NCBI GenBank assembly: GCA_003165595.1
Contig: PLWQ01000028.1
Span: 256,166 to 320,165 of the forward strand
DNA: 64,000 bases
Origin: Fibrobacterota bacterium
GTDB taxonomy: Bacteria; Fibrobacterota; Chitinivibrionia; Chitinivibrionales; FEN-1185
Direction: 5' to 3'
Part shown: positions 1 to 64,000 of the stretch, in pieces
Position numbering within the stretch: position 1 is the stretch's first letter
Layout of the letters: every line of letters begins with the position of its first letter
Made by a program: the position numbers and the translations under genes
The notes under the pieces: model-generated
Database searches by the model: none
What the model was told of the DNA's origin: nothing
What the model saw: the letters and a program-made list of their open reading frames with translations, nothing else

Positions 1-317
1 AGCCGGACGCTGTCGATGGACTGGATCCAGGACACGAGCGGGACCACCTTGTTCACCTTGTTGGCCTGGAGGTGGCCAATAAGGTGCATTTCGAAGGCAC
101 CGCTCAAGAGCGGGACCTTGGCCTCAATTTCCTGCACCCGATTTTCACCGATATCGCGTATGCCTGCGTCGATGACCGTCTGCGCGATTTCCGCAGGGTG
201 CGTCTTCGTCACCACAACGATCCGCACGTCTGAAGGGTTCCTGCCGCATCGACGGCAGGCCGCAGCCACGCGATCCAGGAGGTTCTGATAGCGGGAGATG
301 AAAATACTCGCGTCCAT
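1..317 (-). CDS. yggS: YggS/PROSC-family PLP homeostasis protein (5' part, cut by window edge)
   Basis: The reading frame starts at an ATG at 317 and runs off the left edge, so only about 105 N-terminal residues are present. It contains the family hallmarks: VVVTKTHP with the PLP-binding lysine at about residue 38, GENRVQEIEAK at about 60, and HLIGHLQANK. These match the alanine-racemase-fold proteins of the YggS/YBL036C group, which bind pyridoxal phosphate and balance vitamin B6 and amino-acid pools in the cytoplasm; they have no strong enzymatic activity of their own. The family is about 225-235 aa long, so less than half is visible. The gene is transcribed leftward, away from the glycan cluster. 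Confidence 0.9.
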   Translation of the reverse strand, partial: MDASIFISRYQNLLDRVAAACRRCGRNPSDVRIVVVTKTHPAEIAQTVIDAGIRDIGENRVQEIEAKVPLLSGAFEMHLIGHLQANKVNKVVPLVSWIQSIDSVR

Positions 318-365
318 GGAAAGCAGGCCTTATTTGCAAATAGGAAAAGCGCCGCACTGCGCAGC

Positions 366-530
366 CGATTGAAAGACCCCGCAGCACCACGACTACGACT
401 GCATACAGCACTACAGGAGTAGACGCTCCTGCGAACCTGCGGGAAAAAGGCAAACGACATAATGCAAAGCGCGAAGCGCAACTACCATACCTTAGGGAAC
501 GAAGTGACAATGCGCTCGCAGTGGGATTCA
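366..530. repeat. Structured intergenic repeat, family 1, copy A (loop-insert variant)
   Basis: The 331-bp gap between yggS and the first glycosyltransferase has no gene. Positions 368-444 match 40701-40777 almost base for base, including a 47-nt block (gactacgactgcataca, then cactacaggagtagacg) flanked by a CCGCAG/CTGCGG stem. Further right, AGCGCA (about 474-479) can pair with TGCGCT (about 511-516), and the copy ends in gtgggattcag, similar to the tail of the copy near 10.5 kb. The two simpler copies lie at 10439-10550 and 52673-52775. Confidence 0.6.
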
Positions 531-648
531 GAAAATAATTTGGGCGGAGGCCTGGTTTGCCGCAATTCCCTTTTGTGCGGTGGGAAGCAATGCTTTTCAG
601 TTATTTTTATCTGCGTCATGCCACCTTAGCCGACCGGGTCGCCACACT

Positions 649-1695
649 ATGCCGTCACGCACCATTCTTCATTTCTCCACGGGTAAGCGACTCCGCGGCG
701 GGGAACGCCAGGTGGAATTCCTGCATGCGGGCCTTGCCGGCGCCGGCGTGCGTAGCGTTCTGGTGTGCAGAAAGGGCGGCAGCCTTGCCGCCCGGAATTT
801 GTCCGACACGATCCCGCTTTCGTGGCACGGAGAATGGGACGCACGGGGGCTGGCCGGGTTCATCAGCGTTTGCAAACGCCAGAACCCCGCCCTCATTCAC
901 AGCCACGACGGTCATTCGCTGGCGCACGCATCGGTTGCCGGAGCGCTGCTCGGGCTGCCGGTGGTACACACGCGACGCGTGATGTTTCCGCTTCGTACCT
1001 CGTTGTTCTCCCAGTGGAAATACGGCAAATGCAAGGCGATTATCGGCGTCTCCGAAGCAGTAGCGCGCGCCTGCAAAGAGGCCCTTCCGGGCGTGCGCGT
1101 ACACATCGTGCACGACGGGGTCGACTGGACCGCGCGCGCGATGTCCCGAAGTGATGCGAGAAAGGCGCTGCGGATCGGCGAGAACGCATTTGCGATCGGG
1201 TCCGTGGCTCACTTCACAAAAGAGAAGGAGCTGCCGGTTCTCGTCTCCCTGGCGGAAACGATCCGGACCCGCAGCCCCGCAGCATGCATCGTGTGCATAG
1301 GACCGGTGGAAAAAGCGGCGCTCAGGGTTCCTCCGAACATGATCTTTGCCGGTTATCGGGACGACGCCGCATTGTACTACCCCGCCTTCGACGCCTACGT
1401 TTCGGCATCACCGCACGAGGGCCTGGGCAGCGCGCTGCTCGACGCCGTGGTACGCGACATACCGTGCGTGGCGGTGGACGGCGGCGGAACACGGGACATG
1501 TTTCCGGACGGACGGGAGCTTCTGAAACCGGGGGATTTCTCCGGTCTGGTTTCCGCCGTAACGCAAATGATTGACGACTACGAAACAGCTTGCGCCTCGG
1601 CCGCATCCTGCGGCAAGCATGCACGCGAGGTGTTTTCCAGGCAGGCAATGGTCCAGCGGACCATGGAAGTTTACAAAACGGTGGCGGCGCTCTAG
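649..1695 (+). CDS. Glycosyltransferase, GT4-like (GT-B fold)
   Basis: The 348-aa protein opens with HFSTGKRLRGGERQVEFL, the usual start of a GT4 family enzyme with the donor-site glycines. Near residue 265 it carries SPHEGLGSALLDAVV, the E-x7-E-type nucleotide-sugar loop with Asp in the second acidic place, followed by DGGGTRDM. GT4 enzymes move an activated sugar to a growing glycan with retention of configuration on the inner face of the cytoplasmic membrane. An in-frame ATG at 580 would add 23 unlike residues, so I prefer the ATG at 649. The gene is followed 73 bp later by a GT2 gene on the same strand. Donor and acceptor cannot be told from sequence. Confidence 0.85.
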   Translation: MPSRTILHFSTGKRLRGGERQVEFLHAGLAGAGVRSVLVCRKGGSLAARNLSDTIPLSWHGEWDARGLAGFISVCKRQNPALIHSHDGHSLAHASVAGALLGLPVVHTRRVMFPLRTSLFSQWKYGKCKAIIGVSEAVARACKEALPGVRVHIVHDGVDWTARAMSRSDARKALRIGENAFAIGSVAHFTKEKELPVLVSLAETIRTRSPAACIVCIGPVEKAALRVPPNMIFAGYRDDAALYYPAFDAYVSASPHEGLGSALLDAVVRDIPCVAVDGGGTRDMFPDGRELLKPGDFSGLVSAVTQMIDDYETACASAASCGKHAREVFSRQAMVQRTMEVYKTVAAL

Positions 1696-1768
1696 CGGAT
1701 ATGCCGCACACGTGGGGCTCGAGCAGCCTGATTCGCAGGCTTCCTTGTCGAAGCCAGAAGAGGCATTC

Positions 1769-2674
1769 ATGAAGATTTCAGGTTTCTCATACGCAAAGAA
1801 CGCCGATTCCCTGGGCTATCCGGTTGCCGAGTCAATACGGTCGATTCTTCCGGTATGCGATGAATTCATCGTTGCCGTGGGCAAGGGAGATTCCGGCGAC
1901 CGCACGCGGGACCTTATCCTCGAAATAGGCGACCCGAAGATCCGGATCATCGATACCGTCTGGCCCGCCTGGGAAAAGACAAACGACCATATCTTCCGAC
2001 AGCAGGCCAACCTGGCCCTTGCGGCATGCACCGGCGACTGGTGTTTTCACATACAGTGCGACGAAGTGGTGCACGAAAACGATTTGCCCCATATTCGGAA
2101 GCGCTGCGAAAATCTGCTGGCCGACGCTACGGTTGAGGCAATGCTTTTCCATTGGATCCACTTCTGGGGCGACTACGAACACTACCAGGTGAACCACCGA
2201 TTTTTCAAGAAAGACATCCGCATTGTCCGCAACCGCATCGGCGCCGAATCGTACATAGATTCGCAGTCGTTCAGGATAGCCGGCAGGAAGATGCGGGCCG
2301 TGCAGCTTGACGCACGGATATTCCACTATAACATGGTGCGGCCGCCCCGCCTGATGCGCTCCAAGCAGCTTGCGATGGCGGAAGTGTATTTTGGGAAAGA
2401 CGCGACCCTCGACCGTTACAAGGCTGCTCCGCCCGAATTCGATTATGGACCGCTCAACCGTCTTCCGCGCTTTACCGGCACGCATCCGGCGGTGATGGCC
2501 GACAGAATAGGCCGTTTCGACTGGGCGAAGAGTCTTGACCACAAGGGAGAGAGCCCGGCCAGGTTCGATCACGACCGGCCTAAATACAGGATCCTCACCT
2601 TTCTTGAGCAGCGCCTTTGCGGCGGCAGATCAATTGGCGGGTTTAACAATTTCAAGCTCTTGAAAAGGAAATAG
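1769..2674 (+). CDS. Glycosyltransferase family 2-like protein (GT-A fold)
   Basis: This 301-aa protein begins MKISGFSYAKNADSLGYPV and continues with a Rossmann-like GT-A half. QCDEVVHE at about residues 92-99 is the probable metal/nucleotide-sugar binding DxD equivalent, and the segment FRQQANLAL before it is typical of GT2 enzymes acting on lipopolysaccharide or capsule. The start at 1769 follows a purine-rich stretch (agaagagg); an upstream in-frame extension to 1571 would overlap the previous gene and looks unrelated. It probably works with the preceding GT4 gene on the same surface glycan. The exact sugar is unknown. Confidence 0.75.
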   Translation: MKISGFSYAKNADSLGYPVAESIRSILPVCDEFIVAVGKGDSGDRTRDLILEIGDPKIRIIDTVWPAWEKTNDHIFRQQANLALAACTGDWCFHIQCDEVVHENDLPHIRKRCENLLADATVEAMLFHWIHFWGDYEHYQVNHRFFKKDIRIVRNRIGAESYIDSQSFRIAGRKMRAVQLDARIFHYNMVRPPRLMRSKQLAMAEVYFGKDATLDRYKAAPPEFDYGPLNRLPRFTGTHPAVMADRIGRFDWAKSLDHKGESPARFDHDRPKYRILTFLEQRLCGGRSIGGFNNFKLLKRK

Positions 2675-2805
2675 AGTTTTGCGGGCAGCGCACCATGACG
2701 TGGTGCGAAAGGGCGCGGAGGGATGGTGGTCGGCAGTGCGCCATTTTGTCAAGATGCTCCGAGGAGACCATGCACCGGCGATCCGCCGCCGTACCCCGTG
2801 GCTCC

Positions 2806-4431
2806 CTAATGCGCCAGTCCCTGCACTGCCCGGAAGTCTTCGGGCTTTCCCCACCGTTCGATTGTTTCTTTGCTGTGGGGCACTGCTGCCGACAAATGAT
2901 ACAGATGATATTGAACGGCCCTGCGCGCAATGGTCCTTATTCTGATGCCCGCGCGCTTGAGGCGGTTCGACAGATTATTGTCTTCCAGCCCTCTTCCGGT
3001 GATGGCCTCTTCGTATCCGTTGACACGATAATAGTCGCCCTTGAAAAGGGAGAAGTTGCTGCCGAGGATGCAATAATTGCTTGCCCGCGCGCGGCGCCAA
3101 TAATCTTCCGCCAGCGACACGGCAGGCAGCCTGAACCCGTGCTTGCCGCTCGTTCCCTGGGCATGGCCGAGCCAGAACGACGGCCGTTCAATGCGGCCGG
3201 TCTCCACGTCGGCGAGGGTTAATCTTCCGGTAAACTCTTCGTCAAGCATTACCCGCCTTCCCGACAGAACCGTACCCGCTTTCCTGCAGCGGAAATGATC
3301 CTCCAGAAACCGACGGTGAAGAATACAGTCGCCGTCTACAAACACCAGATAGGCGGCACGCGACCGGACAACCGAGGCATTGGCGATTATCGTCTTTCTG
3401 AATCCCTTGTTCTCCTGGCGCACATGCTGCGGCGGGTACGGGAGGCACGGGGCGAATTTTCGAATCACCGCTTCCACCTCCGGGCCCGAGCCGTCGTCCG
3501 CGATCACCACCTCGAAATCCCCGAACGTCTGGTTCCGCAGGCTCGCCAGGACTTTCTCAAGGGCATCGGGCCTGTTATAGACCGCCACGATTATTGACAA
3601 AGAGGGAATTCGCGCGTATGCCAGGTCTGCGGCCGGATATGCTTCTTCCAGGGGAACGGTCGGATGCGTGCAGGCATAGGGCGTTCTCACGCTCCTCGTG
3701 GTCGCCCGCACGAAATGGTGAACGAACACCTCGCCGCAGATCATGGGCTGGCGCACCGGCGCACCCTCGACCTGTGCCTTGACACAGCGCAACAAGATGT
3801 CGAAATCCGCGGCGGTCACCCGCTGGTTCCACGGCCCCATCCGGTCGAACAGGTCACGGCGCGCGACAAGCGCGAACCCGGAAATGCCCGGATACATGAA
3901 ATGCGAAAACGACTTCGCCCGCTGCGCGGCAAAAGCGTCCCAGTCGCCGTACATACGAAGGATGTTTCCCATCAGGTCCTCGGCCAGGTACTTCTTGCCC
4001 GTGGCGGCCCGGGCCCGCTGCAAGGCGCTTATCCGCTTCCATTTCCTCATGTACCGGCTAATGACGGACGGCTCTTCGAGCGTTTCGCAACCGCACGCCG
4101 AAATAACGTCGAGGCCGTATTCTCCGGCGCGCTCGATAAGAACCTTGTCCCAGTCCCTGGAAAGACAGATGTCGTTGTTGAGGAAGGCAACATACTCGCC
4201 GCTGGATTCCGCCAAACCCTGATTTTGCGAGCAACCGTAGCAGCGGTTGGTCTCGTTACGCACAACCCGGCCGCCATGCGCCCGGAAAAGGTCGCCGGAG
4301 CCGTCGCTGGATGCGTTGTCGATGGCAATGAGTTCGTAGGGGTGATATGTATACTTTTCGAGTGATTCCAGGAAAAGCCTGTTGTGCTCTATTTGATTAT
4401 GCACCGCGGTAATAACGGAGAGCTTTCTCAC
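2806..4431 (-). CDS. Two-domain glycosyltransferase (tandem GT2)
   Basis: The 541-aa protein has two GT-A domains. The first (about 1-245) starts KLSVITAVHNQIEHN and has AIDNASSDGSG and FLNNDI. The second (about 265-541) starts LSIIVAVYNRPDALEKV and has ADDGSGPE, VFVDGDC as the DxD motif, and GRGLEDNNLSNRLKRAGI, the ED acceptor/catalytic region of GT2/GT7-like enzymes. The second domain is closely similar along its whole length to the 280-aa protein at 5107-5949. Such bifunctional enzymes can add two sugars in turn, as in chondroitin- or hyaluronan-type polymerases, but the repeat unit here is unknown. Transcribed leftward with 5107-6695, separated by a barrel-protein gene and a terminator. 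Confidence 0.85.
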   Translation of the reverse strand: MRKLSVITAVHNQIEHNRLFLESLEKYTYHPYELIAIDNASSDGSGDLFRAHGGRVVRNETNRCYGCSQNQGLAESSGEYVAFLNNDICLSRDWDKVLIERAGEYGLDVISACGCETLEEPSVISRYMRKWKRISALQRARAATGKKYLAEDLMGNILRMYGDWDAFAAQRAKSFSHFMYPGISGFALVARRDLFDRMGPWNQRVTAADFDILLRCVKAQVEGAPVRQPMICGEVFVHHFVRATTRSVRTPYACTHPTVPLEEAYPAADLAYARIPSLSIIVAVYNRPDALEKVLASLRNQTFGDFEVVIADDGSGPEVEAVIRKFAPCLPYPPQHVRQENKGFRKTIIANASVVRSRAAYLVFVDGDCILHRRFLEDHFRCRKAGTVLSGRRVMLDEEFTGRLTLADVETGRIERPSFWLGHAQGTSGKHGFRLPAVSLAEDYWRRARASNYCILGSNFSLFKGDYYRVNGYEEAITGRGLEDNNLSNRLKRAGIRIRTIARRAVQYHLYHLSAAVPHSKETIERWGKPEDFRAVQGLAH

Positions 4432-4479
4432 ACCGGCGTCCTTTCCCGAAAAGCAACTGCCTGCCGATTATCAATGGGG

Positions 4480-4519
4480 AAACACAAAGGCGCCGGTATT
4501 GGTCGGCGCCTTTGTGTTT
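4480..4519 (-). terminator. Strong hairpin terminator after the small barrel-protein gene
   Basis: AAACACAAAGGCGCC (4480-4494) is perfectly complementary to GGCGCCTTTGTGTTT (4505-4519), with a 10-nt loop. It lies 22 bp past the stop of the leftward gene 4542-5051 and before the leftward gene at 4431. There is no long uridine run, but the stem ends in a T-rich arm on both strands. Confidence 0.7.
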
Positions 4520-4541
4520 GCGGACAACGATCACCGTGCAG

Positions 4542-5051
4542 CTAGAACTTGAAGCTTATTCCTCCATCAAGGTATCCGAACCCGCCGCAGTCCTCGAGGA
4601 ACAGGCAGAATTTCGGAGAAAAATGCCAGCGCGCACCAAGGTACTCGCGAACCCAGAAATCAGGCGGATTGCCATCCAATGAGGGTCCGATCCACGTGGT
4701 AAGACCGCCATAGACATCGATTTTATCTCGAACCTTGATTTTGTCCTGCAAAACAGCAAGGTTGAAAGGATGAAAGGCTGCTCTTGCGAGAAACGTCAGG
4801 TACGTCGGTGAAAAGTAGTATGTGCGGAAACCAATTCCACCACCGCCAGAAATAGCATCTGTGAACGCATAGTCGAATGCCCCGGACACTCCGAGAGGAT
4901 ACATTGGTAGCGGAATTCCCACATCGATATACTTGTCGCCCTTGGCGTAGCAGCTCCCCGAACTTGTGGCCCAGTCGGCGGCCACGGCGTTTGTTGACAA
5001 AACCAGACATCCTGTCAGCGCGGTGCACACCAGCAACACCAGCTTCTTCAC
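4542..5051 (-). CDS. Small outer-membrane beta-barrel-like protein
   Basis: A 169-aa protein with a clear N-terminal signal peptide (MKKLVLLVCTALTGCLVL, with cleavage probably after AVA at about residue 24). The mature part has alternating hydrophobic and polar strands rich in Gly and aromatic residues (GGGGIGFRTYYF, YGGLTTWIGPSL) and ends in SFKF, a C-terminal Phe as in many outer-membrane barrels. The length would fit an eight-stranded barrel. It lies inside the glycosyltransferase cluster but is likely an independent unit, since it has its own terminator downstream. Function unknown. A purine-rich gggggtt-type ribosome site precedes the ATG on the minus strand. Confidence 0.65.
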   Translation of the reverse strand: MKKLVLLVCTALTGCLVLSTNAVAADWATSSGSCYAKGDKYIDVGIPLPMYPLGVSGAFDYAFTDAISGGGGIGFRTYYFSPTYLTFLARAAFHPFNLAVLQDKIKVRDKIDVYGGLTTWIGPSLDGNPPDFWVREYLGARWHFSPKFCLFLEDCGGFGYLDGGISFKF

Positions 5052-5106
5052 GGAAAACCCCCTTATCTAAGAGTTAACGGCTGTAAGAATAGGAATATAC
5101 AATTTT

Positions 5107-5949
5107 TCACCGGCCGGCACTCTTTTTCACCAATCCCTTTTCGGCCCACGCCTGTTTGGGAAAGCAATACTCAAGGATCAATTCCCGGGAGTGCGGCACC
5201 GGATCCGCTTTGTGGAACAGATGATATTGGAGCGCAATGCGGGTAATCGACCGGACGACCACGCCGGACAGCTTGAGCCGCGCCCGGAGATTGTCGTCCT
5301 CGACGCCCCGGCCTATGATGCCCTCATCGTAGCCATTGACGGAATAGTAATCTTCCTTGAAGAGGGAAAAGTTGCTGCCGTACATCGAATAGCCCTTTTT
5401 CTTCAGGTTCGAGAACGGCTGAAGGATCGGTAAATACAATCCGTGCTTGCGCTCCGCCTTTTCGCAGTTGTTCCACCAGAACCACGGTTTTTCCATCCGG
5501 CCCGAGGCGATATCGTCGTTGGAGAGACTTTCCGTTATGTCCCTGTCGAGCGTCACCCGCCTGCCTGCAAGCGCAACACCCCTGGCGCGATGCCGGAAAT
5601 GGCTTTCGAGGAATTTCCTGTGCAGGATGCAGTCGCCGTCAATAAACACCAGGTAATCGGCATGGGCTGCGGCAACCGCCTTGTTGGCGATGATGGTCTT
5701 GCGGAATCCCTGATCCTCATGCCACACGTGCACAGCCGGCCAACGCATCCGCGTCGAATACCGGCCGATGAGCTCTGCGATCAGGGGTCCGGATCCGTCA
5801 TCCGCCACTACAATCTCGAAATCCGTGAATGTCTGATTTTCCAGCGACAGAAAGATCTTTTCGAGAAAATCGGGCTTGTTGTAGACCGCGATAATGAGCG
5901 AGAGGAGCGGCTTGCTGCCCGGCGCAGCCGGTGCGATTTTCTTGTTCAT
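5107..5949 (-). CDS. Glycosyltransferase family 2
   Basis: A 280-aa single-domain GT-A enzyme. It shows LSLIIAVYNKPDFLEKI at about residues 15-31, VADDGSGPL near 50, VFIDGDC as the DxD metal site near 120, and GRGVEDDNLRARLKLSG as the acceptor/catalytic end. It is a paralogue of the second domain of the 541-aa protein at 2806-4431. Its ATG overlaps the stop of the upstream GT-D gene by the ATGA arrangement, so the two are translationally coupled. A role in the same surface polysaccharide is inferred from context. Confidence 0.85.
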   Translation of the reverse strand: MNKKIAPAAPGSKPLLSLIIAVYNKPDFLEKIFLSLENQTFTDFEIVVADDGSGPLIAELIGRYSTRMRWPAVHVWHEDQGFRKTIIANKAVAAAHADYLVFIDGDCILHRKFLESHFRHRARGVALAGRRVTLDRDITESLSNDDIASGRMEKPWFWWNNCEKAERKHGLYLPILQPFSNLKKKGYSMYGSNFSLFKEDYYSVNGYDEGIIGRGVEDDNLRARLKLSGVVVRSITRIALQYHLFHKADPVPHSRELILEYCFPKQAWAEKGLVKKSAGR

Positions 5950-6695
5950 GCTTCACCGCAATTCTTCTTGATCCGGTTAGACCAGTCTTCCGAGGCATAG
6001 CCGCCGCGCGATTTGACACCCACGTAGACGTCCCACAGGGAACCGAAATCGATGAGCCAGGAGGTTGCGCCCATGTCCGGATACAACCGGTGAATAAGCA
6101 CATTGGCGGTCATGGACGCCGAAAACGCAAATACCGCGGGGCCGGATTTCGCGTAGTACTGGCGCACCTGCCGCTCGGTTTCGCGCCGGGCGGTGTAACA
6201 GTTCTTGAGCGGTATTTCTATGAAATGGTCGTAGGGAAACAGCTTGCGGTTTACTTCGCGCAAATGCGCCGGGCCGATCACCACCACCTTCATGGCCCGC
6301 AGTTGCTTTACGAGAGGGAAGAGCGTCGCGTCATTGTTCGCGTAGTGGAACACGTCGGCGTCCTGCCAGTCTATCGAAACCGAATTCGCCTCCAGGAACG
6401 AACGGATCTCCGTGCCCATGTCGCGGATGGCACGGTATTGCATGCCGCACCAATAGGCCGGGCGGGACGCAAGCGCTTCGCGCAGGTCCGCGCCGAGCTC
6501 GGGGAAAAACGCGTGGCCGTCGCAGTTTTCTCCAGGGCGGCCAAGAATCGCGTTCCATTCGCCGTCGCCGAACCGGGAAAACGAAAACGGCGCGCCTTGA
6601 GCCAGTGCGGATACGTAATGCGACACAGGCAGTCGCTTGACGCGCACGAGGGAGCCGGGAAGATATTTCTGGCGGAATCTTGTGACAGACCTCAA
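5946..6695 (-). CDS. GT-D fold glycosyltransferase (DUF1792-like)
   Basis: A 249-aa protein whose N-terminal third carries FSFSRFGDGEWNAILG. The D-G-E inside RFGDGEW is the DxE metal/UDP-sugar motif that defines the GT-D fold (DUF1792) described for streptococcal serine-rich-protein glycosylation. Later parts (KVVVIGPAHLREVN, FAFSASMTANVLIH) fit the Rossmann-like core. GT-D enzymes transfer hexoses from UDP-sugars to glycoprotein or polysaccharide acceptors. The gene is coupled by a 4-bp overlap to the GT2 gene downstream. The family call rests on the motif and length; the acceptor is unknown. Confidence 0.75.
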   Translation of the reverse strand: MRSVTRFRQKYLPGSLVRVKRLPVSHYVSALAQGAPFSFSRFGDGEWNAILGRPGENCDGHAFFPELGADLREALASRPAYWCGMQYRAIRDMGTEIRSFLEANSVSIDWQDADVFHYANNDATLFPLVKQLRAMKVVVIGPAHLREVNRKLFPYDHFIEIPLKNCYTARRETERQVRQYYAKSGPAVFAFSASMTANVLIHRLYPDMGATSWLIDFGSLWDVYVGVKSRGGYASEDWSNRIKKNCGEA

Positions 6696-6825
6696 ACGTT
6701 TTCCTCTATGTGAATCAAGCGAGTCTTCGCTTAACCGCCACGTAAAGGCTCGGCGGTGATTGTTATGGACGGATGGGCCCGGGCATCAAAATACATTTCC
6801 CCGGCGTCCGGCGGCATGCCTGCGG

Positions 6826-7650
6826 TCACGCGGATCGGACAAAACGGATGGCGACCGGAAAATGGCAACGGCTGGGGCTCGCCGCGTAGAGGTCTGTATT
6901 GTCAATTTCGAATCCGGCGCAGTAACGCCGGTTGACCTGTTCGGCGGAAATTTCCAGATTATCCGTCGAGCTCTCCTCCTGAACGCGGTTGAGCGGGTTG
7001 TTGAACACACACGGCTTTGGGGTCGCAAGCAACCGGCCGCGCCGCCATACGATCAGCTTGCGTTTCGCCCGGTTAAGCGCGCCTTCCAGCGAATTGGGCG
7101 CTTTGAAATCCAGGCATGGCAGGAGCCGGGCAAGCAGATCGCGCGAGTAGATAGAGGCGTCGAGGCAGAAAGGATACAGGTGGAACCCGCGGGGTTTTAT
7201 AAGATACGCCCATTTCCACTCGACATAGTCGGGCGTGCGCCGAAGTTGGGGCAGGCGTTTTTCCCATTCGGGATAGGCGACGAGCGAAAGCGCGCAATGA
7301 CGCGCTGCGGAAAACGCACCGACCGCGGCCGCAGCGTCAAAGGTCCTGAAGAAAACATCGTCGTCCACGAGCGTGAGCACCAGAGATCCCGCAGGCAGCG
7401 AGGAAACGAGTGAAATGCAATCGTTTCGAAACGATTGTTCCTCCACCCACGTGACGCCAGGGATAAGATTCCGCGACGCGGCACGCTCGTACCCTTGCCG
7501 AAAAGACGGGTTTGAAGCCTTGTACAGAACGCTTGTCCCGGCCAGAGGAACCGCAACATGGTCACGCATGCTGCGCAGCAGGCTGTCTACCTGTGCGGCT
7601 CGGTCTTTGGAGAAAATTATCGCATGGAGCAAGGGCTCGTGGGCCAACAC
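6826..7650 (-). CDS. Glycosyltransferase-like protein (GT-A type)
   Basis: A 274-aa protein that begins HAIIFSKDRAAQVDSLLRSM and has LVLTLVDDDVFFRTFD at about residues 90-105, a DDD metal motif like that of GT2/GT64-type enzymes. The middle contains WKWAYLIKPRGFHLYPFCLD, a possible acceptor region. No membrane segment is evident. It stands divergent from the methyltransferase-like gene at 7738, with 87 bp between the starts, and leads the leftward glycosyltransferase set. It could belong to a group I cannot name; donor and acceptor are unknown. Confidence 0.65.
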   Translation of the reverse strand: MLAHEPLLHAIIFSKDRAAQVDSLLRSMRDHVAVPLAGTSVLYKASNPSFRQGYERAASRNLIPGVTWVEEQSFRNDCISLVSSLPAGSLVLTLVDDDVFFRTFDAAAAVGAFSAARHCALSLVAYPEWEKRLPQLRRTPDYVEWKWAYLIKPRGFHLYPFCLDASIYSRDLLARLLPCLDFKAPNSLEGALNRAKRKLIVWRRGRLLATPKPCVFNNPLNRVQEESSTDNLEISAEQVNRRYCAGFEIDNTDLYAASPSRCHFPVAIRFVRSA

Positions 7651-7737
7651 TATTCTCTCTCCCCGGTGCCCCGTGCGCCACCGCGTTGACGGGAAATACT
7701 ATATTTTTTGCACGTTTGGTTAAAAGAGGAATCCTGC

Positions 7738-8418
7738 ATGTTCGACTATGTCCTGCTTCAATTCCTGCGCCTGCGCGGCGAGCGCCGCTATCGTCTCGCA
7801 AAAAACCGTCTTTACCGGCAGCGTGACTACTGGCATTGGCTTGCGGAAGGCAAGCCAGCGGCGGTCCCGCATATTGTCAAGCAAATGGCCGTCAAAGAGC
7901 ATGCCCGGCGGTTCGGGACCCGCATCTTTATTGAAACCGGCACATATTTGGGGGAAATGGTTGACGCTGTGCAGCCCCTCTTTTCCCGCGTATTTTCCAT
8001 TGAACTTGCGGACGGGTTCTTTCGGGAGGCCCGGCACTATTTCCGGTCCCTGCCGCATGTTACCATCGTGCACGGCGACAGCGGATCGCGGCTCCCCGAG
8101 ATTATCTCATCGGTCAATGAGCCCGCGCTGTTCTGGCTCGACGGCCATTATTCCGGCGGCGACACGGGGCAGGGTAAGCAGGATACTCCAATTGTCGCGG
8201 AGCTGCGCGCCATCCTTGACCACCCCGTAAAAAGCCACGTCATCCTCATCGACGATGCGCGCTGCTTTACCGGCGCTGCCGGCTATCCTGCGCTCCGCAC
8301 GGTCTTCGACCTGGTGCAGCCGAAAGAACGAGAGCTGCGCATGGAAGTCCTGGACGACATGATTCGCATTTTTCCGGACATCGATCCGCTGGAGACCTTC
8401 CCTCGCCCGGTCCATTGA
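7738..8418 (+). CDS. Class I SAM-methyltransferase-like protein
   Basis: A 226-aa protein with a Rossmann-like centre: RIFIETGTYLGEMVDAV resembles motif I (E-x-G-x-x-x-G), FSIELADGFF supplies the acidic residue after strand 2, VHGDSGSRLPEI resembles motif II/III, and FWLDGHYSGGDTGQGK (with D-x-H) is the motif IV region seen in sugar O-methyltransferases near glycan genes. The ATG at 7738 is preceded by gagg at a good distance; an upstream ATG at 7708 has none. In this setting it probably methylates a surface sugar or lipid-linked glycan. The substrate is inferred only from neighbours. Confidence 0.65.
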   Translation: MFDYVLLQFLRLRGERRYRLAKNRLYRQRDYWHWLAEGKPAAVPHIVKQMAVKEHARRFGTRIFIETGTYLGEMVDAVQPLFSRVFSIELADGFFREARHYFRSLPHVTIVHGDSGSRLPEIISSVNEPALFWLDGHYSGGDTGQGKQDTPIVAELRAILDHPVKSHVILIDDARCFTGAAGYPALRTVFDLVQPKERELRMEVLDDMIRIFPDIDPLETFPRPVH

Positions 8419-8452
8419 TGCGGGGGAGCCCCGCGCACCGGAAACAACCGCG

Positions 8453-10291
8453 TCATACGCCGGCATGCCCCGCAAACTGGATATCGTGAAGGTACTTATA
8501 TCGTTTGTCAATTTTGATGAGTTCGGCGTGCGTGCCTTGTTCCGTGATTCTTCCGTTTTCGAGCACCAGGATCCTGTCGGCGCGGGCGATGGTCGACAGG
8601 CGGTGGGCAACCACGAGCGCAGTGCGGTTCTTCATCAGGTTGTCTATCGCGCTCTGTACCAGCCGCTCCGATTCGGTGTCCAGCGCCGAGGTTGCCTCGT
8701 CGAGGATAAGGATGTGGGGGTTCTTAAGCAATGCGCGCGCAATGGCAAGGCGCTGGCGCTGCCCGCCGGAAAGCATCACGCCGCGTTCGCCGATCACCGT
8801 TGCGAGACCGCCGGGCATCTTCTCGATAAACTCCCATGCCTGCGCGGCCTTGGCCGCCTCAATAATTTCTTCGACCGGGGCGCCGATTATGCCGTACGAA
8901 ATATTGTTCTGCACGGTGTCGTTGAACAGCACCGTCTCCTGCGACACGATGCCGAACAGGCTGCGCAGGCCCACCAGGTCGAACTCTCTAGTGTCAACAC
9001 CATCTATGGTGATGGACCCGCCCGAGATGTCGTAGAAACGCGGGAGCAGATCCAGTATGGTTGTCTTGCCGCTGCCGCTTGACCCGACGAGCGCAACCAC
9101 CTGGCCTTTCGCAACAGAAAAGCTCATGTCGTGGATCACTTCGTCTTCGCAACCGGGATAGGTAAAGCGCACGTTGGAAAACCGGATTTCCCGTTCGAAT
9201 TGCGGCGCCTTGCTCGAAGCAACGGCCGTCAGTTTCTCCGGCGGCGTATCGAGAATTGCAAAAACCCGGTCGGCGGCGGCGAGTCCGGACTGGATCGAGT
9301 TGTTTACCTGTGAGAGCGATTTGAGCGGTTGGAACATGAAGAAGAGGAACGCCAGAAATTGAATCAAGTCTTCGCCGGAAAAACCTTTTCCCATGAGAAC
9401 GTCGCGGCCTGCCAGCCACAGCAGTGCCCCAACCATAAAGATGCCGAGCGTTTCGGTGAGCGGGCTCGACAAGGCATTAAACACCTGTGAGCGGAAGCAG
9501 GTCCTGGTGAAACGCCTGTTCTCTGCCTTGAATTTCGCCTCCTCGGCCTCGTTCATATTGAACATCTTGACGACGCGGATGCAGCTTACCGTCTCGTTCA
9601 TGATCGACGAAAGCCCGGATATGATCTCGAGCGAGCGCCGGCTCCTGCGGCGGACGGTCTTTCCGATTTGCACCACCAGGACGCCGAGAATCGGATAGAT
9701 GGCGAACACAAACAGCGTGAGTTTGGGGTTCTTGATGATGAGGATGGTTATAAAGAATATAAGCCGCAGCGGATCGGTAACGATTTTCTCAAACGTTCCG
9801 GTCATGGAGTTGTTGATCGCCGCAATGTCGTTGAACATGAGCGAAATGATATTACCGGACCGGTTGCGGTCGTAATAGGTTACCGGCAGCACCAGGGCGT
9901 GGGAATACAGGTGGTTGCGCATGTCGCGCGTGACGAAGAAGTTCAGGTTGCCGGTGACGATTCCCTTGATATATGCGCAAACATTCTTTGCGAGGAAGAA
10001 CAGGATCAGGCACAGACACACAAACTTGAGCATGTCGAAAACATTGTCTCTCTTTACAAGGAGATAGGTCCAGTATTTCAGGATTTCGTTGGCGTTGTTG
10101 ATGGTAAACTCGGGCCGCACCATAACGAGTGTTTCCGGTTTGAAAATCGCCTTGATGAGCGGGCCAAAAAACCACAGCGACAGGGACTCGAACGTCACCA
10201 CCAGAAGCGAAAGCACCACCGTAAGCACGAGCAAGGGGACATACGGCTTCAGGTAGCCGAGCATGCGGAAATACACTTTGACCTGGTTCAT
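8453..10291 (-). CDS. msbA: MsbA-like ABC exporter (fused membrane and ATPase domains)
   Basis: A 612-aa half-transporter. The N-terminal ~320 residues hold about six membrane helices and an EXporter-type intracellular loop. The C-terminal ATPase has Walker A GSSGSGKTT, Q-loop VSQETVLFND, signature LSGGQRQRLAIARALL, Walker B ILILDEATSALD and an H-loop VAHRLSTI. This is the lipid A / glycolipid flippase architecture, which works as a homodimer in the inner membrane and moves lipid-linked material outward using ATP. The ATG at 10291 follows aaggaaacacccg, whereas the ATG 57 bp upstream has no site. Its place at the end of the glycosyltransferase region supports lipid A or glycolipid export; a drug-type exporter remains possible. 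Confidence 0.85.
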   Translation of the reverse strand: MNQVKVYFRMLGYLKPYVPLLVLTVVLSLLVVTFESLSLWFFGPLIKAIFKPETLVMVRPEFTINNANEILKYWTYLLVKRDNVFDMLKFVCLCLILFFLAKNVCAYIKGIVTGNLNFFVTRDMRNHLYSHALVLPVTYYDRNRSGNIISLMFNDIAAINNSMTGTFEKIVTDPLRLIFFITILIIKNPKLTLFVFAIYPILGVLVVQIGKTVRRRSRRSLEIISGLSSIMNETVSCIRVVKMFNMNEAEEAKFKAENRRFTRTCFRSQVFNALSSPLTETLGIFMVGALLWLAGRDVLMGKGFSGEDLIQFLAFLFFMFQPLKSLSQVNNSIQSGLAAADRVFAILDTPPEKLTAVASSKAPQFEREIRFSNVRFTYPGCEDEVIHDMSFSVAKGQVVALVGSSGSGKTTILDLLPRFYDISGGSITIDGVDTREFDLVGLRSLFGIVSQETVLFNDTVQNNISYGIIGAPVEEIIEAAKAAQAWEFIEKMPGGLATVIGERGVMLSGGQRQRLAIARALLKNPHILILDEATSALDTESERLVQSAIDNLMKNRTALVVAHRLSTIARADRILVLENGRITEQGTHAELIKIDKRYKYLHDIQFAGHAGV

Positions 10292-10438
10292 CGGGTGTTT
10301 CCTTTTCCGGGCGTAAGATGCGCCAGCGGTACGGAGAAAATACCTCAAAGGGGGAATACCATCAATAGATTAACAAGCGAAGTTAGTAGAGCCGGACATG
10401 GAACCGATACTATATTATTTGATCCGCGCGCTGGTGGT

Positions 10439-10550
10439 GAAGACGCCCCGCAGCAAGCTGCGGGGCGTCTTCCATCCCTAAGGAAGAAGAAATTTATAGT
10501 CGTTTGCTAACCCCGAAGTAAGCTTCGAGGAATACGCAAACTTTGGGATT
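10439..10550. repeat. Structured intergenic repeat, family 1, copy near 10.5 kb
   Basis: Two hairpins in order. The first is perfect: 10439-10454 pairs with 10457-10472 around a two-base loop (GAAGACGCCCCGCAGC). The second is nested: GTTTGC (10502-10507) pairs with GCAAAC (10536-10541), enclosing CCCCGAAG / CTTCGAGG around taag. The related copy at 52673-52775 keeps the plan with different bases in both stems. The first hairpin could also end leftward or rightward transcripts, though no uridine run follows. Confidence 0.7.
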
Positions 10551-10582
10551 CAGCACTGCGGCAACACATCCGGAGCGAGCCT

Positions 10583-11302
10583 TTGAAAAAGGACTGCCTG
10601 AGCAAACTTGCCGGCCCGATTCTCCTCTGTGGTTCCTTTCTGGCAATGGGCCAGCAGCCCGCGTATGAGTTTTCGTCCCGGCAGTTTTATGCGGCGGCGC
10701 TTCTTGGCTACGATGCCCGCGCCGGTTACATCGATCTCGAAAGCGTGCAGAAAAGCGTCGCTGTTTCCAAGCCGGACCTCGTTTCCTATGGGCTCACCGG
10801 CGGGTTTCGCTTTCCCATCAACCGGTTGTTACGCGTGCAGCTGGGGCTCACTTTCGATATAGGCAGCGCAACTGATGATACCCTGTTTACCGCCATAACC
10901 TCTCTTGACAAATACTTCTACTATCACGGATCCATCGAGCCGTCGCTCCACTGCGCGCTTGCGCCGCCGTCGTGGCGCGCGGTGCCTTTTATCGCCGTGG
11001 GCGCCGGCATCAATGCGGTGTGGGTGAACGAACGCACGTTCTTTGCAGGCAATCCGAGCCAGGAAGTGATTTACACCGATCGGTACTATGTGAATCAGGT
11101 GTCCTGCGCGGCGAGCGCGAGCGCGGGCCTGGGGCTCGATGTGAGGCTCGGAAGCAACATGGCACTCACCCTTGTCTCCACGATGCGCTGGCTGTATCCG
11201 GTTTCTTACGACGTAAAGGAAGACTTCCCGCTGTACGACATGCACTACACGGAGACGCTGTACGGCAACGTAACGTGGCTCGGGGTGACGTTCCGGATAT
11301 AG
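10583..11302 (+). CDS. Outer-membrane beta-barrel-like protein
   Basis: A 239-aa protein starting at a TTG at 10583, eight bases after ggag. A signal-peptide-like start (KLAGPILLCGSFLAMG) is followed by a Gly- and aromatic-rich mature region with alternating strand pattern (VSYGLTGGFRFPINRLLRVQLGLTFDIG, shown here only by its ends) and it closes with VTWLGVTFRI. This is the usual look of an 8-10-stranded outer-membrane barrel. It sits alone on the plus strand between the MsbA-like gene and rsmE, directly behind the structured repeat. Function unknown. Confidence 0.6.
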   Translation: MKKDCLSKLAGPILLCGSFLAMGQQPAYEFSSRQFYAAALLGYDARAGYIDLESVQKSVAVSKPDLVSYGLTGGFRFPINRLLRVQLGLTFDIGSATDDTLFTAITSLDKYFYYHGSIEPSLHCALAPPSWRAVPFIAVGAGINAVWVNERTFFAGNPSQEVIYTDRYYVNQVSCAASASAGLGLDVRLGSNMALTLVSTMRWLYPVSYDVKEDFPLYDMHYTETLYGNVTWLGVTFRI

Positions 11303-11311
11303 GGAGCGGGG

Positions 11312-12081
11312 CTAGCGTTTCGCGGGAGGAGCGACGGCCATGCTTCTCACTCCTGCGCACAGCACCACGGCGGCGAGCTCGGTGCGAAGCCGGTTATCCG
11401 AAAGGGAGACCAGGCCTGCCCCTGCGGACGCAAACTGTGCCATTTCCTTTGGGGAATATCCTCCCGGCGGGCCGACAAAGCACGACACGAACTGCGTGCC
11501 CCGCAGGCGTTCTCCACTGGAAAACAGCGGGGCGCCGCTCTCGTCGGCAACCAGCGCCGGACATCCTTTGGCCGCCTCAAGCGATTCTTGCAACGAAACA
11601 GGGGGCGCAAGCTGCGGCAACCATGCACTGCGCGCCTGTTTGATGCCAGCAATCATCTTCTTGCGCAGTCTCCCCTCTTGCTTCTCCCAGGCCTGCCACC
11701 AGGGGGCCTGACAATATTCGCACACAACAGGAACAATGGACGCAGCGCCGAGCGCAGCCAGGTTCTGCACAAGCTCCCCGAATTCTTCCTTGTCGCACAG
11801 CCCCGCGCAGACCCGAACCTCGGGCGCGCTTTTCGGCTTGTTCTCCGTCCTCTTTACGAAAAGCTGAGCGCCATCGCCGGATTGCCTGGCCACGCTGCAG
11901 TCGTACACGTTGCCCTTGCCGTCGGTGACGCACACGGTTGCGCCCGGCGCCGACCGAAGCGCGAGAAAAGCGTGGCGGCATTCCTCTTTGTCGAGGAAAG
12001 CCGCGCCGTTCTCAATGCGCGAGGAAAAAAAAAGAAAGTGCGATGGATCCGTGACTGCTTCTCCGGCTCATGGACCAACAC
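11312..12081 (-). CDS. rsmE: 16S rRNA m3U1498 methyltransferase RsmE, with apparent N-terminal frameshift
   Basis: The SPOUT-domain part is clear: VRVCAGLCDKEEFGELVQNLAALGA, then SCFVGPPGGYSPKE (the SAM-binding knot, like GPEGG) and LSDNRLRTELAAVVLC (like L-x-x-R-I-L-R-x-E-T-A). RsmE methylates U1498 of 16S rRNA. The frame is open from 11935 (GTG) down, but that start would drop the PUA-like N-terminus. The missing piece, SSRIENGAAFLDKEECRHAF, continues upstream in the same frame without any start codon, then meets a run of nine T (minus strand, 12025-12033). Switching frame there gives a start at GTG 12081 (or TTG 12078). A one-base error or slip in the homopolymer is the simplest explanation. 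Last gene of the Hcp operon strand. Confidence 0.75.
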
Positions 12082-12167
12082 ATTGACGCGCGCGTGCGGA
12101 TGGGCGGCGTCGCACTCGCGGCCGCCGCGGCTTAGCGCAGGCGCGAAACCTCTGCTACGCGCAAACG

Positions 12168-12362
12168 CTAATCTTCAACAACAATCGCCTCTACCGGGCA
12201 GTTTGCCGCTGCTTCGCGGCATTTGTCCTTGAGTTCCGCGGGTACACGATCCATTGCCGTTTTTGCGATGTCGAATTCGTCGTCCATCACAAAAACTTCC
12301 GGACACGTGTCCACGCACAGGCCGCACCCGATGCAAAGATCCTTTTTTATCGTTGCCTTCAT
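12168..12362 (-). CDS. Single-cluster [4Fe-4S] ferredoxin
   Basis: A 64-aa protein with CIGCGLCVDTCP at residues 10-21 and a distal NCPVEAI, the layout of monocluster ferredoxins such as that of Thermotoga maritima. The acidic middle (DDEFDIAK) is typical. The ATG at 12362 follows ggaggtgtact, a strong ribosome site; an upstream ATG adds 16 unlike residues. It is a soluble one-electron carrier. It follows hcp by 54 bp on the same strand and likely donates electrons to the hybrid-cluster protein. Confidence 0.85.
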   Translation of the reverse strand: MKATIKKDLCIGCGLCVDTCPEVFVMDDEFDIAKTAMDRVPAELKDKCREAAANCPVEAIVVED

Positions 12363-12416
12363 AGTACACCTCCAGCACCGAAGTTTCGAACAATATACTT
12401 TGCGTCGCAAACCGTG

Positions 12417-14042
12417 TCAGCCAAGAATAGCGGCCATGTCCTGTGCCGCCGTGGTGATGGGCTTGATGTCGAATTTCTGCACCAGAAACGCCAGCACGTT
12501 GGGCGAAACGAACGCGGGCAGCGACGGCCCCAGCCGTATTCCCTTGACGCCGAGCGACAACAGCGACAGGAGCACGGCCACAGCCTTCTGCTCGTACCAC
12601 GACAGCACGAACGAGAGCGGAAGCTCGTTTACCGAGCAATTGAACGCCTGCGCAAGCGCCTGTGCAATCACCACCGCCGAATATGCGTCGTTGCATTGCC
12701 CCACGTCAAGATAGCGCGGTATTCCCTCGATGGCGCCGAAGTCTTGCGTGTTGAAACGGAATTTGCCGCAGGCCAGGGTTATGATAACGCAGTCTTTGGG
12801 CACGCTCGCCGCAAACTCGGTGTAATAGTTGCGCCCCGGCTTCGCTCCGTCGCAGCCGCCGATCACAAAAAACCGCTTGATGGCGCCGCGCTTCACGGCA
12901 TCCACTACTTTTCCCGCAATGGAAAGCACCGTATTTCGGGCGAATCCCGTGGGCATGATTTTGCCCTCGGTATCGGCGGCAAATCCGCCCAGTTGCTTTG
13001 CCTTCGCAATAACCTGCGAAAAGTCCCGGTTTACAACGTGCGTAACGCCGGGCCAGCCTACCAGGTTGCAGGTAAATACCCTGTCTTTGTAGCTGTCGCG
13101 CGGCTTCTGAATGCAGTTTGTCGTAAAAAGGAACGCTGCCGGAACATTGTCGAACTCCTTCTGCTGGTTCTGCCAGGCAGTGCCGAAATGACCGGCAAGG
13201 TGCTTGTATTTACGAAGCCCCGGGTATCCGTGCGCAGGCAGCATTTCGCCGTGCGTGTACACGTTCACGCCCGTGCCTTGGGTCTGTTTGAGCAGCGCTT
13301 CTAGGTCGAGAAGGTCGTGACCGCTCATCACCACGGCGGGCCCCTGTTTCCGGCCCGTCGGCACGTGCGCCGGTTCGGGGTGGCCAAAGCGGGAAGTATG
13401 GCCTTCGTCAAGCAGTTGCATGGCGCGGATATTCACCGTCCCGCATTCGAGGACCAGCCCGGCCAGGTCGTCTACCGTTGGACCGGGCAGGTTGAGCGCG
13501 GCCAGCGCCTTGTGCATGAAGGCAAAAACCGTGTCGTCTTTCTTTCCCAGAATAAGCGCATGGTCGACATAGGCGGCAAGCCCCTTGAGCCCGTAAAGCA
13601 ACAAATGTTCAAGCGAGCGGATGTCCGGATCATTGCTAAAATTGAGTATGGTAAGCTGCGGGGCCTGGCTCAGACAGTCTGCAGCGGTTTTCCCTGGAGC
13701 AAAGGATGCTGCCTCGGGCGCATTGCTTCGTTTCTGCGGGGGAACCATGGCAAGCAGCTTCTGGCGAACCGTTTCTCCCCGGGCAATCCATTGCATGAGC
13801 TGGTCCGCGTCGAAATCGACGTTGGTAATGGTGGAGAACAATGCCTCGGCCGTGTAGGTATTCACCGTGTCGTCGGATGCACCGAGTTCCCTCGCAGTGT
13901 GCGCAAGCCAGCCGGTGCCCTTGAGCTGATGGACCATCAGGTCCTGAAGTCCGGCAATATCCTGTTGCTTTCCGCATACTCCCGCGTTCGTGCAACCCTG
14001 GCCGCCTACCGTCTGTTCGCATTGGTAACAAAACATGCTCAT
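12417..14042 (-). CDS. hcp: Hybrid-cluster protein / hydroxylamine reductase (class I)
   Basis: A full-length 541-aa Hcp. The N-terminal cluster motif is C5-x2-C8-x8-C17-x5-C23 (FCYQCEQTVGG, then GVCGK), the class I spacing of strict anaerobes that binds a [4Fe-4S] cluster. The C-terminal half has the hybrid-cluster signatures ACGKFRFN, YLDVGQCNDAYSAV and SWYEQKAVAVLLSLL, ending near GIRLGPSLPAF. Hcp reduces hydroxylamine in vitro and is now linked to nitric-oxide reduction and nitrosative-stress defence in the cytoplasm. It lies between an Fe-S protein and a ferredoxin and downstream of a CRP/FNR-type site, the usual arrangement for HcpR control. Confidence 0.95.
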   Translation of the reverse strand: MSMFCYQCEQTVGGQGCTNAGVCGKQQDIAGLQDLMVHQLKGTGWLAHTARELGASDDTVNTYTAEALFSTITNVDFDADQLMQWIARGETVRQKLLAMVPPQKRSNAPEAASFAPGKTAADCLSQAPQLTILNFSNDPDIRSLEHLLLYGLKGLAAYVDHALILGKKDDTVFAFMHKALAALNLPGPTVDDLAGLVLECGTVNIRAMQLLDEGHTSRFGHPEPAHVPTGRKQGPAVVMSGHDLLDLEALLKQTQGTGVNVYTHGEMLPAHGYPGLRKYKHLAGHFGTAWQNQQKEFDNVPAAFLFTTNCIQKPRDSYKDRVFTCNLVGWPGVTHVVNRDFSQVIAKAKQLGGFAADTEGKIMPTGFARNTVLSIAGKVVDAVKRGAIKRFFVIGGCDGAKPGRNYYTEFAASVPKDCVIITLACGKFRFNTQDFGAIEGIPRYLDVGQCNDAYSAVVIAQALAQAFNCSVNELPLSFVLSWYEQKAVAVLLSLLSLGVKGIRLGPSLPAFVSPNVLAFLVQKFDIKPITTAAQDMAAILG

Positions 14043-14101
14043 GGCTCGCCTTCACTTTCTGTTGAATGAACTGTGGTGAAACTCTTTGCCGCTATTTTCC
14101 G

Positions 14102-14326
14102 CTACGTAAACTTAACGCTGGATTCCGCCTCCGCTCTGCACCGATCTGCAAACCTGCACCAGGTGAAGCAGGATTGTGTCGCGTTCTCGGCTGTCCACCC
14201 GCATACCCCGCATTTCGCATTCGGGTCCGTGGAAAACACCTCAACCTCGCCGCCGCACGCGGGACATTTCTGTGTCGCCAGCGTGGGCGTCCTCATGTTG
14301 TCCGAACCGGGGCACCGGGGCGGCAT
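14102..14326 (-). CDS. Small zinc-ribbon-like protein
   Basis: A 74-aa protein with KCPACGGEVEVF and KCGVCGW (two CxxC knuckles) and three or more further Cys in the tail (SCFTWCRFADRC). Its ATG at 14326 comes one base after the stop of the upstream Fe-S gene, with ggag ten bases before it; a later ATG at 14296 is possible. The Cys pattern suggests a zinc ribbon or rubredoxin-like metal site. Position between the Fe-S protein and hcp suggests a helper in the same pathway. No known function recognised. Confidence 0.6.
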   Translation of the reverse strand: MPPRCPGSDNMRTPTLATQKCPACGGEVEVFSTDPNAKCGVCGWTAENATQSCFTWCRFADRCRAEAESSVKFT

Positions 14327-14327
14327 G

Positions 14328-15170
14328 TTAGATCCACTCCTCGCTCTGTTTCTTTCCGTCAATGCCGATCACCACGCTCTTTACCCGGATCTTTCTCGAA
14401 GCCTTGCCCACGGCCTTCTGTGCCATTGCAAGCAGTCCTCTGCAGCACGGCACTTCCATGGTGAGGACGGTGAGCGAGTTGATTTTTGCGTCATCAACGA
14501 GCGATACGATCTTTTTCAGGTATTCGTCCTGGCCCTCGTCAAGCTTCGGACACGCTATTGCCAGGGCCTTGCCTGCAAGCCAGTCTTTGTGGAAATCGCC
14601 GTAGGCGTACCCGACGCAGTCGGCGGATACCACAACGTGGGCCCCCTGGTATGCCGGCGCCAGGGGCGACATCAGATGAAGCTGAACAGGCCAATGGGAC
14701 AACCGCGACGGTCTTTCCGGTATGTCGCTCTTGTCTTCAACAACCGTGCCACTCCTTTCAATATTGCGAAACGCACTGCCGGGACAGCCGCTGTGAACCG
14801 GCAAATGCTGTGTTTGAGAATCCGGCATCGCTGTGTTTTGCGATTTCAGAAATTCCAACGCCTCATTATAGAATGCTATTTGATTGTGCGATTTGAGGTG
14901 TTCCAGATGAGCGGTAACCACGTTCTTGCCTTGCTTCACGATGTTGGCCATTACCCGCCCTTCATCGTATGGTTCCGCCTCACGCTCCTCCGTGGCGATC
15001 GCGCCTTCCGGGCAATGGCCGATGCAGGCGCCTAAACCGTCGCAAAACAAGTCGCTTATGAGCCGCGCTTTGCCGTCCACTATCTGCATTGCACCCTCCG
15101 GGCAATTCGGGATGCAAGCCCCGCAGCCGGTGCATTTCTCCGCGTCAATGCTGATAATTGTTCGCTTCAT
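14328..15170 (-). CDS. 2[4Fe-4S] ferredoxin-domain protein of the hcp operon
   Basis: A 280-aa protein. Residues 1-60 hold CTGCGACIPNCPEGA and CDGLGACIGHCPEGAI, a bacterial two-cluster ferredoxin fold. The remaining ~220 residues have further Cys (HSGCPGSA, SADCVGYAY, ACPKLDEGQ, VPCCRGL), suggesting more metal sites. Proteins of this size and plan often lie next to hcp in anaerobes and are presumed to feed it electrons. The ATG at 15170 follows aaggagg on the minus strand. It is the first gene of the operon (then zinc ribbon, hcp, ferredoxin). Confidence 0.8.
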   Translation of the reverse strand: MKRTIISIDAEKCTGCGACIPNCPEGAMQIVDGKARLISDLFCDGLGACIGHCPEGAIATEEREAEPYDEGRVMANIVKQGKNVVTAHLEHLKSHNQIAFYNEALEFLKSQNTAMPDSQTQHLPVHSGCPGSAFRNIERSGTVVEDKSDIPERPSRLSHWPVQLHLMSPLAPAYQGAHVVVSADCVGYAYGDFHKDWLAGKALAIACPKLDEGQDEYLKKIVSLVDDAKINSLTVLTMEVPCCRGLLAMAQKAVGKASRKIRVKSVVIGIDGKKQSEEWI

Positions 15171-15206
15171 TTTTCCTCCTTGCTGCAGTTATTCCGTCTG
15201 CAACCA

Positions 15207-15250
15207 TTAATATTGCATGCCGGGGAAGCGGCGGCATTGATCCAGGTCAA
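15207..15250 (-). promoter_or_regulatory. CRP/FNR-family (HcpR-like) operator and -10 of the hcp operon
   Basis: TTGATCCAGGTCAA at 15237-15250 matches the FNR/HcpR-type palindrome (TTGA-N6-TCAA) on both arms. On the minus strand an AT-rich -10-like sequence (TATTAA, 15207-15212) lies about 34 bp from the centre of the site, which would put the site at about -41 to -42, the class II activator position. The operon's first ATG is at 15170. HcpR/FNR/DNR regulators activate hcp under nitrosative or anaerobic conditions in many bacteria; which regulator acts here is inferred. Confidence 0.6.
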
Positions 15251-15298
15251 GAAATTGAAAGATTCTTCGGATGCCGCTGGCGGAAGGACCTTGCGGCT

Positions 15299-18200
15299 TC
15301 ACCGGACATACAGCCGAAGCAGGCTGTCGAGCCTGCCGCTCAGCTTTTGGGCACCGAGATAACCGAGGTGATTGGGGTCCTGCGCCTCGTTGTCCGCGTA
15401 ATCGTGGTTGCCGTCGTTGTTGGCGTCATAGAAATGGACAAACGGGTTTGCCCGGCACAGGCTGTCGAGCCATTGCGTTATAAGACCGTATGTCGCGCGC
15501 GACGGCCCATACCTGCCTTCGGACAACGTGTATTTGTAGAGAGGATTCTCCGGGTAATGGACTACGATAAGACTCACGCCGTGCGCGGCCAGCGTGTCGG
15601 CTGCGGCCGCAACCGTGCGAAGGTTGGTCTGGACGAACGTGTCGCCGATTGAGTAGTCGCCTTTGTCAATAATCGTGTCGCCCCAGCCGCTGCCGGCGGC
15701 ATGGACTTTTGCGTAGCCGGTTGAGTCGAAGTCGGGCCATGATGCCGGCCCGAATGCGGCGATCTTCGATGCCACCGGCGAAGGAATTCCCGCTTTCCAG
15801 AAGCCGTTGTTCTTGTCGAACTGGAATCCCTGGGAATCGTACAGGCCGTCGAGGTACGGGGCGCTCCAATAATAGTTGCTGTTGAGGAACCCGGGGTCGA
15901 GGTCCATGATGACCGCCTTGAGCGGCGAATGCGGCAGGAAATAGTCCTGGGCGAACACCTCGGAGAGCAGTATCTCTCCCATGAACGCGGCCATGTTTAC
16001 CGCGGAAAAGGAATGTATCGCCGAGGGATCGACGCCGAAATACGCCGGAGAACTTCCCACAATTGCAACCTGGAACGCCGCGCACCGCTTCCAGAAAAGT
16101 TTGAGCTTTTCGGTCAGCTGGGTCTGCGCGCCGGAATTAGCCTCCACGGGCACATCGTACTTTGCAAAATCCACATACGGGTCCGGAAGCTCGGAAACCT
16201 GGGTCGGGTCGATCCATAGATACGGATCGTGCAGCCCGTCTCCCTGTGCCACCTTGAGATACGAGGAATCCTTGAGCGAGACAAGAAACAACGCTCCCGC
16301 GGAGCCTGAGCTCTGGTTCATGGCCACGGCCGCCGCGAAACCAGGATGATTCGACCACTTGACATAGTCCCATTCCGCGTAGCCGGCGGGCTTCTCGAAC
16401 CATTTTTGCACGTGGCTCGGGCACGAAACGCAGGAATTGCACACGAAGATTATCGCATGAAATCCATAGGGCTTTCCAACGACGGTGCTCACCTGCGTAT
16501 AGCCGAAATCGAGAAACATGAGCTGGTCCGGGGTGACGATGCTTGGCGAAATCGACAGGTTGCACACCTGCGCGGTGTCGTCGCGTCCCGAATAGGGGGG
16601 CAAAAAATACCTGATCCTGTTGTCGATTGAGTAATCGTACAAATAGGCGTTGGGATAGCCCGTGGCAAGGTAGCGTCCGTTAGTTGACCGCCCGCCGTAG
16701 TAGGAGCCCTTGGCGGTGATGACTTCCGGTGCGCCGGCAATCTTCCCGGCGCTCAGCCGCCAGAGCATGGTGCGCTGGGTGATCCACGACGGCAGATTGT
16801 CCATGGTGGAGGCCTCGGCGCATACCAGGCAGGTATCGCCGGTCAACGTATCGACCCACCAGTATGGCAGGTAGGCTGACGCCGACGCCGGGGTCCGGTC
16901 TCGCGGCCCGGCGGTGTCGCAAAGCTTCCACAGCGTCGTCTGCGAGGGCGACGAGAATCCGATATCTCTGGATCCGTATGCCACGTATGAGCCATTGGCG
17001 GATATCCTTGGACCATATGCCGGGGTGGAATCCGCAAGCACGCGCACGGCTGGCGCAGCGGACGTAAAGTCGAGGTAGCATACTTTTCTATGAATATTGT
17101 CATCTTTGACAAAGGCAATTTTGATCGCCGACGTCCCCACCAGCGCGATGAGGTCCGATTTGGCGCAGGTGACGGTGATGCCCAGCGTGTCGCTCGCCTT
17201 CGCGGGCGGCGTCGCCGTTGTGTCGGCGAAGAACACGCCCAGGGCCGTGCGAAAACCGATGTGCGGGCTGGTGACAAGCGCCGGCGCCGGATATGGCTCG
17301 ATGCGTCCGCTGGAGCGCAGGAACGTGACGCCGAGGGCAAAGCATCCGCCGCGCACCGGCCGCTGATACGATGCTTGGAATTGTTCGAGCGTGAGATTGG
17401 TGGGCACCACCGGATTTACAATGAGGGAATCGCCGTACGGCGCGAGCGTGTCGTCTACCAATTCCGATACGTTGCCCGCCATATCGTAGAGGCCGAAGGC
17501 ATTGGGACGCGTGCGGCCCACCTGGTGCGTGGCGTTGCCGGAGTTTGCAGAGTACCACGCATAGGCCCCGGCCGAATCGGCGGAGCTGTCGCCCCAGAAA
17601 TAATCCGACGTCGAGCCGCCGCGGCACGCGTATTCCCATTCGGCTTCGGTGGGAAGCCGGTAGCCCATGCGATCGAAATGGACGGCGAGGTTTTCGAGCA
17701 TGTAGGGACATGTTCCCGCCAGCGGGCACACGGCGTCGTAGGTGTACACCGTATCGTATCCGTCAACTTTGCTGCGGGCATTGCAGTATCGCGCCGCGTC
17801 GTACCAGCTCACGTAGTACACCGGAAAGCTGTCGCCCACGCCGAACGTCCCCTGCGTGGCATTGGCCGTTGACGGGTTCGTTCCCATGAGGGCGCGGTAC
17901 ATGCCTTGCGTCACTTCACATTTGTCCATATAGTAGGAATAGGTGAGCCGCACCCGATGCGGCGGACGCTCGATGCTGCTTGAGAGGGCGCTTCTGGAGC
18001 CCATCTCAAACCCCGCGCCGGACGGCCTGATCTGCACCATCTGAGCCGAGGAAGGCTGCCGGGCAAAGCGGCCGCTCACGCTCACGTTTTTGGAGGCAAT
18101 GATTCTGAGCGGGTTGTCTGTTGAACGAACGCTGCCGAAGAACCCTGTAAAGACGTATCCGGGGCTTGCCTGCGCGGTAATCACCACTTCGCTTCCCAAA

Positions 18201-18418
18201 GGCACTTTTTCGTCGCGCGGAAAAACCGAGACGGTGCCGTTGGAATCGGCGGTCGCGGAGACCGTCACGGTCGCGACGCGGGGAGGCGAGAACTGATCGA
18301 ATGCGCAGGACACAAACAGGAGCGATGCCGAGAGCAGGATCCGGCTGGAGGCTGCGCTGCCGTTTACCTTGCGGCGTAAAGGGATCATAGCCGGAGTACG
18401 TTTGTTCGTCTCAATCAT
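15299..18418 (-). CDS. Giant lipoprotein: InlB-like repeat, FGE/SUMF1-like domain, propeller-like region, SGNH-like tail
   Basis: About 1039 aa. A hydrophobic signal ends in LLFVSC, a lipobox. Next comes a GTVSVFPRDEKVPLGSEV / GYVFTGFFG repeat of the bacterial InlB-B-like kind, then a formylglycine-enzyme-like domain (YYMDKCEVTQGMYRALMG, RLPTEAEWEYACRGG, NAFGLYDMAGNVSELV). The middle resembles TolB/PD40 blades. The end has VGSSPAYFGVDPSAI and DPNHLGYLGAQKLSGRL, like the N-terminal and D-x-x-H blocks of SGNH hydrolases. The architecture recalls a Fibrobacter succinogenes paralogous lipoprotein family (TIGR02171). Start among 18430, 18418 and 18388 is uncertain because none has a good ribosome site. 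Probably anchored in the outer membrane; substrate unknown. Confidence 0.75.
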   Translation of the reverse strand: MIETNKRTPAMIPLRRKVNGSAASSRILLSASLLFVSCAFDQFSPPRVATVTVSATADSNGTVSVFPRDEKVPLGSEVVITAQASPGYVFTGFFGSVRSTDNPLRIIASKNVSVSGRFARQPSSAQMVQIRPSGAGFEMGSRSALSSSIERPPHRVRLTYSYYMDKCEVTQGMYRALMGTNPSTANATQGTFGVGDSFPVYYVSWYDAARYCNARSKVDGYDTVYTYDAVCPLAGTCPYMLENLAVHFDRMGYRLPTEAEWEYACRGGSTSDYFWGDSSADSAGAYAWYSANSGNATHQVGRTRPNAFGLYDMAGNVSELVDDTLAPYGDSLIVNPVVPTNLTLEQFQASYQRPVRGGCFALGVTFLRSSGRIEPYPAPALVTSPHIGFRTALGVFFADTTATPPAKASDTLGITVTCAKSDLIALVGTSAIKIAFVKDDNIHRKVCYLDFTSAAPAVRVLADSTPAYGPRISANGSYVAYGSRDIGFSSPSQTTLWKLCDTAGPRDRTPASASAYLPYWWVDTLTGDTCLVCAEASTMDNLPSWITQRTMLWRLSAGKIAGAPEVITAKGSYYGGRSTNGRYLATGYPNAYLYDYSIDNRIRYFLPPYSGRDDTAQVCNLSISPSIVTPDQLMFLDFGYTQVSTVVGKPYGFHAIIFVCNSCVSCPSHVQKWFEKPAGYAEWDYVKWSNHPGFAAAVAMNQSSGSAGALFLVSLKDSSYLKVAQGDGLHDPYLWIDPTQVSELPDPYVDFAKYDVPVEANSGAQTQLTEKLKLFWKRCAAFQVAIVGSSPAYFGVDPSAIHSFSAVNMAAFMGEILLSEVFAQDYFLPHSPLKAVIMDLDPGFLNSNYYWSAPYLDGLYDSQGFQFDKNNGFWKAGIPSPVASKIAAFGPASWPDFDSTGYAKVHAAGSGWGDTIIDKGDYSIGDTFVQTNLRTVAAAADTLAAHGVSLIVVHYPENPLYKYTLSEGRYGPSRATYGLITQWLDSLCRANPFVHFYDANNDGNHDYADNEAQDPNHLGYLGAQKLSGRLDSLLRLYVR

Positions 18419-18613
18419 TTTGGCCTGCATAAGAGACGGTGCCGGACACTCGTGGTTGCGCTTGCGCCTTGTCGGAACGAAAATACATCGTTGAGTGACG
18501 TCAGGGAACATGGTCGCCCGGCGCAACGCTCCGCCACCCACCCCGATTTACAAAATGTATATTCTCGGTTGCATCCTCCTCTCGTCGATCTGGTCCTATG
18601 GCAAGGATTGGCC

Positions 18614-20056
18614 GTGCCCGGACAGGAAAAGCTCAATCTTCTGCATCTGACGAAAGGCTCCGTCTTGTACGGCGCCTCAGACGTGATCTTTGCTCTTGTA
18701 CGGTTCTTTCTCGTGGCGGTGTATACCCGCATCCTCGCTCCCGCCGAATTCGGAACCTACGCGATTATCTCGGCCACGCTCCAGTTCGTCTGCGTCGTGG
18801 TTCCCCTTGGTTTGCCTTCCGCGCTGATGGTGAAGTTCAAGGAAGACGATCCGAAGGAAATGGCCTCACAGAAAAACACCGCGATGCTCCTTCTGCTCCA
18901 GGTGTGCATCGGGCTTGGAGCGGCCTTTTTCGCATGCTCCCGGATTCTGTTTACAGCCACCGCTGTTTCGACCCTGGCTGCCTGGCTGATTCTCTGGGGT
19001 GCTTCCGATACGTTAAGCATGGTGCCCAAGGCTTCGCTTCGCTTCAACCAGAAGATCGTGTCGTTCAGCGCTGCGCGAATCTTCAGGGTGCTTGTGATGG
19101 TGGGGGTGCTCCTGTGGCTTGTAGAGATTCGCTGTACCGGGCTTGGCGCAATCGTTATTTCCGAAGCCGTGGCGGCGGCGGCCGAGCTCCTGTTTTGCTG
19201 CATATTCGACCGGTTCCTTCCCGGACCGGCCCCGCTGTGGGGCCTGGCATCGCTGGTCGGGCTCGGCATTCCGCTCACCGCTGTCGGGCTGGGCGTCTTC
19301 CTGAACGACCTTTCGGACAGATACGTGGTTTTTCTTCTTCTTGGGAATCAGGCAAACGGGTTCTACGCTGCCGCCGCAAAGATTGCCGTACTCGGTTCCT
19401 TTTGCGCCGAGGCGTTCAATTCCATGTGGTTTCCCTATTTCTTCAGATTTGCCCAGAAGAAGGAATATCAGCAGGGGGAATTGCGCGATTTTTCAGCGAA
19501 ACTCGTGATGCTTTTCGCCGCCCTTATCGGGCTTTTGTGCATTGTGCTCCCCAGGCTGGTTACCTTGCGGTTATTGGGCCGCTATTTTATTTCTCCGGCG
19601 TATCACGGTGTCGCGCTGCTTGTCGCGCCCCTCACCCTTGTTTACTTTTTCAAAATGGCGATGTACGTAGCGACGCCCGTCCTCACCTTTAAGAGGAAAA
19701 TCCTGCAACTTTCCACGATCAGCTGGGTTGCCGCCGGCCTTAATATCGCGGCGAACGTGGTCTGGTGCCGGGTTTTCGGAGAGGCTCATTTGTATGCAGC
19801 GCTCACGGCGATTGCGTTCATGACGTCGCTCTCCTACGGTGTGTGCATGGTCTGGGTTTCAAGCGCGGCAGGCCTGTTTTCGCCGCGCGCCTGGTTATTG
19901 TCGCCGATGGCTCTTTTTTCCGTTGCGTTGCTTGTGCCGGCTTTTGTGCCCCTTCCCCTCATTTTTCGGATGGCACTGTGGCTCGCGGTTGCCGCGGTTC
20001 TCTATGGGAACCAATTTGCAAACAGCAATGTCCTGAGAAGGCTGCTGAGCGAATAA
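18614..20056 (+). CDS. Wzx/MATE-like polysaccharide flippase
   Basis: A 480-aa integral membrane protein with about 12-14 hydrophobic helices. The start LLHLTKGSVLYGASDVIFALVRF and YTRILAPAEFGTYAI match the oligosaccharide flippase (RfbX/Wzx) branch of the MOP superfamily, which turns undecaprenyl-linked glycans across the inner membrane. The GTG at 18614 follows aagga at good distance; a TTG two codons earlier is also possible. It diverges from the giant lipoprotein gene. It probably serves the glycan made by the glycosyltransferases in this window. Confidence 0.85.
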   Translation: MPGQEKLNLLHLTKGSVLYGASDVIFALVRFFLVAVYTRILAPAEFGTYAIISATLQFVCVVVPLGLPSALMVKFKEDDPKEMASQKNTAMLLLLQVCIGLGAAFFACSRILFTATAVSTLAAWLILWGASDTLSMVPKASLRFNQKIVSFSAARIFRVLVMVGVLLWLVEIRCTGLGAIVISEAVAAAAELLFCCIFDRFLPGPAPLWGLASLVGLGIPLTAVGLGVFLNDLSDRYVVFLLLGNQANGFYAAAAKIAVLGSFCAEAFNSMWFPYFFRFAQKKEYQQGELRDFSAKLVMLFAALIGLLCIVLPRLVTLRLLGRYFISPAYHGVALLVAPLTLVYFFKMAMYVATPVLTFKRKILQLSTISWVAAGLNIAANVVWCRVFGEAHLYAALTAIAFMTSLSYGVCMVWVSSAAGLFSPRAWLLSPMALFSVALLVPAFVPLPLIFRMALWLAVAAVLYGNQFANSNVLRRLLSE

Positions 20057-20295
20057 CGGGAGCAGGGGAATGCGGCAGGCGAGGTCTTTGGATGACAAAG
20101 CACTCTTGCAAGAAAGAAATACCAAACCGTGATTCTTAATCGTAATGTGTACTGTGTCCCGTGCGGGTCAAATGCGCAATGCGACCAACGTGGCATTCAC
20201 AAGAGGCGCCGCAGGAATTAAATTATCGACTTTGATGTTGCCTGTAAAGCGGTCATCAAAATTTTCCGCCATTTCACCTGGATAGAACTTCTTTC

Positions 20296-22539
20296 ATGAA
20301 GAAACATTCTGGAGCCTATGCCTTTCTCGGGTGCGTTTGCCTGATTCTTGCCGGCGGCGCCCTGCGTTGGATCAATGCAGGGACAATCCTCAAGCAATTC
20401 GGCTCCTTCAAGGCCGTCAATGCCGTTGTTCCGGCAGGCAATCAACTGTGGCTTGCGACGTCGGGCGGTGTTGTCCGGTACGACAAGACAACCGGCGCGA
20501 CAAAAGTCTATTCGGCTATTTCCGACATTCCCGACATGAATCTTACCGCCGGCGTCATTGACAACACCGGAGACCTCTGGTTCGGAAGCGCATCCGGGTT
20601 CCTCACGCATTGTCATCCGCAAACCGAGACGTTCACGTCGTACAACGCACTCGCCACCGCCGTACCCAGCTGGCAAATCAGTTGCATCGTGCGAAGCGGC
20701 GGGTTCCTGTTCATCGGCACCCAGAAGGGAATCGGCGTTTTCAACATCGGGAGGCAATCATTTCAGAACGTAACGCAGTTCGGCTCCGCCACCTCCGACA
20801 GCGTGTCGGACATTCGGGTATTCGGGGACACCATCGCGGCGGTTCTTCCGGGTGGCCTCGTCTACACCGTGGTACCTGATTTCCAGAACGCAATTTTTTC
20901 CGATCCGGGAATATGGAATTTTGTTCCCTCGTCAGGCGTGGTGGGAGTAGTCCGCCAGGCCGACAGCCTGCTGTCCAGCCCCAGGATTTCGGCGCAAATC
21001 GGGTCGAACCTCTGGCAATATGCCGGGGGAGACAATGCGCTGCTGCTTAACGGCGCCCTTGTGAACAATTTCGGTTCTCCTGTAACCGGCGTTGCGCCCC
21101 TTGGCGATTCGCAGGTTGCCGTCGGCACGCGGAGTTCATTCTGGTACCTGTGCAACCTGAAGAAACAGACCTTTTTGCAGCATATGATCAACGGCCCTGA
21201 AGATTCGTATACAAAAGGATGCGCCGTTGACCAGAATGGCGTGCTCTGGTTCGTGCCCTACGATATGACCAACGGCATCGGCCAGTTTGACGGCAAGAGC
21301 TGGACTAGTTTGACCAACGATAATACGCCGAGCCTCCCCCCCATGGGCGCCGGTCCGTTTATTTGCAAAAACGCCGTCATGGTGACCTCGCAGAACGATA
21401 TCTGGGTATCAACGTTCGGTTATGGCGCAAAATGGTTCAACCGGCTCACGGGAAGGTGGTCGTCGTACGAGGACTCCCATTCGCCCTATTATGCCCATTA
21501 CGATCAGCCGTCTCCGATCGTGCGGTGGGACCCGGACTCGGTAAAGAACTGGTGGAGCTTTGTTTCGTCGACCTGCGAAGACTCTCTCGGCTACATCTGG
21601 CTGGCAAACAACAAGGCCATCACGGGAAATTTCCTTGACGTCCGGAAGCCCCGCGACAATTCGGTCTGGCGCAGCTTCAATATCAATCCGCTCGGGTACG
21701 GGACCAATCCGCTCATTACCGGGCCAATGGCCGCAAACCAGGATCGGGCCGCAAATACCCAGTATATTTACGTCGGATTCAACAGGCAGGCAGACTATTC
21801 CGGCGGCGGGCTCCTCATCCTGAGCTATTCATCGCTGGCAAACCCCCTCGATACTCAGACCCAGATGCGGGTCCAACTGTACGAGCAGCAGATATCGGTA
21901 ACGGGATTTGCGGTTGTCAACGACACGCTCGTGTGGGTCTCGGCCGAGGACGGAATTTACCGGATAACGCACAACGACACAGCGACCATTACCAAGGTCT
22001 CCACGGTTACATCGACCGCCATCTTTGAGGCAATCGCCGTGGGTACAAACGGCAAGCCCGTGTTCTGCAAGGACAAGGACCTTTACATGTACAACGACGA
22101 CGATTCCTCGCTCACCAATCTCACGAGGTGCGGTACCCTGGGCACGCCCGTAAACTGGATAACGCTCGACAAGAAGACCGGCGTGTACTGGGTCGCTGCG
22201 ACGTCCGGCTTGTACCGGTTCGACGCGGGCGACACCGGCGTAACGCAAACCGGCGCCGCGGCGGGGACCATCGACGTCTATCCGAATCCCATGTCGCGGA
22301 CGTATCTGCGGAACCAGCACCCGATCCGATTTGCCAGGTTGACCACGCAAAATCCCCAGGTCCGCATCTACGATGCATCCGGCACGCTTGTGCGCATTCT
22401 TGCTGCCGTCAATACCAGCATCATCAACTGGGACGGCACCAATACCGCCGGAAGGGTCGTGATTCCAGGTGCGTATTTCTACCAGGCGAATTCTCAAAAC
22501 GGAAAATTGTGCAGGGGAAAGATCTTCGTTATTCCGTAG
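20296..22539 (+). CDS. Secreted propeller protein with type IX-like C-terminal sorting domain
   Basis: A 747-aa protein with a signal peptide (LGCVCLILAGGALRW) and repeated blades of the two-component-regulator propeller kind (NQLWLATSGGVVRYD, GDLWFGSASGF, GVLWFVPYD, GVYWVAATSGLYRFD). After residue ~650 it has DVYPNPMSRTYLR, then VRIYDASGTLVRIL and GRVVIPGAYFYQ, an Ig-like sorting domain of the FlgD/Por-secretion type. Such proteins are exported by the type IX system and tied to the cell surface, which fits the PorU-like gene 5 kb away. Its stop overlaps the end of the convergent glycosyltransferase gene by 11 bp. Ligand unknown. Confidence 0.75.
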   Translation: MKKHSGAYAFLGCVCLILAGGALRWINAGTILKQFGSFKAVNAVVPAGNQLWLATSGGVVRYDKTTGATKVYSAISDIPDMNLTAGVIDNTGDLWFGSASGFLTHCHPQTETFTSYNALATAVPSWQISCIVRSGGFLFIGTQKGIGVFNIGRQSFQNVTQFGSATSDSVSDIRVFGDTIAAVLPGGLVYTVVPDFQNAIFSDPGIWNFVPSSGVVGVVRQADSLLSSPRISAQIGSNLWQYAGGDNALLLNGALVNNFGSPVTGVAPLGDSQVAVGTRSSFWYLCNLKKQTFLQHMINGPEDSYTKGCAVDQNGVLWFVPYDMTNGIGQFDGKSWTSLTNDNTPSLPPMGAGPFICKNAVMVTSQNDIWVSTFGYGAKWFNRLTGRWSSYEDSHSPYYAHYDQPSPIVRWDPDSVKNWWSFVSSTCEDSLGYIWLANNKAITGNFLDVRKPRDNSVWRSFNINPLGYGTNPLITGPMAANQDRAANTQYIYVGFNRQADYSGGGLLILSYSSLANPLDTQTQMRVQLYEQQISVTGFAVVNDTLVWVSAEDGIYRITHNDTATITKVSTVTSTAIFEAIAVGTNGKPVFCKDKDLYMYNDDDSSLTNLTRCGTLGTPVNWITLDKKTGVYWVAATSGLYRFDAGDTGVTQTGAAAGTIDVYPNPMSRTYLRNQHPIRFARLTTQNPQVRIYDASGTLVRILAAVNTSIINWDGTNTAGRVVIPGAYFYQANSQNGKLCRGKIFVIP

Positions 22540-23644
22540 CCCCGCCACCGGCAAGCCTCCGGGCGACAGCGGGCATCGATTCCCGCATGTAGCCAAGCAT
22601 TGTCTCCCACACCCTCGCATACGAATGATGTTCCTGCACCCATGGCCTGCCGCGCGCGCCCGCAGCCGTGCGGTATTCCTTGTCGTCAATGAGCCTCAGG
22701 AGAACGTCGTGGAGCGTATCGCCGGTGGCGAGCACAAAGGGGTGATCGGCAAGGAATGACGCGTACTCCGGCGTGAACTCGGTGACGGTAGGGATGCACA
22801 TGGCAAGTGTTTCGAGGGAATTGACGCCGTACCCCGTTCCGCCGAAGTTGCCGATCTGCTCAATTGCTATATGAGATCGCGCCTTTTCCGCAAGAACGGT
22901 GTCGCGGCTCACGCCCGTAAGGATTGCATACTCGATGTCGCGCTCCCTGGAAAGTCTTTTGAGCACAGGCTCAATAAGGTGTGTTCCCTTTGCCGCCGGG
23001 TTTGACGGCGCATGAATGATGCGGATTCTTGCGCCGGGGCTCGCCGCCCGCGGCAGAGAGGAGCAGTCGTAGGGCAGTGCCAGATATTTCAAATTCGGAT
23101 GCAGGGAGAGCAGGTCGAATTCACTGGTGAGATTGAGGCTGCTTGCCTCGTCGACGGCCCGCACGATCCCACGGCCGCGGATGTCCGGGCCGTGGTAGTG
23201 GCACACAATGGGTTTGCCGATGGCGCGAAGTTTCTTTACCCAACGCGAATCGCGGAAGAAATCAATTCCGCCGTGAAAATGGTAGATGTCGAATCCGTAC
23301 AGACCGTACTGCCTTGCCAGTCCGGAGAATTCGGGGGCGCGCCATTCGTCGCGCAGAGCGACCCATGCCGCTTCCAGCGCACCGGCCGGTTTGTACTCGT
23401 ATGTCACACCGTGCGCGGCCTGCTCCGCGATACGCCGCTGTGCCTCGGCTTCACGCCTGCGCCGGATTTCGCGCAGCCACCAGGGATCAAACAATTGCTT
23501 GTTGAGGCATATGTCCTCCGGCATGTTTCCCCGGTGTTTGTACAACGTGAGCAGGCGGCCCGAATGGCCCATCGCCTCGTACACTTTGCAAAATGTCAAG
23601 GGGACATTCACGGTATTGAAATAGGAGAAGTGCAGGCTTCTCAC
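22529..23644 (-). CDS. Glycosyltransferase, GT4-like
   Basis: A 371-aa GT-B protein. DIYHFHGGIDFFRDSRW and IVCHYHGPDIRGRG are acceptor-domain features, and IRIIHAPSNPAAKGTHLI (the R/K-x-x-x-K donor region) with FGGTGYGVNSLETLAM (E-x-x-A end of the donor loop) mark the C-terminal domain. Its GTG start overlaps the stop of the upstream glycosyltransferase by the GTGA arrangement. Third gene of an overlapping three-gene operon read leftward; probably adds a sugar in the same glycan. Confidence 0.75.
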   Translation of the reverse strand: MRSLHFSYFNTVNVPLTFCKVYEAMGHSGRLLTLYKHRGNMPEDICLNKQLFDPWWLREIRRRREAEAQRRIAEQAAHGVTYEYKPAGALEAAWVALRDEWRAPEFSGLARQYGLYGFDIYHFHGGIDFFRDSRWVKKLRAIGKPIVCHYHGPDIRGRGIVRAVDEASSLNLTSEFDLLSLHPNLKYLALPYDCSSLPRAASPGARIRIIHAPSNPAAKGTHLIEPVLKRLSRERDIEYAILTGVSRDTVLAEKARSHIAIEQIGNFGGTGYGVNSLETLAMCIPTVTEFTPEYASFLADHPFVLATGDTLHDVLLRLIDDKEYRTAAGARGRPWVQEHHSYARVWETMLGYMRESMPAVARRLAGGGATE

Positions 23645-24819
23645 CGGGGTGTTCCCTTCATGGCTTTTTCCATGAAATCAACGTATATCTTCTTCTCATT
23701 CTCCCAGCAGAACCGCTCGGCCGCGGCGCGGCAGTTGGCGCGGTAGACTGCAAGGTCCGGGAACACCGCGAGGAATTCGGCGAGTGCAGCGCGTATGCCC
23801 TCTACGCTCGACGGCGACACCACCCATCCCAGTTTCCATTCACGCACTACGCGCGAGATTTCCGGACCGTCGCTTGCGATCACCGGGATTCCGGCGTTCA
23901 CATAATCGAACAACTTACTCGGAAGCGTAACCGTCATGTTGATGCCGCGCATCTCGTGAATCACTTGCCCTAGCTGGGCGTCCTTGAGATAGTAGACGAA
24001 CTCGTCGCTCTTCACCGGGTCTGCAAAATGCACCCGGGCCGAAAGGCCGCGGTGCGCAGCCTCGCTGCGCAGCGCTTCTTTGTATTCCCCGGCCCCCACG
24101 AGCGCAAAATGCAGCGGCGTGAGAGGCTCCATGGCGCACACAAGGGGAAGAAGGCCGCGGTTTTCCGCGATCTCTCCCTTGTAAATAACGAGGGGGAGGT
24201 CGGCCGGAATCCCGAACAGTCTCCTGAGGCGACCGTCCGGGGCGGCCGCATAGTCGCTCTTGTTGGGCACATTAAGGATCGTTGCGGTATGGGAAAGTCC
24301 GTAATCACGCCTCAAAAACCGTTCCGTGGTGTTGCACACGGCGGCAACGTTCTGCGCTTGAGCGATGCCGAGCCATTCGAGCATGAACCACACGCGGCGC
24401 ATCACGGGTTTGGCCACAAGCTGGTCCACGCCCTGAAAATATTCCAACGAAAAATAATTGTACCGCGCCCGGTGAAGCCCGGCCGCGATCCTGGCAGGCA
24501 CAAGCGCGGGCGGATCAACCGCCTCATACAACCGCGCCTTCAGACGGAGCAGCACCGCCAGGAGAGAAAAGAAATAGCGAAGGAAGAAGATCTTCCCGCG
24601 TGTGGAGCCGGCCTCAATAGTAATAGGATAGGTGTCTATGCCGGGCCAGGCCGGGTCGCCCTGGCCTGGCCGTCCTTCCCACGAAACAAGCGCCACCCGG
24701 TATCCTTTTTCGACAAGGGCCGACGCCTGGCGGTGGAAAAACGGATAGAACCGGGCATCGGCCAGATGGACGATGCACACATCGTAGCGGTTCCGCGAAA
24801 TCGGTTTAGAAACGAGCAT
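23641..24819 (-). CDS. Glycosyltransferase, GT4-like
   Basis: A 392-aa GT-B protein: YDVCIVHLADARFYPFFHRQ at the start, VIYKGEIAENRGLLPLV at the donor-domain entry, and LPSKLFDYVNAGIPVIASDGPE, the typical K-x-F-E/D-Y loop of GT4 enzymes. It overlaps the upstream gene by 14 bp at the chosen start; upstream ATGs at 24858 and 24909 would overlap it more. Works in series with its neighbours on a surface glycan; the sugar is not predictable. Confidence 0.75.
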   Translation of the reverse strand: MLVSKPISRNRYDVCIVHLADARFYPFFHRQASALVEKGYRVALVSWEGRPGQGDPAWPGIDTYPITIEAGSTRGKIFFLRYFFSLLAVLLRLKARLYEAVDPPALVPARIAAGLHRARYNYFSLEYFQGVDQLVAKPVMRRVWFMLEWLGIAQAQNVAAVCNTTERFLRRDYGLSHTATILNVPNKSDYAAAPDGRLRRLFGIPADLPLVIYKGEIAENRGLLPLVCAMEPLTPLHFALVGAGEYKEALRSEAAHRGLSARVHFADPVKSDEFVYYLKDAQLGQVIHEMRGINMTVTLPSKLFDYVNAGIPVIASDGPEISRVVREWKLGWVVSPSSVEGIRAALAEFLAVFPDLAVYRANCRAAAERFCWENEKKIYVDFMEKAMKGTPR

Positions 24820-26020
24820 GGGTTCGCTTGCTTGACATAAGTGATTGGTAGACCGCATCCACTGCTGCAAAATGTTTGCCGTACGAGAAGGTTTTGGCCG
24901 CATGTGCACGGCCGGCGCCGCCGAGTTTGTTTCTGAGTCCGGCGTCGGTTGCGAGAAGCACCACCTTGCGCGCGGCTTCGGCGACGTCGAATTGCCTCAC
25001 AAGAAATCCTTGCTCGCCGTCCACAAAACATTCGCTTACGCCGCCTGAGTCAAAGGCAACCACGGGCACCGCCATGGCCATTGCCTCGAGAATGACGCCG
25101 CCCAGGCCTTCCTGATAGTTAGGAAGATGCACGAACACCGTGGTGTGAGACAGCAACGCGGGAATTTCTTCGTGCGGCATCTGGCCGGTGATGGTTATCA
25201 GGCGGTTGAGTCCCAGCTCCAGCATCAGGTCTTTCACGGCCTGATAGTAGCTCTCGTGGCCCGGCTGCTTGTCGCCCACGATAAGATACTGCAGGCGGCC
25301 CGGAGCGGCTTTTTCGCACAGCGCGGCCATGCGGATAAAATGTTCGTGGCCCTTTACACGAAGGAACTTCGCTACGGTGACCACGGCGAGCCTGCCGGGG
25401 TCGATCGTGGGAGGACGGGGAAACGAGCGTGAGGCGCCGAAAAGGCGCGGATCGGGACCGGGGTCGTATACCACCGCCGCCCGTCGGTCTCCAACGCTGC
25501 GTTTCACTGCTTGCGAAATGCACACGACGGCGCCGGCAAACATCCGGCTCCACAGGCGGAACGCGCAGCGCCCGGAACGTGTTTCTATGCTTCGCCTCAC
25601 GTGCGCCACCACGCGGGCGCCCGATGCCGCCGCGCACGGGTAAAACGGCGCGTCGATGATATCGGAAAAATGGACAAGCGCAAACCGTCCCTTGCGCATG
25701 AAGCACGTCACGCGCACAAGCGCTCCCGGCAGCGTCAGGCAGAACAAGAGGAAACCCACTCCCCGCCTTGGAGAGCGCATTCGCGCAAAGGGAACGATGG
25801 ATACCGGGACCGCGGCTGCCTTGAGCCGATCAACGAATTCGCCCGATTCCGGGAATACGGCATGCACCTGGTATCGCGGGTCCTGAGCATAGTGGGTGAT
25901 GAGCGCATAGGTGCAGATGGGCATGCCGGTATCGAATGAAGCGACCGACGAGAAGAAGCAGATTCTCGTTTTTGCAGGCTCTTTGACTATGGAGTGCGTG
26001 GCGGACCTTGATCCAATCAT
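24806..26020 (-). CDS. Glycosyltransferase, GT4-like
   Basis: A 404-aa GT4 enzyme with RICFFSSVASFDTGMPI at the N-terminus, VVTVAKFLRVKGHEHFIRM at the donor domain, and NYQEGLGGVILEAMAMAVPVV, a full E-x7-E loop with the GGVxE extension. The ATG at 26020 has ggag seven bases upstream, better than the ATG at 26047. It is the first gene of the leftward operon and ends 14 bp inside the next gene. A terminator of the convergent-side neighbour lies just upstream at 26095-26130. Confidence 0.85.
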   Translation of the reverse strand: MIGSRSATHSIVKEPAKTRICFFSSVASFDTGMPICTYALITHYAQDPRYQVHAVFPESGEFVDRLKAAAVPVSIVPFARMRSPRRGVGFLLFCLTLPGALVRVTCFMRKGRFALVHFSDIIDAPFYPCAAASGARVVAHVRRSIETRSGRCAFRLWSRMFAGAVVCISQAVKRSVGDRRAAVVYDPGPDPRLFGASRSFPRPPTIDPGRLAVVTVAKFLRVKGHEHFIRMAALCEKAAPGRLQYLIVGDKQPGHESYYQAVKDLMLELGLNRLITITGQMPHEEIPALLSHTTVFVHLPNYQEGLGGVILEAMAMAVPVVAFDSGGVSECFVDGEQGFLVRQFDVAEAARKVVLLATDAGLRNKLGGAGRAHAAKTFSYGKHFAAVDAVYQSLMSSKRTHARF

Positions 26021-26094
26021 CCGGTTTCTCCAGCAGAAAATATACATTCCCGTTGGCCGCAGTCACGGGTCCGGCCTCTGCGCGTCCCACCTCG

Positions 26095-26130
26095 AAAAAA
26101 AGAGGCCACGCCCGTTCCCGGGCCTGGCCT
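26095..26130 (-). terminator. Rho-independent terminator of the 26175-27065 gene
   Basis: On the minus strand a GC-rich stem (26130-26103; outer AGGCCA/TGGCCT, inner GCCCG/CGGGC with one mismatch) is followed by TC and seven T (26101-26095). It lies 45 bp past the stop of the leftward gene 26175-27065 and before the glycosyltransferase start at 26020, so it isolates the two units. Confidence 0.85.
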
Positions 26131-26174
26131 CCTGCAAATTGCCGTCATGCGCGGTTCGCGCGCGTCAATAGGGC

Positions 26175-27065
26175 TTATCTCCCGAAATGAATCGGCTGAG
26201 CCTCTCCCTCGCCCGAGTCGCTTGACTCGGGGGAAGCGCTCCGGGGCGGATTTCCCTGCTGACCCTCGACGTGGGGAGCCAGCGGTGGGGCAACGGCACC
26301 TATGGCCGGTTGACTCGACGGATTGGCGTTGGCCGCACCCGCAGCGGCCTGCTCTTCGGCGGTAAGGATTCTCCTGCGCACCAGCACTTTTCTGCCGTGA
26401 AGCACCTCGGTATTCTCGGGAACGATCGCCACCGGTTCTTTGGCGGCAACCGGCTGGCTGGGAGCAATGATCTGGGGCCGCGGCGGCGCAATCTCGGGCG
26501 GAGGAGAAAAGGGCGCCGGCGCAGTCGCCGCGGGTGGCTGGCTCATGGCCGGGGGTAGATCGGTCTGTGGCGGCCTGTCCATTTCCGGGGCCCGGTTTCT
26601 GTCTCTAAACTGGTTGCCCTGGGGGCGGTTGTGCCTGTCCCTGTCTCTTCTCCGAAAATCGTCGTCTCTTCCCCTGTTTGGTCTGTTGTTGTTCTGATCT
26701 GGTCTTCTCTGGGAATTCTGAGGCGTGGAAACAACGTCCTTTATTTGCTTCCTGGCGTTTTCCTGGTCGCGCTCCGCGTTCTTGAGCCTGAGATTTATGT
26801 CTCGCAGAGATTTCTCCACATGATCGACCGGCTGCGGTTCCGGCGGCGTGAAAGGCTTTGGTCTCTGATCCATCACGGGCTTCTTGTTGAAGCGGTTGTC
26901 ATCACGTCTCTTTCTGAAGTCCCGGTTGTCGTTGACAACGGGCGGGACTGCCGCAGGTTCGGGCTTTGCAACCGGCTTCTTGCCGGAAACAATAAGCACG
27001 ATTGAAATTATCTGCAGGATGATTATAATAACAGACGCTGTTACTACTATCGTTGCTAAATCCAT
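26175..27065 (-). CDS. Single-pass membrane protein with disordered Arg/Asn/Pro-rich tail
   Basis: A 296-aa protein. Residues 5-27 form one hydrophobic helix (TIVVTASVIIIILQIISIVL). The rest is low-complexity: a charged stretch RRDDNRFNKK, a short heptad-like helix near 80-110 (VEKSLRDINLRLKNAERDQ), then an Arg/Asp/Asn block (RGRDDDFRRRDRDRHNRPQG) and a Pro/Ala-rich end, with one ordered-looking island VLHGRKVLVRRRILTAEEQ. The tail should face the cytoplasm or periplasm and may bind nucleic acid or be a scaffold. No family recognised. A shorter protein with a similar N-terminal helix lies upstream (27423-27611). Confidence 0.7.
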   Translation of the reverse strand: MDLATIVVTASVIIIILQIISIVLIVSGKKPVAKPEPAAVPPVVNDNRDFRKRRDDNRFNKKPVMDQRPKPFTPPEPQPVDHVEKSLRDINLRLKNAERDQENARKQIKDVVSTPQNSQRRPDQNNNRPNRGRDDDFRRRDRDRHNRPQGNQFRDRNRAPEMDRPPQTDLPPAMSQPPAATAPAPFSPPPEIAPPRPQIIAPSQPVAAKEPVAIVPENTEVLHGRKVLVRRRILTAEEQAAAGAANANPSSQPAIGAVAPPLAPHVEGQQGNPPRSASPESSDSGEGEAQPIHFGR

Positions 27066-27422
27066 AAGTACGAAACTCCATAAGGTTTGAAAAAAGGGTT
27101 TTGTTATCCAGCTGTTGCATCTTCACTGCTGCAGGGCCTCTGGTATTGAGTGCGACATAGTATGCACGCACTTCACTTGCATTATGTCCTTTCCTCGCTC
27201 TTCACACACCTGCTGCCGGACACTACGCGCAGGGCGCGGTAATCGATGCGTGGCGCATCTGCTTGAAACGGTACTGTTGCCTGCAAACCTCCTTTCTTTT
27301 TTGTCAAACGGCGGCACCGCCAATGATGCCGCACCACTTTTTTGTCAAAGATCCAAGGGAAAGTCGCGCGCATTCGGATCGGCCGCTCTGGAACCAATCA
27401 AGACTCGGCCTTCGCCTGGCGG
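27066..27422. other. Gene-free gap (357 bp) with a 12-bp direct repeat
   Basis: No convincing gene is seen. TTTTTTGTCAAA occurs twice, at 27297-27308 and 27338-27349; on the minus strand each copy contains TTGACA, a -35-like sequence, so one may serve the leftward gene at 27065. No good -10 was found at the proper distance. Confidence 0.3.
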
Positions 27423-27611
27423 TTATTTTTTGGGCTCATTGGGACTCTTAGGGGTTTCCCGGGGCGCACCGGAGATCTCATTGGTACTCTTGATGATGGC
27501 GGCCAACTCGTTGATCTTCTTCGTCGCCAGGTAGATTTTGCTCCAAAGGAAAATAAGAACGAGGAGGAAGAAAAAGAAGTTGATTATCCAGATTATTCTG
27601 ACAATTTCCAT
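27423..27611 (-). CDS. Small membrane protein
   Basis: A 62-aa reading frame with one strong membrane helix (VRIIWIINFFFFLLVLIFLW) followed by a charged amphipathic segment (KIYLATKKINELAAIIKS) and a Pro/Lys tail. The topology repeats the N-terminal plan of the downstream 296-aa protein, which hints at a pair of related membrane-anchored proteins. No ribosome site is visible before the ATG, so the call is tentative. Confidence 0.45.
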   Translation of the reverse strand: MEIVRIIWIINFFFFLLVLIFLWSKIYLATKKINELAAIIKSTNEISGAPRETPKSPNEPKK

Positions 27612-27851
27612 AATACGCTATTAATAAAAAACATTATGTGACATCCCGCGAGGCCTTGTCACTCCTTAAGATACGTCTCGGGACTCGCGAGACGCAAGAA
27701 TTTATCGGCAAGCAACCACTCTGCTTGGAGGCCGTGAAACCAAAGTGCTGCGGCGCGCATCGGCCAGAGGGAATTCCAATCCGGCAGGGTCGGCATGCGA
27801 AATTGGCACCCGGTCCTTTTGCTGCACAGGGCAATCCGCCGGTACAACTTG

Positions 27852-30800
27852 TTACCGTGGCGGATTGATCGCCAACTTCTCTATCGGACTCTTGACAACT
27901 TTCTGTTGGACCCTGTCTTCGGCAATCACCTGGTACAAATAGACGCCGGGCGAAAGCTTGTGGCCGAAATCGTCTCTTCCGTCAAACGGTTCTCCGCGTT
28001 TGACGTCCTTGAATACTCTCACCAGCCGTCCCGACAGCGTGAACAATCTGATGGTAACAATCACCCGTTCTTCTTCGGTCTGGGTCACCGTCTTGGACAA
28101 ATCGAAGTAAAAATTGCTCACCTGCCCCATGGGAACCGGGTTCGGATAGGTAAACACATGATACAAGGCAAGCTCGTCTTCGGTGGTGACCTCAAGAGCG
28201 ACGCCCCTCTTTGCCACATTTCCAAGAAGGTCCTGCGCGGTGATATTGATGGTATAGGAGCCCAGCGGTACGGTTCCCGCGTCGAAGGTCCAGTTTGCGG
28301 TACCGCGGCGGTAGTCTCCCTGCCCAAACTGGAATTTGTGGTTGATATTGGTGCGCGCGATAACGCCCGGCACCTCAAACGTTATCCCCTCATTGGGCCC
28401 GGAGGACACTGCGTCGATACCGCTGGAGTCGTACATGTCTATCTCAAGTGTCAAGGGGAGCGGCGCGGAGATCTTGTCGGTGGACGTTGCGCCCATGCTC
28501 GACGCCGCTGCCGCGGTCGCGGACGCTCCCTGGTACACCGGCCGGATCGAGATTGACGGGCCGACGGTATCGGTGATTTTTGTGGAGGCAAAACCGTGAA
28601 ACAGGTAATTGCTGTTGCTGCCGAGCGCGACGCTGTCGGCGATCCAGCCGTACCCCGTGAGCCGGATGCCCGAAGTGTTGAAGGTGACATTCTTGGGCAG
28701 CAGGATCTGCTGTTGGAACACGCCATTAACAATCTGCGTCTGCCCTGCAAAAATCGGAGTCCCGGGCATTTTGTATATGGGATTGTTTCCCGTGAGGGCC
28801 TGGCCGCCGTCCTTGCGCGTGGTGGCATAAGCAGGATTGAACAGGGTAATTTGCACCTTGGCGTTGCCGGCGGCGCCGAACTGCAGGTCGGCGGTTCCAT
28901 TTTTCCTAAGGACTGCCCCGCGTATCGTTACCGGCTGCAAAGCCTTGAGCGTGTCCTTGAGCACGGCGCCGTTATTGTCGACAACGGTAAAGGAGATCGT
29001 GCGAGCCGGCCTCATCAGGTGTATGGACGGGTCGCCCAGGTATGAATACACTTTCTGGTTGTCGTCGGGGCCGGAATTCTTTGCCAGCGTAAGGGCTTCG
29101 CCGAGGCTTCTGGCTCCGCTGTCGCTGGTGTCAAAACAGAAAGTGAAAAAGTTCCCCGCAAGCTTTTCGTTGTCGGAGGCGTAGGCCTCACGAGTGGCCG
29201 AGATCGTGCTGATCGCGGCGCTGTTGGCCGCAAGAACGCAATATTCGGCCAGACACCGTTTTGTGCCGGGTTGATCGAATTTGCCTACCGAGCACGAGAA
29301 AGCGGAAATAAGGGGGTACTCGCCGTTATTCTGCAGGTTGCCGATATCCTCGGCCATAAAAATGTGTTCGTCGGCCCACACATTGTCGGCCCCGTGACCG
29401 AAATAGTTGACATATGCCACGCCGTTGTTTATCCCGTTGATGAGCGCCTGCTTGGCTTCGGGCTTTTCGTGCTGGGCGTTCCAGGGGTATTCGAACAAGT
29501 AGTCTTTTCGTACGTCGATGGCGGGACGCAAATGCTCCACAAGGGAGTCGACCATCTCTGACGACTCCTCGTGTTGCGTGCCGAGCTGGTCCACTTTGTT
29601 TCCCTGCATGTCGTCGTCGGCGACAAGCAGCATCCGGTTGCGCCACGCGCCGAAATCCGCGACCGACGGGTCCTCCGTCTGGATGATTTTGTCAACCGCT
29701 TGCGAAGCGTCCTGCGCCGTTCTGCAGGGAATGCGGCCCAGGAAACAATCGGGCGTTGAGGCCGGCGAGGCGGCATTGTCGCCCGGATCAAGGTACACAA
29801 AGAAATCTTCAACGCATTTGTCGCTGAATTCCGCCACCGGGATAAAGCAGGTGTCTCGCGTGGCAATATTTCGATAGTCGTAGTGACCGCCTCCCATGAA
29901 CACGACATAGTCGAACGAGGAGTTCTGAGCGTGCACGTATTCCAGGCAATTTCGCAATGCGGAAGGGTCGGTATTGCTCCCCGAGAACTGGTCGTAAATG
30001 TCGGTTATTGAAATTGCCTTGGGGTTGCCGAACCGGCCGATGTTTCTCTTGTGCCGCGCAAGCCGCTGGGCCTGCACCATGAAGTTGGGGTGGGTGACAA
30101 TGAGGTAATCGATGGGCGTCGACAGAGAGCGAAGGTCCCGCACGGTAAAGTCCGTGCCGCTCTTGGGACCAACAAGCGTTAGCGTGGGGGAACCGCCGAT
30201 CGCCTGCTGTGTGCAAACGTAGTACCGCACGCCGATCCCTGCCGTGTCGGTCCATTCGTAGGTTCCACCGCTCCGTACCGTGTCCACGAGCGACATCGAA
30301 GCATCGGCGTTGCCGATTCTTATGATGTAAACCAGATCCGAGGGAAGTCCGGAAAGCCTGTATCGCACCAGGCCCGAGTCTTCCGGCGAAAACACGGTGA
30401 GGGAGGGCTGGTTTGTCATTGTGAGCTTTTCCATGTACCGGAATTCAACCTGTTTCAACTCAACGGTGTCGCTCTTGCCCGCGTTTATAGAAAGAACAAG
30501 ACCGCTGCCGGGGCTGTACGTAAAGGGAGACCACGTGCCATATTGGCCTTGGGTGGATATGGCGGAGCCGCCGTAGAGTATCGTAAGGTTCGGCGATCCC
30601 GTCATGTATCCCGAGATAACCTGCAGGCTGCAGGGCGCCGCTGCATCGGCCAACGGAAGCACCGGATTGTCAATTGGGAACGACGGCATGTAGTAGGTGA
30701 GACTTGTCCAGGCCCATTCGAGGCCGCCATCGCCGCCCTGGGTGAGGGACGGCCAGACGGATTTCTTCAGGAGCAGGTGGCTCTTGAACGAGGTGAGAGT

Positions 30801-31910
30801 GTCTTGCGCCGGGGCAGAAACAGGCGCCATCCTGGCGAGAGACAGTCCGGAGTCGCTCTTGATTGCAATCCAGTAATGGCGATAATCGTCGTAGTGGTCG
30901 ATTTTGTAGGTGAAGCGACGCGGCGCGACCGTGGTATCGTACAGCCAGTCGGATATGCTGCTGACGTAGGCAAGCAGGTAATCGCCGGCGTCAAGCGTAT
31001 CGTTCTTGTTGGCGTCGAACCGCGCGAGGGGCACTTCGCTCAGGCCATCGGGAATCTGGTCGGGCGTCGGCGTCTGTGTCGGCAATTCCCCCTTGCATGA
31101 GGCATACAGGGCTACCCGGCTGATGCGGGGCGAATAGCCGAGCAGCGAGATGATGTCGCTGCCGCGCAATTTGATGACTCCGTTTTCGTTGATTGTTCCC
31201 TCGTTGTAGCCGCTGTGGCCGTCGCCGACCGAAAAGGTTATCATGGACTGGGATGTTGACAAAGGGTATTGCTTGGCGGAGGCCCGCTTGGCGGAAGGCG
31301 CGGCCGCAGCCCACCCCGCGGCCACCGAATAGTTGAGCACCAGACTTCTCAGCATGTGTGCATAATCGGATTTCGGCGACGTGGCGGCGGGGGCCGTTTG
31401 GGCCGCAGGAAACTCGATTGTAATTTCCGCTTTGTCGAGAACCTGTGCGGAGGAGCCTTTCGCCGCTGAGACAACCGGCCTCAGGATGAGCTGCGCGCAA
31501 CGCATCCGGCCGAACTGCGCGTACGTAACATCGGATATCCAGGGGCCGGAGAAATGGAGGCCCGGGAATCGCGGACCGGTTTTTGGAGCATTCCTCACGC
31601 GCAGCGGACTGCGCAGCGGTTCCACATGCGAGGAAACCTGACCCATCCGCACCGAAATTGCGCCCCGGGCAGGCACGCCCACGTGCAGGGAAAACGCCGG
31701 TACAATGGCTTCGCCGTTTTCGCCCAGGTCCACGTTCGAGCCGGAAAACTCAATGGCCGACGCGGCCGCGCCGGTCGGGATTACCCGAAGATTGTCGGTT
31801 GTCCATTGAAAGGTAAGCCTTTTGGCGGAATTCTCAGTCACTCGGATTGACGAAAATGACGCTCCGAAACATCCCAGGCAAAGCATCAACGCGAACATGC
31901 GGGTCAGCAT
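27852..31910 (-). CDS. porU: PorU-like type IX secretion sortase (peptidase C25)
   Basis: A 1352-aa secreted protein. A signal peptide (MFALMLCLGCFGASF) leads into a long beta-rich N-terminal part, then the gingipain-type C25 domain at about residues 590-990: FDYVVFMGGGHYDYRN, FLGRIPCRTAQDA, VAYVNYFGHGADN with the catalytic His, and PLISAFSCSVGKFD with the catalytic Cys. The C-terminus is a YPNPVPMGQ / GRLVRVFKDV / SPGVYLYQ sorting-type domain. In T9SS bacteria PorU removes the C-terminal signal of cargo at the surface and attaches it to A-LPS. Length and layout fit PorU better than a cargo gingipain, but no other T9SS gene is in the window to prove it. Confidence 0.75.
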   Translation of the reverse strand: MLTRMFALMLCLGCFGASFSSIRVTENSAKRLTFQWTTDNLRVIPTGAAASAIEFSGSNVDLGENGEAIVPAFSLHVGVPARGAISVRMGQVSSHVEPLRSPLRVRNAPKTGPRFPGLHFSGPWISDVTYAQFGRMRCAQLILRPVVSAAKGSSAQVLDKAEITIEFPAAQTAPAATSPKSDYAHMLRSLVLNYSVAAGWAAAAPSAKRASAKQYPLSTSQSMITFSVGDGHSGYNEGTINENGVIKLRGSDIISLLGYSPRISRVALYASCKGELPTQTPTPDQIPDGLSEVPLARFDANKNDTLDAGDYLLAYVSSISDWLYDTTVAPRRFTYKIDHYDDYRHYWIAIKSDSGLSLARMAPVSAPAQDTLTSFKSHLLLKKSVWPSLTQGGDGGLEWAWTSLTYYMPSFPIDNPVLPLADAAAPCSLQVISGYMTGSPNLTILYGGSAISTQGQYGTWSPFTYSPGSGLVLSINAGKSDTVELKQVEFRYMEKLTMTNQPSLTVFSPEDSGLVRYRLSGLPSDLVYIIRIGNADASMSLVDTVRSGGTYEWTDTAGIGVRYYVCTQQAIGGSPTLTLVGPKSGTDFTVRDLRSLSTPIDYLIVTHPNFMVQAQRLARHKRNIGRFGNPKAISITDIYDQFSGSNTDPSALRNCLEYVHAQNSSFDYVVFMGGGHYDYRNIATRDTCFIPVAEFSDKCVEDFFVYLDPGDNAASPASTPDCFLGRIPCRTAQDASQAVDKIIQTEDPSVADFGAWRNRMLLVADDDMQGNKVDQLGTQHEESSEMVDSLVEHLRPAIDVRKDYLFEYPWNAQHEKPEAKQALINGINNGVAYVNYFGHGADNVWADEHIFMAEDIGNLQNNGEYPLISAFSCSVGKFDQPGTKRCLAEYCVLAANSAAISTISATREAYASDNEKLAGNFFTFCFDTSDSGARSLGEALTLAKNSGPDDNQKVYSYLGDPSIHLMRPARTISFTVVDNNGAVLKDTLKALQPVTIRGAVLRKNGTADLQFGAAGNAKVQITLFNPAYATTRKDGGQALTGNNPIYKMPGTPIFAGQTQIVNGVFQQQILLPKNVTFNTSGIRLTGYGWIADSVALGSNSNYLFHGFASTKITDTVGPSISIRPVYQGASATAAAASSMGATSTDKISAPLPLTLEIDMYDSSGIDAVSSGPNEGITFEVPGVIARTNINHKFQFGQGDYRRGTANWTFDAGTVPLGSYTINITAQDLLGNVAKRGVALEVTTEDELALYHVFTYPNPVPMGQVSNFYFDLSKTVTQTEEERVIVTIRLFTLSGRLVRVFKDVKRGEPFDGRDDFGHKLSPGVYLYQVIAEDRVQQKVVKSPIEKLAINPPR

Positions 31911-32202
31911 GAGACTTTTTTCCCTTTTGTGCCAGGTGAGATAGCGTGCTAAAACAAAAAACTCCTCAACCCCTCAAAGTATCGGCAGAGGCTCATTCTC
32001 CCCCGCACCTAAACTCGATCCTCCGAGAGTACGTTTCAAAATACTTATTTAATGCGGGAAAATGGAGATTCTCCGGGTCAAGGCCAGTCCAAAAGCCTCT
32101 TTCGGCTTTCCCTGGGCCGCGAAGCGGGCGGGACGTGCGGGGCGAATGCAGCCCGATGTTCGGGATTCCCGGCTCGGTTCTGGAAATGTATCTTGCTTTG
32201 CG

Positions 32203-33093
32203 TTAGAACACGAACGTCAGGATAAATCCGACAAGACAGGCGCCGGCGATGCATCCGGATACCAGACCGTCGCCGTTGTTCTTCGGCTTGCGGAAGTTGT
32301 AGAAATACACGGACGCGCCACCGCAAGCGCACGCTCCCGCGAGGGTGGCGATGCGCAGCGCATTGGTGAGCCCCGACGGCTGGTCCGATTTGTTAACACC
32401 CGCCGATGGAAAATTGACGATCACGTTCTCCATACGATGAGGCCGGACGGTCACGTCCTGGCCCATACGTTCGCCTTCATGTTTTAAGAAGAGCCTGTGT
32501 GGACCGGCAAACAGGTTCTCGATTACTTTCGGCGACGTGCCTGCGTACGCGCTGTCCACGTAGATTTGCGCCTGCGAGGGATTGGTTCTCACGTACAACG
32601 AACCGGCGTCTACGCGTTTGAGGATTTCGGGCCGCACATCCTCGGGAAGGGGGCAAACCAGGGCGATGCGCGCCGCAACGGTCGCGGCAAATTGGTCCGG
32701 AGAGAGGCTGTCGGGCCTGTCGAACCTGTAGAAGAAGCAGATTATGCCGCTGCCGGCATCATAGAGGGTAAGAGTATATCGCCGCCCGCCAACTTCGGGG
32801 GAGAGCGATCCGATGAGAACGCGTGTGGCGCCCGTGGCCATCCCGATTGCGACAATTTCGGGCGCACGGACGGCGGTATCGGACGGCGGGGCAATTCTTC
32901 TTTGTGAGCTGTCAAGATACAACGAAGGGTAGTGGGAAATTGCGGCGAGAGAATCGGACACCATCTTTGCGAAGAGGGAACACTCCGCCGGCATTCCCGG
33001 CGGTATCCGAAAAGGAAGTACGGCAAAGCCGGCCGCGCCGGCGTTTCCGCACAACAGCAGCAAGGAAATCACCGGAAACAATAGTGCGCGCAT
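32203..33093 (-). CDS. PEGA-domain envelope protein
   Basis: A 296-aa protein with a signal peptide (LLFPVISLLLLCGNAGAAG). The N-terminal part (FAVLPFRIPPGMPAEC) looks like the FlgO/TolB-type domain in which a score over host proteins is computed. The middle carries a PEGA repeat (GSLYVRTNPSQAQIYVDSAY, then AGPHRLFLKHEGE). Two hydrophobic helices close the protein (NALRIATLAGACACGG; GCIAGACLVGFILTFVF). It is probably an envelope-anchored beta-sandwich protein. It stands 292 bp upstream of the PorU-like gene on the same strand; co-transcription is possible. Specific function unknown. Confidence 0.65.
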   Translation of the reverse strand: MRALLFPVISLLLLCGNAGAAGFAVLPFRIPPGMPAECSLFAKMVSDSLAAISHYPSLYLDSSQRRIAPPSDTAVRAPEIVAIGMATGATRVLIGSLSPEVGGRRYTLTLYDAGSGIICFFYRFDRPDSLSPDQFAATVAARIALVCPLPEDVRPEILKRVDAGSLYVRTNPSQAQIYVDSAYAGTSPKVIENLFAGPHRLFLKHEGERMGQDVTVRPHRMENVIVNFPSAGVNKSDQPSGLTNALRIATLAGACACGGASVYFYNFRKPKNNGDGLVSGCIAGACLVGFILTFVF

Positions 33094-33220
33094 TTTGTTC
33101 GCTATGTCTCCCCATCATCAAGTATACTTTCCTTCACAAAAATAGTTAACACCCTCCGTGCGTGGGGACCTTTTGACTGCCTTGTCCGGATGCCGGCGTG
33201 GTGAGGAGGTCCCCTCGCCC

Positions 33221-34432
33221 TTGAAAACGAATCGGGTTCAAATGGAAACGAAGCTGAAGGTCGAAAAAATGGTCCATGGAGGATTCGGGCTTTGTCGTAC
33301 GGACAACGGCGTCGTGTTTGTTTCCGACGGCCTGCCAGGCGAGACCGTGCGCGCCGTTGTGGAAAGGCCGGTCGGCGGCCAGGCGCATGCGTCGGCTCTC
33401 GAGATTCTGGTACCTTCGCCTTTCCGCAGGAAGCCGGCATGCCCCCTCGCAGGAATCTGCGGCGGCTGCGACTGGCTGCATATTGAATACAAGGCGCAAG
33501 TGACGATGAAGCTGGAGATCTTTCGGGAATGCCTCAAGCGAATCGGAAAAATCGATGACGCGCCGGAGATCACCGTTTGTGAATCGCCGGAGTTTGAATA
33601 CAGGAGGCGGGTGCAATTCAAGGTGGATCAACTGAGGAACACGGCCGGGTTCTTCAGGAGAAAATCATCGGAGGTTGTGGCCATAGCGCATTGCCCGATT
33701 CTGTTCGGAGAGCTCAATAACCTTTTGGCTCATTTGCCGTCGTGCATGGCTGCGCTGCCAAAGGGCATAGCACAGTTGAAAGCAATTTGCGGCACGGGCG
33801 CGAAGATCGCGGCCAACAGCTCGATCTTCCCTGCCGTTGCGTCGTCGCCCGTCCTGCCGGGATGCACCGTGCCAACAACGGAAATTGAAACCCAGGGGCG
33901 TCGATTCGTCGTGGACGGCGAGAGCTTTTTCCAATCGAACCGGTTCCTTTGCGGCACAATGGGCCAGTGGGCGGCGGACCTGCTTGAGGGTGAGACGCTG
34001 TGGGACCTGTTCGGCGGATCAGGCTTCTTCTCCGTGTTTCTCGGGAAACGCTTTGGGAAAGGCGTATTGGTGGACAACGAGCAGTGCCACATTGCTGCGG
34101 CACGAAAAAACCTTCAGGCGAACGGCATCGCCGGGATCACCACCGAGGCGACGACAGCGGCGCAATTCCTCTGTGCCTCAGCGCAAGCCAAAGACCGTCC
34201 TGAATGCATTGTCGTTGATCCTCCGCGGGAAGGGCTTCAAAAAAACGTTCGCGAACTTCTTGCCGCCGTCGCGCCTTCGACGCTGTTGTATGTTTCGTGT
34301 GACCCTGCCACGCAGGCGCGGGACGCGGGGTTTCTCATAAAGAAATGCGGCTATGCCATTGACAAGGCCGCACTCTTCGACTGCTACCCGCAAACACATC
34401 ATCTCGAAACCATGCTTCTCCTGCGACGGTGA
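33221..34432 (+). CDS. rlmD: RlmD/RumA-type 23S rRNA uracil-C5 methyltransferase
   Basis: About 403 aa. An N-terminal TRAM-like segment (VHGGFGLCRTDNGVVFVSDGLPG) is followed by the Fe-S cysteines ACPLAGICGGCDW and HCPILF. The C-terminal SAM domain has LWDLFGGSGFFSVFLG (motif I), CIVVDPPREGLQ and LYVSCDPATQARD, with the catalytic Cys. Enzymes of this family make m5U at 23S positions 1939 or 747 (or tRNA U54); the [4Fe-4S] cysteines suggest RlmD/RlmC. A strong gaggaggt at 33203-33210 points to the TTG at 33221; the ATG at 33242 is the alternative. Confidence 0.85.
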   Translation: MKTNRVQMETKLKVEKMVHGGFGLCRTDNGVVFVSDGLPGETVRAVVERPVGGQAHASALEILVPSPFRRKPACPLAGICGGCDWLHIEYKAQVTMKLEIFRECLKRIGKIDDAPEITVCESPEFEYRRRVQFKVDQLRNTAGFFRRKSSEVVAIAHCPILFGELNNLLAHLPSCMAALPKGIAQLKAICGTGAKIAANSSIFPAVASSPVLPGCTVPTTEIETQGRRFVVDGESFFQSNRFLCGTMGQWAADLLEGETLWDLFGGSGFFSVFLGKRFGKGVLVDNEQCHIAAARKNLQANGIAGITTEATTAAQFLCASAQAKDRPECIVVDPPREGLQKNVRELLAAVAPSTLLYVSCDPATQARDAGFLIKKCGYAIDKAALFDCYPQTHHLETMLLLRR

Positions 34433-34447
34433 CGCCTTGGGGTTGTT

Positions 34448-34723
34448 CTACAATCCTCCCCGCAGCCGTTCCAGCGCCACCACACGGCCAACAGGCCGTT
34501 TGTCCGACAATCCGTTGTGCTCCGGATGTGCTAGCCTGTAGTACACGGCCTTTACAAAAGGCGCCGGACTCTCCGCTGCCCTGTCGACATCCGGGTTGGA
34601 CAGATATTCGATAGCGCGCGTCGCCTGGGGATCATAGGGGACCGCATGGAAGAACAATCCGTTTGATGCATAGATCGCCCCCCCTGCAAGGGCTGCAAAA
34701 GCAAGGAACGATAGTTTTTTCAT
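34448..34723 (-). CDS. Small exported or membrane-anchored protein
   Basis: A 91-aa protein with an N-terminal hydrophobic helix (LSFLAFAALAGGAIYASNGLF) after MKK. The rest is soluble (RAIEYLSNPDVDRAAESPAPFVKAV). The ATG at 34723 is preceded by aggggtg at good spacing. It converges with rlmD (15 bp between stops). No family recognised; could be periplasmic. Confidence 0.6.
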   Translation of the reverse strand: MKKLSFLAFAALAGGAIYASNGLFFHAVPYDPQATRAIEYLSNPDVDRAAESPAPFVKAVYYRLAHPEHNGLSDKRPVGRVVALERLRGGL

Positions 34724-35256
34724 TGTGCACCCCTTTCTCGTCGCTGTTTCTGCGTACTTATATTAAGTGAACAAACTTCGTGCCATCAAATCTGGTTTTT
34801 ATGATAACAGTCTTTCTTATAGAGAGTTACAAGCTATTTCTCTTGGTGAAGGTCCACGGCCCAAGACGCCTATCTTTTGTTGAGCAGATTCTCGCAGTTG
34901 GCTACTTGATCTGATTGTCATCATAATTTAATAATCGACAATTGCTTATGATCTTGAGTAGCGCCTTTCGCCGTTTTGAGAAGTTTCTGATTTCGGGTCC
35001 GATCGTTCCGTTTTTGTCCGATTTTGCATCAATTGGCATAAGTACTTGATTTGGTTGGTACTAGAATGATATTCGAGCGCGGATTGTTTCAAAATGAGAT
35101 TTTCGCTTGGGATCCATAGTTGCGCAGTGTATTCATTTTGTGTAGCCCAGTCCAAAGAGTCGTTCTTTAACGCCATGCGGAAAAACATGTCGACAGCGAA
35201 GGAATCTACTAATTTAGAAGAATCGCGCCCTTCGCAGTCCGTCGAGGCTACAAGCC
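34724..35256. other. Low-GC gap (533 bp) without a convincing gene
   Basis: Base composition falls well below that of the flanks from about 34740 to 35250. One 80-codon frame (35188-34946, minus) contains DSLDWATQNEYTAQLWIPSE, but it has no ribosome site and no recognised family. The stretch may be a decayed insert or an AT-rich regulatory region before folK. No hairpin terminator or tRNA was seen. Confidence 0.4.
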
Positions 35257-35661
35257 GTGAACAATGCTATAATCAGCGCCGGATCAAACATCGATCCGGC
35301 CAGCAATATTGACAAGGCAGAAGACCTGTTGCGACGGGACCTGAAGGTTGTCGCCTGCGCAGGTCGGCTCACCACAAAACCCGTGGGATATGCGGACCAG
35401 CCGGATTTTGTCAATACCGCGTTTCAGGTGGAAACTGCTCTTGATGCCGCTGCGCTTTCGGCGTATCTGAAGGGCGTTGAATCCTCGCTGGGACGTGTCC
35501 GCACTTCAAACAAGTTCGGACCCCGCACCATCGACCTTGACATAGTGGTATTCAACGGAACAATCGTCGACGAGGACGTGTACGAAAGGGATTTTCTGGC
35601 ATCGCTGGTTCTCGAGCTCTCGCCGGAGCTGGCAAACCTTCTAATTCGGCGGCCCCTCTAG
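35257..35661 (+). CDS. folK: 2-amino-4-hydroxy-6-hydroxymethyldihydropteridine pyrophosphokinase
   Basis: A 134-aa HPPK: AIISAGSNIDPASNIDKAEDLL at the start, GYADQPDFVNTAFQVET, and the family signature RTSNKFGPRTIDLDIVVF, which binds Mg-ATP. It transfers pyrophosphate to the pterin in folate synthesis. It is a little short (family about 160 aa) through a compact C-terminus. Start is GTG at 35257 with gagg nine bases upstream. ndk follows 65 bp later on the same strand. Confidence 0.85.
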   Translation: MNNAIISAGSNIDPASNIDKAEDLLRRDLKVVACAGRLTTKPVGYADQPDFVNTAFQVETALDAAALSAYLKGVESSLGRVRTSNKFGPRTIDLDIVVFNGTIVDEDVYERDFLASLVLELSPELANLLIRRPL

Positions 35662-35726
35662 GCGCGGAACAATTTATTTTATGCGGGGCATTCTCGCGCT
35701 CACACTCACAAAGAAGGATATCTTCC

Positions 35727-36467
35727 ATGCAGCACAACCCAACCGATCAGACGCTCGTTCTTATCAAACCCGACGCGCTCAAGAACTCCCTTACCGGCTA
35801 TGTTCTGTCCCTATTGTCGGAATTCCATACCGGCCTGCGGTTTGCCGGAGTAAAAGTCGTTCATGTCAACCGCATGCTCGCGGAAGAGCATTATGCGGAA
35901 CACCGTGGCAAGGTCTTCTACGCTTCGCTCATCGATTACATCGAAGGCCGCCTTCATTACACAGACGATGCATGGAAGCGCCGGGTGATTGCACTTATGT
36001 ACCAGGGCCCCGACGCCATCAAGAAGATACGCGACATCGCCGGGCCCACCAACCCCCTCAATGCGCGTGATAAAAGACCCGGATGCATCAGGTCGCTGGG
36101 GACGCTCGCGCCAATCAAGGATGAGGCCGGGAACACCCTTGGCGAGCGCATGGACAACCTCATTCACGCTTCGGCAAATGAAGCCGATGCAGAGCGCGAA
36201 ATAAAGCTGTGGTTCAGGCCGAACGACATTCCGCCCGCCATGCAGCCTTTTGCGACCACCGAAAGCGACGAGCACTACTATTACCGTGAAAGCAAGCTGT
36301 TCACCTCGCACGAACCCGGCAGCGCCTGCATTCTCGCCCCCGGCGACATTGCATGGAAAACGGATTTCGAGGCTCTGCAATTAATTTGCAAAGGGAAACA
36401 GGCTGCGTGCACGGTGGAAGCGGTAGTGGCGAAATACCTGATCAACGAGAAGTGGGAAGAGGAATAG
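35727..36467 (+). CDS. ndk: Nucleoside diphosphate kinase, long form
   Basis: A 246-aa protein. It starts QTLVLIKPDALKNSLTGYVL and has IAGPTNPLNARDKRPGCIRSLG and DNLIHASANEADAEREIKLWF. H in NLIHASAN is the phosphorylated histidine; the usual NxxHGSD has become HASAN. NDK transfers phosphate between nucleoside tri- and diphosphates. The family is about 140 aa, so ~100 residues are extra: an insert (TLAPIKDEAGNTLGERM) before the His motif and a C-terminal extension (SACILAPGDIAWKTDFEAL) of unknown role. Long NDK forms exist in several phyla. The ATG follows aaaggat. Cotranscription with folK is plausible. Confidence 0.85.
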   Translation: MQHNPTDQTLVLIKPDALKNSLTGYVLSLLSEFHTGLRFAGVKVVHVNRMLAEEHYAEHRGKVFYASLIDYIEGRLHYTDDAWKRRVIALMYQGPDAIKKIRDIAGPTNPLNARDKRPGCIRSLGTLAPIKDEAGNTLGERMDNLIHASANEADAEREIKLWFRPNDIPPAMQPFATTESDEHYYYRESKLFTSHEPGSACILAPGDIAWKTDFEALQLICKGKQAACTVEAVVAKYLINEKWEEE

Positions 36468-36557
36468 CAGCCGACGACTTAGTGCGTCGGGATGCCGATC
36501 CTGTTCTGCAGAAAAGCGCTTATTTTCGCGGCCCGTCGGCACAATATTTGTCGTGAT

Positions 36558-36575
36558 GCGCCGACAAGTCGGCGC
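36558..36575. terminator. Hairpin between convergent ndk and the sigma-54 activator gene
   Basis: GCGCCGAC (36558-36565) pairs perfectly with GTCGGCGC (36568-36575), loop aa, followed by TTCTAATTC. Another smaller stem (CCGACG/CGTCGG) lies at about 36472-36490. Both sit between the stops of two convergent genes, so they may end both transcripts. Confidence 0.5.
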
Positions 36576-36582
36576 TTCTAAT

Positions 36583-38850
36583 TCACTCCTCAACCACAGA
36601 ATCCTTATCAATCCCCAGCTTGCGCAATTTCCTAAAAAGTGTCGCCTTGTGAATCCCCAGCTTTTGCGCCGTTTTTATCTTGCTCCCGCCCATCTCGGCC
36701 AGTACGCTTGTGAGATAGAGCTTCTCCAGTTCGTCAAAGTCCTTGACATGAGATATTGCCTTCAATCCCGCTCCGGACGCTCCGCCGCGAAACTGCGGCG
36801 GCAGATGGGCCGTTCCGATCTCCGGCTCGGTGCAAAAGACGAACGCATGCTCGATGGCATTTTCCAGTTCACGGATATTGCCGGGAAAATCGTATGACAG
36901 AAGCGCGTTGAGCGCGTCCCGGGAGACGGCTTTGATCTCTTTGTTGTAGCGCGTGTTGAAACGCTCGACAAAATGCTCGCACAGCAGGGGAATATCGCTG
37001 CGCCGGTCGCGCAGGGGCGGAAGCTTGATGACCAGGATGTTGATCCGGTAGTACAGATCTTCCCGAAACTCGCCTTTCTTCACTTTTGCCGGAAGATCCT
37101 TGTTGGTGGCCGCAACTATGCGGACGTCAACCTTGACCGCCGCGGTGCTTCCAAGCGGCTCAAACGTCTTTTCCTGGAGCACGCGGAGGAGCTTGGCCTG
37201 CATGGCGGCCGAAATGTCGCCGATTTCGTCGAGGAAAACCGTGCCGCCGTTTGCGCGGGAAAATATGCCCGGCTTGTCTTTCTTTGCGTCTGTAAATGCT
37301 CCCGCCTTGTACCCGAAAAGTTCGCTTTCCAGGAGATTGTCCGGGAGCGCCGAACAGTTTATGGCCACAAAAGGCTTGTTCTTGCGGGGGCTCAGTTCGT
37401 GAAGGGAGCGCGCCACCAGCTCCTTGCCCGTGCCGCTTTCTCCGGTAACCAGGGCCGTTGCCGGCGTCTGGGCAACGACGGGAAGGATGTCGAATATCTC
37501 CTTCATGAGCGGGCTGCGGCTCACCATGTTGTGAAAACTCGCCCGGTCCATGATCTCCTTTCGCAAGTTAGCGATAACATGCCGGGCCTCTTCCGTTTCC
37601 TCGCGGGCCTGCTTGAGGCGTGCCTCGTCGGCTTTCCTTTTTTCGGTGGCGTCCTGAACCTGCACCAGGTACATCCCGGACGCTCCTGCCTTTTTGTCGA
37701 GAGGTGTGAGGTGCCACAGGTAGAAACGGTCGCCGGTCCCCTTGTTCTGTTCCGGCCCAAACGACATTTTGGTTTCGTGTTCGACGCTGTCGCCGGCCGC
37801 CAAGGCCGTCTGCTTGTCGCTTGGCAGGGCCAGCGTGGCAAACAGGTCGAAGGGCACATCGGACGGCTGCGCGTTACTCGGTATGCCGAACATAGCGGAG
37901 AGCGCGTTGTTCATTTCCGTGAGCCTGCCCGACGCGTCGCACACCGCAATTCCGATGGGCGACCACGAGACGATGCTCTTGAACCGCTTTTCGCTTTCCC
38001 TCAGTTTTTGCTCCGCAATCACGCGGCCGGTTATGTCGATGATGCACATCCGCATGCCGGTGATCCGATTGCCCGTTGAAATAGGCGAAGAATTGACAAG
38101 CAGATGCAGCACCGCGCCGTCCTTGCGCGTAAGGGTATACTGGCCCGGGTTGCCGAAGTCGCCGTGGTAAATGTTGTGGATGTCCTTCCTGGCGCGCTCG
38201 TGGTCGGCCGGCGAGATGAGGTCGAAGAGATGCACGCCCCGCTTGAAATCGTCCTGCGTGAGCAGGAACGTGTCGAGCCCCTTCATGTTCGTGTATGTCA
38301 ATTTCATGTCGTTGTCCCACTCGCAGATGCTGCCGGGGAGCAGCTGGGCCGTGTCGCGGAACCGGTGCTCGCTGGCGCGCAGTTCCGCCTCGGCACGCGC
38401 GCGGTCGGTGATGTCGGTGAGCGAGATGAGGCTGCGCCGCGTGCCGGGGATCATGCCGACGCTGATGAGGATGTTGCGGACTCCGCCGTCCTTTTGCAGC
38501 AGGACGAATTCGTATTCGCTGGGCACGTCGGCATCACCCTGCCTGCGTTTCTTGAAATACTCGGTCATCCGATCCCGGTCCTGCCGGGCAACATAATCGG
38601 CAAACGGTTTCCTGCTTTTCATTTCGGCCTGGCTGTACCCGGTAATGATCTCGGTTTTGTGGTTTCCGGCGGATATGGTCATGTCCTCTTCGAGGACGAG
38701 CATCGCCGTGCCGGTGGATTCCAGGGCCGCATTATACAGTTCCTCTTGTTTGCGCACTGCTTCACGCATTCGCTCCGCATCAACCTGCGTAGCGCTGAGT
38801 TCCTGCACCTTTTGCACAAGTTCTTCTTTTGTCATTGCGTCAAAGTTCAT
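36583..38850 (-). CDS. PAS-domain sigma-54-dependent transcription activator
   Basis: A 755-aa regulator. A short coiled coil is followed by three PAS domains (about 30-150, 155-275, 280-405), a linker helix, the AAA+ domain (about 440-670) and a Fis-type helix-turn-helix (KIKTAQKLGIHKATLFRKLR). AAA+ motifs: Walker A GESGTGKE, the sigma-54 loop as GAFTDA instead of GAFTGA, Walker B TVFLDEIGD, and the arginine-rich sensor region. PAS domains would sense a small ligand or redox state. Such activators open promoters bound by RpoN. No kinase is next to it, and the targets are unknown. The ATG at 38850 follows ggagcc. Confidence 0.9.
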   Translation of the reverse strand: MNFDAMTKEELVQKVQELSATQVDAERMREAVRKQEELYNAALESTGTAMLVLEEDMTISAGNHKTEIITGYSQAEMKSRKPFADYVARQDRDRMTEYFKKRRQGDADVPSEYEFVLLQKDGGVRNILISVGMIPGTRRSLISLTDITDRARAEAELRASEHRFRDTAQLLPGSICEWDNDMKLTYTNMKGLDTFLLTQDDFKRGVHLFDLISPADHERARKDIHNIYHGDFGNPGQYTLTRKDGAVLHLLVNSSPISTGNRITGMRMCIIDITGRVIAEQKLRESEKRFKSIVSWSPIGIAVCDASGRLTEMNNALSAMFGIPSNAQPSDVPFDLFATLALPSDKQTALAAGDSVEHETKMSFGPEQNKGTGDRFYLWHLTPLDKKAGASGMYLVQVQDATEKRKADEARLKQAREETEEARHVIANLRKEIMDRASFHNMVSRSPLMKEIFDILPVVAQTPATALVTGESGTGKELVARSLHELSPRKNKPFVAINCSALPDNLLESELFGYKAGAFTDAKKDKPGIFSRANGGTVFLDEIGDISAAMQAKLLRVLQEKTFEPLGSTAAVKVDVRIVAATNKDLPAKVKKGEFREDLYYRINILVIKLPPLRDRRSDIPLLCEHFVERFNTRYNKEIKAVSRDALNALLSYDFPGNIRELENAIEHAFVFCTEPEIGTAHLPPQFRGGASGAGLKAISHVKDFDELEKLYLTSVLAEMGGSKIKTAQKLGIHKATLFRKLRKLGIDKDSVVEE

Positions 38851-39093
38851 TTGAGGCTCCCTGAAAAGGGTCGTTGCATGCCGAGGAAGCCGGCCCGATT
38901 ACGGTGCCGGGCTCATGGCCGGAATCGGATCGAAGGGTGAACCGGGAATATGTCAACCGGCTGCCACCATCCTAAAATAGAATGTCACTTGCGCTTTGAC
39001 AAGGGTTGCGGCGCAGGGCCATTTTTATTCTGCCCGGCAGTGTAGTATTTTGCTTGTAGAGGGTGCCGCACGAACCCTGGACACGGAGAAATT

Positions 39094-39612
39094 ATGGACA
39101 GAAGAATCGTCGATCTGCTCGGCACCATTCACGCGGAAGCATCGTTTTTGCTCCTCGCCGAGAAGGACTATTGCGGCCAGGACTTTGTGCTCGAAACCTG
39201 CGCAGGCTGCCAGTGTTTTTTCGCCTGTGAGTCGATCACGCGCGGAAACCGGCTGCTTTCGGATCTCAGAGGCGAACAAAGCGCACAAGGAGCGGACATG
39301 AACAGAGAGGTGTTCGAGACAAAGTGCCAGCTCGTTCTGGACTGGGCCCGTTCCGAAGTGAGGCATTTCGGTGAATTCTCCTCCTCGGCCGAGGACATGA
39401 AGAAGGCCCGGGAGCTGGCGGATACCATAGCCGACGTGGAGCCCTATATCAAGGCGTCGTTTGCGCTCACCGATACCATCAAGACCATGATCGGCGAATA
39501 CCGCATTATGATTGAACTTCTCGACAAGAAGCTTCCCAAGTGGCGGGAGAATTTCTCCTTCGACAAGACCTGCGCCGAGGCCGAGGCCCTGGTGAATAAG
39601 ATCCTCTGTTGA
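39094..39612 (+). CDS. Hypothetical Cys-containing helical protein
   Basis: A 172-aa protein not matching a family I know. It has a Cys-rich patch at residues 36-45 (CAGCQCFFAC), which may bind a metal, and is otherwise helical (AEDMKKARELADTIADVEP; TDTIKTMIGEYRIMIELLDKK). No signal peptide. ggag lies five bases before the ATG. It stands upstream of the radical SAM gene on the same strand, 129 bp away. Confidence 0.65.
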   Translation: MDRRIVDLLGTIHAEASFLLLAEKDYCGQDFVLETCAGCQCFFACESITRGNRLLSDLRGEQSAQGADMNREVFETKCQLVLDWARSEVRHFGEFSSSAEDMKKARELADTIADVEPYIKASFALTDTIKTMIGEYRIMIELLDKKLPKWRENFSFDKTCAEAEALVNKILC

Positions 39613-39741
39613 CGGCAGAGGGCGTTGACTCGTCAAGACGGAAGGGTTGGGTTTGTGATTCGTTTGGAATGGGGCTCAACATTCTCGTTGCTCTCTCCTC
39701 GCTTCTCAATTCCGGCTTTCCCGGCTTAGAATTCGTCCATT

Positions 39742-40629
39742 GTGAAATCATTCAAACGCACCTACATCGAAATCACCAACGCCTGCAACCTGTCGTGCGC
39801 GTTTTGCCCGGGCACGTCGCGCCGCGTCGCATTCATGAATCCCGGCATGTTCGACACCGTGCTTGGTAGGCTGGGACGGCATGCCACGCACCTGTATTTC
39901 CACGTTCTGGGCGAGCCGCTCCTGCACCCCGCTCTTGCCGAGTTTCTGGACATTGCCCACAGGCACGAAAAGCCCGTGAACCTCACCACCAACGGAATTC
40001 TTATTGGTAACTCCGGTTCCGCAATTCTGGGCAAACCCGCGTTACGGCAGGTGACGTTTTCCCTGCACAGTTTCCATCCGGAAAATCCGGCCGCCGACAT
40101 CCACGACTATCTTGACCCGATCTTTGCATTTGTCCACGCGGCAAAGGATCGGCACATCATCCGGCTAAGGGTGTGGGACAAAGATGCGCTGCCCGACAAC
40201 GGTTTGCGCCAGGCGATGCTCCATGCAATTGCCGGCGAGTTCGGGCTTTTGCCGGAAGTGCGGACCGGCCTCGGGTCGGCGGACGCGGTTTGCCTCGGTA
40301 CAAACGTATTTCTTAATGCCACAAGTCGCTTCGAGTGGCCCCATCTTGCGGGGCCGGACCAGGGCGGCCGCGGCTTTTGCCTGGCGCTGCGCGAGCAGAT
40401 CGCGGTGCTCGTTGACGGCACCGTGGTTCCGTGCTGCCTTGACAAAGACGGCAGCATGGCGCTTGGAAACATCCTTATGCAATCCATGGCCGAAATTGTT
40501 GCGTCCGATCGCGCCCGGCGTATTTACCTGGGCTTTTCAAAGCGCACAGCGGTTGAAGACCTCTGCAGGCATTGTTCCTACCGGCTGCGGTTCGACGGCA
40601 GTCGAGCCCGCGAGAATAGGGAAGCTTGA
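39742..40629 (+). CDS. Radical SAM protein with SPASM-like C-terminus
   Basis: A 295-aa protein with the radical SAM motif CNLSCAFC (C-x3-C-x2-C) at about residues 13-20, FHVLGEPLLHPALAEFLD and NLTTNGILI of the core, and a C-terminal DGTVVPCCLDKDG followed by LCRHCSY, a SPASM/Twitch-like auxiliary cluster site. Radical SAM/SPASM enzymes make carbon-centred radicals for peptide or cofactor modification. No small substrate peptide gene is obvious nearby. Start is a GTG at 39742. A substrate cannot be predicted. Confidence 0.85.
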   Translation: MKSFKRTYIEITNACNLSCAFCPGTSRRVAFMNPGMFDTVLGRLGRHATHLYFHVLGEPLLHPALAEFLDIAHRHEKPVNLTTNGILIGNSGSAILGKPALRQVTFSLHSFHPENPAADIHDYLDPIFAFVHAAKDRHIIRLRVWDKDALPDNGLRQAMLHAIAGEFGLLPEVRTGLGSADAVCLGTNVFLNATSRFEWPHLAGPDQGGRGFCLALREQIAVLVDGTVVPCCLDKDGSMALGNILMQSMAEIVASDRARRIYLGFSKRTAVEDLCRHCSYRLRFDGSRARENREA

Positions 40630-40634
40630 CCTTC

Positions 40635-40664
40635 TTGCAGGGTTTTCGCCGCGCATTGTATAAT
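40635..40664 (+). promoter_or_regulatory. Candidate sigma-70 promoter before the loop-insert repeat
   Basis: TTGCAG (40635-40640) is separated by 18 bp from TATAAT (40659-40664). A transcript would start near 40671, carry the structured repeat (from about 40701) in its leader and reach the gene at 40876 after ~205 nt. The -10 is perfect and the -35 weak. Confidence 0.45.
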
Positions 40665-40700
40665 GATGTTTGTCGTTATTCCCTTTGGGGCGCGGGTCGC

Positions 40701-40840
40701 ATTGAAGAACCCCGCAGCACCACGACTACGACTGCATACAACACTACAGGAGTAGACGCGACAGCGAACCTTCGGGGACCGCGATTACAACCGGATGTAC
40801 ACCCCAGTGAGCAGCCTGCAATCCGCAAACTTTGGGATTT
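40701..40840 (+). repeat. Structured intergenic repeat, family 1, copy B (loop-insert variant)
   Basis: Positions 40701-40777 match 368-444 with few differences, including the shared 47-nt block between a CCCCG / CGGGG stem. Then GCGATT (40781-40786) faces AATCCGC (40820-40826), and the copy closes with gcaaactttgggattt, like the 10.5-kb copy. It occupies the leader between the radical SAM gene and the gene at 40876. Confidence 0.6.
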
Positions 40841-40875
40841 AAGGACAAAGTATCGTGCGTTGTTCTGATTTCGTA

Positions 40876-42543
40876 ATGCTTCACTTTTGCGTTACCGCAA
40901 AAACGCTTAAACGGCGGGTGCGTGCGCTGGCGCTTGTGCTGCTTTCCTTCGCGTCTCTGCCCGGAGGCCGCGCCGTAAACCCTTTCGGTTCGCTTCACGC
41001 TGCTCAACGGGCCTATATTTCGAAGGACTATGTGGACACGGTGGTCCAGCAGGCCTTCAATTCTCTCAATGAAGCGATGAGCATTCCGGGTGCCGATTTT
41101 AAGCACAGGGCGGCGATCGAGGACGCGCGCCGCGTTGCAAAAAGGCTCAAATCGCTGGCAGAAGGCGATCCTAATGCGCAGTATATCCTGTTCCGGGCAG
41201 GCGAGCTGGAACAGCAGCTGTGGCTCGAGGAGAACGACCTTGATTTGCAGAAGACCCGCGAAGTGCAGAAACTCAAGAATGCCTGTATTGACACATTCAA
41301 CATAGAACTCGGGAAGAAGCGCCCCGATTTTGCGAACCTCGGTCGCCTTGTTGCCAGGATCGACGCGTTCAAAGATCCGGACAAGGCCGACGAAATGCGG
41401 CGCTCCCAGGCGCAGCGGAAGACAAACGTGTCACGGGAGCTCACCTATCGCTTTGAGCGGGCGTTTGCAAACGGCGATCTCGACACCGCGCGCAAGGAAT
41501 TGGATTACTGCTCCCGAAACCGGGCATTTCTTGCGCTCACCGATGCTTCGTACAACGCACTATCGGATCGGATCCGCCTGCAATCGGAAGCCGTGAGGAA
41601 AAGGCCGTCTCTGGAAGCCGACCTCAAGCGCGGCCGGGATTGTCTTACCAGAAATCAACTTCGCGAGACCTGGGCCGCGGTCGGGTCGGTGCGCTCCAGC
41701 CTGGACCAGATACGGGGAGGCTTGCCGCTGAGCACCTGGAGTTCCCTGGAAACACAGTGGAAATCGTTGCGCGCCGGCGCATCCCGCAAGGACGATTCGC
41801 TCGTGGCTTCGGTGGTGGAACTGTACGCTTCCAAGGGCGAAGACGCTGCCCTGGCCTACATCGACAAAGTACTCAAGAAGCTCGGGGTGTCTGAGGAAAA
41901 GGTGGCCGCGGCAAGCACCTATGTGCTGAGTCACGGCGCGCATCCGGTAAAGCGTGATTCGCTCATCGATCGCGAAGTTGATGAGATGTCGGCCGCAAAA
42001 AGCGGTACCGAAATAAACATCGACGGCATCCGGGAACGCGCGAAACAGAAGGCCAAGGCAAAGGCCGACAGCATCCGGATTGCGGATGAGCGCAACACCG
42101 AAGCCCTTGTCCTGGAAATCTATTCCTTGCTCGAACGCGGCAAAATCGATGATGCGTTTACAAGGTTCAACGCCAACCTCGTGGCGCTTGAAACCTACGT
42201 CAACAAGGACGCACTGGGCACGCTTTCGACGTCCGTGTCCCAGGCATACAGCCAGTGGCGCGATGAGAAAGCCGGCCTCGACCGCATGATCGCAACGGTC
42301 GCGCCGGCCACTACTACTAACGATCTCAAGGATGACCGGGAAAAAGCGGCCGGCCATATTTCGCAGATCTATGCAATGCTCGAAAAGGGAAAGACCCGCG
42401 ATGCCTACGAACATTTCACCAGGTACCGCGACAAACTGAAACAGTATGTGTGCAAAGAGGCGTTCGACATGGTGGAATCGACGGTGACCCAGGCCTGGGG
42501 CGCGGCGGAGAATCTGGACAAGTTACGCGCGGAGAAAAAGTAA
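40876..42543 (+). CDS. Secreted helical protein with two C-terminal repeats
   Basis: About 555 aa. A short N-terminal signal-like helix (VRALALVLLSFASLPGGRA) precedes an almost wholly helical body with many Lys/Arg/Glu heptads. Near the end two ~65-residue units are similar: LVLEIYSLLERGKIDDAFTRF, then HISQIYAMLEKGKTRDAYEHF, each followed by a YV-[NC]-K-[DE]-A block. Helical repeats of this sort resemble TPR-like or coiled-coil periplasmic proteins. No enzymatic motif is visible. The ATG at 40876 was chosen over a GTG at 40855. It converges with the TonB-receptor-like gene (49 bp between stops). Confidence 0.6.
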   Translation: MLHFCVTAKTLKRRVRALALVLLSFASLPGGRAVNPFGSLHAAQRAYISKDYVDTVVQQAFNSLNEAMSIPGADFKHRAAIEDARRVAKRLKSLAEGDPNAQYILFRAGELEQQLWLEENDLDLQKTREVQKLKNACIDTFNIELGKKRPDFANLGRLVARIDAFKDPDKADEMRRSQAQRKTNVSRELTYRFERAFANGDLDTARKELDYCSRNRAFLALTDASYNALSDRIRLQSEAVRKRPSLEADLKRGRDCLTRNQLRETWAAVGSVRSSLDQIRGGLPLSTWSSLETQWKSLRAGASRKDDSLVASVVELYASKGEDAALAYIDKVLKKLGVSEEKVAAASTYVLSHGAHPVKRDSLIDREVDEMSAAKSGTEINIDGIRERAKQKAKAKADSIRIADERNTEALVLEIYSLLERGKIDDAFTRFNANLVALETYVNKDALGTLSTSVSQAYSQWRDEKAGLDRMIATVAPATTTNDLKDDREKAAGHISQIYAMLEKGKTRDAYEHFTRYRDKLKQYVCKEAFDMVESTVTQAWGAAENLDKLRAEKK

Positions 42544-42592
42544 TTGCCGACAAGAGTGGTATTTATCCTCTTATCAACGATGCCCGGCCCTC

Positions 42593-44563
42593 TCACAACC
42601 TGAACCCGACTCTTACTCCGAGCGATATGCCGAAACGTTCCAGGAAGATCGGCAGCCTTGCCATGTCGTAGTCCCAGTAGTATTCCCGCACGTTGGGCCA
42701 GTCGAAAATATTGGTGACCTCTACATACCCGTCGTATCGCGTGAGGAACCGGTTGTCTTTGACAGGCTCGCTCACCTGCATCTTGAGATCGACCCGCCGG
42801 TACAGCGGTTCGCGGGAAAAGTCCTTTGCATACTCCGGCATGGAGTCGGTCCGGATTATTTCGCGGTACGGCAGGCCTGCGGAGAAGAACCCGATCAGAA
42901 AAAACTGGAGCCTGTCGGAAAGAACGCTGTACCTGAGTATTGACTTTTGCGACCACGGCACGTTCCATTCGTATCCGGCCTGGCCGCCCGGATACTGCCG
43001 GACGCCCCGGTTTACATCCAGAAACAGCGTGAGCGTCCAGTGTTCCAGCGGCGAGATCGTTGCGGAGGAAGAAATTCCCTCCACGAGCAGCGGACTTTCG
43101 AGAGACTGGTCCCACACGAGGTTCCCGGGCACGAGCGAGCGGGCGGCGCAACGGTCTTTCCACGTGATGTACGCGCTTGCCGCAAGATTTGCCCACGCCG
43201 CGGGCATGAGCTCGTAGTTTGACGAAAGCGAATAGTTCTTCTGCAGTTCGCCCCTGTAGCTGTACGATGGCAGGCCGCGAATGTCGGGCCGCGAGGTTGT
43301 GATGCCGCCCGAAAGACCCATTGACGAATGATCGAGCTGCATCCGCGCCCACAGGCCGGGGTCCGCAAACATCTCGTGCCACGGTGCAATGCCGCCGCAA
43401 AGAAGGTTGGCGCCTGCGCTGAGCCTGCCGGCTTCGCGGGTGGCGCCGACGTGGACCGTTACCTCGGTCTCCTTGCCGGCCGCGGCCGAGGCCGATTGAC
43501 TGTCGGCCGCGGACATTTTCCCCGAAGCGGGGTTGGGAAGAATGGTCTGGCTGCCCGTCCAGTCCAGGCGCTCCAGTTGAACCGCGGCGTCGTAGTACGA
43601 CGACCCTTTCCTTACGAACGAAAATGCCGCTCGCACGGTGGCGTTGGTCCGCTCCACCTGCAGCAGCGGGACTATTTCCACATATTTCTTTCCTTCGTAG
43701 TAGTGTTGCTGCGACGCGCCTGCCGAAACCGACAGGATGCCGCTACGGAGCGTGTCCTGCGCCGAAGCGGCCGCAACTCCCCACGGAACGGTCATGCCGG
43801 GTCCGTGGATGGACGGCCGGTAAACGTCGTAGGCATAGAGCGCATATTCCCTTATCGCAATGCGGTTGAGCGCATTGGTCCCGGTGTACACGAGATCGCC
43901 GAACGTTGACGGCATGCCGTAGCCGAGCGCCGCCTGTTCGGAACTCAGGGAATTGAGGCCGAGAAAGCTGATCTTGTAAGCGTCGGTGTTGGTAAAGGAA
44001 AGCTGGGAGATGTCCGCGCCTTTACGGAACGGAAGGGACAGCGAGATATCCTGCGACAGCGTGCCCATGCCTGCGGAAATTTCGGGCCGTGGAATAAGGC
44101 GCGGGTCTGCGGGCCGGCTGATGCCGGGATCGCAGGAGATCACCGACGACGAAGCGTCGGAATACCTTCCGGACATCCTGTCGGTGATCACGCGGAAGTC
44201 GCTTACCGTGGTAATCATGGTGGCGCTATGGTCGCAGAATGTGCTGTTTGAAAAATGGGAGGGCGCAAACATCGGGACATCATACATCCGGAAAGAATTG
44301 TCCAGCGGGCTTTGTCCGCGGATAAGCAAGGACGATCCGGCTTCCGGGACCTGATTGACGCCCGGCTTGAGCACGATGATTTTGTCGATGTCGTCGGTGA
44401 GGCCGGTCCTGGTCTCTTCTTTTTCAACATCGACGCGCTCCGAGGTCTGGCTCCGTGTGCCCTTTACGACGAGCTTGTCGACGGTGGCCGAAGAGGTATC
44501 GGCTTGCGGCCACGCCTGAGCCGCGATTCCCAATGAAAACAGGAGAAGATTGCGTCGTTTCAT
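42593..44563 (-). CDS. TonB-dependent-receptor-like outer-membrane protein
   Basis: A 656-aa protein with a signal (RRNLLLFSLGIAAQAWPQA) and a plug-like N-terminal domain: TVDKLVVKGTRSQTSERV, then NQVPEAGSSLLIRGQSPLDNS, close to the plug of TonB receptors (the GxGNxxNxxxRG style), and a long barrel with aromatic, Gly-rich strands ending in GISLGVRVGFRL. TonB receptors pull glycans, siderophores or vitamins across the outer membrane. No TonB box could be defined. No SusD-like partner is adjacent. The ATG at 44563 fits the signal peptide; the longer upstream frame is unlike a protein. Confidence 0.75.
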   Translation of the reverse strand: MKRRNLLLFSLGIAAQAWPQADTSSATVDKLVVKGTRSQTSERVDVEKEETRTGLTDDIDKIIVLKPGVNQVPEAGSSLLIRGQSPLDNSFRMYDVPMFAPSHFSNSTFCDHSATMITTVSDFRVITDRMSGRYSDASSSVISCDPGISRPADPRLIPRPEISAGMGTLSQDISLSLPFRKGADISQLSFTNTDAYKISFLGLNSLSSEQAALGYGMPSTFGDLVYTGTNALNRIAIREYALYAYDVYRPSIHGPGMTVPWGVAAASAQDTLRSGILSVSAGASQQHYYEGKKYVEIVPLLQVERTNATVRAAFSFVRKGSSYYDAAVQLERLDWTGSQTILPNPASGKMSAADSQSASAAAGKETEVTVHVGATREAGRLSAGANLLCGGIAPWHEMFADPGLWARMQLDHSSMGLSGGITTSRPDIRGLPSYSYRGELQKNYSLSSNYELMPAAWANLAASAYITWKDRCAARSLVPGNLVWDQSLESPLLVEGISSSATISPLEHWTLTLFLDVNRGVRQYPGGQAGYEWNVPWSQKSILRYSVLSDRLQFFLIGFFSAGLPYREIIRTDSMPEYAKDFSREPLYRRVDLKMQVSEPVKDNRFLTRYDGYVEVTNIFDWPNVREYYWDYDMARLPIFLERFGISLGVRVGFRL

Positions 44564-44801
44564 AATGACAAATCGCGAAACAGCGGCGCCTGACCGCAAA
44601 GGAGCAGCAACGCATCGCCGCATGCGGGAAGAATAGAGGTTGACGAATTTGACTTTTGCAGGAATACGCTCGTGGTACGGGATTATTCTCCGTTTTGTCG
44701 GAACGGTTCTCCTGCACCATCGAGACGAGCAGGGACCGGTATGCAGGATTTGGTAGAAAGGCGCCTGAGCGTGTTGCGTAGTGCGAACCTTCGCGCCGCG
44801 T

Positions 44802-46688
44802 TTATTCCATCGCGTCAAGCGTTGCGACAGCGTACGCCGGGAGCCGCAGCTCGCAAGCGCCGCCCGAAGCCGTCACCTTCCTGCCGCCCTTGCGAAACGC
44901 GTGCGGCTGAGCGCAGGCCAGGTCAAATGATCCGGCGTCGAGCCTGCGCATCCGCAGATTCCCGGGGAGGCGACGCAAGACAACGGTGCGCGGATCCGGC
45001 GTTGTATTGGCGACAAGATAGCGGCGCCGACCGGCTTTTTCGAGTACGCATCCGTCAACGCGACGTCGGTCCTGCGATTCCAGCGGCCGCAACCGGCCAC
45101 CCGCAAACTCGTTAACGTCGGCAATCACATGAAACAGGGGGAATACGCGGCGTCCGCCCCGTTCCATGATGCCGCAGTCGCCCGCGGCCTCGAAATAGGT
45201 AACGCTTGAAGCGCCACCCATAGCAGAACGGATTATGCTGCCCAGCGTCCACACCCCGCCGAGCAGCGATTTCTGGCGGCCGTCCGGCCCGTGGTCTTTG
45301 CGGGGCGCCGATGGATTGCCGCGCGGCCGCAGCGTGACCGGACTCACGATGATCGCCTTTCCCGGATACCGGTGATGCGCGGTGAGGAGGGCGTCATGCT
45401 GGCCTTCCAGATTGTCGATGATGACCGCGTCGTCGAACGTATGCACCTGCGGGTTGACGGAATAGCAAATACCTAGCGCTTCGCGCCACGCCGGTTTGTT
45501 CCTGTTGATTTCCACGAAATAGCCGTCGGTTCCGGCGACAATGCCGGCCGTGCGAAGGATTTTGCGGGCTGCAGCGCGAAACTTTGCGACCGTTTCACGC
45601 GTGGTCACTTTTTCGCCTAAGCGGAACAGCAGGACCCGCGTCACACGCGCGGCAACGGCGGCGGGGATCCGGGCGTCTTCTCCGATTGACCGCGCGTCTT
45701 TGCGAAAGTAAAGCGCCAATTCCAGCGGCAGGTTCACGGCGCGCGCGTTGCGGGCAGCCATGGTGAGAGCGCGCGAGGCGCCGGCAGTGTCGAACCTGAT
45801 GTTTGTGCGCAGATGCGAGAACCCGCACGCGCCGATCAGGCTCGTCTCCTGCGCGGAAAGCGGCCCGGATGTTTCGCGGAGAGATGTCCCGATTTCCGGG
45901 ATCGCATATGATCTTTGAGAAAAGCGTGCCGTATTTTCGGCCGCGGCACGAAGATTAACTGGTGTTGCAACTTTGGACGAAACCCTCAACACTATTCGCT
46001 GTCGATAGAGATCCCCCTTTTTCACACGAAACGGTATGTTGCTGGTGAGCGGCGGGCAATACACTTTGAACGAGGCATCGGTCCAGTTCCGCTGGTCCTC
46101 CATTTCAAACGTGTCGCCTTCGAAACGGAGTTCGGCGGCAGTTCGCGCGCCGAAGTCCGCGCGCAAGGCGCGCAGGTCTTTGAGCGGCTGATGCGGGCTG
46201 ATGAGCGCACCGGGGAGCCGGCCGGTGACGTGCGTTCCATCTGTCAATTCGGCCTTGCAGCGGATATTTTTCCATTCCTTGAGCGGCAGAAGCACGCAGA
46301 ACCCGATTCGGTTCGTTTCAAAGGTAGAGAGCGCTTTTCCGTGGAGGACAAACGAAACCGTGCCGTTGTCGTCGCCCTCGATTGTTGCCCGCCAGACAAA
46401 ATCAATTTTGTCCCGTTTGTGGCGGCACCCGAATTCGATGCGAAACGAGGCCGGCGTACGCCGTATGGAAAGGCCGAGAATTTCGGGCCTCGTTGTGTTC
46501 CAGTATTTGTCGCGGACCGCGACATAGATGCGCCGGACTATCTCCCTGCCGTGCAGAGCGCAATTGCGCACTTCGCCGTTGCAATATGAGAGCGTGAGTT
46601 CTCCGGCGGCAAGCGCCTTTGGTTGGTCCGGCGGCAGCGGGGAGCCGTGAAGCGCGATGTTGCGCAGGGCGGGCGTGGAGGGGGTCAT
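44802..46688 (-). CDS. D-apionate lactonase-family protein
   Basis: A 628-aa protein. The block GDTFEMEDQRNWTDASFKVY at about residues 205-225 with RNWTDAS is characteristic of the D-apionate lactonase (ApnL) family, as are NRIGFCVLLPL, ISPHQPLKDLRAL and the later VHTFDDAVIIDNLEGQ. Family members open the lactone of D-apionate in apiose breakdown, a sugar of plant pectin. No other apiose-pathway gene is next to it, so the substrate is inferred from homology. The reading frame extends further upstream but lies antisense to the histidine kinase and looks artificial, so the ATG at 46688 is preferred. Confidence 0.75.
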   Translation of the reverse strand: MTPSTPALRNIALHGSPLPPDQPKALAAGELTLSYCNGEVRNCALHGREIVRRIYVAVRDKYWNTTRPEILGLSIRRTPASFRIEFGCRHKRDKIDFVWRATIEGDDNGTVSFVLHGKALSTFETNRIGFCVLLPLKEWKNIRCKAELTDGTHVTGRLPGALISPHQPLKDLRALRADFGARTAAELRFEGDTFEMEDQRNWTDASFKVYCPPLTSNIPFRVKKGDLYRQRIVLRVSSKVATPVNLRAAAENTARFSQRSYAIPEIGTSLRETSGPLSAQETSLIGACGFSHLRTNIRFDTAGASRALTMAARNARAVNLPLELALYFRKDARSIGEDARIPAAVAARVTRVLLFRLGEKVTTRETVAKFRAAARKILRTAGIVAGTDGYFVEINRNKPAWREALGICYSVNPQVHTFDDAVIIDNLEGQHDALLTAHHRYPGKAIIVSPVTLRPRGNPSAPRKDHGPDGRQKSLLGGVWTLGSIIRSAMGGASSVTYFEAAGDCGIMERGGRRVFPLFHVIADVNEFAGGRLRPLESQDRRRVDGCVLEKAGRRRYLVANTTPDPRTVVLRRLPGNLRMRRLDAGSFDLACAQPHAFRKGGRKVTASGGACELRLPAYAVATLDAME

Positions 46689-46699
46689 GCACAAGCCTT

Positions 46700-46728
46700 T
46701 TGAATAACGGGATCCCATTGTGTATAAT
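46700..46728 (+). promoter_or_regulatory. Sigma-70-type promoter of the histidine kinase operon
   Basis: TTGAAT (46700-46705), 17-bp spacer, TATAAT (46723-46728). Predicted start of transcription near 46735, 54 bp before the kinase ATG at 46789 and its aggaaacct site. It lies in the 100-bp interval between the kinase and the divergent lactonase-like gene. Confidence 0.7.
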
Positions 46729-46788
46729 ATAGCAGTACGCGCCGCCCAAACCAAAGGCCGCGCCCCTTCTTGGACCCCCAGGAAACCT

Positions 46789-47937
46789 ATGGCGAATTTT
46801 CGCTTGATATTTGGCAAAAATAACCGCAAGCCCATGCTCGTGCTTCTGGCGATTTTGGCTGTGTTCGTGCCGGTGCAATCCCTTCTTCTCCTGGTGATGG
46901 GGGACGACGCCACGCTGTCGATATCGACCGTGCCGATTTTGTTTTCCGGCTGGTTCCTGGGACCGTGGTGGGCGGTTGCCGCGGGCGCGGGCATGACAAT
47001 ATGTTTTGTTCTTGTTAAGGTATTGTCGCTCGGGCTTAATGCATGGTTCGACATCGCGGTGGGCGGCGCGTCTATCGTTATCTTTACGCTTATCGGGGTG
47101 GCCATCGGCAGGGTGGAACAGCTCAACAGGCTCCTTCGCCAGCAGCTTGAGGCGCGAAGAATCGCCGAGGCGGCCCTTGAATCCCGGACGCAGCAGCTTG
47201 CGCGATCCAACAAGGAACTCGAACAGTTCGCCTATATCGCTTCACACGACCTGCAGGAGCCGCTCAGAAAAATCTCCGCTTTCGGTTCCAGGCTTGCCTC
47301 AAAATATTGCGACGTGCTGGGCGAGCAGGGCGTCGATTACGTGACCCGGATGCAAAACGCGGCCGTTCGCATGCAGAGCCTCATTGACGGGCTGCTTTCC
47401 TACTCCCGGGTCACCACCAAGGCCCAGCCGTTTTCACGCGTCGATCTCCACGTTATTGCGGCCGACGTGCTTGTGGACCTCGAAACCAAGATCAAGGACA
47501 CCGGCGCAACGGTGCGCACCGACGTGGCCGCGGTCATCGATGCCGATCCTTTGCAAATGCGGCAGCTGTTTCAGAACCTCGTGGGCAACGCGCTCAAGTA
47601 TCACGCGGCCGACGTGTCGCCCGTAATTGACATTCGAGTATCATTGACGGACAAGGAATGCATCATTACCGTGGTAGACAACGGCATCGGCTTTGAGCAG
47701 CAGTACGCAGAGCAGATCTTCGGGGTGTTTACCCGCCTTCACGGCCGCAGCAGCGAGTACGAAGGATCGGGCATTGGGCTTTCGGTATGCAGGAAAATCG
47801 TCGACCGACACGGCGGGACCATTGGCGCCCGGTCGGAGCCCGGCAAGGGTGCAACATTTACGGTACGCCTTCCGTCCTCCCATGCGCAGCCGATGGATCT
47901 TCATTCCAATCCCGGCACTGGTAACGTATATTCTTGA
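46789..47937 (+). CDS. Membrane sensor histidine kinase
   Basis: A 382-aa kinase. Two or three membrane helices (residues about 15-110; MLVLLAILAVFVPVQ, FTLIGVAIGRV) precede a coiled linker, the H-box IASHDLQEPLRKIS with the phosphorylated His, then N-box QLFQNLVGNALKYHA and ATP-lid motifs DNGIGFE and GSGIGLSVCRKIV. The HDLQEPLR type is common in phytochrome-like and Rcp1-partner kinases. aggaaacct precedes the ATG. The next gene is a small receiver protein 40 bp downstream, then a receiver-phosphatase. Confidence 0.9.
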   Translation: MANFRLIFGKNNRKPMLVLLAILAVFVPVQSLLLLVMGDDATLSISTVPILFSGWFLGPWWAVAAGAGMTICFVLVKVLSLGLNAWFDIAVGGASIVIFTLIGVAIGRVEQLNRLLRQQLEARRIAEAALESRTQQLARSNKELEQFAYIASHDLQEPLRKISAFGSRLASKYCDVLGEQGVDYVTRMQNAAVRMQSLIDGLLSYSRVTTKAQPFSRVDLHVIAADVLVDLETKIKDTGATVRTDVAAVIDADPLQMRQLFQNLVGNALKYHAADVSPVIDIRVSLTDKECIITVVDNGIGFEQQYAEQIFGVFTRLHGRSSEYEGSGIGLSVCRKIVDRHGGTIGARSEPGKGATFTVRLPSSHAQPMDLHSNPGTGNVYS

Positions 47938-47977
47938 TAGGTGCGGCCCGTGTGTTTTCCCGGTCAAGGAGCAGTTC

Positions 47978-48430
47978 ATGGACCAGAAAAAAAGCTCTGT
48001 TGTCATTCTCATGGCCGACGACGACGAGGACGATCGTCTCATGGCCAAGGAGGCCTTTAGCGAGGTAAAACTCCTCAACCACTTCTACACGGTTGAAAAC
48101 GGCGAGGAGCTGATGAATTACCTCACCCGCAAGGGAAAATACGCCGACCCGGCGCTTTCCCCCCGCCCGGGCCTTGTACTGCTCGACCTCAACATGCCGA
48201 AGAAGGATGGCCGCCAGGCGCTTGCGGAAATCAAGGCCGATCCGGCGCTGCGCCATATTCCCATTGTGGTGCTTACCACCTCGAAGGCCGAGGAAGATAT
48301 CCTCCGGTCGTATGACCTCGGCGTAAATTCGTTTATTGTGAAGCCGGTTACCTTTGACCAGCTCGTCGACATCATGAAAACGCTTACCAAGTACTGGTTC
48401 GAAATCGTGGAGCTTCCGCCCCAGGCATGA
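47978..48430 (+). CDS. Single-domain response regulator (Rcp1-like)
   Basis: A 150-aa CheY-like receiver: LMADDDEDDRLMAKEAF supplies the acidic pocket, GLVLLDLNMPKKDGRQAL the phosphorylated Asp, VVLTTSKAEEDI the conserved Thr and FIVKPVTFDQL the Lys. The long insert after helix 2 (YLTRKGKYADPALSPRPG) is typical of Rcp1-type receivers paired with HDLQEPLR kinases. aaggagcagttc precedes the ATG. Probably receives phosphate from the kinase just upstream. Confidence 0.85.
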   Translation: MDQKKSSVVILMADDDEDDRLMAKEAFSEVKLLNHFYTVENGEELMNYLTRKGKYADPALSPRPGLVLLDLNMPKKDGRQALAEIKADPALRHIPIVVLTTSKAEEDILRSYDLGVNSFIVKPVTFDQLVDIMKTLTKYWFEIVELPPQA

Positions 48431-48515
48431 CCGGGATTCTCCGGATTTAAGATGCGATTACCGGGATTTTAACAGTGGAAGATTTTTCATCCGATTCGTA
48501 AGGTATTAATTGTCT

Positions 48516-49706
48516 ATGGACCAGAGACCCACCATCCGCGTCTGCCTTGTCGATGATGACGAGGACTATTACGTGATCACCCGCGATCTCCTCGCGGAGA
48601 TTCCCTCATACGCTTTTGAGATCACCTGGATCAACACCTACGAACGTGCGATCGAAGAAATAGCGCGCTCGTCCTTTGACGTGCTGGTGTTCGATTACCG
48701 GCTGGGAGCGAAGAACGGGCTCGATCTGCTGCGGCAGGTGCTTGCCAAAGGGGTGCGCGCGCCCGTGATCATGCTTACCGGCCAGGGCGACCGTGAAATC
48801 GACATGGAAGCGATGAAGGCCGGCGCGGCGGACTATCTTGTCAAAGGGAAAATCGACGCCGTGCAGTTTGAGCGCTCGATCCGGTACTCCATGGAGCGGT
48901 TTTCGACGCTCGAACAGCTCCGTGCCTCCCGGGACTCGCTCCGGACCACATCCCAGCAGCTCGAAAAGGCGCTCGGCAGCATCAACGAAGAACTCGAGAC
49001 CGCCAAGCGCATGCAGAAATCGCTCTTGCCCCAGACCTTTGACGCGTTTCCCGGCGTCGAATTCTCGGGCGTGTATCTGCCCAGCGGCGCGGTGGGCGGC
49101 GACATGTACGATGTTGTCCAGATCGACGACACGCACGTCGCCTTCCTCATGATCGACGTGTGCGGCCACGGCGTGCCGGCCGCGCTCATCACGGCAATGA
49201 CAAAAGTCTCCTTTACACGGTATATTCTCAAGAATGATTCTCCCAAGTCAATATTTACCCAGGTGAACGCGGAGCTGTGCCGCTTTATGCCGGAAGGCAG
49301 GTATGTGACCGGTTTTCTGGCGATTCTCGACCTTACAACCAAGGTGCTTGCGTTTTCACGCGCAGGCCATCCTCCTGCCATGCACGCAAGCGCGCTCAAC
49401 CGGACCGTGGATTACCTTACCACCGGCGCTCCCCTCATCGGGTGCTTCGTGGACAGCCAGTTTGAGGAAACCACGACCAGCGTCGCGGCCGGCGACACCA
49501 TTGTTTTCTATACCGACGGCGTTGCGGAAAGCCAGAACAAGTCGGGGCTGCGCTATCCCATGCAGCGCGTTGAGGAAATTATCGTTGCGGAAGGGAAAAA
49601 GCCCGCCCGGGAGATAAGCGCCGCCATCATCGATTCGCTCAAGGAATTCGCCGGCAGCGAGCCGCAGGCGGATGATGTGACGGTGCTGGTGGTGAAAATT
49701 TTATAG
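48516..49706 (+). CDS. Response regulator with RsbU/SpoIIE-type PP2C phosphatase
   Basis: A 396-aa protein. Residues 1-130 are a receiver (VCLVDDDEDYYV; VLVFDYRLGAKNG with the Asp). A coiled linker (LRTTSQQLEKALGSINEELET) leads to a PP2C-like phosphatase: QKSLLPQTFDAFPG, GGDMYDVVQIDDT, LMIDVCGHGVPAALIT, TDGVAESQNKSG and DDVTVLVVKI. Such proteins dephosphorylate anti-anti-sigma factors in partner-switching cascades or control second messengers. No anti-sigma/anti-anti-sigma gene follows. ATG at 48516; a TTG at 48510 with aagg seven bases upstream is also possible. Confidence 0.9.
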   Translation: MDQRPTIRVCLVDDDEDYYVITRDLLAEIPSYAFEITWINTYERAIEEIARSSFDVLVFDYRLGAKNGLDLLRQVLAKGVRAPVIMLTGQGDREIDMEAMKAGAADYLVKGKIDAVQFERSIRYSMERFSTLEQLRASRDSLRTTSQQLEKALGSINEELETAKRMQKSLLPQTFDAFPGVEFSGVYLPSGAVGGDMYDVVQIDDTHVAFLMIDVCGHGVPAALITAMTKVSFTRYILKNDSPKSIFTQVNAELCRFMPEGRYVTGFLAILDLTTKVLAFSRAGHPPAMHASALNRTVDYLTTGAPLIGCFVDSQFEETTTSVAAGDTIVFYTDGVAESQNKSGLRYPMQRVEEIIVAEGKKPAREISAAIIDSLKEFAGSEPQADDVTVLVVKIL

Positions 49707-49758
49707 TTCTTTGCGAGGAAATAAGGATAAAGAATTGGGAGATCACAAACGACTCTCT

Positions 49759-50007
49759 ATGAATGACACCAGCAGACTATCAGATCAAATCCTCACCGCG
49801 GGGTACGGAGCGATGTCCTCTGCCCGTAAGCTTCAACAGGTTGTCGAGCTCACACAATCGGCCCAGACAATGGCGCTCACCCGGCTTCGCAGCCAATACG
49901 GGCCCATGAGCGAGCGCGAGGAGACTCTCCGGCTTGCCGCGCTCTGGCTGCCACGGAAGGACATGATACGGTTTCTCAACTGGGACCCGGTGGAAAAAGG
50001 ATATTGA
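49759..50007 (+). CDS. Small protein preceding a nucleotidyltransferase
   Basis: An 82-aa protein of helical character (LSDQILTAGYGAMSSARKLQQVVELTQ). Its stop TGA (50005-50007) directly adjoins the ATG of the nucleotidyltransferase gene, so the two are coupled. A TTG at 49735 with aaggat upstream could start it earlier. The pairing of a small protein with an MNT-like enzyme suggests a toxin-antitoxin-like unit, but no family was recognised. Confidence 0.5.
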   Translation: MNDTSRLSDQILTAGYGAMSSARKLQQVVELTQSAQTMALTRLRSQYGPMSEREETLRLAALWLPRKDMIRFLNWDPVEKGY

Positions 50008-50589
50008 ATGCCTCTATCCGACCCGCTCAGCGTTGTAAGAAAAGCAACGAATATTTTTGAAAAGGCCGGGATCAGGTACCTTGTTGGAGGGTCTCTTGCA
50101 AGTTCGTTGCATGGGATACCGCGGTCAACCCAGGACGTTGATATCGTTGCGGATCTGAATGTACAGCAGGTCGAAAATATCCTGCCCTTGCTTTCCGAGC
50201 ATTTTTATGTCGACGAGGAAATGGCGAAAGACGCGGTGATGCGACGGTCGTCCTTCAATGTTATAGACAGGGAGCTGCTGTACAAACTGGATATTTTCGT
50301 ACTATCCGACGACGCGCTTGCCGAAACCGAAATGAAGCGCCGGGTCGGGTACCGCCTGGCTGATTCGGACGACCAGACCATGTATGTCTGCAGCGCCGAA
50401 GACATTGTCGCCCACAAACTGTATTGGTACAGGCTTGGCGACGGAGTGTCCGAACGTCAGTGGAATGACGCGTTGAACGTCGTGAAAGTGCAGCGCGAAC
50501 ATCTGGACATGGATTATTTGACAAGAACTTGCTCGGCGCGCGGCGTTGGGGACCTTCTGGAAAAACTGCTTAAGGAGTACAAGACATAG
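50008..50589 (+). CDS. Nucleotidyltransferase-fold protein (MNT/AbiEii-like)
   Basis: A 193-aa protein. YLVGGSLASSLHGIPRSTQDVDIV at residues about 23-46 is the GG-S...D-x-D nucleotidyltransferase site (two metal-binding Asp), with a third acidic residue at LDIFVL near 96. AEDIVAHKLYWYRLGD is the C-terminal helix region often seen in such stand-alone enzymes. Related enzymes act as toxins or AMPylate partners. The gene is coupled to the small gene before it. Confidence 0.75.
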   Translation: MPLSDPLSVVRKATNIFEKAGIRYLVGGSLASSLHGIPRSTQDVDIVADLNVQQVENILPLLSEHFYVDEEMAKDAVMRRSSFNVIDRELLYKLDIFVLSDDALAETEMKRRVGYRLADSDDQTMYVCSAEDIVAHKLYWYRLGDGVSERQWNDALNVVKVQREHLDMDYLTRTCSARGVGDLLEKLLKEYKT

Positions 50590-50661
50590 GAGCCTGCAGA
50601 AATCGCCGGAAAAACCTTGCGATCCTCCCGGCGAATGCCTTGGCAAACAAGAATCAAACTC

Positions 50662-50829
50662 CTATTTCCCGTACATCTCGAATTCCCACACCGAGTAACC
50701 AAACCCCGTTGTGCTGGCGATTCCGTACATTGTGATGTATCGGTACGAACCGCTGAACCCGGTCATGTCGTCGGTGCGCGCGCCAATTGAGCCGTATCCT
50801 TGGAATTCACCGAATACCTTAGGAGACCG
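50662..50829 (-). pseudogene. Remnant of an F5/8 type C (discoidin) domain protein
   Basis: About 55 residues ending in a stop resemble the end of a discoidin/CBM32-type domain: YRYITMYGIASTTGFGYSVW, then EFEMYGK at the terminus, which matches the usual R-Y-[IV]-R-[VI]...GYSLWE-[FL]-E-VYG. No domain start or signal lies upstream; the frame runs instead into the GC-rich palindrome at 50876. It is best read as the tail of a lost secreted carbohydrate-binding protein. Confidence 0.55.
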
Positions 50830-50839
50830 TTCTTGCAAG

Positions 50840-51014
50840 TGCCATCTTGTCAAATGGGCATTGAACCTCTGCCCAGCGTTAGGTGGACCGGCGGGTTTGC
50901 AAGAGCAAAGTGCCGCCCGACCACGGCCCGCAGGGCCATAGTGGCGGTGCGGCACCGAGGCCTTGGCCGAGCCCGGAGGGAGACCGACCCGGCCTTTGGC
51001 CGGGGAACGCCCAT
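50840..51014 (-). repeat. Structured GC-rich repeat, family 2, copy 1
   Basis: Read on the minus strand it begins TGGGCGTTCCCC (about 51013), runs through hairpins (CCGGCC/GGCCGG; CTCGGCC/GGCC; GGCCCTGCGGGCC) and ends CCTAACGCTGGGCAGAGG (about 50866), with GCGTT and AACGC pairing end to end. A tail with CCATTTGACAAGATGGC follows. The other copy lies at 54380-54555 in the opposite orientation. It lies in the 461-bp gap between 50589 and 51051. Confidence 0.6.
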
Positions 51015-51050
51015 ATTTTTGATTCTTTTGTGCTGCGGGCGACAATCGCC

Positions 51051-52637
51051 TTATTGCGGATGAGCTTTTTCCAAATCATCCAACATTTCGCCGCATTGCG
51101 ACGTGGACGCGGAATCGTTGACGCATTGCCTGAGCACGTTCTTGGCCTTGGCCCACTCTTCCTCGTTGGAATAGGATACCGACCAGTTTACATATGCAGC
51201 TTCCAGGTTTTTCGCGATCATGGCGGTGTTTGCGCCCCGGGGGTCAACCGCCTTCAGCTTCTTGAGGATCCGAACCGCCTCGGGCCAATCTTTCTTGTCC
51301 CAGGCCGGCTTCAGTTGCGTTCCGTACATGGCTTGCACATTGGTGAGGAACCATTCCTGGCCTTTCGCATAGGGCGCAAATACGGTAGCGAGGCTTTCGG
51401 CATCGGCGTAATCACTCATGTTATCGGTGTAGAAGTTTATGTAATGGGAAACGTTTTCAAACACGGCTTTGTACATTTCGGATGTGTCCGGCATCCCTGA
51501 TTTTGCCATCCCGTCCAGCGCCGCTTTGGATTCTGCGACGAACTCCTCATGGTTGTGAACCGACAGAAGGATGGTCGCGTAACCGTATTCCAGCGCGGCT
51601 ATGCTCCACCTCACGTCCCCGTTCTCGGCAAAACGCTGCTTTTGAGCCAGAACGACCGGCATGATTTTTTTAAACATCCGTTCCGCGGTTTTGAAGTCCC
51701 CCGACTTCTGGAAATACTGGCATTCCAGGGCGTAAAGTGCGAACCGTTCTTTCTGCGTTGCGGCATCGTCGTCGAGGACATATCCCGTGATTTCCCTGAG
51801 CCGGTTGACATCTTCAAATTTCATGGCCGCAGGGTCGATGTGCCGCCTTGCCATGGCAAAACAGACCAGCCGGTACGGTTCCACGACCAGGCGCTTCTTG
51901 TAGTCCTCATAGGTCGAGCGCGGAAGACCCCGCGATAAGAACCAGGTGAGGGCCTTTGCCTTATAGAAGTTCTCGTCGTGGATCCAATCGAACCCGTTGC
52001 CGGCGGTTGTTTCGATTTCGATGATTTTGTTGTCCGCCGCGGTGAGCTGTACAAATGCGTAGGAGGGCAGCAGCACCCCGCTTGCCGGCAGGTCGAAGTA
52101 CCGTGCCAGGACGATGTACAACATGGCGGAACTGATGCAGTTGTATTTCCCTGTTTCAAGGAGCGTTGAGAATGCGCCCTGATTCACGTCGTAGCCCGCA
52201 AGATCGGCCGCGGGATCCGCCTTGAGGAATTCCTTCCGCATCGCATCGAACAGGGCGTGTCCCTTGTGCCACGCATCGTGCTCGGCTGCAACCAACGGCC
52301 TGATCCTGGCTACGAACCCCTTGACAATTGCCGTATCCCTCTTGAACGACATCGAATCCCGTACGTCGCCTGATGCGACCAGCGCCAGGGCGAGCAGTTC
52401 GTCGGGATTTTCCGATTTCGCCCGGGAATCGTTTTGCAGGGTCCGGATTTCAACTGGCTTGAGATTGAACCAGAACGGAAACGGCGCATTGCCGAATTGA
52501 GAACGATCGTATGTGGCATCCGCGATTGAATACTCGTTCGGGGTCGGGTTCTTGAACGGAAGTTTAAAGGCGCATCCGGAGAGAAGAAGAGCGCATGCAG
52601 GAATCACGGCAAGACAGATTTGTTTGAACGGTATCAT
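51051..52637 (-). CDS. Lipoprotein with transglutaminase-like core
   Basis: A 528-aa protein. The N-terminus (VIPACALLLSGC) is a lipoprotein signal with an LLSGC lipobox. Residues about 155-210 (GKYNCISSAMLYIVLARYFD and IIEIETTAGNG) match a transglutaminase-like fold, with the catalytic Cys present but Tyr-Ala (SYAFVQL) where the family His is expected. The rest is helical and TPR-like (QYFQKSGDFKTAERMFKKIM; WAKAKNVLRQCVND). Anchored in the envelope; function unknown. Start at ATG 52637 fits the lipobox; there is no clear ribosome site. Confidence 0.65.
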   Translation of the reverse strand: MIPFKQICLAVIPACALLLSGCAFKLPFKNPTPNEYSIADATYDRSQFGNAPFPFWFNLKPVEIRTLQNDSRAKSENPDELLALALVASGDVRDSMSFKRDTAIVKGFVARIRPLVAAEHDAWHKGHALFDAMRKEFLKADPAADLAGYDVNQGAFSTLLETGKYNCISSAMLYIVLARYFDLPASGVLLPSYAFVQLTAADNKIIEIETTAGNGFDWIHDENFYKAKALTWFLSRGLPRSTYEDYKKRLVVEPYRLVCFAMARRHIDPAAMKFEDVNRLREITGYVLDDDAATQKERFALYALECQYFQKSGDFKTAERMFKKIMPVVLAQKQRFAENGDVRWSIAALEYGYATILLSVHNHEEFVAESKAALDGMAKSGMPDTSEMYKAVFENVSHYINFYTDNMSDYADAESLATVFAPYAKGQEWFLTNVQAMYGTQLKPAWDKKDWPEAVRILKKLKAVDPRGANTAMIAKNLEAAYVNWSVSYSNEEEWAKAKNVLRQCVNDSASTSQCGEMLDDLEKAHPQ

Positions 52638-52672
52638 GATAATGGAATATACCACTTTTACGCATTGGGATT

Positions 52673-52775
52673 GAAGAACCCCGCCCCAAGTGGCGGGATT
52701 CTTCCTTAACTATGGAAATAATTTACTTTATATTCGCCCGCTAACCCCGCGCTAAGTCGCGGGGACTGCGCGGGC
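52673..52775. repeat. Structured intergenic repeat, family 1, copy near 52.7 kb
   Basis: Hairpin one: GAAGAACCCCGCC (52673-52685) pairs with GGCGGGATTCTTC (52692-52704), one mismatch. Hairpin two: GCCCGC (52736-52741) pairs with GCGGGC (52770-52775), enclosing CCCCGCG/CGCGGGG around ctaagt. The 10.5-kb copy has GTTTGC/GCAAAC and CCCCGAAG/CTTCGAGG at the same places, so the stems are kept while the bases change. Confidence 0.7.
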
Positions 52776-52785
52776 TGTGTTATTC

Positions 52786-52860
52786 ACCGCAAAGGCGGAA
52801 AGGACGCGAAGAAGGCGCAAAGAAAAGAAGACTCACCACGGAGACACGGAGGCGGGCTAT
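52786..52860. repeat. CACCACGGAGACACGGAG-type repeat remnant
   Basis: The stretch accgcaaaggcggaaaggacg ... gaagaaggcgcaaagaaaag ... actcaccacggagacacggag has the simple imperfect periodicity of a repeat that I have seen in many bacterial genomes, often as a remnant of the leader of GxxExxY-type genes. No gene of that type follows. It is a marker of a rearranged region. Confidence 0.45.
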
Positions 52861-52877
52861 TGCAGGAGTCTCATCTT

Positions 52878-53147
52878 TTACGGCTTGTGTTTCGGCGTGG
52901 GGTGAACGTAAACGCAGAACAGCGCATTGAGTTTCGGATTTGAACTGTTGCAATACCGCTTGGTGATCGAATCGACAATTCCCGGCACCGCATCCTCAAG
53001 TTCGGTTCGAACCCGTATGAAGTTTTTCTCCAGTGTAACGACGGAAACATTGGACAACGCTCCGATCCACTTCATATCATCATCGGCGAAATTGGCGTCT
53101 TTGACGATCTTGAAGGTTCTTGTCTGTGAGGGATTGATCCAAGACAT
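52878..53147 (-). CDS. Hypothetical protein
   Basis: An 89-aa protein. The ATG at 53147 has gggag at good distance. The sequence (FADDDMKWIGALSNVSVVTLE, then AVPGIVDSITKRYCNS) shows a short alpha/beta pattern and no membrane segment. No family recognised. It follows the tandem HNH gene on the minus strand, 174 bp past its stop. Confidence 0.5.
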   Translation of the reverse strand: MSWINPSQTRTFKIVKDANFADDDMKWIGALSNVSVVTLEKNFIRVRTELEDAVPGIVDSITKRYCNSSNPKLNALFCVYVHPTPKHKP

Positions 53148-53289
53148 CGCGTGCTCCCGGCGGGTTAAAGGACTTGAACGTCCCAGGCGTAGTATACATG
53201 GTAACATACATCGTCCTTCGATCGTCGGAGGGGTAAATCGGATATAAATTGACGCGGGGGTTTTCTTTTGTCTATTGACCTCACCCTCG

Positions 53290-53312
53290 CCCCTCTCCTG
53301 AAGAGAGAGGGG
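53290..53312. terminator. Hairpin after the tandem HNH gene
   Basis: CCCCTCTC (53290-53297) pairs with GAGAGGGG (53305-53312) around ctgaaga. It sits 10 bp past the stop of the leftward gene at 53322. No T run follows, so it may equally be a dispersed palindrome of the cccctctcc type found in many genomes. Confidence 0.45.
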
Positions 53313-53321
53313 AAAAGGATA

Positions 53322-54350
53322 TCATCTACAATGGCGTCTTCGCTTTGCATACGTTTTGTCAAGAGCGCTTTCTTGACCGGACCTGGTCCTATTCCTGAAC
53401 TCCACAATCCGCCTGCACTGCGCAACAAACTCCTCCGGCGTAAGGTCTGCCTTGCACCGGTTGACCAGCCACGAACAGATTTCGAAGGCCGGCGCATTCT
53501 CGCACGGGTCGATGTGGTCGATGGTGGGGAGCAGTGAGAATTTCTTGACAAGCGCTTTGCCCGGGTTCTTTGTGAAGGAATCGTCCCAGGCGCCGAGCAA
53601 CCGCCAGCGAAGCGTTTGGCCGGTGAACGGGTCCAAAGGTCCGTTGTTCACGACAGCCTGGTGAATAAGGGCCTTGTACTGGCTGCCGGTGGCGTTAGCA
53701 ACGCACGGCCGGTTTTGCTTTTTGTCTGCGTGGTACAGGTGCGAGGCCTTTCGAAGAAGCCAGCGCCTGTACTGGGCCTCCGGAACAATACCTTTGAGAA
53801 AGTCGGGCAGGAAATATTTCTGCGGAGAACCGTACACGGTAGCGAGGCGCAGCGTGGGTCCGTTCACCTTCTTTCTTACGCTTCCGGATAGTTGCGCGTT
53901 TCCGCGGCCGGCGATTCTCTTGCACAACGCAACAAACTCTTGCGGCGTGAGATTGTTCTTGCTGCGATTGATATGCCAGGAACATATCTCGAAATCGATG
54001 CTGCTGCCGTACGGATCGACATGGTCCACGGTGGGAAGCAGGGCATATTTCCTGAACACGGGTTCGTCCAGGTTCTTGGTGTTGGCGTCGTTCCACATGC
54101 ACACCAGCTCCCAGTGCAATGTCTCGCCCGTGAACGGATCGAATTGTCCGGCTTCGGTGACGGCCTTGTGGATCAACTGCTTGTACATGCGCTCCGTGGC
54201 GGTCTTTACGCATGCGCGTTTTCTGGATCGGTCTTCGGCGATAATATACTTGGCTTTTCTCGTGAGCCAGGTACGGTACTGGGCGTCGGTGATGACGCTT
54301 TTGACAAAGGGTGGGGGGAAATAGATTTCGGGAATGGTGGGGTTTGGCAT
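53322..54350 (-). CDS. Tandem HNH-like protein (internal duplication)
   Basis: A 342-aa protein made of two similar halves. Half one (about 1-165) has FDPFTGETLHWELVCMW, then PTVDHVDPYG and FEICSWHINRSKNNLTPQEF; half two (about 170-330) has LDPFTGQTLRWRLLGAW, then PTIDHIDPCE and FEICSWLVNRCKADLTPEEF. DH followed by a distal N-x-x-K is the HNH-nuclease pattern in which D-H and N bind metal and DNA. The first half keeps SWHINRSK and the second SWLVNRCK. No zinc CxxC is seen. It might be a DNA-cutting protein or a DNA-binding derivative. A repeat of family 2 lies just upstream. Confidence 0.6.
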   Translation of the reverse strand: MPNPTIPEIYFPPPFVKSVITDAQYRTWLTRKAKYIIAEDRSRKRACVKTATERMYKQLIHKAVTEAGQFDPFTGETLHWELVCMWNDANTKNLDEPVFRKYALLPTVDHVDPYGSSIDFEICSWHINRSKNNLTPQEFVALCKRIAGRGNAQLSGSVRKKVNGPTLRLATVYGSPQKYFLPDFLKGIVPEAQYRRWLLRKASHLYHADKKQNRPCVANATGSQYKALIHQAVVNNGPLDPFTGQTLRWRLLGAWDDSFTKNPGKALVKKFSLLPTIDHIDPCENAPAFEICSWLVNRCKADLTPEEFVAQCRRIVEFRNRTRSGQESALDKTYAKRRRHCR

Positions 54351-54379
54351 GCTGGTTTTCTTAATGTCATTAATAAGAT

Positions 54380-54555
54380 TTGGGCGCCCCGCCGAAAACG
54401 GCGGCGGGCCTCCGTACGAGCTCGGCCACGGCCTCGGTGCTGCCTGCCGCTATGCCTATCGGCGCGGTCAGGCAGCCCTGCGCTCCTGCGCACTCTGCCG
54501 TCCGCCCTGGCGCTTGGCAGAAGGTCGTTGCCACAATGTCAAATTTAGCCATGCA
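54380..54555 (+). repeat. Structured GC-rich repeat, family 2, copy 2
   Basis: Read on the plus strand it begins TTGGGCGCCCC (54380), contains GCCG-aaaa-CGGC, then CTCGGCCACGGCCTCGGTGC (shared nearly exactly with copy 1), and ends GTCCGCCCTGGCGCTTGGCAG (about 54500-54520) followed by a tail with AATGTCAAATTTAGCC. GGGCGCC and GGCGC pair end to end, where copy 1 has GGGCGTT and AACGC. It fills the 269-bp gap between the HNH-like gene and the Gp37/Gp68 gene. Confidence 0.6.
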
Positions 54556-54619
54556 AAGTGCGATTCCAATTTATGACGCTACACGAATCTTTTGTTTTGG
54601 CTATACAAGGCACCGATGT

Positions 54620-55339
54620 CTATGCAACGGCCAGTCGTGGGGGAAATTGATTCCAAACACGGCCGTCCAGGATCTTGCCGTTTTTCTTTTTCCGAACCCC
54701 GCCCCATTGTTTGAAGAAGAATGGAATTCCTGCTTCAATGCATTGATCGCGGATTTCGGTGATCCATTCCTTCTGAACTAACCTCGCGCCGGGGCCGGAT
54801 TCTCCCCCGGCAATGACCCAGTCAATGCCTTTGAGATTAGGCCTTCCTACGCTGCCGAGAAGCGGTTCAAAGGATATGAATTTGTTGAGCGAGCGACTTT
54901 CGCGGAGATGATCGATTCTGTAAACGTAATCCGCGCTTTCAACCGTTACGCCCATCCATATGTTGTCTGACCAGGGAAGCATGCTGTCCAGTTTGGTGAG
55001 CTGCTCAGCGCGTTTCGTAAGGATCTGATACATGTGCCAGCATGCCTTGTTCATAGTACCAAAGATTTCCATGATGAAATCTTTGGGCGCTTGAGCATGG
55101 AAAAGATCGCTCATTGAGTTTACAAAAATCATCTGGGGCTTTTTCCAGCTTAATGGAAGGCTGACGGTGTGCGGATGCACGGTGAGTTTGAAACCGTTGA
55201 GGTAATTGGCCTGCCGCATGGCATGAAGCCTGCGGGCCATGCGCTCCGCATAGCAGTTCTTGCAGCCCGGGCTGATTTTGGAACAGCCGGTGATCGGGTT
55301 CCAGGTGGATTCGGTCCATTCGATGGAGGATTTGGCCAT
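54620..55339 (-). CDS. Gp37/Gp68-type three-Cys-motif protein (DUF5131)
   Basis: A 239-aa protein with EWTESTWNPITGCSKISPGC and KNCYAERMARRL at the start: Cys 19, 26 and 29 form C-x6-C-x2-C, the three-Cys motif of the phage Gp37/Gp68 family, which resembles but is not the canonical radical SAM motif. Later blocks IFVNSMSDLFHA, WMGVTVES, FEPLLGS and VIAGGESGPGARL are family signatures. It is partnered here, three bases downstream, with a TcmP protein. Biochemical role is unknown; an Fe-S-dependent modification of nucleic acid is my inference. Confidence 0.85.
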   Translation of the reverse strand: MAKSSIEWTESTWNPITGCSKISPGCKNCYAERMARRLHAMRQANYLNGFKLTVHPHTVSLPLSWKKPQMIFVNSMSDLFHAQAPKDFIMEIFGTMNKACWHMYQILTKRAEQLTKLDSMLPWSDNIWMGVTVESADYVYRIDHLRESRSLNKFISFEPLLGSVGRPNLKGIDWVIAGGESGPGARLVQKEWITEIRDQCIEAGIPFFFKQWGGVRKKKNGKILDGRVWNQFPPRLAVA

Positions 55340-55342
55340 TAT

Positions 55343-56251
55343 TTATTTCCCGAGAATGTGTTCTGCGATGCGTTTGGCGATTTCTCCGCCTTTTTCATTG
55401 CCTGCTGCAAAGCATAGGAGAAACAATGGGATGTTTCTTGAGTTGCGAAGCGTTAGTGGATTTTCCGCGACACAGGGAAATATAGTTTTCAGGCGCCCGA
55501 TGAAATACTTTCCAATGACTTCAAAATTACTTGTTTTCACGATTGATATTTCTTCACCAAAAAGGGTCGGATTGGTTTGCTGCCCATAAAATTGCTGTTC
55601 CCAACCATGTGTCCCAAAAAAGCGGTCAAGCTTCCTAACCCAGGCTGCAGGAATTTTTCCATCCTTAATTAACATGCGGTTGATAGACATTCCGAGTGGA
55701 AATAACAGCCACATATCGATAGCCTTTGTACGGGCAATGCTTTCAATTGTTTTCCATTCAACCTGCATTCCGTAAGGATCGAGGAAGAGCACAGCTCGGT
55801 TCTTTGCCCAATTAAAATTGTCGCAAAGATTCTGCAAGAACGTGTTTGCCTCTTCGTTGACAATATCGATTCGTGGCAACAGTTGCTGGTGTTCATTGCA
55901 GGTAGCCTTGAGGTCATTGCAGTGTGCGGCGTCTTTTTCGATGAAAACGTATTTGCTGAATCGGGGCTCAATCTCAAGAGCGGTTTTGACTGAGCCGGAG
56001 AGAAATGTTTGCGGCTCGGCCAAACCCAAATCAAGGAAAAGTGAGTTGTCCGAGTTATCGTCTTGCTCTTTTGAAATATAGCCGGTACCGGCAAATGCAT
56101 CAATGTATGCAAAATCAAAATGTTGTTTTGCCATTATTTTCGTGTATGCGGCAAGGTACTTGTGCAATCTGCCGAGTTTGTCAACAGTCCAATCACCACC
56201 GAAACAATGCTTCGATGGTTCCGAGACCTTCTTAGGAGGAAGTTCAATCAT
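55343..56251 (-). CDS. tcmP: Three-Cys-motif partner protein TcmP
   Basis: A 302-aa protein. FDFAYIDAFAGTGYIS at about residues 45-60 is a motif I of the methyltransferase type, KYVFIEKDAAHC the second acidic strand, and RAVLFLDPYGMQVEW the DPY/F-type motif IV. This matches the TcmP family, named because it occurs next to three-Cys-motif proteins. Its stop is three bases before the start of the Gp37/Gp68 gene, so the two are one transcription unit. A SAM-dependent methylation step is likely; substrate unknown. Confidence 0.8.
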   Translation of the reverse strand: MIELPPKKVSEPSKHCFGGDWTVDKLGRLHKYLAAYTKIMAKQHFDFAYIDAFAGTGYISKEQDDNSDNSLFLDLGLAEPQTFLSGSVKTALEIEPRFSKYVFIEKDAAHCNDLKATCNEHQQLLPRIDIVNEEANTFLQNLCDNFNWAKNRAVLFLDPYGMQVEWKTIESIARTKAIDMWLLFPLGMSINRMLIKDGKIPAAWVRKLDRFFGTHGWEQQFYGQQTNPTLFGEEISIVKTSNFEVIGKYFIGRLKTIFPCVAENPLTLRNSRNIPLFLLCFAAGNEKGGEIAKRIAEHILGK

Positions 56252-56440
56252 TTTTCATCGTCCTCAAGCTCGCGGGCCGGGCAAAATTTGATGTCGCACG
56301 CAGGCTAACGAGACACCGGTAGGATTGCCTGGCAGCGGATTTCGACGGTCAAGAGCACTGTCGAGGACGACAGTGGCACACCTTTTTTGTCTGGTCATAA
56401 GAGGCACAGGTGCGACAATGAGTATTTGTTCGAGGCCCAT

Positions 56441-57322
56441 TTACAAATGTACGACCGGCATGTTGAGTTGAGTGTTTGCAACCAACGCCGAAGCGCAGTG
56501 AGACCGGTGACACATGGAAGGATCGGCCTCAAAGCACATGAGCGCGGCCCTTCCGGCGGACTGGACCTTTAGGGCCAATTCCTTCTGCAGCGGAACGGTA
56601 TCCCTGAGCACCGTTTGACCGTACCGGGCAAAAAGATTTTCGTAGTCGGCTTTTGTGACAAGGTTCTTGCGGTCGGAGGAGACAATCCCCAAATCGGGAA
56701 TGTGTATGTAATCGATGCCGACATTGTCGCAGGCAATTTGTAAGGTCCCCTTGGAAAACCCATATTTCATGCTGAACGCATTCTTACGGACATCACACAA
56801 CATTTTAATATTGTGTGCAATAAGGATATTTACGAACTCCTCCAGCGACCGGCCCTCGTAACCTATCGTAAAAAGCGCTGCCGTTGCGTCTCTTGGCCTC
56901 TGGCTCGATATCTCGGCTATTTCCGTTTTGCTCAGTACTTGATGCGCGATCAGGCTGTTAATGGCATAAAATGGAAAATGGAGGTAGGTGTAACGGACCA
57001 ATTCGGACGTATCCATTGTCCCGAAATCGTGTTCAATACGATTCAATACGATCCGATCTTCTTTTGTCAATGCTTCATCCGAATGCTGTCCACTCTTTAG
57101 GATCCACGATGAATGGGTGTCGTCAATCATTCCGGTTTTCGTCATGGCAATCATATCTGCGTTGGCTTGAAAGGAGTAACAGCCGTATTTGTACGGAATA
57201 AAGTGATAGGAGGCGCGGGATTGAATTTGGGTGAAAAGAAACAGCAATTTCTGGAAACGGAGTTTCTCTAACTCCCCGTCAAATGAGGCGAGCAGGGCTA
57301 TTGCGATCCTTTTACGATAAAA
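56441..57322 (-). CDS. DUF488-domain protein with Panacea/SocA-like N-terminus
   Basis: A 293-aa protein. The N-terminal ~145 residues (FDGELEKLRFQKLLFLFTQI, HFIPYKYGCYSFQANADM) resemble the DUF4065/SocA-like (Panacea) fold often found in antitoxins. The C-terminal part is DUF488: LFTIGYEGRSLEEFVNIL, MLCDVRKNAFSMKYGFSKG and CFEADPSMCHRSHCAS, with conserved Arg, Cys and His that may bind metal. Start at ATG 57322 after tctggaaaaac. It lies upstream of tcmP on the same strand, with 189 bp between, so the three genes form one set. The fused antitoxin-like half is unusual. Confidence 0.7.
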   Translation of the reverse strand, partial: FYRKRIAIALLASFDGELEKLRFQKLLFLFTQIQSRASYHFIPYKYGCYSFQANADMIAMTKTGMIDDTHSSWILKSGQHSDEALTKEDRIVLNRIEHDFGTMDTSELVRYTYLHFPFYAINSLIAHQVLSKTEIAEISSQRPRDATAALFTIGYEGRSLEEFVNILIAHNIKMLCDVRKNAFSMKYGFSKGTLQIACDNVGIDYIHIPDLGIVSSDRKNLVTKADYENLFARYGQTVLRDTVPLQKELALKVQSAGRAALMCFEADPSMCHRSHCASALVANTQLNMPVVHL

Positions 57323-57434
57323 CATGTTTTTCCAGACGGCTGTTTCTATATCTAATAATACGATTTGCGACCGGCCAATTGCTAATAATTGATCGCTTGT
57401 GCGGCCAACGCCCATTCTTCCGGTCCGACGCCTT

Positions 57435-57848
57435 TCAGAACCTCGTGTTCTGGAGGCGTTTCTTCTTATTAGCTTTCTTCCCCGCTTCCAACTTCGTTTT
57501 TTCCTCCAAAATCCTCCTCAACAATTCTTCCGCCTGTTCCCCTGCCCCTGCCTGGCCGGCGGACAGGTTACTCCCGAGATAATCCAACAATTTTTTCTTC
57601 AACATTCTTCTGCCGGTGGAGGTTTTTAATTCTTTTTCACGCGACATTGCTTTCTTAAGCGAATTAAGACGTTCGGTATAAAACAGGCGGACCGGCTTGT
57701 ATTTCTTCGTCCATTCGGCGCCTCTGCCGGACAAATGCTGGCGCCACCGGTTCATGACGTCATGGGTTTGGCCGATATACACGGAGTTGTTTTCGCATTC
57801 GATGGCATAGACGTACCAATTGGTTTTATTTTTAAGTTTTGTTGCCAT
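57435..57848 (-). CDS. GIY-YIG nuclease-family protein
   Basis: A 137-aa protein with WYVYAIECENNSVYIGQTHD at residues 10-30, i.e. V-Y...Y-I-G of the GIY-YIG site, then RWRQHLSGRGAEWTKKYKP and MSREKELKT as in the YhbQ/UvrC-N group. The last ~45 residues (SNLSAGQAGAGEQAEELLRR) are unlike the family and come from a repeat-like CCTGCCTGG...GGACAGG stretch in the DNA. Members of this branch can cut DNA or be degenerate. Sits between the DUF488 set and the hsdS remnant. Confidence 0.75.
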   Translation of the reverse strand: MATKLKNKTNWYVYAIECENNSVYIGQTHDVMNRWRQHLSGRGAEWTKKYKPVRLFYTERLNSLKKAMSREKELKTSTGRRMLKKKLLDYLGSNLSAGQAGAGEQAEELLRRILEEKTKLEAGKKANKKKRLQNTRF

Positions 57849-57884
57849 TGTGTTTTATAGCCAATTGTAAGTGCATGGGGCTGT

Positions 57885-58130
57885 CTATACCTTTGCCAGA
57901 ACGGAATTAAAAATTTCCGTTTGTTTGTCGGAGGCATTCTTGAGGTTTTGTTCGAGATTGTCGCAGAGGGACAGAAGGGCGTTGATTTTGGAGACGATGC
58001 GGTGTTGTTCGGGGAGAGGAGGGAGGGGAATTGGCAGGTTATTCAAAATTCTATGATTAAGATTATTCATTGTCGCACCAACCGAAGAACCCGACAAATA
58101 GTTGATTGAATACCCCGAACCAAAAAACAT
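57885..58130 (-). pseudogene. hsdS: hsdS remnant (C-terminal conserved region only)
   Basis: About 81 residues with INYLSGSSVGATMNNLNHRI, LNNLPIPLPPLPEQHRIV and SKINALLSLCDNLEQNLKNA: the distal conserved helix region of a type I restriction specificity subunit (I-P-L-P-P-L-x-E-Q). Both target-recognition domains and the N-terminus are missing. Upstream, stops break all frames, so this is a decayed gene end. Confidence 0.8.
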
Positions 58131-58639
58131 ACAAAATATGCCCTATCAATTGGCTGTCATTTCACTCTTTGGCGGATTGGGACTACATCATAAAATAGCC
58201 TTCCGTCGCTTCGGTTTACAACCATATTGTCAAGAGCCTTGTTTGGCACTTGCCGTTGACCTCACCTTGTTTTTGTCGACTATCCGGAGATTGCTTCGCT
58301 TTGCTCGCGATGATGTTGGCGTCGGAGGTTCCCTCGTTATCAGCAATACCCTAACTCATTCTTCTATTTCATCGATACGTGCATCCCGACGAGCACATCA
58401 TTTTATTCCCGCGCTTTCTGCCCTGTAACCAGCACCTTCAGCATTTTCAACCGTCCGATTTTTTCGGACACTTGATCATATCCTTCCAATTCCAGATTAT
58501 TGCATCCCTATCAAGCACATCATCCGCTTATCATAAGCGTACTATCCGCTTAATTCTATTTCCCCGCGTTCTCCCTTTCAACCGACACCTTCACCATCTC
58601 TCTTATCTTACTTACTTACCACCCACCCCGCTTATTCTC
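58131..58639. other. Decayed gap (509 bp) with two copies of a winged-helix gene end
   Basis: No intact gene. On the minus strand, 58450-58401 reads KVLVTGQKARE before a stop and 58610-58555 reads KVSVERENAGK before a stop. Both resemble the end of the downstream-region gene at 59474 (KVLITREKARE), so they look like leftovers of duplicated gene ends. The remainder seems to be degraded hsdS/accessory DNA; several stretches are AT-rich. Confidence 0.5.
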
Positions 58640-59455
58640 TCATTTCAGCAACTTGATGCTCTTGTTTGCGACGAGTGATTTCATCTGCGTAATGGCGGTT
58701 TCGTTGAGCTGCATCAGGCGTTCCGGCTGTTTCATTCCCTGATGGACAAGAAGCGCATTTATGCTTTCCAGGTTGGAAAGAACAACCAGTTGTTCGAGTT
58801 CGGCGTAGTCGCGGATATTACCGTCTTTCCCCGGGTTGCTGTCGCGCCATTCTTTGGCTGTCTGGCCGAACAGTGCTACATTCAGCAGGTCGGCTTCGCT
58901 TGCATAAATGGCATGAGCCTGCACGCGAGTGACCGGGCTAGGGATGATTTTGTCTTTGATGGCGTCGGTATGAATGCGGTAATTTACTTTAGCTAATGTT
59001 CGCTGGAGCTGCCAATTAAGAGACAGTCGCTTTTGTTCCTCTGCCTTGAGCCGCTGAAATTCTTTAAGGAGATAGAGCTTGAATGCCGGGTTCAACCATG
59101 ATCCAAACTCAAAAGCAATGTCGCTATGAGCAAAGGTGCCGCCGCCATAACGTCCGGCTTTTGAAATAATACCAATTGCCTTGGTTGCCTCTATCCATTT
59201 TCTTGGCGTAAGATTAAAGCTATTCAAACCGGCCAGCGTTTTAAAGGTCACGAATTCGTTACCTTTAAAATCAGGATTATGCATCTGCTCCCATAACCCT
59301 ATAAATTCCAAAGTGTTGCGGTTTCTCATCCAACTGTAAATCATTGCATCGTCGCCGAAATTTTTCACCATATCGGTCAGAGAAATGTAATCGGCATCAT
59401 GGATTTTCATAAGGGAAATCTCAACGCCATTAACGATGAGCTTAATTTCTTTCAC
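58640..59455 (-). CDS. KilA-N domain protein
   Basis: A 271-aa protein with MKIHDADYISLTDMVKNFGD, then YSWMRNRNTLEFIGLWEQMH, LTPRKWIEATKAIGIISKAG and YGGGTFAHSDIAFEFGSWL, the KilA-N / RHA-type DNA-binding domain of phages and mobile loci. Its C-terminal half (VNYRIHTDAIKDKI, EADLLNVALFGQTAKEWRD) is the extension common in KilA-N proteins encoded between hsdM and hsdS. It may regulate or assist type I modification, which here is decayed. Confidence 0.85.
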   Translation of the reverse strand: MKEIKLIVNGVEISLMKIHDADYISLTDMVKNFGDDAMIYSWMRNRNTLEFIGLWEQMHNPDFKGNEFVTFKTLAGLNSFNLTPRKWIEATKAIGIISKAGRYGGGTFAHSDIAFEFGSWLNPAFKLYLLKEFQRLKAEEQKRLSLNWQLQRTLAKVNYRIHTDAIKDKIIPSPVTRVQAHAIYASEADLLNVALFGQTAKEWRDSNPGKDGNIRDYAELEQLVVLSNLESINALLVHQGMKQPERLMQLNETAITQMKSLVANKSIKLLK

Positions 59456-59473
59456 GTGTCACCACCTTCATTC

Positions 59474-60526
59474 TTATTCCCGCGCTTTCTCTCTTGTAAT
59501 CAGCACCTTAATTATTTCCCCTACTTTCTCAACCACCCACGCAACATACTCTTCCCCCTCCAAATGCCCCTGCAAATCCAACGCCACCGGCAAACCGCTC
59601 CTTGACATAGGAAGCCTGTAGTCATCAACAATATCCCGCAGCTTAATTGATTGAATCATGGGATCGGCCTCGAGAAATTTCTTATCGTCAAACGCAAGCC
59701 ACATCTTTTCCAGAAACCCGCCAACCGTAATCCAATTGCACCATAAAGGTTCCTCCTTAAGGTTTTGGAGCAGGGCCTTTCTCATTTCCGGCTGGATCGC
59801 GTAATGCGTTTCCCGTTTATTTTCACGGCGGACGACATATCCGGATTTGCTCATGTTTACGAGGGACCCTTGAACAACCCGCTGAGCATGGGCGATTTCT
59901 CTTGCAATCCGGGAAGCGTTTTCTCCCTGATCGTTCGGATGCGTGCAAAGATACAGACAAATCCCGCTTCGGGAAGTCGTTCCGACAAACGATCGTAACC
60001 GCAAAAGCAGACAGGCTGGGTGCCGAAGGTCGAATGCGCCCACAAGGCCTCTCAAAGACACCGGTCCGCAAAGAAATCCATAGTTTCGAAACGTATCATC
60101 TACGTTCCCCCAGTTTTCCATCGGTCGTCCGTCCTTAAAAGAGAAGAGAGGCTCAGGCTTATTGGATTTTAAAATTGATTTAAGCGCATTTGTCCATTTA
60201 TTATTTCCCAATTCTTTGTCAATATATCCCGCAACCGCGCGAAGAGCGGCCTTGCCGTCAAAGGCATTGGACATAGAGATGATTTTGAGCCGTTGGAGGT
60301 TTATCATTCCCGGCATGTTCTTTAATAAATCAAGCATTTCCTCGAACATGCGTGGCTCACGCCTGCCCAAAGAACAGGTAAGCAATACCAGGATTTCAGG
60401 ATCAATACACCAGTTTCCCGGCTCCTTTGCATGCCCTTGAACGCCGCAAATGCACCACTGCTGCCACAAAAGGTTCAGCAATGATTCTTGCAGCCCTTCT
60501 TTAAATGCTTTCAGCGACTCGTTCAT
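59474..60526 (-). CDS. Winged-helix partner of the nucleotidyltransferase
   Basis: A 350-aa protein. RIAREIAHAQRVVQGSLVNM and SKSGYVVRRENKRETHYAI form a winged-helix (MarR-like) DNA-binding unit near residues 205-250; no membrane segment. Its start lies inside the small upstream nucleotidyltransferase frame (26-bp overlap). A helix-turn-helix protein paired with a nucleotidyltransferase-fold protein recalls AbiE, although there the order is reversed. Two tandem palindromes in front of the pair suggest it represses its own operon. Its C-terminal codons are repeated, decayed, at 58401 and 58555. Confidence 0.65.
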   Translation of the reverse strand: MNESLKAFKEGLQESLLNLLWQQWCICGVQGHAKEPGNWCIDPEILVLLTCSLGRREPRMFEEMLDLLKNMPGMINLQRLKIISMSNAFDGKAALRAVAGYIDKELGNNKWTNALKSILKSNKPEPLFSFKDGRPMENWGNVDDTFRNYGFLCGPVSLRGLVGAFDLRHPACLLLRLRSFVGTTSRSGICLYLCTHPNDQGENASRIAREIAHAQRVVQGSLVNMSKSGYVVRRENKRETHYAIQPEMRKALLQNLKEEPLWCNWITVGGFLEKMWLAFDDKKFLEADPMIQSIKLRDIVDDYRLPMSRSGLPVALDLQGHLEGEEYVAWVVEKVGEIIKVLITREKARE

Positions 60527-60743
60527 GGCCTGTAATCAAAGGTTGTGCTTCCACGATATTCCCGCCGGAATCCAACATTGCCACAATGTCCGCATCCTTT
60601 GTCGACCGATTCACTAAACCGGTTGCGATCAATGACGACCCTCCGCAAACAACAATATTCACTTGAGCGGCGTTAGCTTCTTCCAACAAAGCGCCTAACG
60701 TTGAAAACGCTTTGTTTAATGTATTGTAATCCAACATGTTATC
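60501..60743 (-). CDS. Nucleotidyltransferase-fold protein, truncated (DUF6036-like)
   Basis: An 80-aa frame with IVVCGGSSLIATGLVNRSTK and DADIVAML: the GG-S and D-x-D site of nucleotidyltransferases in the branch that usually reaches about 200 aa. The frame stops after AQPLITGHERVAESI, inside the winged-helix gene start, so the C-terminal two thirds are missing; it may be a decayed gene or a genuine short form. ATG at 60743 is preceded by aggattgtt. Transcribed from the promoter at 60813-60841 through two operators. Confidence 0.6.
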   Translation of the reverse strand, partial: DNMLDYNTLNKAFSTLGALLEEANAAQVNIVVCGGSSLIATGLVNRSTKDADIVAMLDSGGNIVEAQPLITGHERVAESI

Positions 60744-60773
60744 CATAACAATCCTATTTAATGCGCTAACCAA

Positions 60774-60841
60774 TAGCTTAATATAAGCTATCTATTAGCT
60801 TAATACAAGCTAATTATATGCTTGCCTACTCGGTTTTTCAA
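60774..60841 (-). promoter_or_regulatory. Promoter with two tandem palindromic operators
   Basis: On the minus strand TTGAAA (60841-60836), a 17-bp spacer and TATAAT (60818-60813) form a near-perfect sigma-70 promoter. Just downstream lie TAGCTTAATACAAGCTA-type (60812-60796) and TAGCTTAATATAAGCTA-type (60790-60774) palindromes, whose centres are 22 bp apart (two helical turns). They lie between the -10 and the ribosome site of the nucleotidyltransferase gene, as in autoregulated two-gene units. Confidence 0.75.
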
Positions 60842-61419
60842 TGTTTATTATCAAGTCCAAGTTCTTTCAAATACTGTCCCATTTTAATTCGGACTTCCGT
60901 CAGCGCCCCTTCCAGCTTCTCAATTTCTTTCTGCACCTTCGGGATATCGATTTCCGCCTCTTCCTCAAACGTATCCACATACCGCGGGATATTCAAATTG
61001 AACTCGTTATCGCTTATTTCCTTTTGTGTTGCCCTATATGCATATTTCTCGATTGTTTTGAATTCTTTGAAATTAGATACGATTTTATCTATATCTTCCC
61101 CGCGTAGCCGGTTTTGGTTTTTCATGTCCTGGTATTCATGGCTTGCGTCGACGAATAACACATCTGTAGTCTTCTTTGCTTTGTCAAAGATGAGTATCGC
61201 GGCGGGAATACCTGTGCCGAAGAACAGATTCTCGGGCAAGCCAATGACCGCCTTGAGCAGGTTCTCCTCAATCAGCTTTTGCCTGATTTTTCCCTCTGCC
61301 CCACCGCGAAACAGGACGCCATGCGGCACAATAACGCCGACCCTACCGTCGCTCTCAAGCGTGGTTTTTATCATGTGTGTTATGAAAGCGTAATCGAATT
61401 GCGGAAAGAAATCTCGTTG
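60838..61419 (-). pseudogene. hsdM: hsdM remnant (C-terminal part of type I DNA methyltransferase)
   Basis: From about 61419 the frame reads RDFFPQFDYAFITHMI, then GRVGVIVPHGVLFRGGAEG, LLKAVIGLPENLFFGTGIPA, AILIFDKAKK and FVDASHEY: the distal half of HsdM. The SAM-binding and N-P-P-F regions are missing. The upstream end butts against the stop of the propeller gene at 61421, so the 5' half was lost through a rearrangement at that point. An ATG at 61374 could start a short product. It would not be active as a methyltransferase. Confidence 0.85.
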
Positions 61420-61420
61420 C

Positions 61421-62300
61421 CTATTTATACGTTGTCCAGGTGGCGCCGTCGAATTTTGTCACGCCATTACCCGTTCCAAACCATGTATTGCGCTGTGCGT
61501 CAATAGCGATAGAATAGATATCATTGCCCAATGGCGAGGCATCCGGCATTGTGTAGTTTGTCCAGGTTGTGCCGTCAAACTTAGATCCTCCTATTTGTGT
61601 TCCAAACCATTTGTTGCCAATTCCATCAATGGCTATCGCGGTGACATTATTACAAACCAAACCGTTTGCAGTTGTATAGGTTGTCCAGGTTGTGCCGTCA
61701 AACATCGATACGCCATGATTCCCGATCCCAAACCCAAACCATTTTTTGCCTTGTCCGTCAATGGCAATAGCGACAACATTATTGTTTGCCAAGCCGTCAT
61801 CGGTTGTGTAGGTTGTCCAGCCGGTGCCATTAAACATTGAAACACCGTTGTGAGTTCCGAACCATTTGTTGCCCTGACTATCAATTGCTACAGCGTTGAC
61901 ACTGACGTCTGCCAGGCCATCGGCCATTTCATAGGCGCTCCATTGGGCGCCATCAAATTTGAATGCCCCGTCCCCGCCCGTGCCAAACCATTCCATATTC
62001 TGCCTGTCAATAGCTATGGAATAAACCATTGTTGCCAGGTTATTAGGACCATTATACGTTGTCCAAGCGGTACCGTCAAATTTTGATATTGCGTTGTTTG
62101 TACCGAACCACTTATTGTCCTGACCATCGATGGCTATGGCATAAACATCATTGCCCGCCAAACCGTTTGTCGTTGTGTAGGCTGTCCAGGTGGAGCCATC
62201 GAATTTTAATGCACCGCCGCCATTTGTGCCAAACCATTTATTGCCCTCGCCATCGATGGCTATGGAAATAACTCCCAGATTCGAAGGGAATATGCCTTTA
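61421..62300 (-). repeat. Seven tandem ~120-bp imperfect repeats coding propeller blades
   Basis: The same pattern, AIDG-x-GNKWFGT-x-[NG]G ... FDG-x-WT-x-Y, occurs seven times in the protein and as ~120-bp imperfect repeats in the DNA. This is the number needed to close one beta-propeller, so the protein end at 61421 is probably natural. Confidence 0.75.
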
Positions 62301-64000
62301 ATGAAGAAGGTCCTCTCGCCCGACCATTCACTGCTGTCCCCAACGCTGTCGTATGCAATCACCTTGAATTTGAAACCAAGCATGTCGTATCCTTCGAGGA
62401 GAACAGACGTATCTTTCACATCCGTTGCGAATTGAACATAGCCGGAATTATTATGGTTGATGAGGACCCTGTATTTAACGGCTTGGCCGTTAGGGTCTGC
62501 GCTTTTTGTCCATCGCAACGGTGAAGCAGCCCATATACTGTCACCGTCGTGGACCGGGAATTTTATCACCGGCGCGGGCGGCGGGCTGTTGACGACATTC
62601 CCGTAAACCGTATTGCTCCCCGCGCTGCACACGCCTTCGCTGTCTGTCTGGAAAACCCTGTAGTATCGCGGTTGCCAGGCATAGCTTGGCGACGGCGTTG
62701 CATAGCTCACCGAGCCGACAGCCGTGATTGTCGCCCATAGTTCGCCGGTCGTGTCAACGCCATTCGTTGTATTTCTGTAAATCCGATACTGCGCAAAATC
62801 CGTTTCCTGTGATTGGCCGTAGCTGACGGTGATCGTGCTTACCGTGCTGTCGATAGACGTAATTGTCAACGGCCTGGGCCTCACACGGACCCTGAACCCC
62901 TTTGCCGCGACATTCCCGTCATCATCCGTCACCCGAATTTTTACGCTGTCCCATGAACAGGCATTGCCGGTTGAGAACGAGCATTCCTTGCCGCCCGTCA
63001 ACCCGAGGTTGCCGAGGCCCTTGTACACGCCGGTATTCGCGGTATCTATTCCAACGGTCATCGTCCCGAACTGCTGCTGTACGTAAACCGAGCAGCGCAC
63101 CGTGCCGCCGTGATCAACCACGGTGTCCGGCGAAAGAAAGGTTATCGCCGGTGCATCCTGCAACACCGTCACCACGGCTTTTGCCACGCCTTGTTTCCCA
63201 AAGCTGTCCGCCACTGCAACAGTCACGGAACATCGCATCCCGGCAGAGGGAAACTTGTGGCCAATGGCATTCGATGTTGTCGTATCCAGCCGCGAGCCGC
63301 TTCCATCCCCGAAATTCCAGTAGTATTTCTGCAGTATCCCATTGCTGTCGGTGGCGTTTACGGTAAACACAACGCTGTCGTTGATGCTGATGGTTGTGTC
63401 CCTAAGCCCTGTTATCTCCGGCTTGTCATTTGTTATGAGAATCGTCTTTGTTGCCGTGTTGGTGTTGCCATGATTATCCGTTACCTGCACTCTAACGGTA
63501 AACGCGCCTTCCGCAAGATATTTGAAAGTGTACGCGGAACCGGTTGAATCGTCGAAGCCGGGCGCAACGCCGTTGTCCCAAAGGTGCTTGGTGATATGCC
63601 CGAATTGCTGCGCTGTCTCAACTGTAAATGTGACGGGAACAGCAATGGCTGCCGTGTCTTTGCCCGAGATGAGAACCGTCGGCATATCCTGAATAACGAT
63701 CACGGCCACCGTGTCTGTCCAAACCGTTCCCGCGCCATCAGTCACACGCGCGAATATCTTCTTGGTACCCGCCTGCTTCCACGAATAGGCCAGGGTGTCC
63801 TTTCCCGCAAGCGAAGAATCGGGTTTTTGCCTGACTGCGGACGACGTCACGCTGTCGGCATACCAAACGATCTTTACCTGTTTTCTCGTTGGATTGGTGT
63901 ACGCCAGGCAGACTTTTATGGTATCGTTGATACTGGCCGTATCGCCAATCGCGTTATTCAGGCTCCAGGTGAATGTGGTCGTCACGAGCGATGAAGGAAC
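61421..64000 (-). CDS. Large secreted PKD/propeller protein (5' end beyond window)
   Basis: At least 859 residues; the frame stays open to the right edge (SSLVTTTFTWSLNNAIG). PKD-like domains (YYWNFGDGSGSRLDTTTS) with conserved W-x-F-G-D-G, then fibronectin-III-like segments (APVIKFPVHDGDSIWAASPL) precede seven propeller blades. The layout is that of outer-surface adhesins or sensors of T9SS bacteria, and this gene has no sorting domain after the blades. Its end abuts the hsdM remnant. The sequence has fewer G+C than the glycan genes. Confidence 0.7.
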   Translation of the reverse strand, partial: VPSSLVTTTFTWSLNNAIGDTASINDTIKVCLAYTNPTRKQVKIVWYADSVTSSAVRQKPDSSLAGKDTLAYSWKQAGTKKIFARVTDGAGTVWTDTVAVIVIQDMPTVLISGKDTAAIAVPVTFTVETAQQFGHITKHLWDNGVAPGFDDSTGSAYTFKYLAEGAFTVRVQVTDNHGNTNTATKTILITNDKPEITGLRDTTISINDSVVFTVNATDSNGILQKYYWNFGDGSGSRLDTTTSNAIGHKFPSAGMRCSVTVAVADSFGKQGVAKAVVTVLQDAPAITFLSPDTVVDHGGTVRCSVYVQQQFGTMTVGIDTANTGVYKGLGNLGLTGGKECSFSTGNACSWDSVKIRVTDDDGNVAAKGFRVRVRPRPLTITSIDSTVSTITVSYGQSQETDFAQYRIYRNTTNGVDTTGELWATITAVGSVSYATPSPSYAWQPRYYRVFQTDSEGVCSAGSNTVYGNVVNSPPPAPVIKFPVHDGDSIWAASPLRWTKSADPNGQAVKYRVLINHNNSGYVQFATDVKDTSVLLEGYDMLGFKFKVIAYDSVGDSSEWSGERTFFIKGIFPSNLGVISIAIDGEGNKWFGTNGGGALKFDGSTWTAYTTTNGLAGNDVYAIAIDGQDNKWFGTNNAISKFDGTAWTTYNGPNNLATMVYSIAIDRQNMEWFGTGGDGAFKFDGAQWSAYEMADGLADVSVNAVAIDSQGNKWFGTHNGVSMFNGTGWTTYTTDDGLANNNVVAIAIDGQGKKWFGFGIGNHGVSMFDGTTWTTYTTANGLVCNNVTAIAIDGIGNKWFGTQIGGSKFDGTTWTNYTMPDASPLGNDIYSIAIDAQRNTWFGTGNGVTKFDGATWTTYK

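Follow-up and report, generated by a model that had tools for sequence, protein, structure and literature searches.

A widespread ~114-nt two-hairpin repeat with a fixed target and a covarying third helix, probably mobilised in trans as single-stranded DNA

Introduction

The insertion sequences IS608 and ISDra2 insert 3' of the short sequences TTAC and TTGAT, respectively, without duplicating the target, which is kept in the left flank; both carry hairpins close to their ends and operate on the lagging strand, and IS608 combines the right end TCAA with the guide GAAT (PMC5934647, PMC8612924, PMC6006769). Palindrome-associated transposable elements (PATEs) have been described in haloarchaea, namely in Haloquadratum (PMC3119063), and in one Halanaerobium (PMC7290912). 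Small mobile repeats (SMR) are known in Haloquadratum, and those of the SMR-A type prefer PATEs or IS605-type transposons as integration sites (PMC3119063). The sequences of REPs are described as species-specific (PMC6006769, PMC8266576, PMC3733652).

The repeat family considered here was met in a 64,000-nucleotide stretch of a Fibrobacterota genome (contig PLWQ01000028.1, positions 256,166–320,165), hereafter the window, whose forward strand is used for all coordinates. Common with the IS200/IS605 group are insertion 3' of a fixed short target (TTGAA, if read on the complementary strand) without duplication, subterminal imperfect hairpins and a lagging-strand bias, provided that GC skew is taken as the leading-strand mark; the CTTCAA and GAAG of the element resemble TCAA and the guide GAAT of IS608. 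It differs from this group in having neither tnpA nor tnpB, in its length of only ~114 nt and in the target TTGAA, while its third helix, P3, has no counterpart described for IS608 or ISDra2 in PMC5934647 and PMC8612924. High copy number, extragenic location, imperfect hairpins and apparent non-autonomy bring the element close to REPs, BIMEs and REPINs, but it has no GTAG or CGTC tag, contains two unlike hairpins, forms no REPtron and is not species-specific. Similarly to SMR it carries no gene, leaves its target unduplicated, has no known mobiliser and shows an inverted match of its ends (PMC3119063), but this match comprises only 5 nt, and no preference for PATEs or IS605-type transposons was seen here.

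Results

The earlier note described a two-hairpin repeat at positions 10439–10550 and 52673–52775, the stems of which keep pairing while changing their bases. Both copies are present there, though their true extent is slightly larger: they start with (T)TGAAG at 10438 and 52671 and end with ...GGGAT at 10549 and ...GTTAT at 52783, next to the target-derived TCA. Copy 1 proper (subfamily 'a', 10438–10548, 118 bits), bounded according to the sequence logo and empty sites in relatives, consists of hairpin 1 (GAAGACGCCCCGCAG-CAAG-CTGCGGGGCGTCTTC, 10439–10472, by sequence and folding), the 5' arm ATCCC of the covarying helix P3 (10474–10478), hairpin 2 (10502–10541, by folding and covariation) and the 3' arm GGGAT of P3 at the right end (10545–10549). 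The adjoining TTCA (10549–10552) is considered target-derived by empty sites elsewhere. Copy 2 proper (subfamily 'c', 52671–52782, 118 bits) is arranged in the same way, with hairpins 1 and 2 delineated by sequence and folding at 52673–52704 and 52736–52775, the P3 arms TTAAC (52706–52710) and GTTAT (52779–52783), which were found by the arm test described below and pair at four of five positions, and TTCA (52783–52786), ascribed to the target by analogy. The outer stem of hairpin 2 is GTTTGC/GCAAAC in copy 1 (10502–10507 and 10536–10541) and GCCCGC/GCGGGC in copy 2 (52736–52741 and 52770–52775), so that three pairs are altered on both sides, and the inner stems are CCCCGAAG/CTTCGAGG and CCCCGCG/CGCGGGG, exactly as it was claimed. 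Folding compared with 200 shuffles gave z values of −6.4 and −5.2 for copies 1 and 2, respectively.

The genome-wide search with a covariance model, which had been proposed as a check, returned 102 hits at E ≤ 0.1 for the 42 contigs (5.39 Mb) of the home genome, and the majority of these hits cover the model from end to end. The number of copies there is ~85–100 rather than the two noticed at the beginning. Within the phylum at least four related genomes, belonging to the same genus, the same family and another family of the same order, carry copies as well, with at least 21 in one of these genomes, and the exact core pattern gave at least 116 matches in metagenome-assembled genomes (MAGs, which most host genomes are) of Desulfobacterota, Nitrospirota, Bacteroidales and others. 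The family is not restricted to the home genome, and its sequence is conserved across phyla. Among plasmid-labelled records with copies those of Ca. Manganitrophus are the only ones with good coverage. The viral contigs and phages searched, in one case with the pattern of module A (see below) as a query, contained no copy. Matches of family f8 were excluded, as by eye they resemble ordinary terminators. A literature search for the core sequence returned no relevant paper.

The basic form is 112–116 nt long, typically ~114 nt. On the top strand the consensus of the wider family reads ATTGAAG-c-TCCCCGCAG-CAAG-CTGCGGGGAATCTTC-g-ACCG-TAAGG before the spacer and TTCGCTCGC-TAA-CCCCGCnG-CAAG-CnnCGGGG-AAT-GCGCTCGCT-nnn-CGGT-TCAA after it. 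GAAG/CTTC is a part of hairpin 1, hairpin 2 is composed of the inner stem and an outer GC-rich arm, and both hairpins lie near the two termini in all full copies. The expected excess of covariation over chance was registered: in an alignment of 23 sequences the score was 0.231 versus 0.104 in shuffled data (0/500 as high), with slid controls not exceeding 0.142, although the model was derived from copies of the home group and its alignments lean toward home-group structure. The outer stem is fully paired in two home-genome subfamilies (GTTTGC/GCAAAC and GCCCGC/GCGGGC), whereas 55 of 63 aligned copies have a conserved TC/TC mismatch at its two middle positions. Therefore the compensatory pairs pointed out in the earlier note are real in both copies, but represent a derived state of two subfamilies rather than a property of the wider family. 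Tandem G-A pairing of this stem on the complementary strand was a plausible idea, but the folding energies barely differ, favouring this strand only slightly.

The strongest covariation in the family, exceeding that of the outer stem, belongs to the third helix P3, in which the bases right after hairpin 1 pair with the last bases before TTCA. Its arms appear as ATCCC/GGGAT, TTGGC/GCCAT, TTGCC/GGCAT, TTCAC/GTGAT, ATAGG/CCTAT, ACCG/CGGT, AAATG/CATTT and ATGCA/TGCAT, as well as ATCTC/GAGAT within one genome. When the arms were located by sequence anchors, independently of the covariance model, the mean complementary run for 86 distinct arm pairs was 4.07 nt, versus 2.50 ± 0.10 nt after shuffling of arms among copies (500 shuffles, maximum 2.83).

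The element is mobile, since related genomes have empty sites. They were found at five loci of the Ca. Desulfaltia-like genomes compared (L351, L301, L355, L300 and L274), at the first three of which 114 nt are inserted directly 5' of TTCA(A). The insertion at L300, also empty in relatives, is 138 nt long; L274 is empty in a relative too diverged for reading the junction at base level. With junctions marked by ^, the occupied L301 reads ACTTTAG^TTGAAG...GCGG^TTCAAGTATG and its empty relatives ACTTTAA^TTCAAGTATG, ACTTCAG^TTCAAGTATA and TTTCAA^TTCAAGTATG; for L355 these are GGCTTTA^...^TTCAAATTCC and GGCTTTA^TTCAGATTCC, and no bases were lost upon insertion at these two loci. At L351 three relatives lack the element, and a single base beside the left junction differs. 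None of the empty-site loci, most junctions of which are readable at base level, has a target duplication. Beyond ATT^GAAG at the left end and T^TCA(A) at the right end the flanking sequence is random, and the element has a single orientation relative to its target. The ends share a 5-nt inverted match, TTGAA/TTCAA, the right part of which is derived from the target. In exact head-to-tail arrays with a common junction (three units at L268; also L190 and L217) TCA is not repeated between units, which agrees with its target origin. Read on the complementary strand, the insertion lies 3' of TTGAA and the right end is CTTCAA. The right-hand TTCA of L130, L132, L143, L068 and L195 directly adjoins a second repeat (CACCGCAAAGGCGCAAAG.. 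or CCACAGAGACACAGAG..) that looks dispersed, as though the two families had a common target.

Two more copies in the window are rearranged. The third one (369–530) contains the left end, hairpin 1, the loop of which holds module A, then module C and the right end ...GTGGGATTCA, and the fourth (40702–40841) the left end, modules A and B and the right end ...CGCAAACTTTGGGATTTA. In home-genome copies modules A, B and C occupy constant insertion points within the two hairpins. Module A (~52 nt, CACCACGACTACGACTGCAT..AGGAGTAG..) sits in the loop of either hairpin, and module B (~43 nt, CCGCGATTACAACCGGATGTAC..) after CGGGGA of either. These two, seen so far in the home genome alone, are present in many of its copies (L067–L096; in the window at 389–422, 40722–40755 and 40783–40814), and a weak relatedness between them is apparent (12 of 2000 shuffles score as high). 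Module C (GGCAAACGACATAATGC...AAGCGCGAAGCGCAAC..CCTTAGGGAACGAAGTGACAAT) occurs inside copies in direct or reverse orientation (440–511 in the window; L201, L202, L206, L218, L046 and L057), and its relatives are seemingly free-standing at L044 and L103. Shortened copies of 84 nt, in which hairpin 2 is missing, were met repeatedly and in several genomes (L194, L195, L196, L205, L209, L126:828–912, L232 in genome G001 and L244 in G030), and their junction is compatible with deletion between the direct repeats CGCTCGCT/CGCTCGCT. Such forms may be mobile in their own right; hairpin 2 may be dispensable, or they may represent repeat-mediated deletions. A possible distant cousin is a two-hairpin repeat of the same plan with the unrelated outer stem TCGGGTCTGA/TCAGACCCGA (L100/L160, and L105 in G108).

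Transposition in single-stranded form predicts that orientation of copies tracks replication. For 75 of 107 home-genome copies the window strand coincides with the C-rich strand, i.e. goes against GC skew, and the complementary strand with the G-rich one (contig sign-flip permutation, p ~0.001), with the reservation that the skew is weak and noisy in this draft assembly and that G>C was assumed to mark the leading strand; agreement with the net gene strand was observed for 47 of 107 copies. Excess of G over C usually marks the leading strand, and if so, we infer that the active strand is the lagging-strand template. The scaffolded MAG CP070768, with gap Ns, irregular skew and one copy in the sample, was unusable for estimating replication bias. 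Only 18–31% of copies are inside open reading frames, versus 71–81% of random positions, while both orientations of flanking genes are equally common and divergent gene pairs flank copies as often as other arrangements. Avoidance of genes without a preferred gene orientation speaks against terminators or leaders.

The presence of a RAYT or IS200-like transposase gene was another check proposed in the earlier note. Classical RAYT genes do occur in genomes carrying the element, but within 1.5 kb of Y1 loci a copy was found in 0 of 14 cases in the home group, and a clear copy within ~1.5 kb in 2 of ~30 cases in other phyla, which is not far from the expectation by copy density. Genomes G169 and G171, both with many copies, gave no Y1 match, though their assemblies may be incomplete. 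No element-like ends were found around the Y1 loci examined in this non-exhaustive survey, and 145-aa IS200-like elements were rejected as a parent, since their ends, compared by eye, are different. Neither an autonomous copy, recognisable by a gene between an orphan left half and an orphan right half, was registered in 80 loci, nor a version with an open reading frame among the fetched loci; in the sole apparent half-pair, 2.7 kb apart, the left half turned out to be a full element itself. At L036 the coding sequence of a 226-aa RAYT-like gene contains two in-frame palindromes (1298–1322 and 1477–1512; GTAGGGGCAGGTTCC.. and ..GGAACCCGCCCCTAC), which are GTAG-type REP-like sequences of a kind different from the element. 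The repeat flanking the gene of a 151-aa Y1 transposase at L035 (1100–2160) belongs to another family (CCCGGGGT..GCCCCGGGCCTGAAATATCTTGCCCCTTCAGGGCA).

Discussion

Based on these data one can assume that the repeat is probably a gene-less PATE-like element, which is non-autonomous and travels as folded single-stranded DNA with the help of an enzyme supplied in trans. The active strand would be the complement of the window strand, an assignment made after the target had been seen; on it the insertion would occur 3' of TTGAA, with the end CTTCAA and subterminal hairpins. An enzyme of the HUH (Y1-like) or a functionally similar type acting in trans may excise and insert the folded strand on the lagging-strand template, in the 'peel and paste' style of IS200/IS605. 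GAAG at the foot of hairpin 1 may pair with the terminal CTTC(AA), and both this pairing and P3 could play a guide or end-pairing role comparable to that of GR (GAAT) and CR (TCAA) of IS608. At the level of sequence, GAAG/CTTC complementarity and the covarying P3 fit such pairing of a guide with the cleavage site. Between the two functions suggested in the earlier note, RNA or a folded substrate of a transposase, the folded DNA substrate is the better option because of the empty sites, the absence of target duplication and the replication-linked orientation.

The likeness to PATEs includes the absence of genes, palindromes near the ends, a short fixed target oligonucleotide without duplication, repeat-mediated deletions of the core and frequent invasion by other small repeats, of which modules A, B and C of the home genome are reminiscent (PMC3119063); with 112–116 nt the element is likewise too short for a transposase. 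It differs in sequence conservation across phyla, in the 5-nt inverted match of the ends and in the extra covarying helix P3. It would work like an IS200/IS605-derived PATE, but does not qualify as such, since the Y1 loci examined include no parent IS605-type transposon whose ends match. A bolder reading, which we put forward only tentatively, is that the family represents a new class of transposable elements that are non-autonomous and move as single strands: mobile DNA of ~114 nt spread across phyla, with an internal guide (P3) that matches its own terminus and changes in step with it, moved on the lagging-strand template by a transposase or recombinase that has so far been assigned to no element.

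A double-strand enzyme, such as a DDE transposase, a serine or tyrosine recombinase or an RNA-guided recombinase of the IS110 type, could act instead on the short inverted ends TTGAA...TTCAA, with P3 being structural or a donor guide. The 5-nt inverted match, the lack of a Y1 gene linked to the element and the resemblance of P3 to an element-encoded guide to its own end are in line with this possibility, but single-strand transposition accounts better for the absence of target duplication, the single orientation to the target, the replication-biased orientation and the conserved subterminal hairpins, so that a double-strand enzyme is rather unlikely. Less credible still is a REP or BIME proper, mobilised by TnpA-REP (RAYT), which was the type of transposase supposed in the earlier note. 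Extragenic location, high copy number, imperfect hairpins and the RAYT genes conform to it, but GTAG/GTGG and CGTC tags are lacking, the ends are TTGAAG and TTCA, and ~114 nt with two different hairpins and P3 contrast with single hairpins of 20–65 nt. The GTAG-type palindromes of L036 and the repeat flanking L035 are other sequences, and the scarcity of copies near Y1 loci also disagrees with this origin. Strong covariation and stable hairpins could also reflect a structured regulatory RNA or a terminator that is retained because it serves the host and has spread through duplication, but this reading is very improbable: the element in the window and four loci has no Rfam match, there is no T-run, copies keep no constant orientation or position with respect to genes, and their presence among relatives is polymorphic. 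A MITE of a DDE transposon does not fit either, as neither the terminal inverted repeats of such a transposon nor target duplication was found.

Returning to a PATE-like element moved as single-stranded DNA, short palindromic repeats abound in many bacterial genomes, and the way of movement is known for only a minority of them. Here exact ends, empty sites, a fixed target, replication-linked orientation, a covarying terminal helix and sequence conservation across phyla are combined in one family; therefore its mobiliser is directly searchable, and the mechanism directly testable with single-stranded oligonucleotides. P3 provides natural variants for asking whether base pairing selects the cleavage site.
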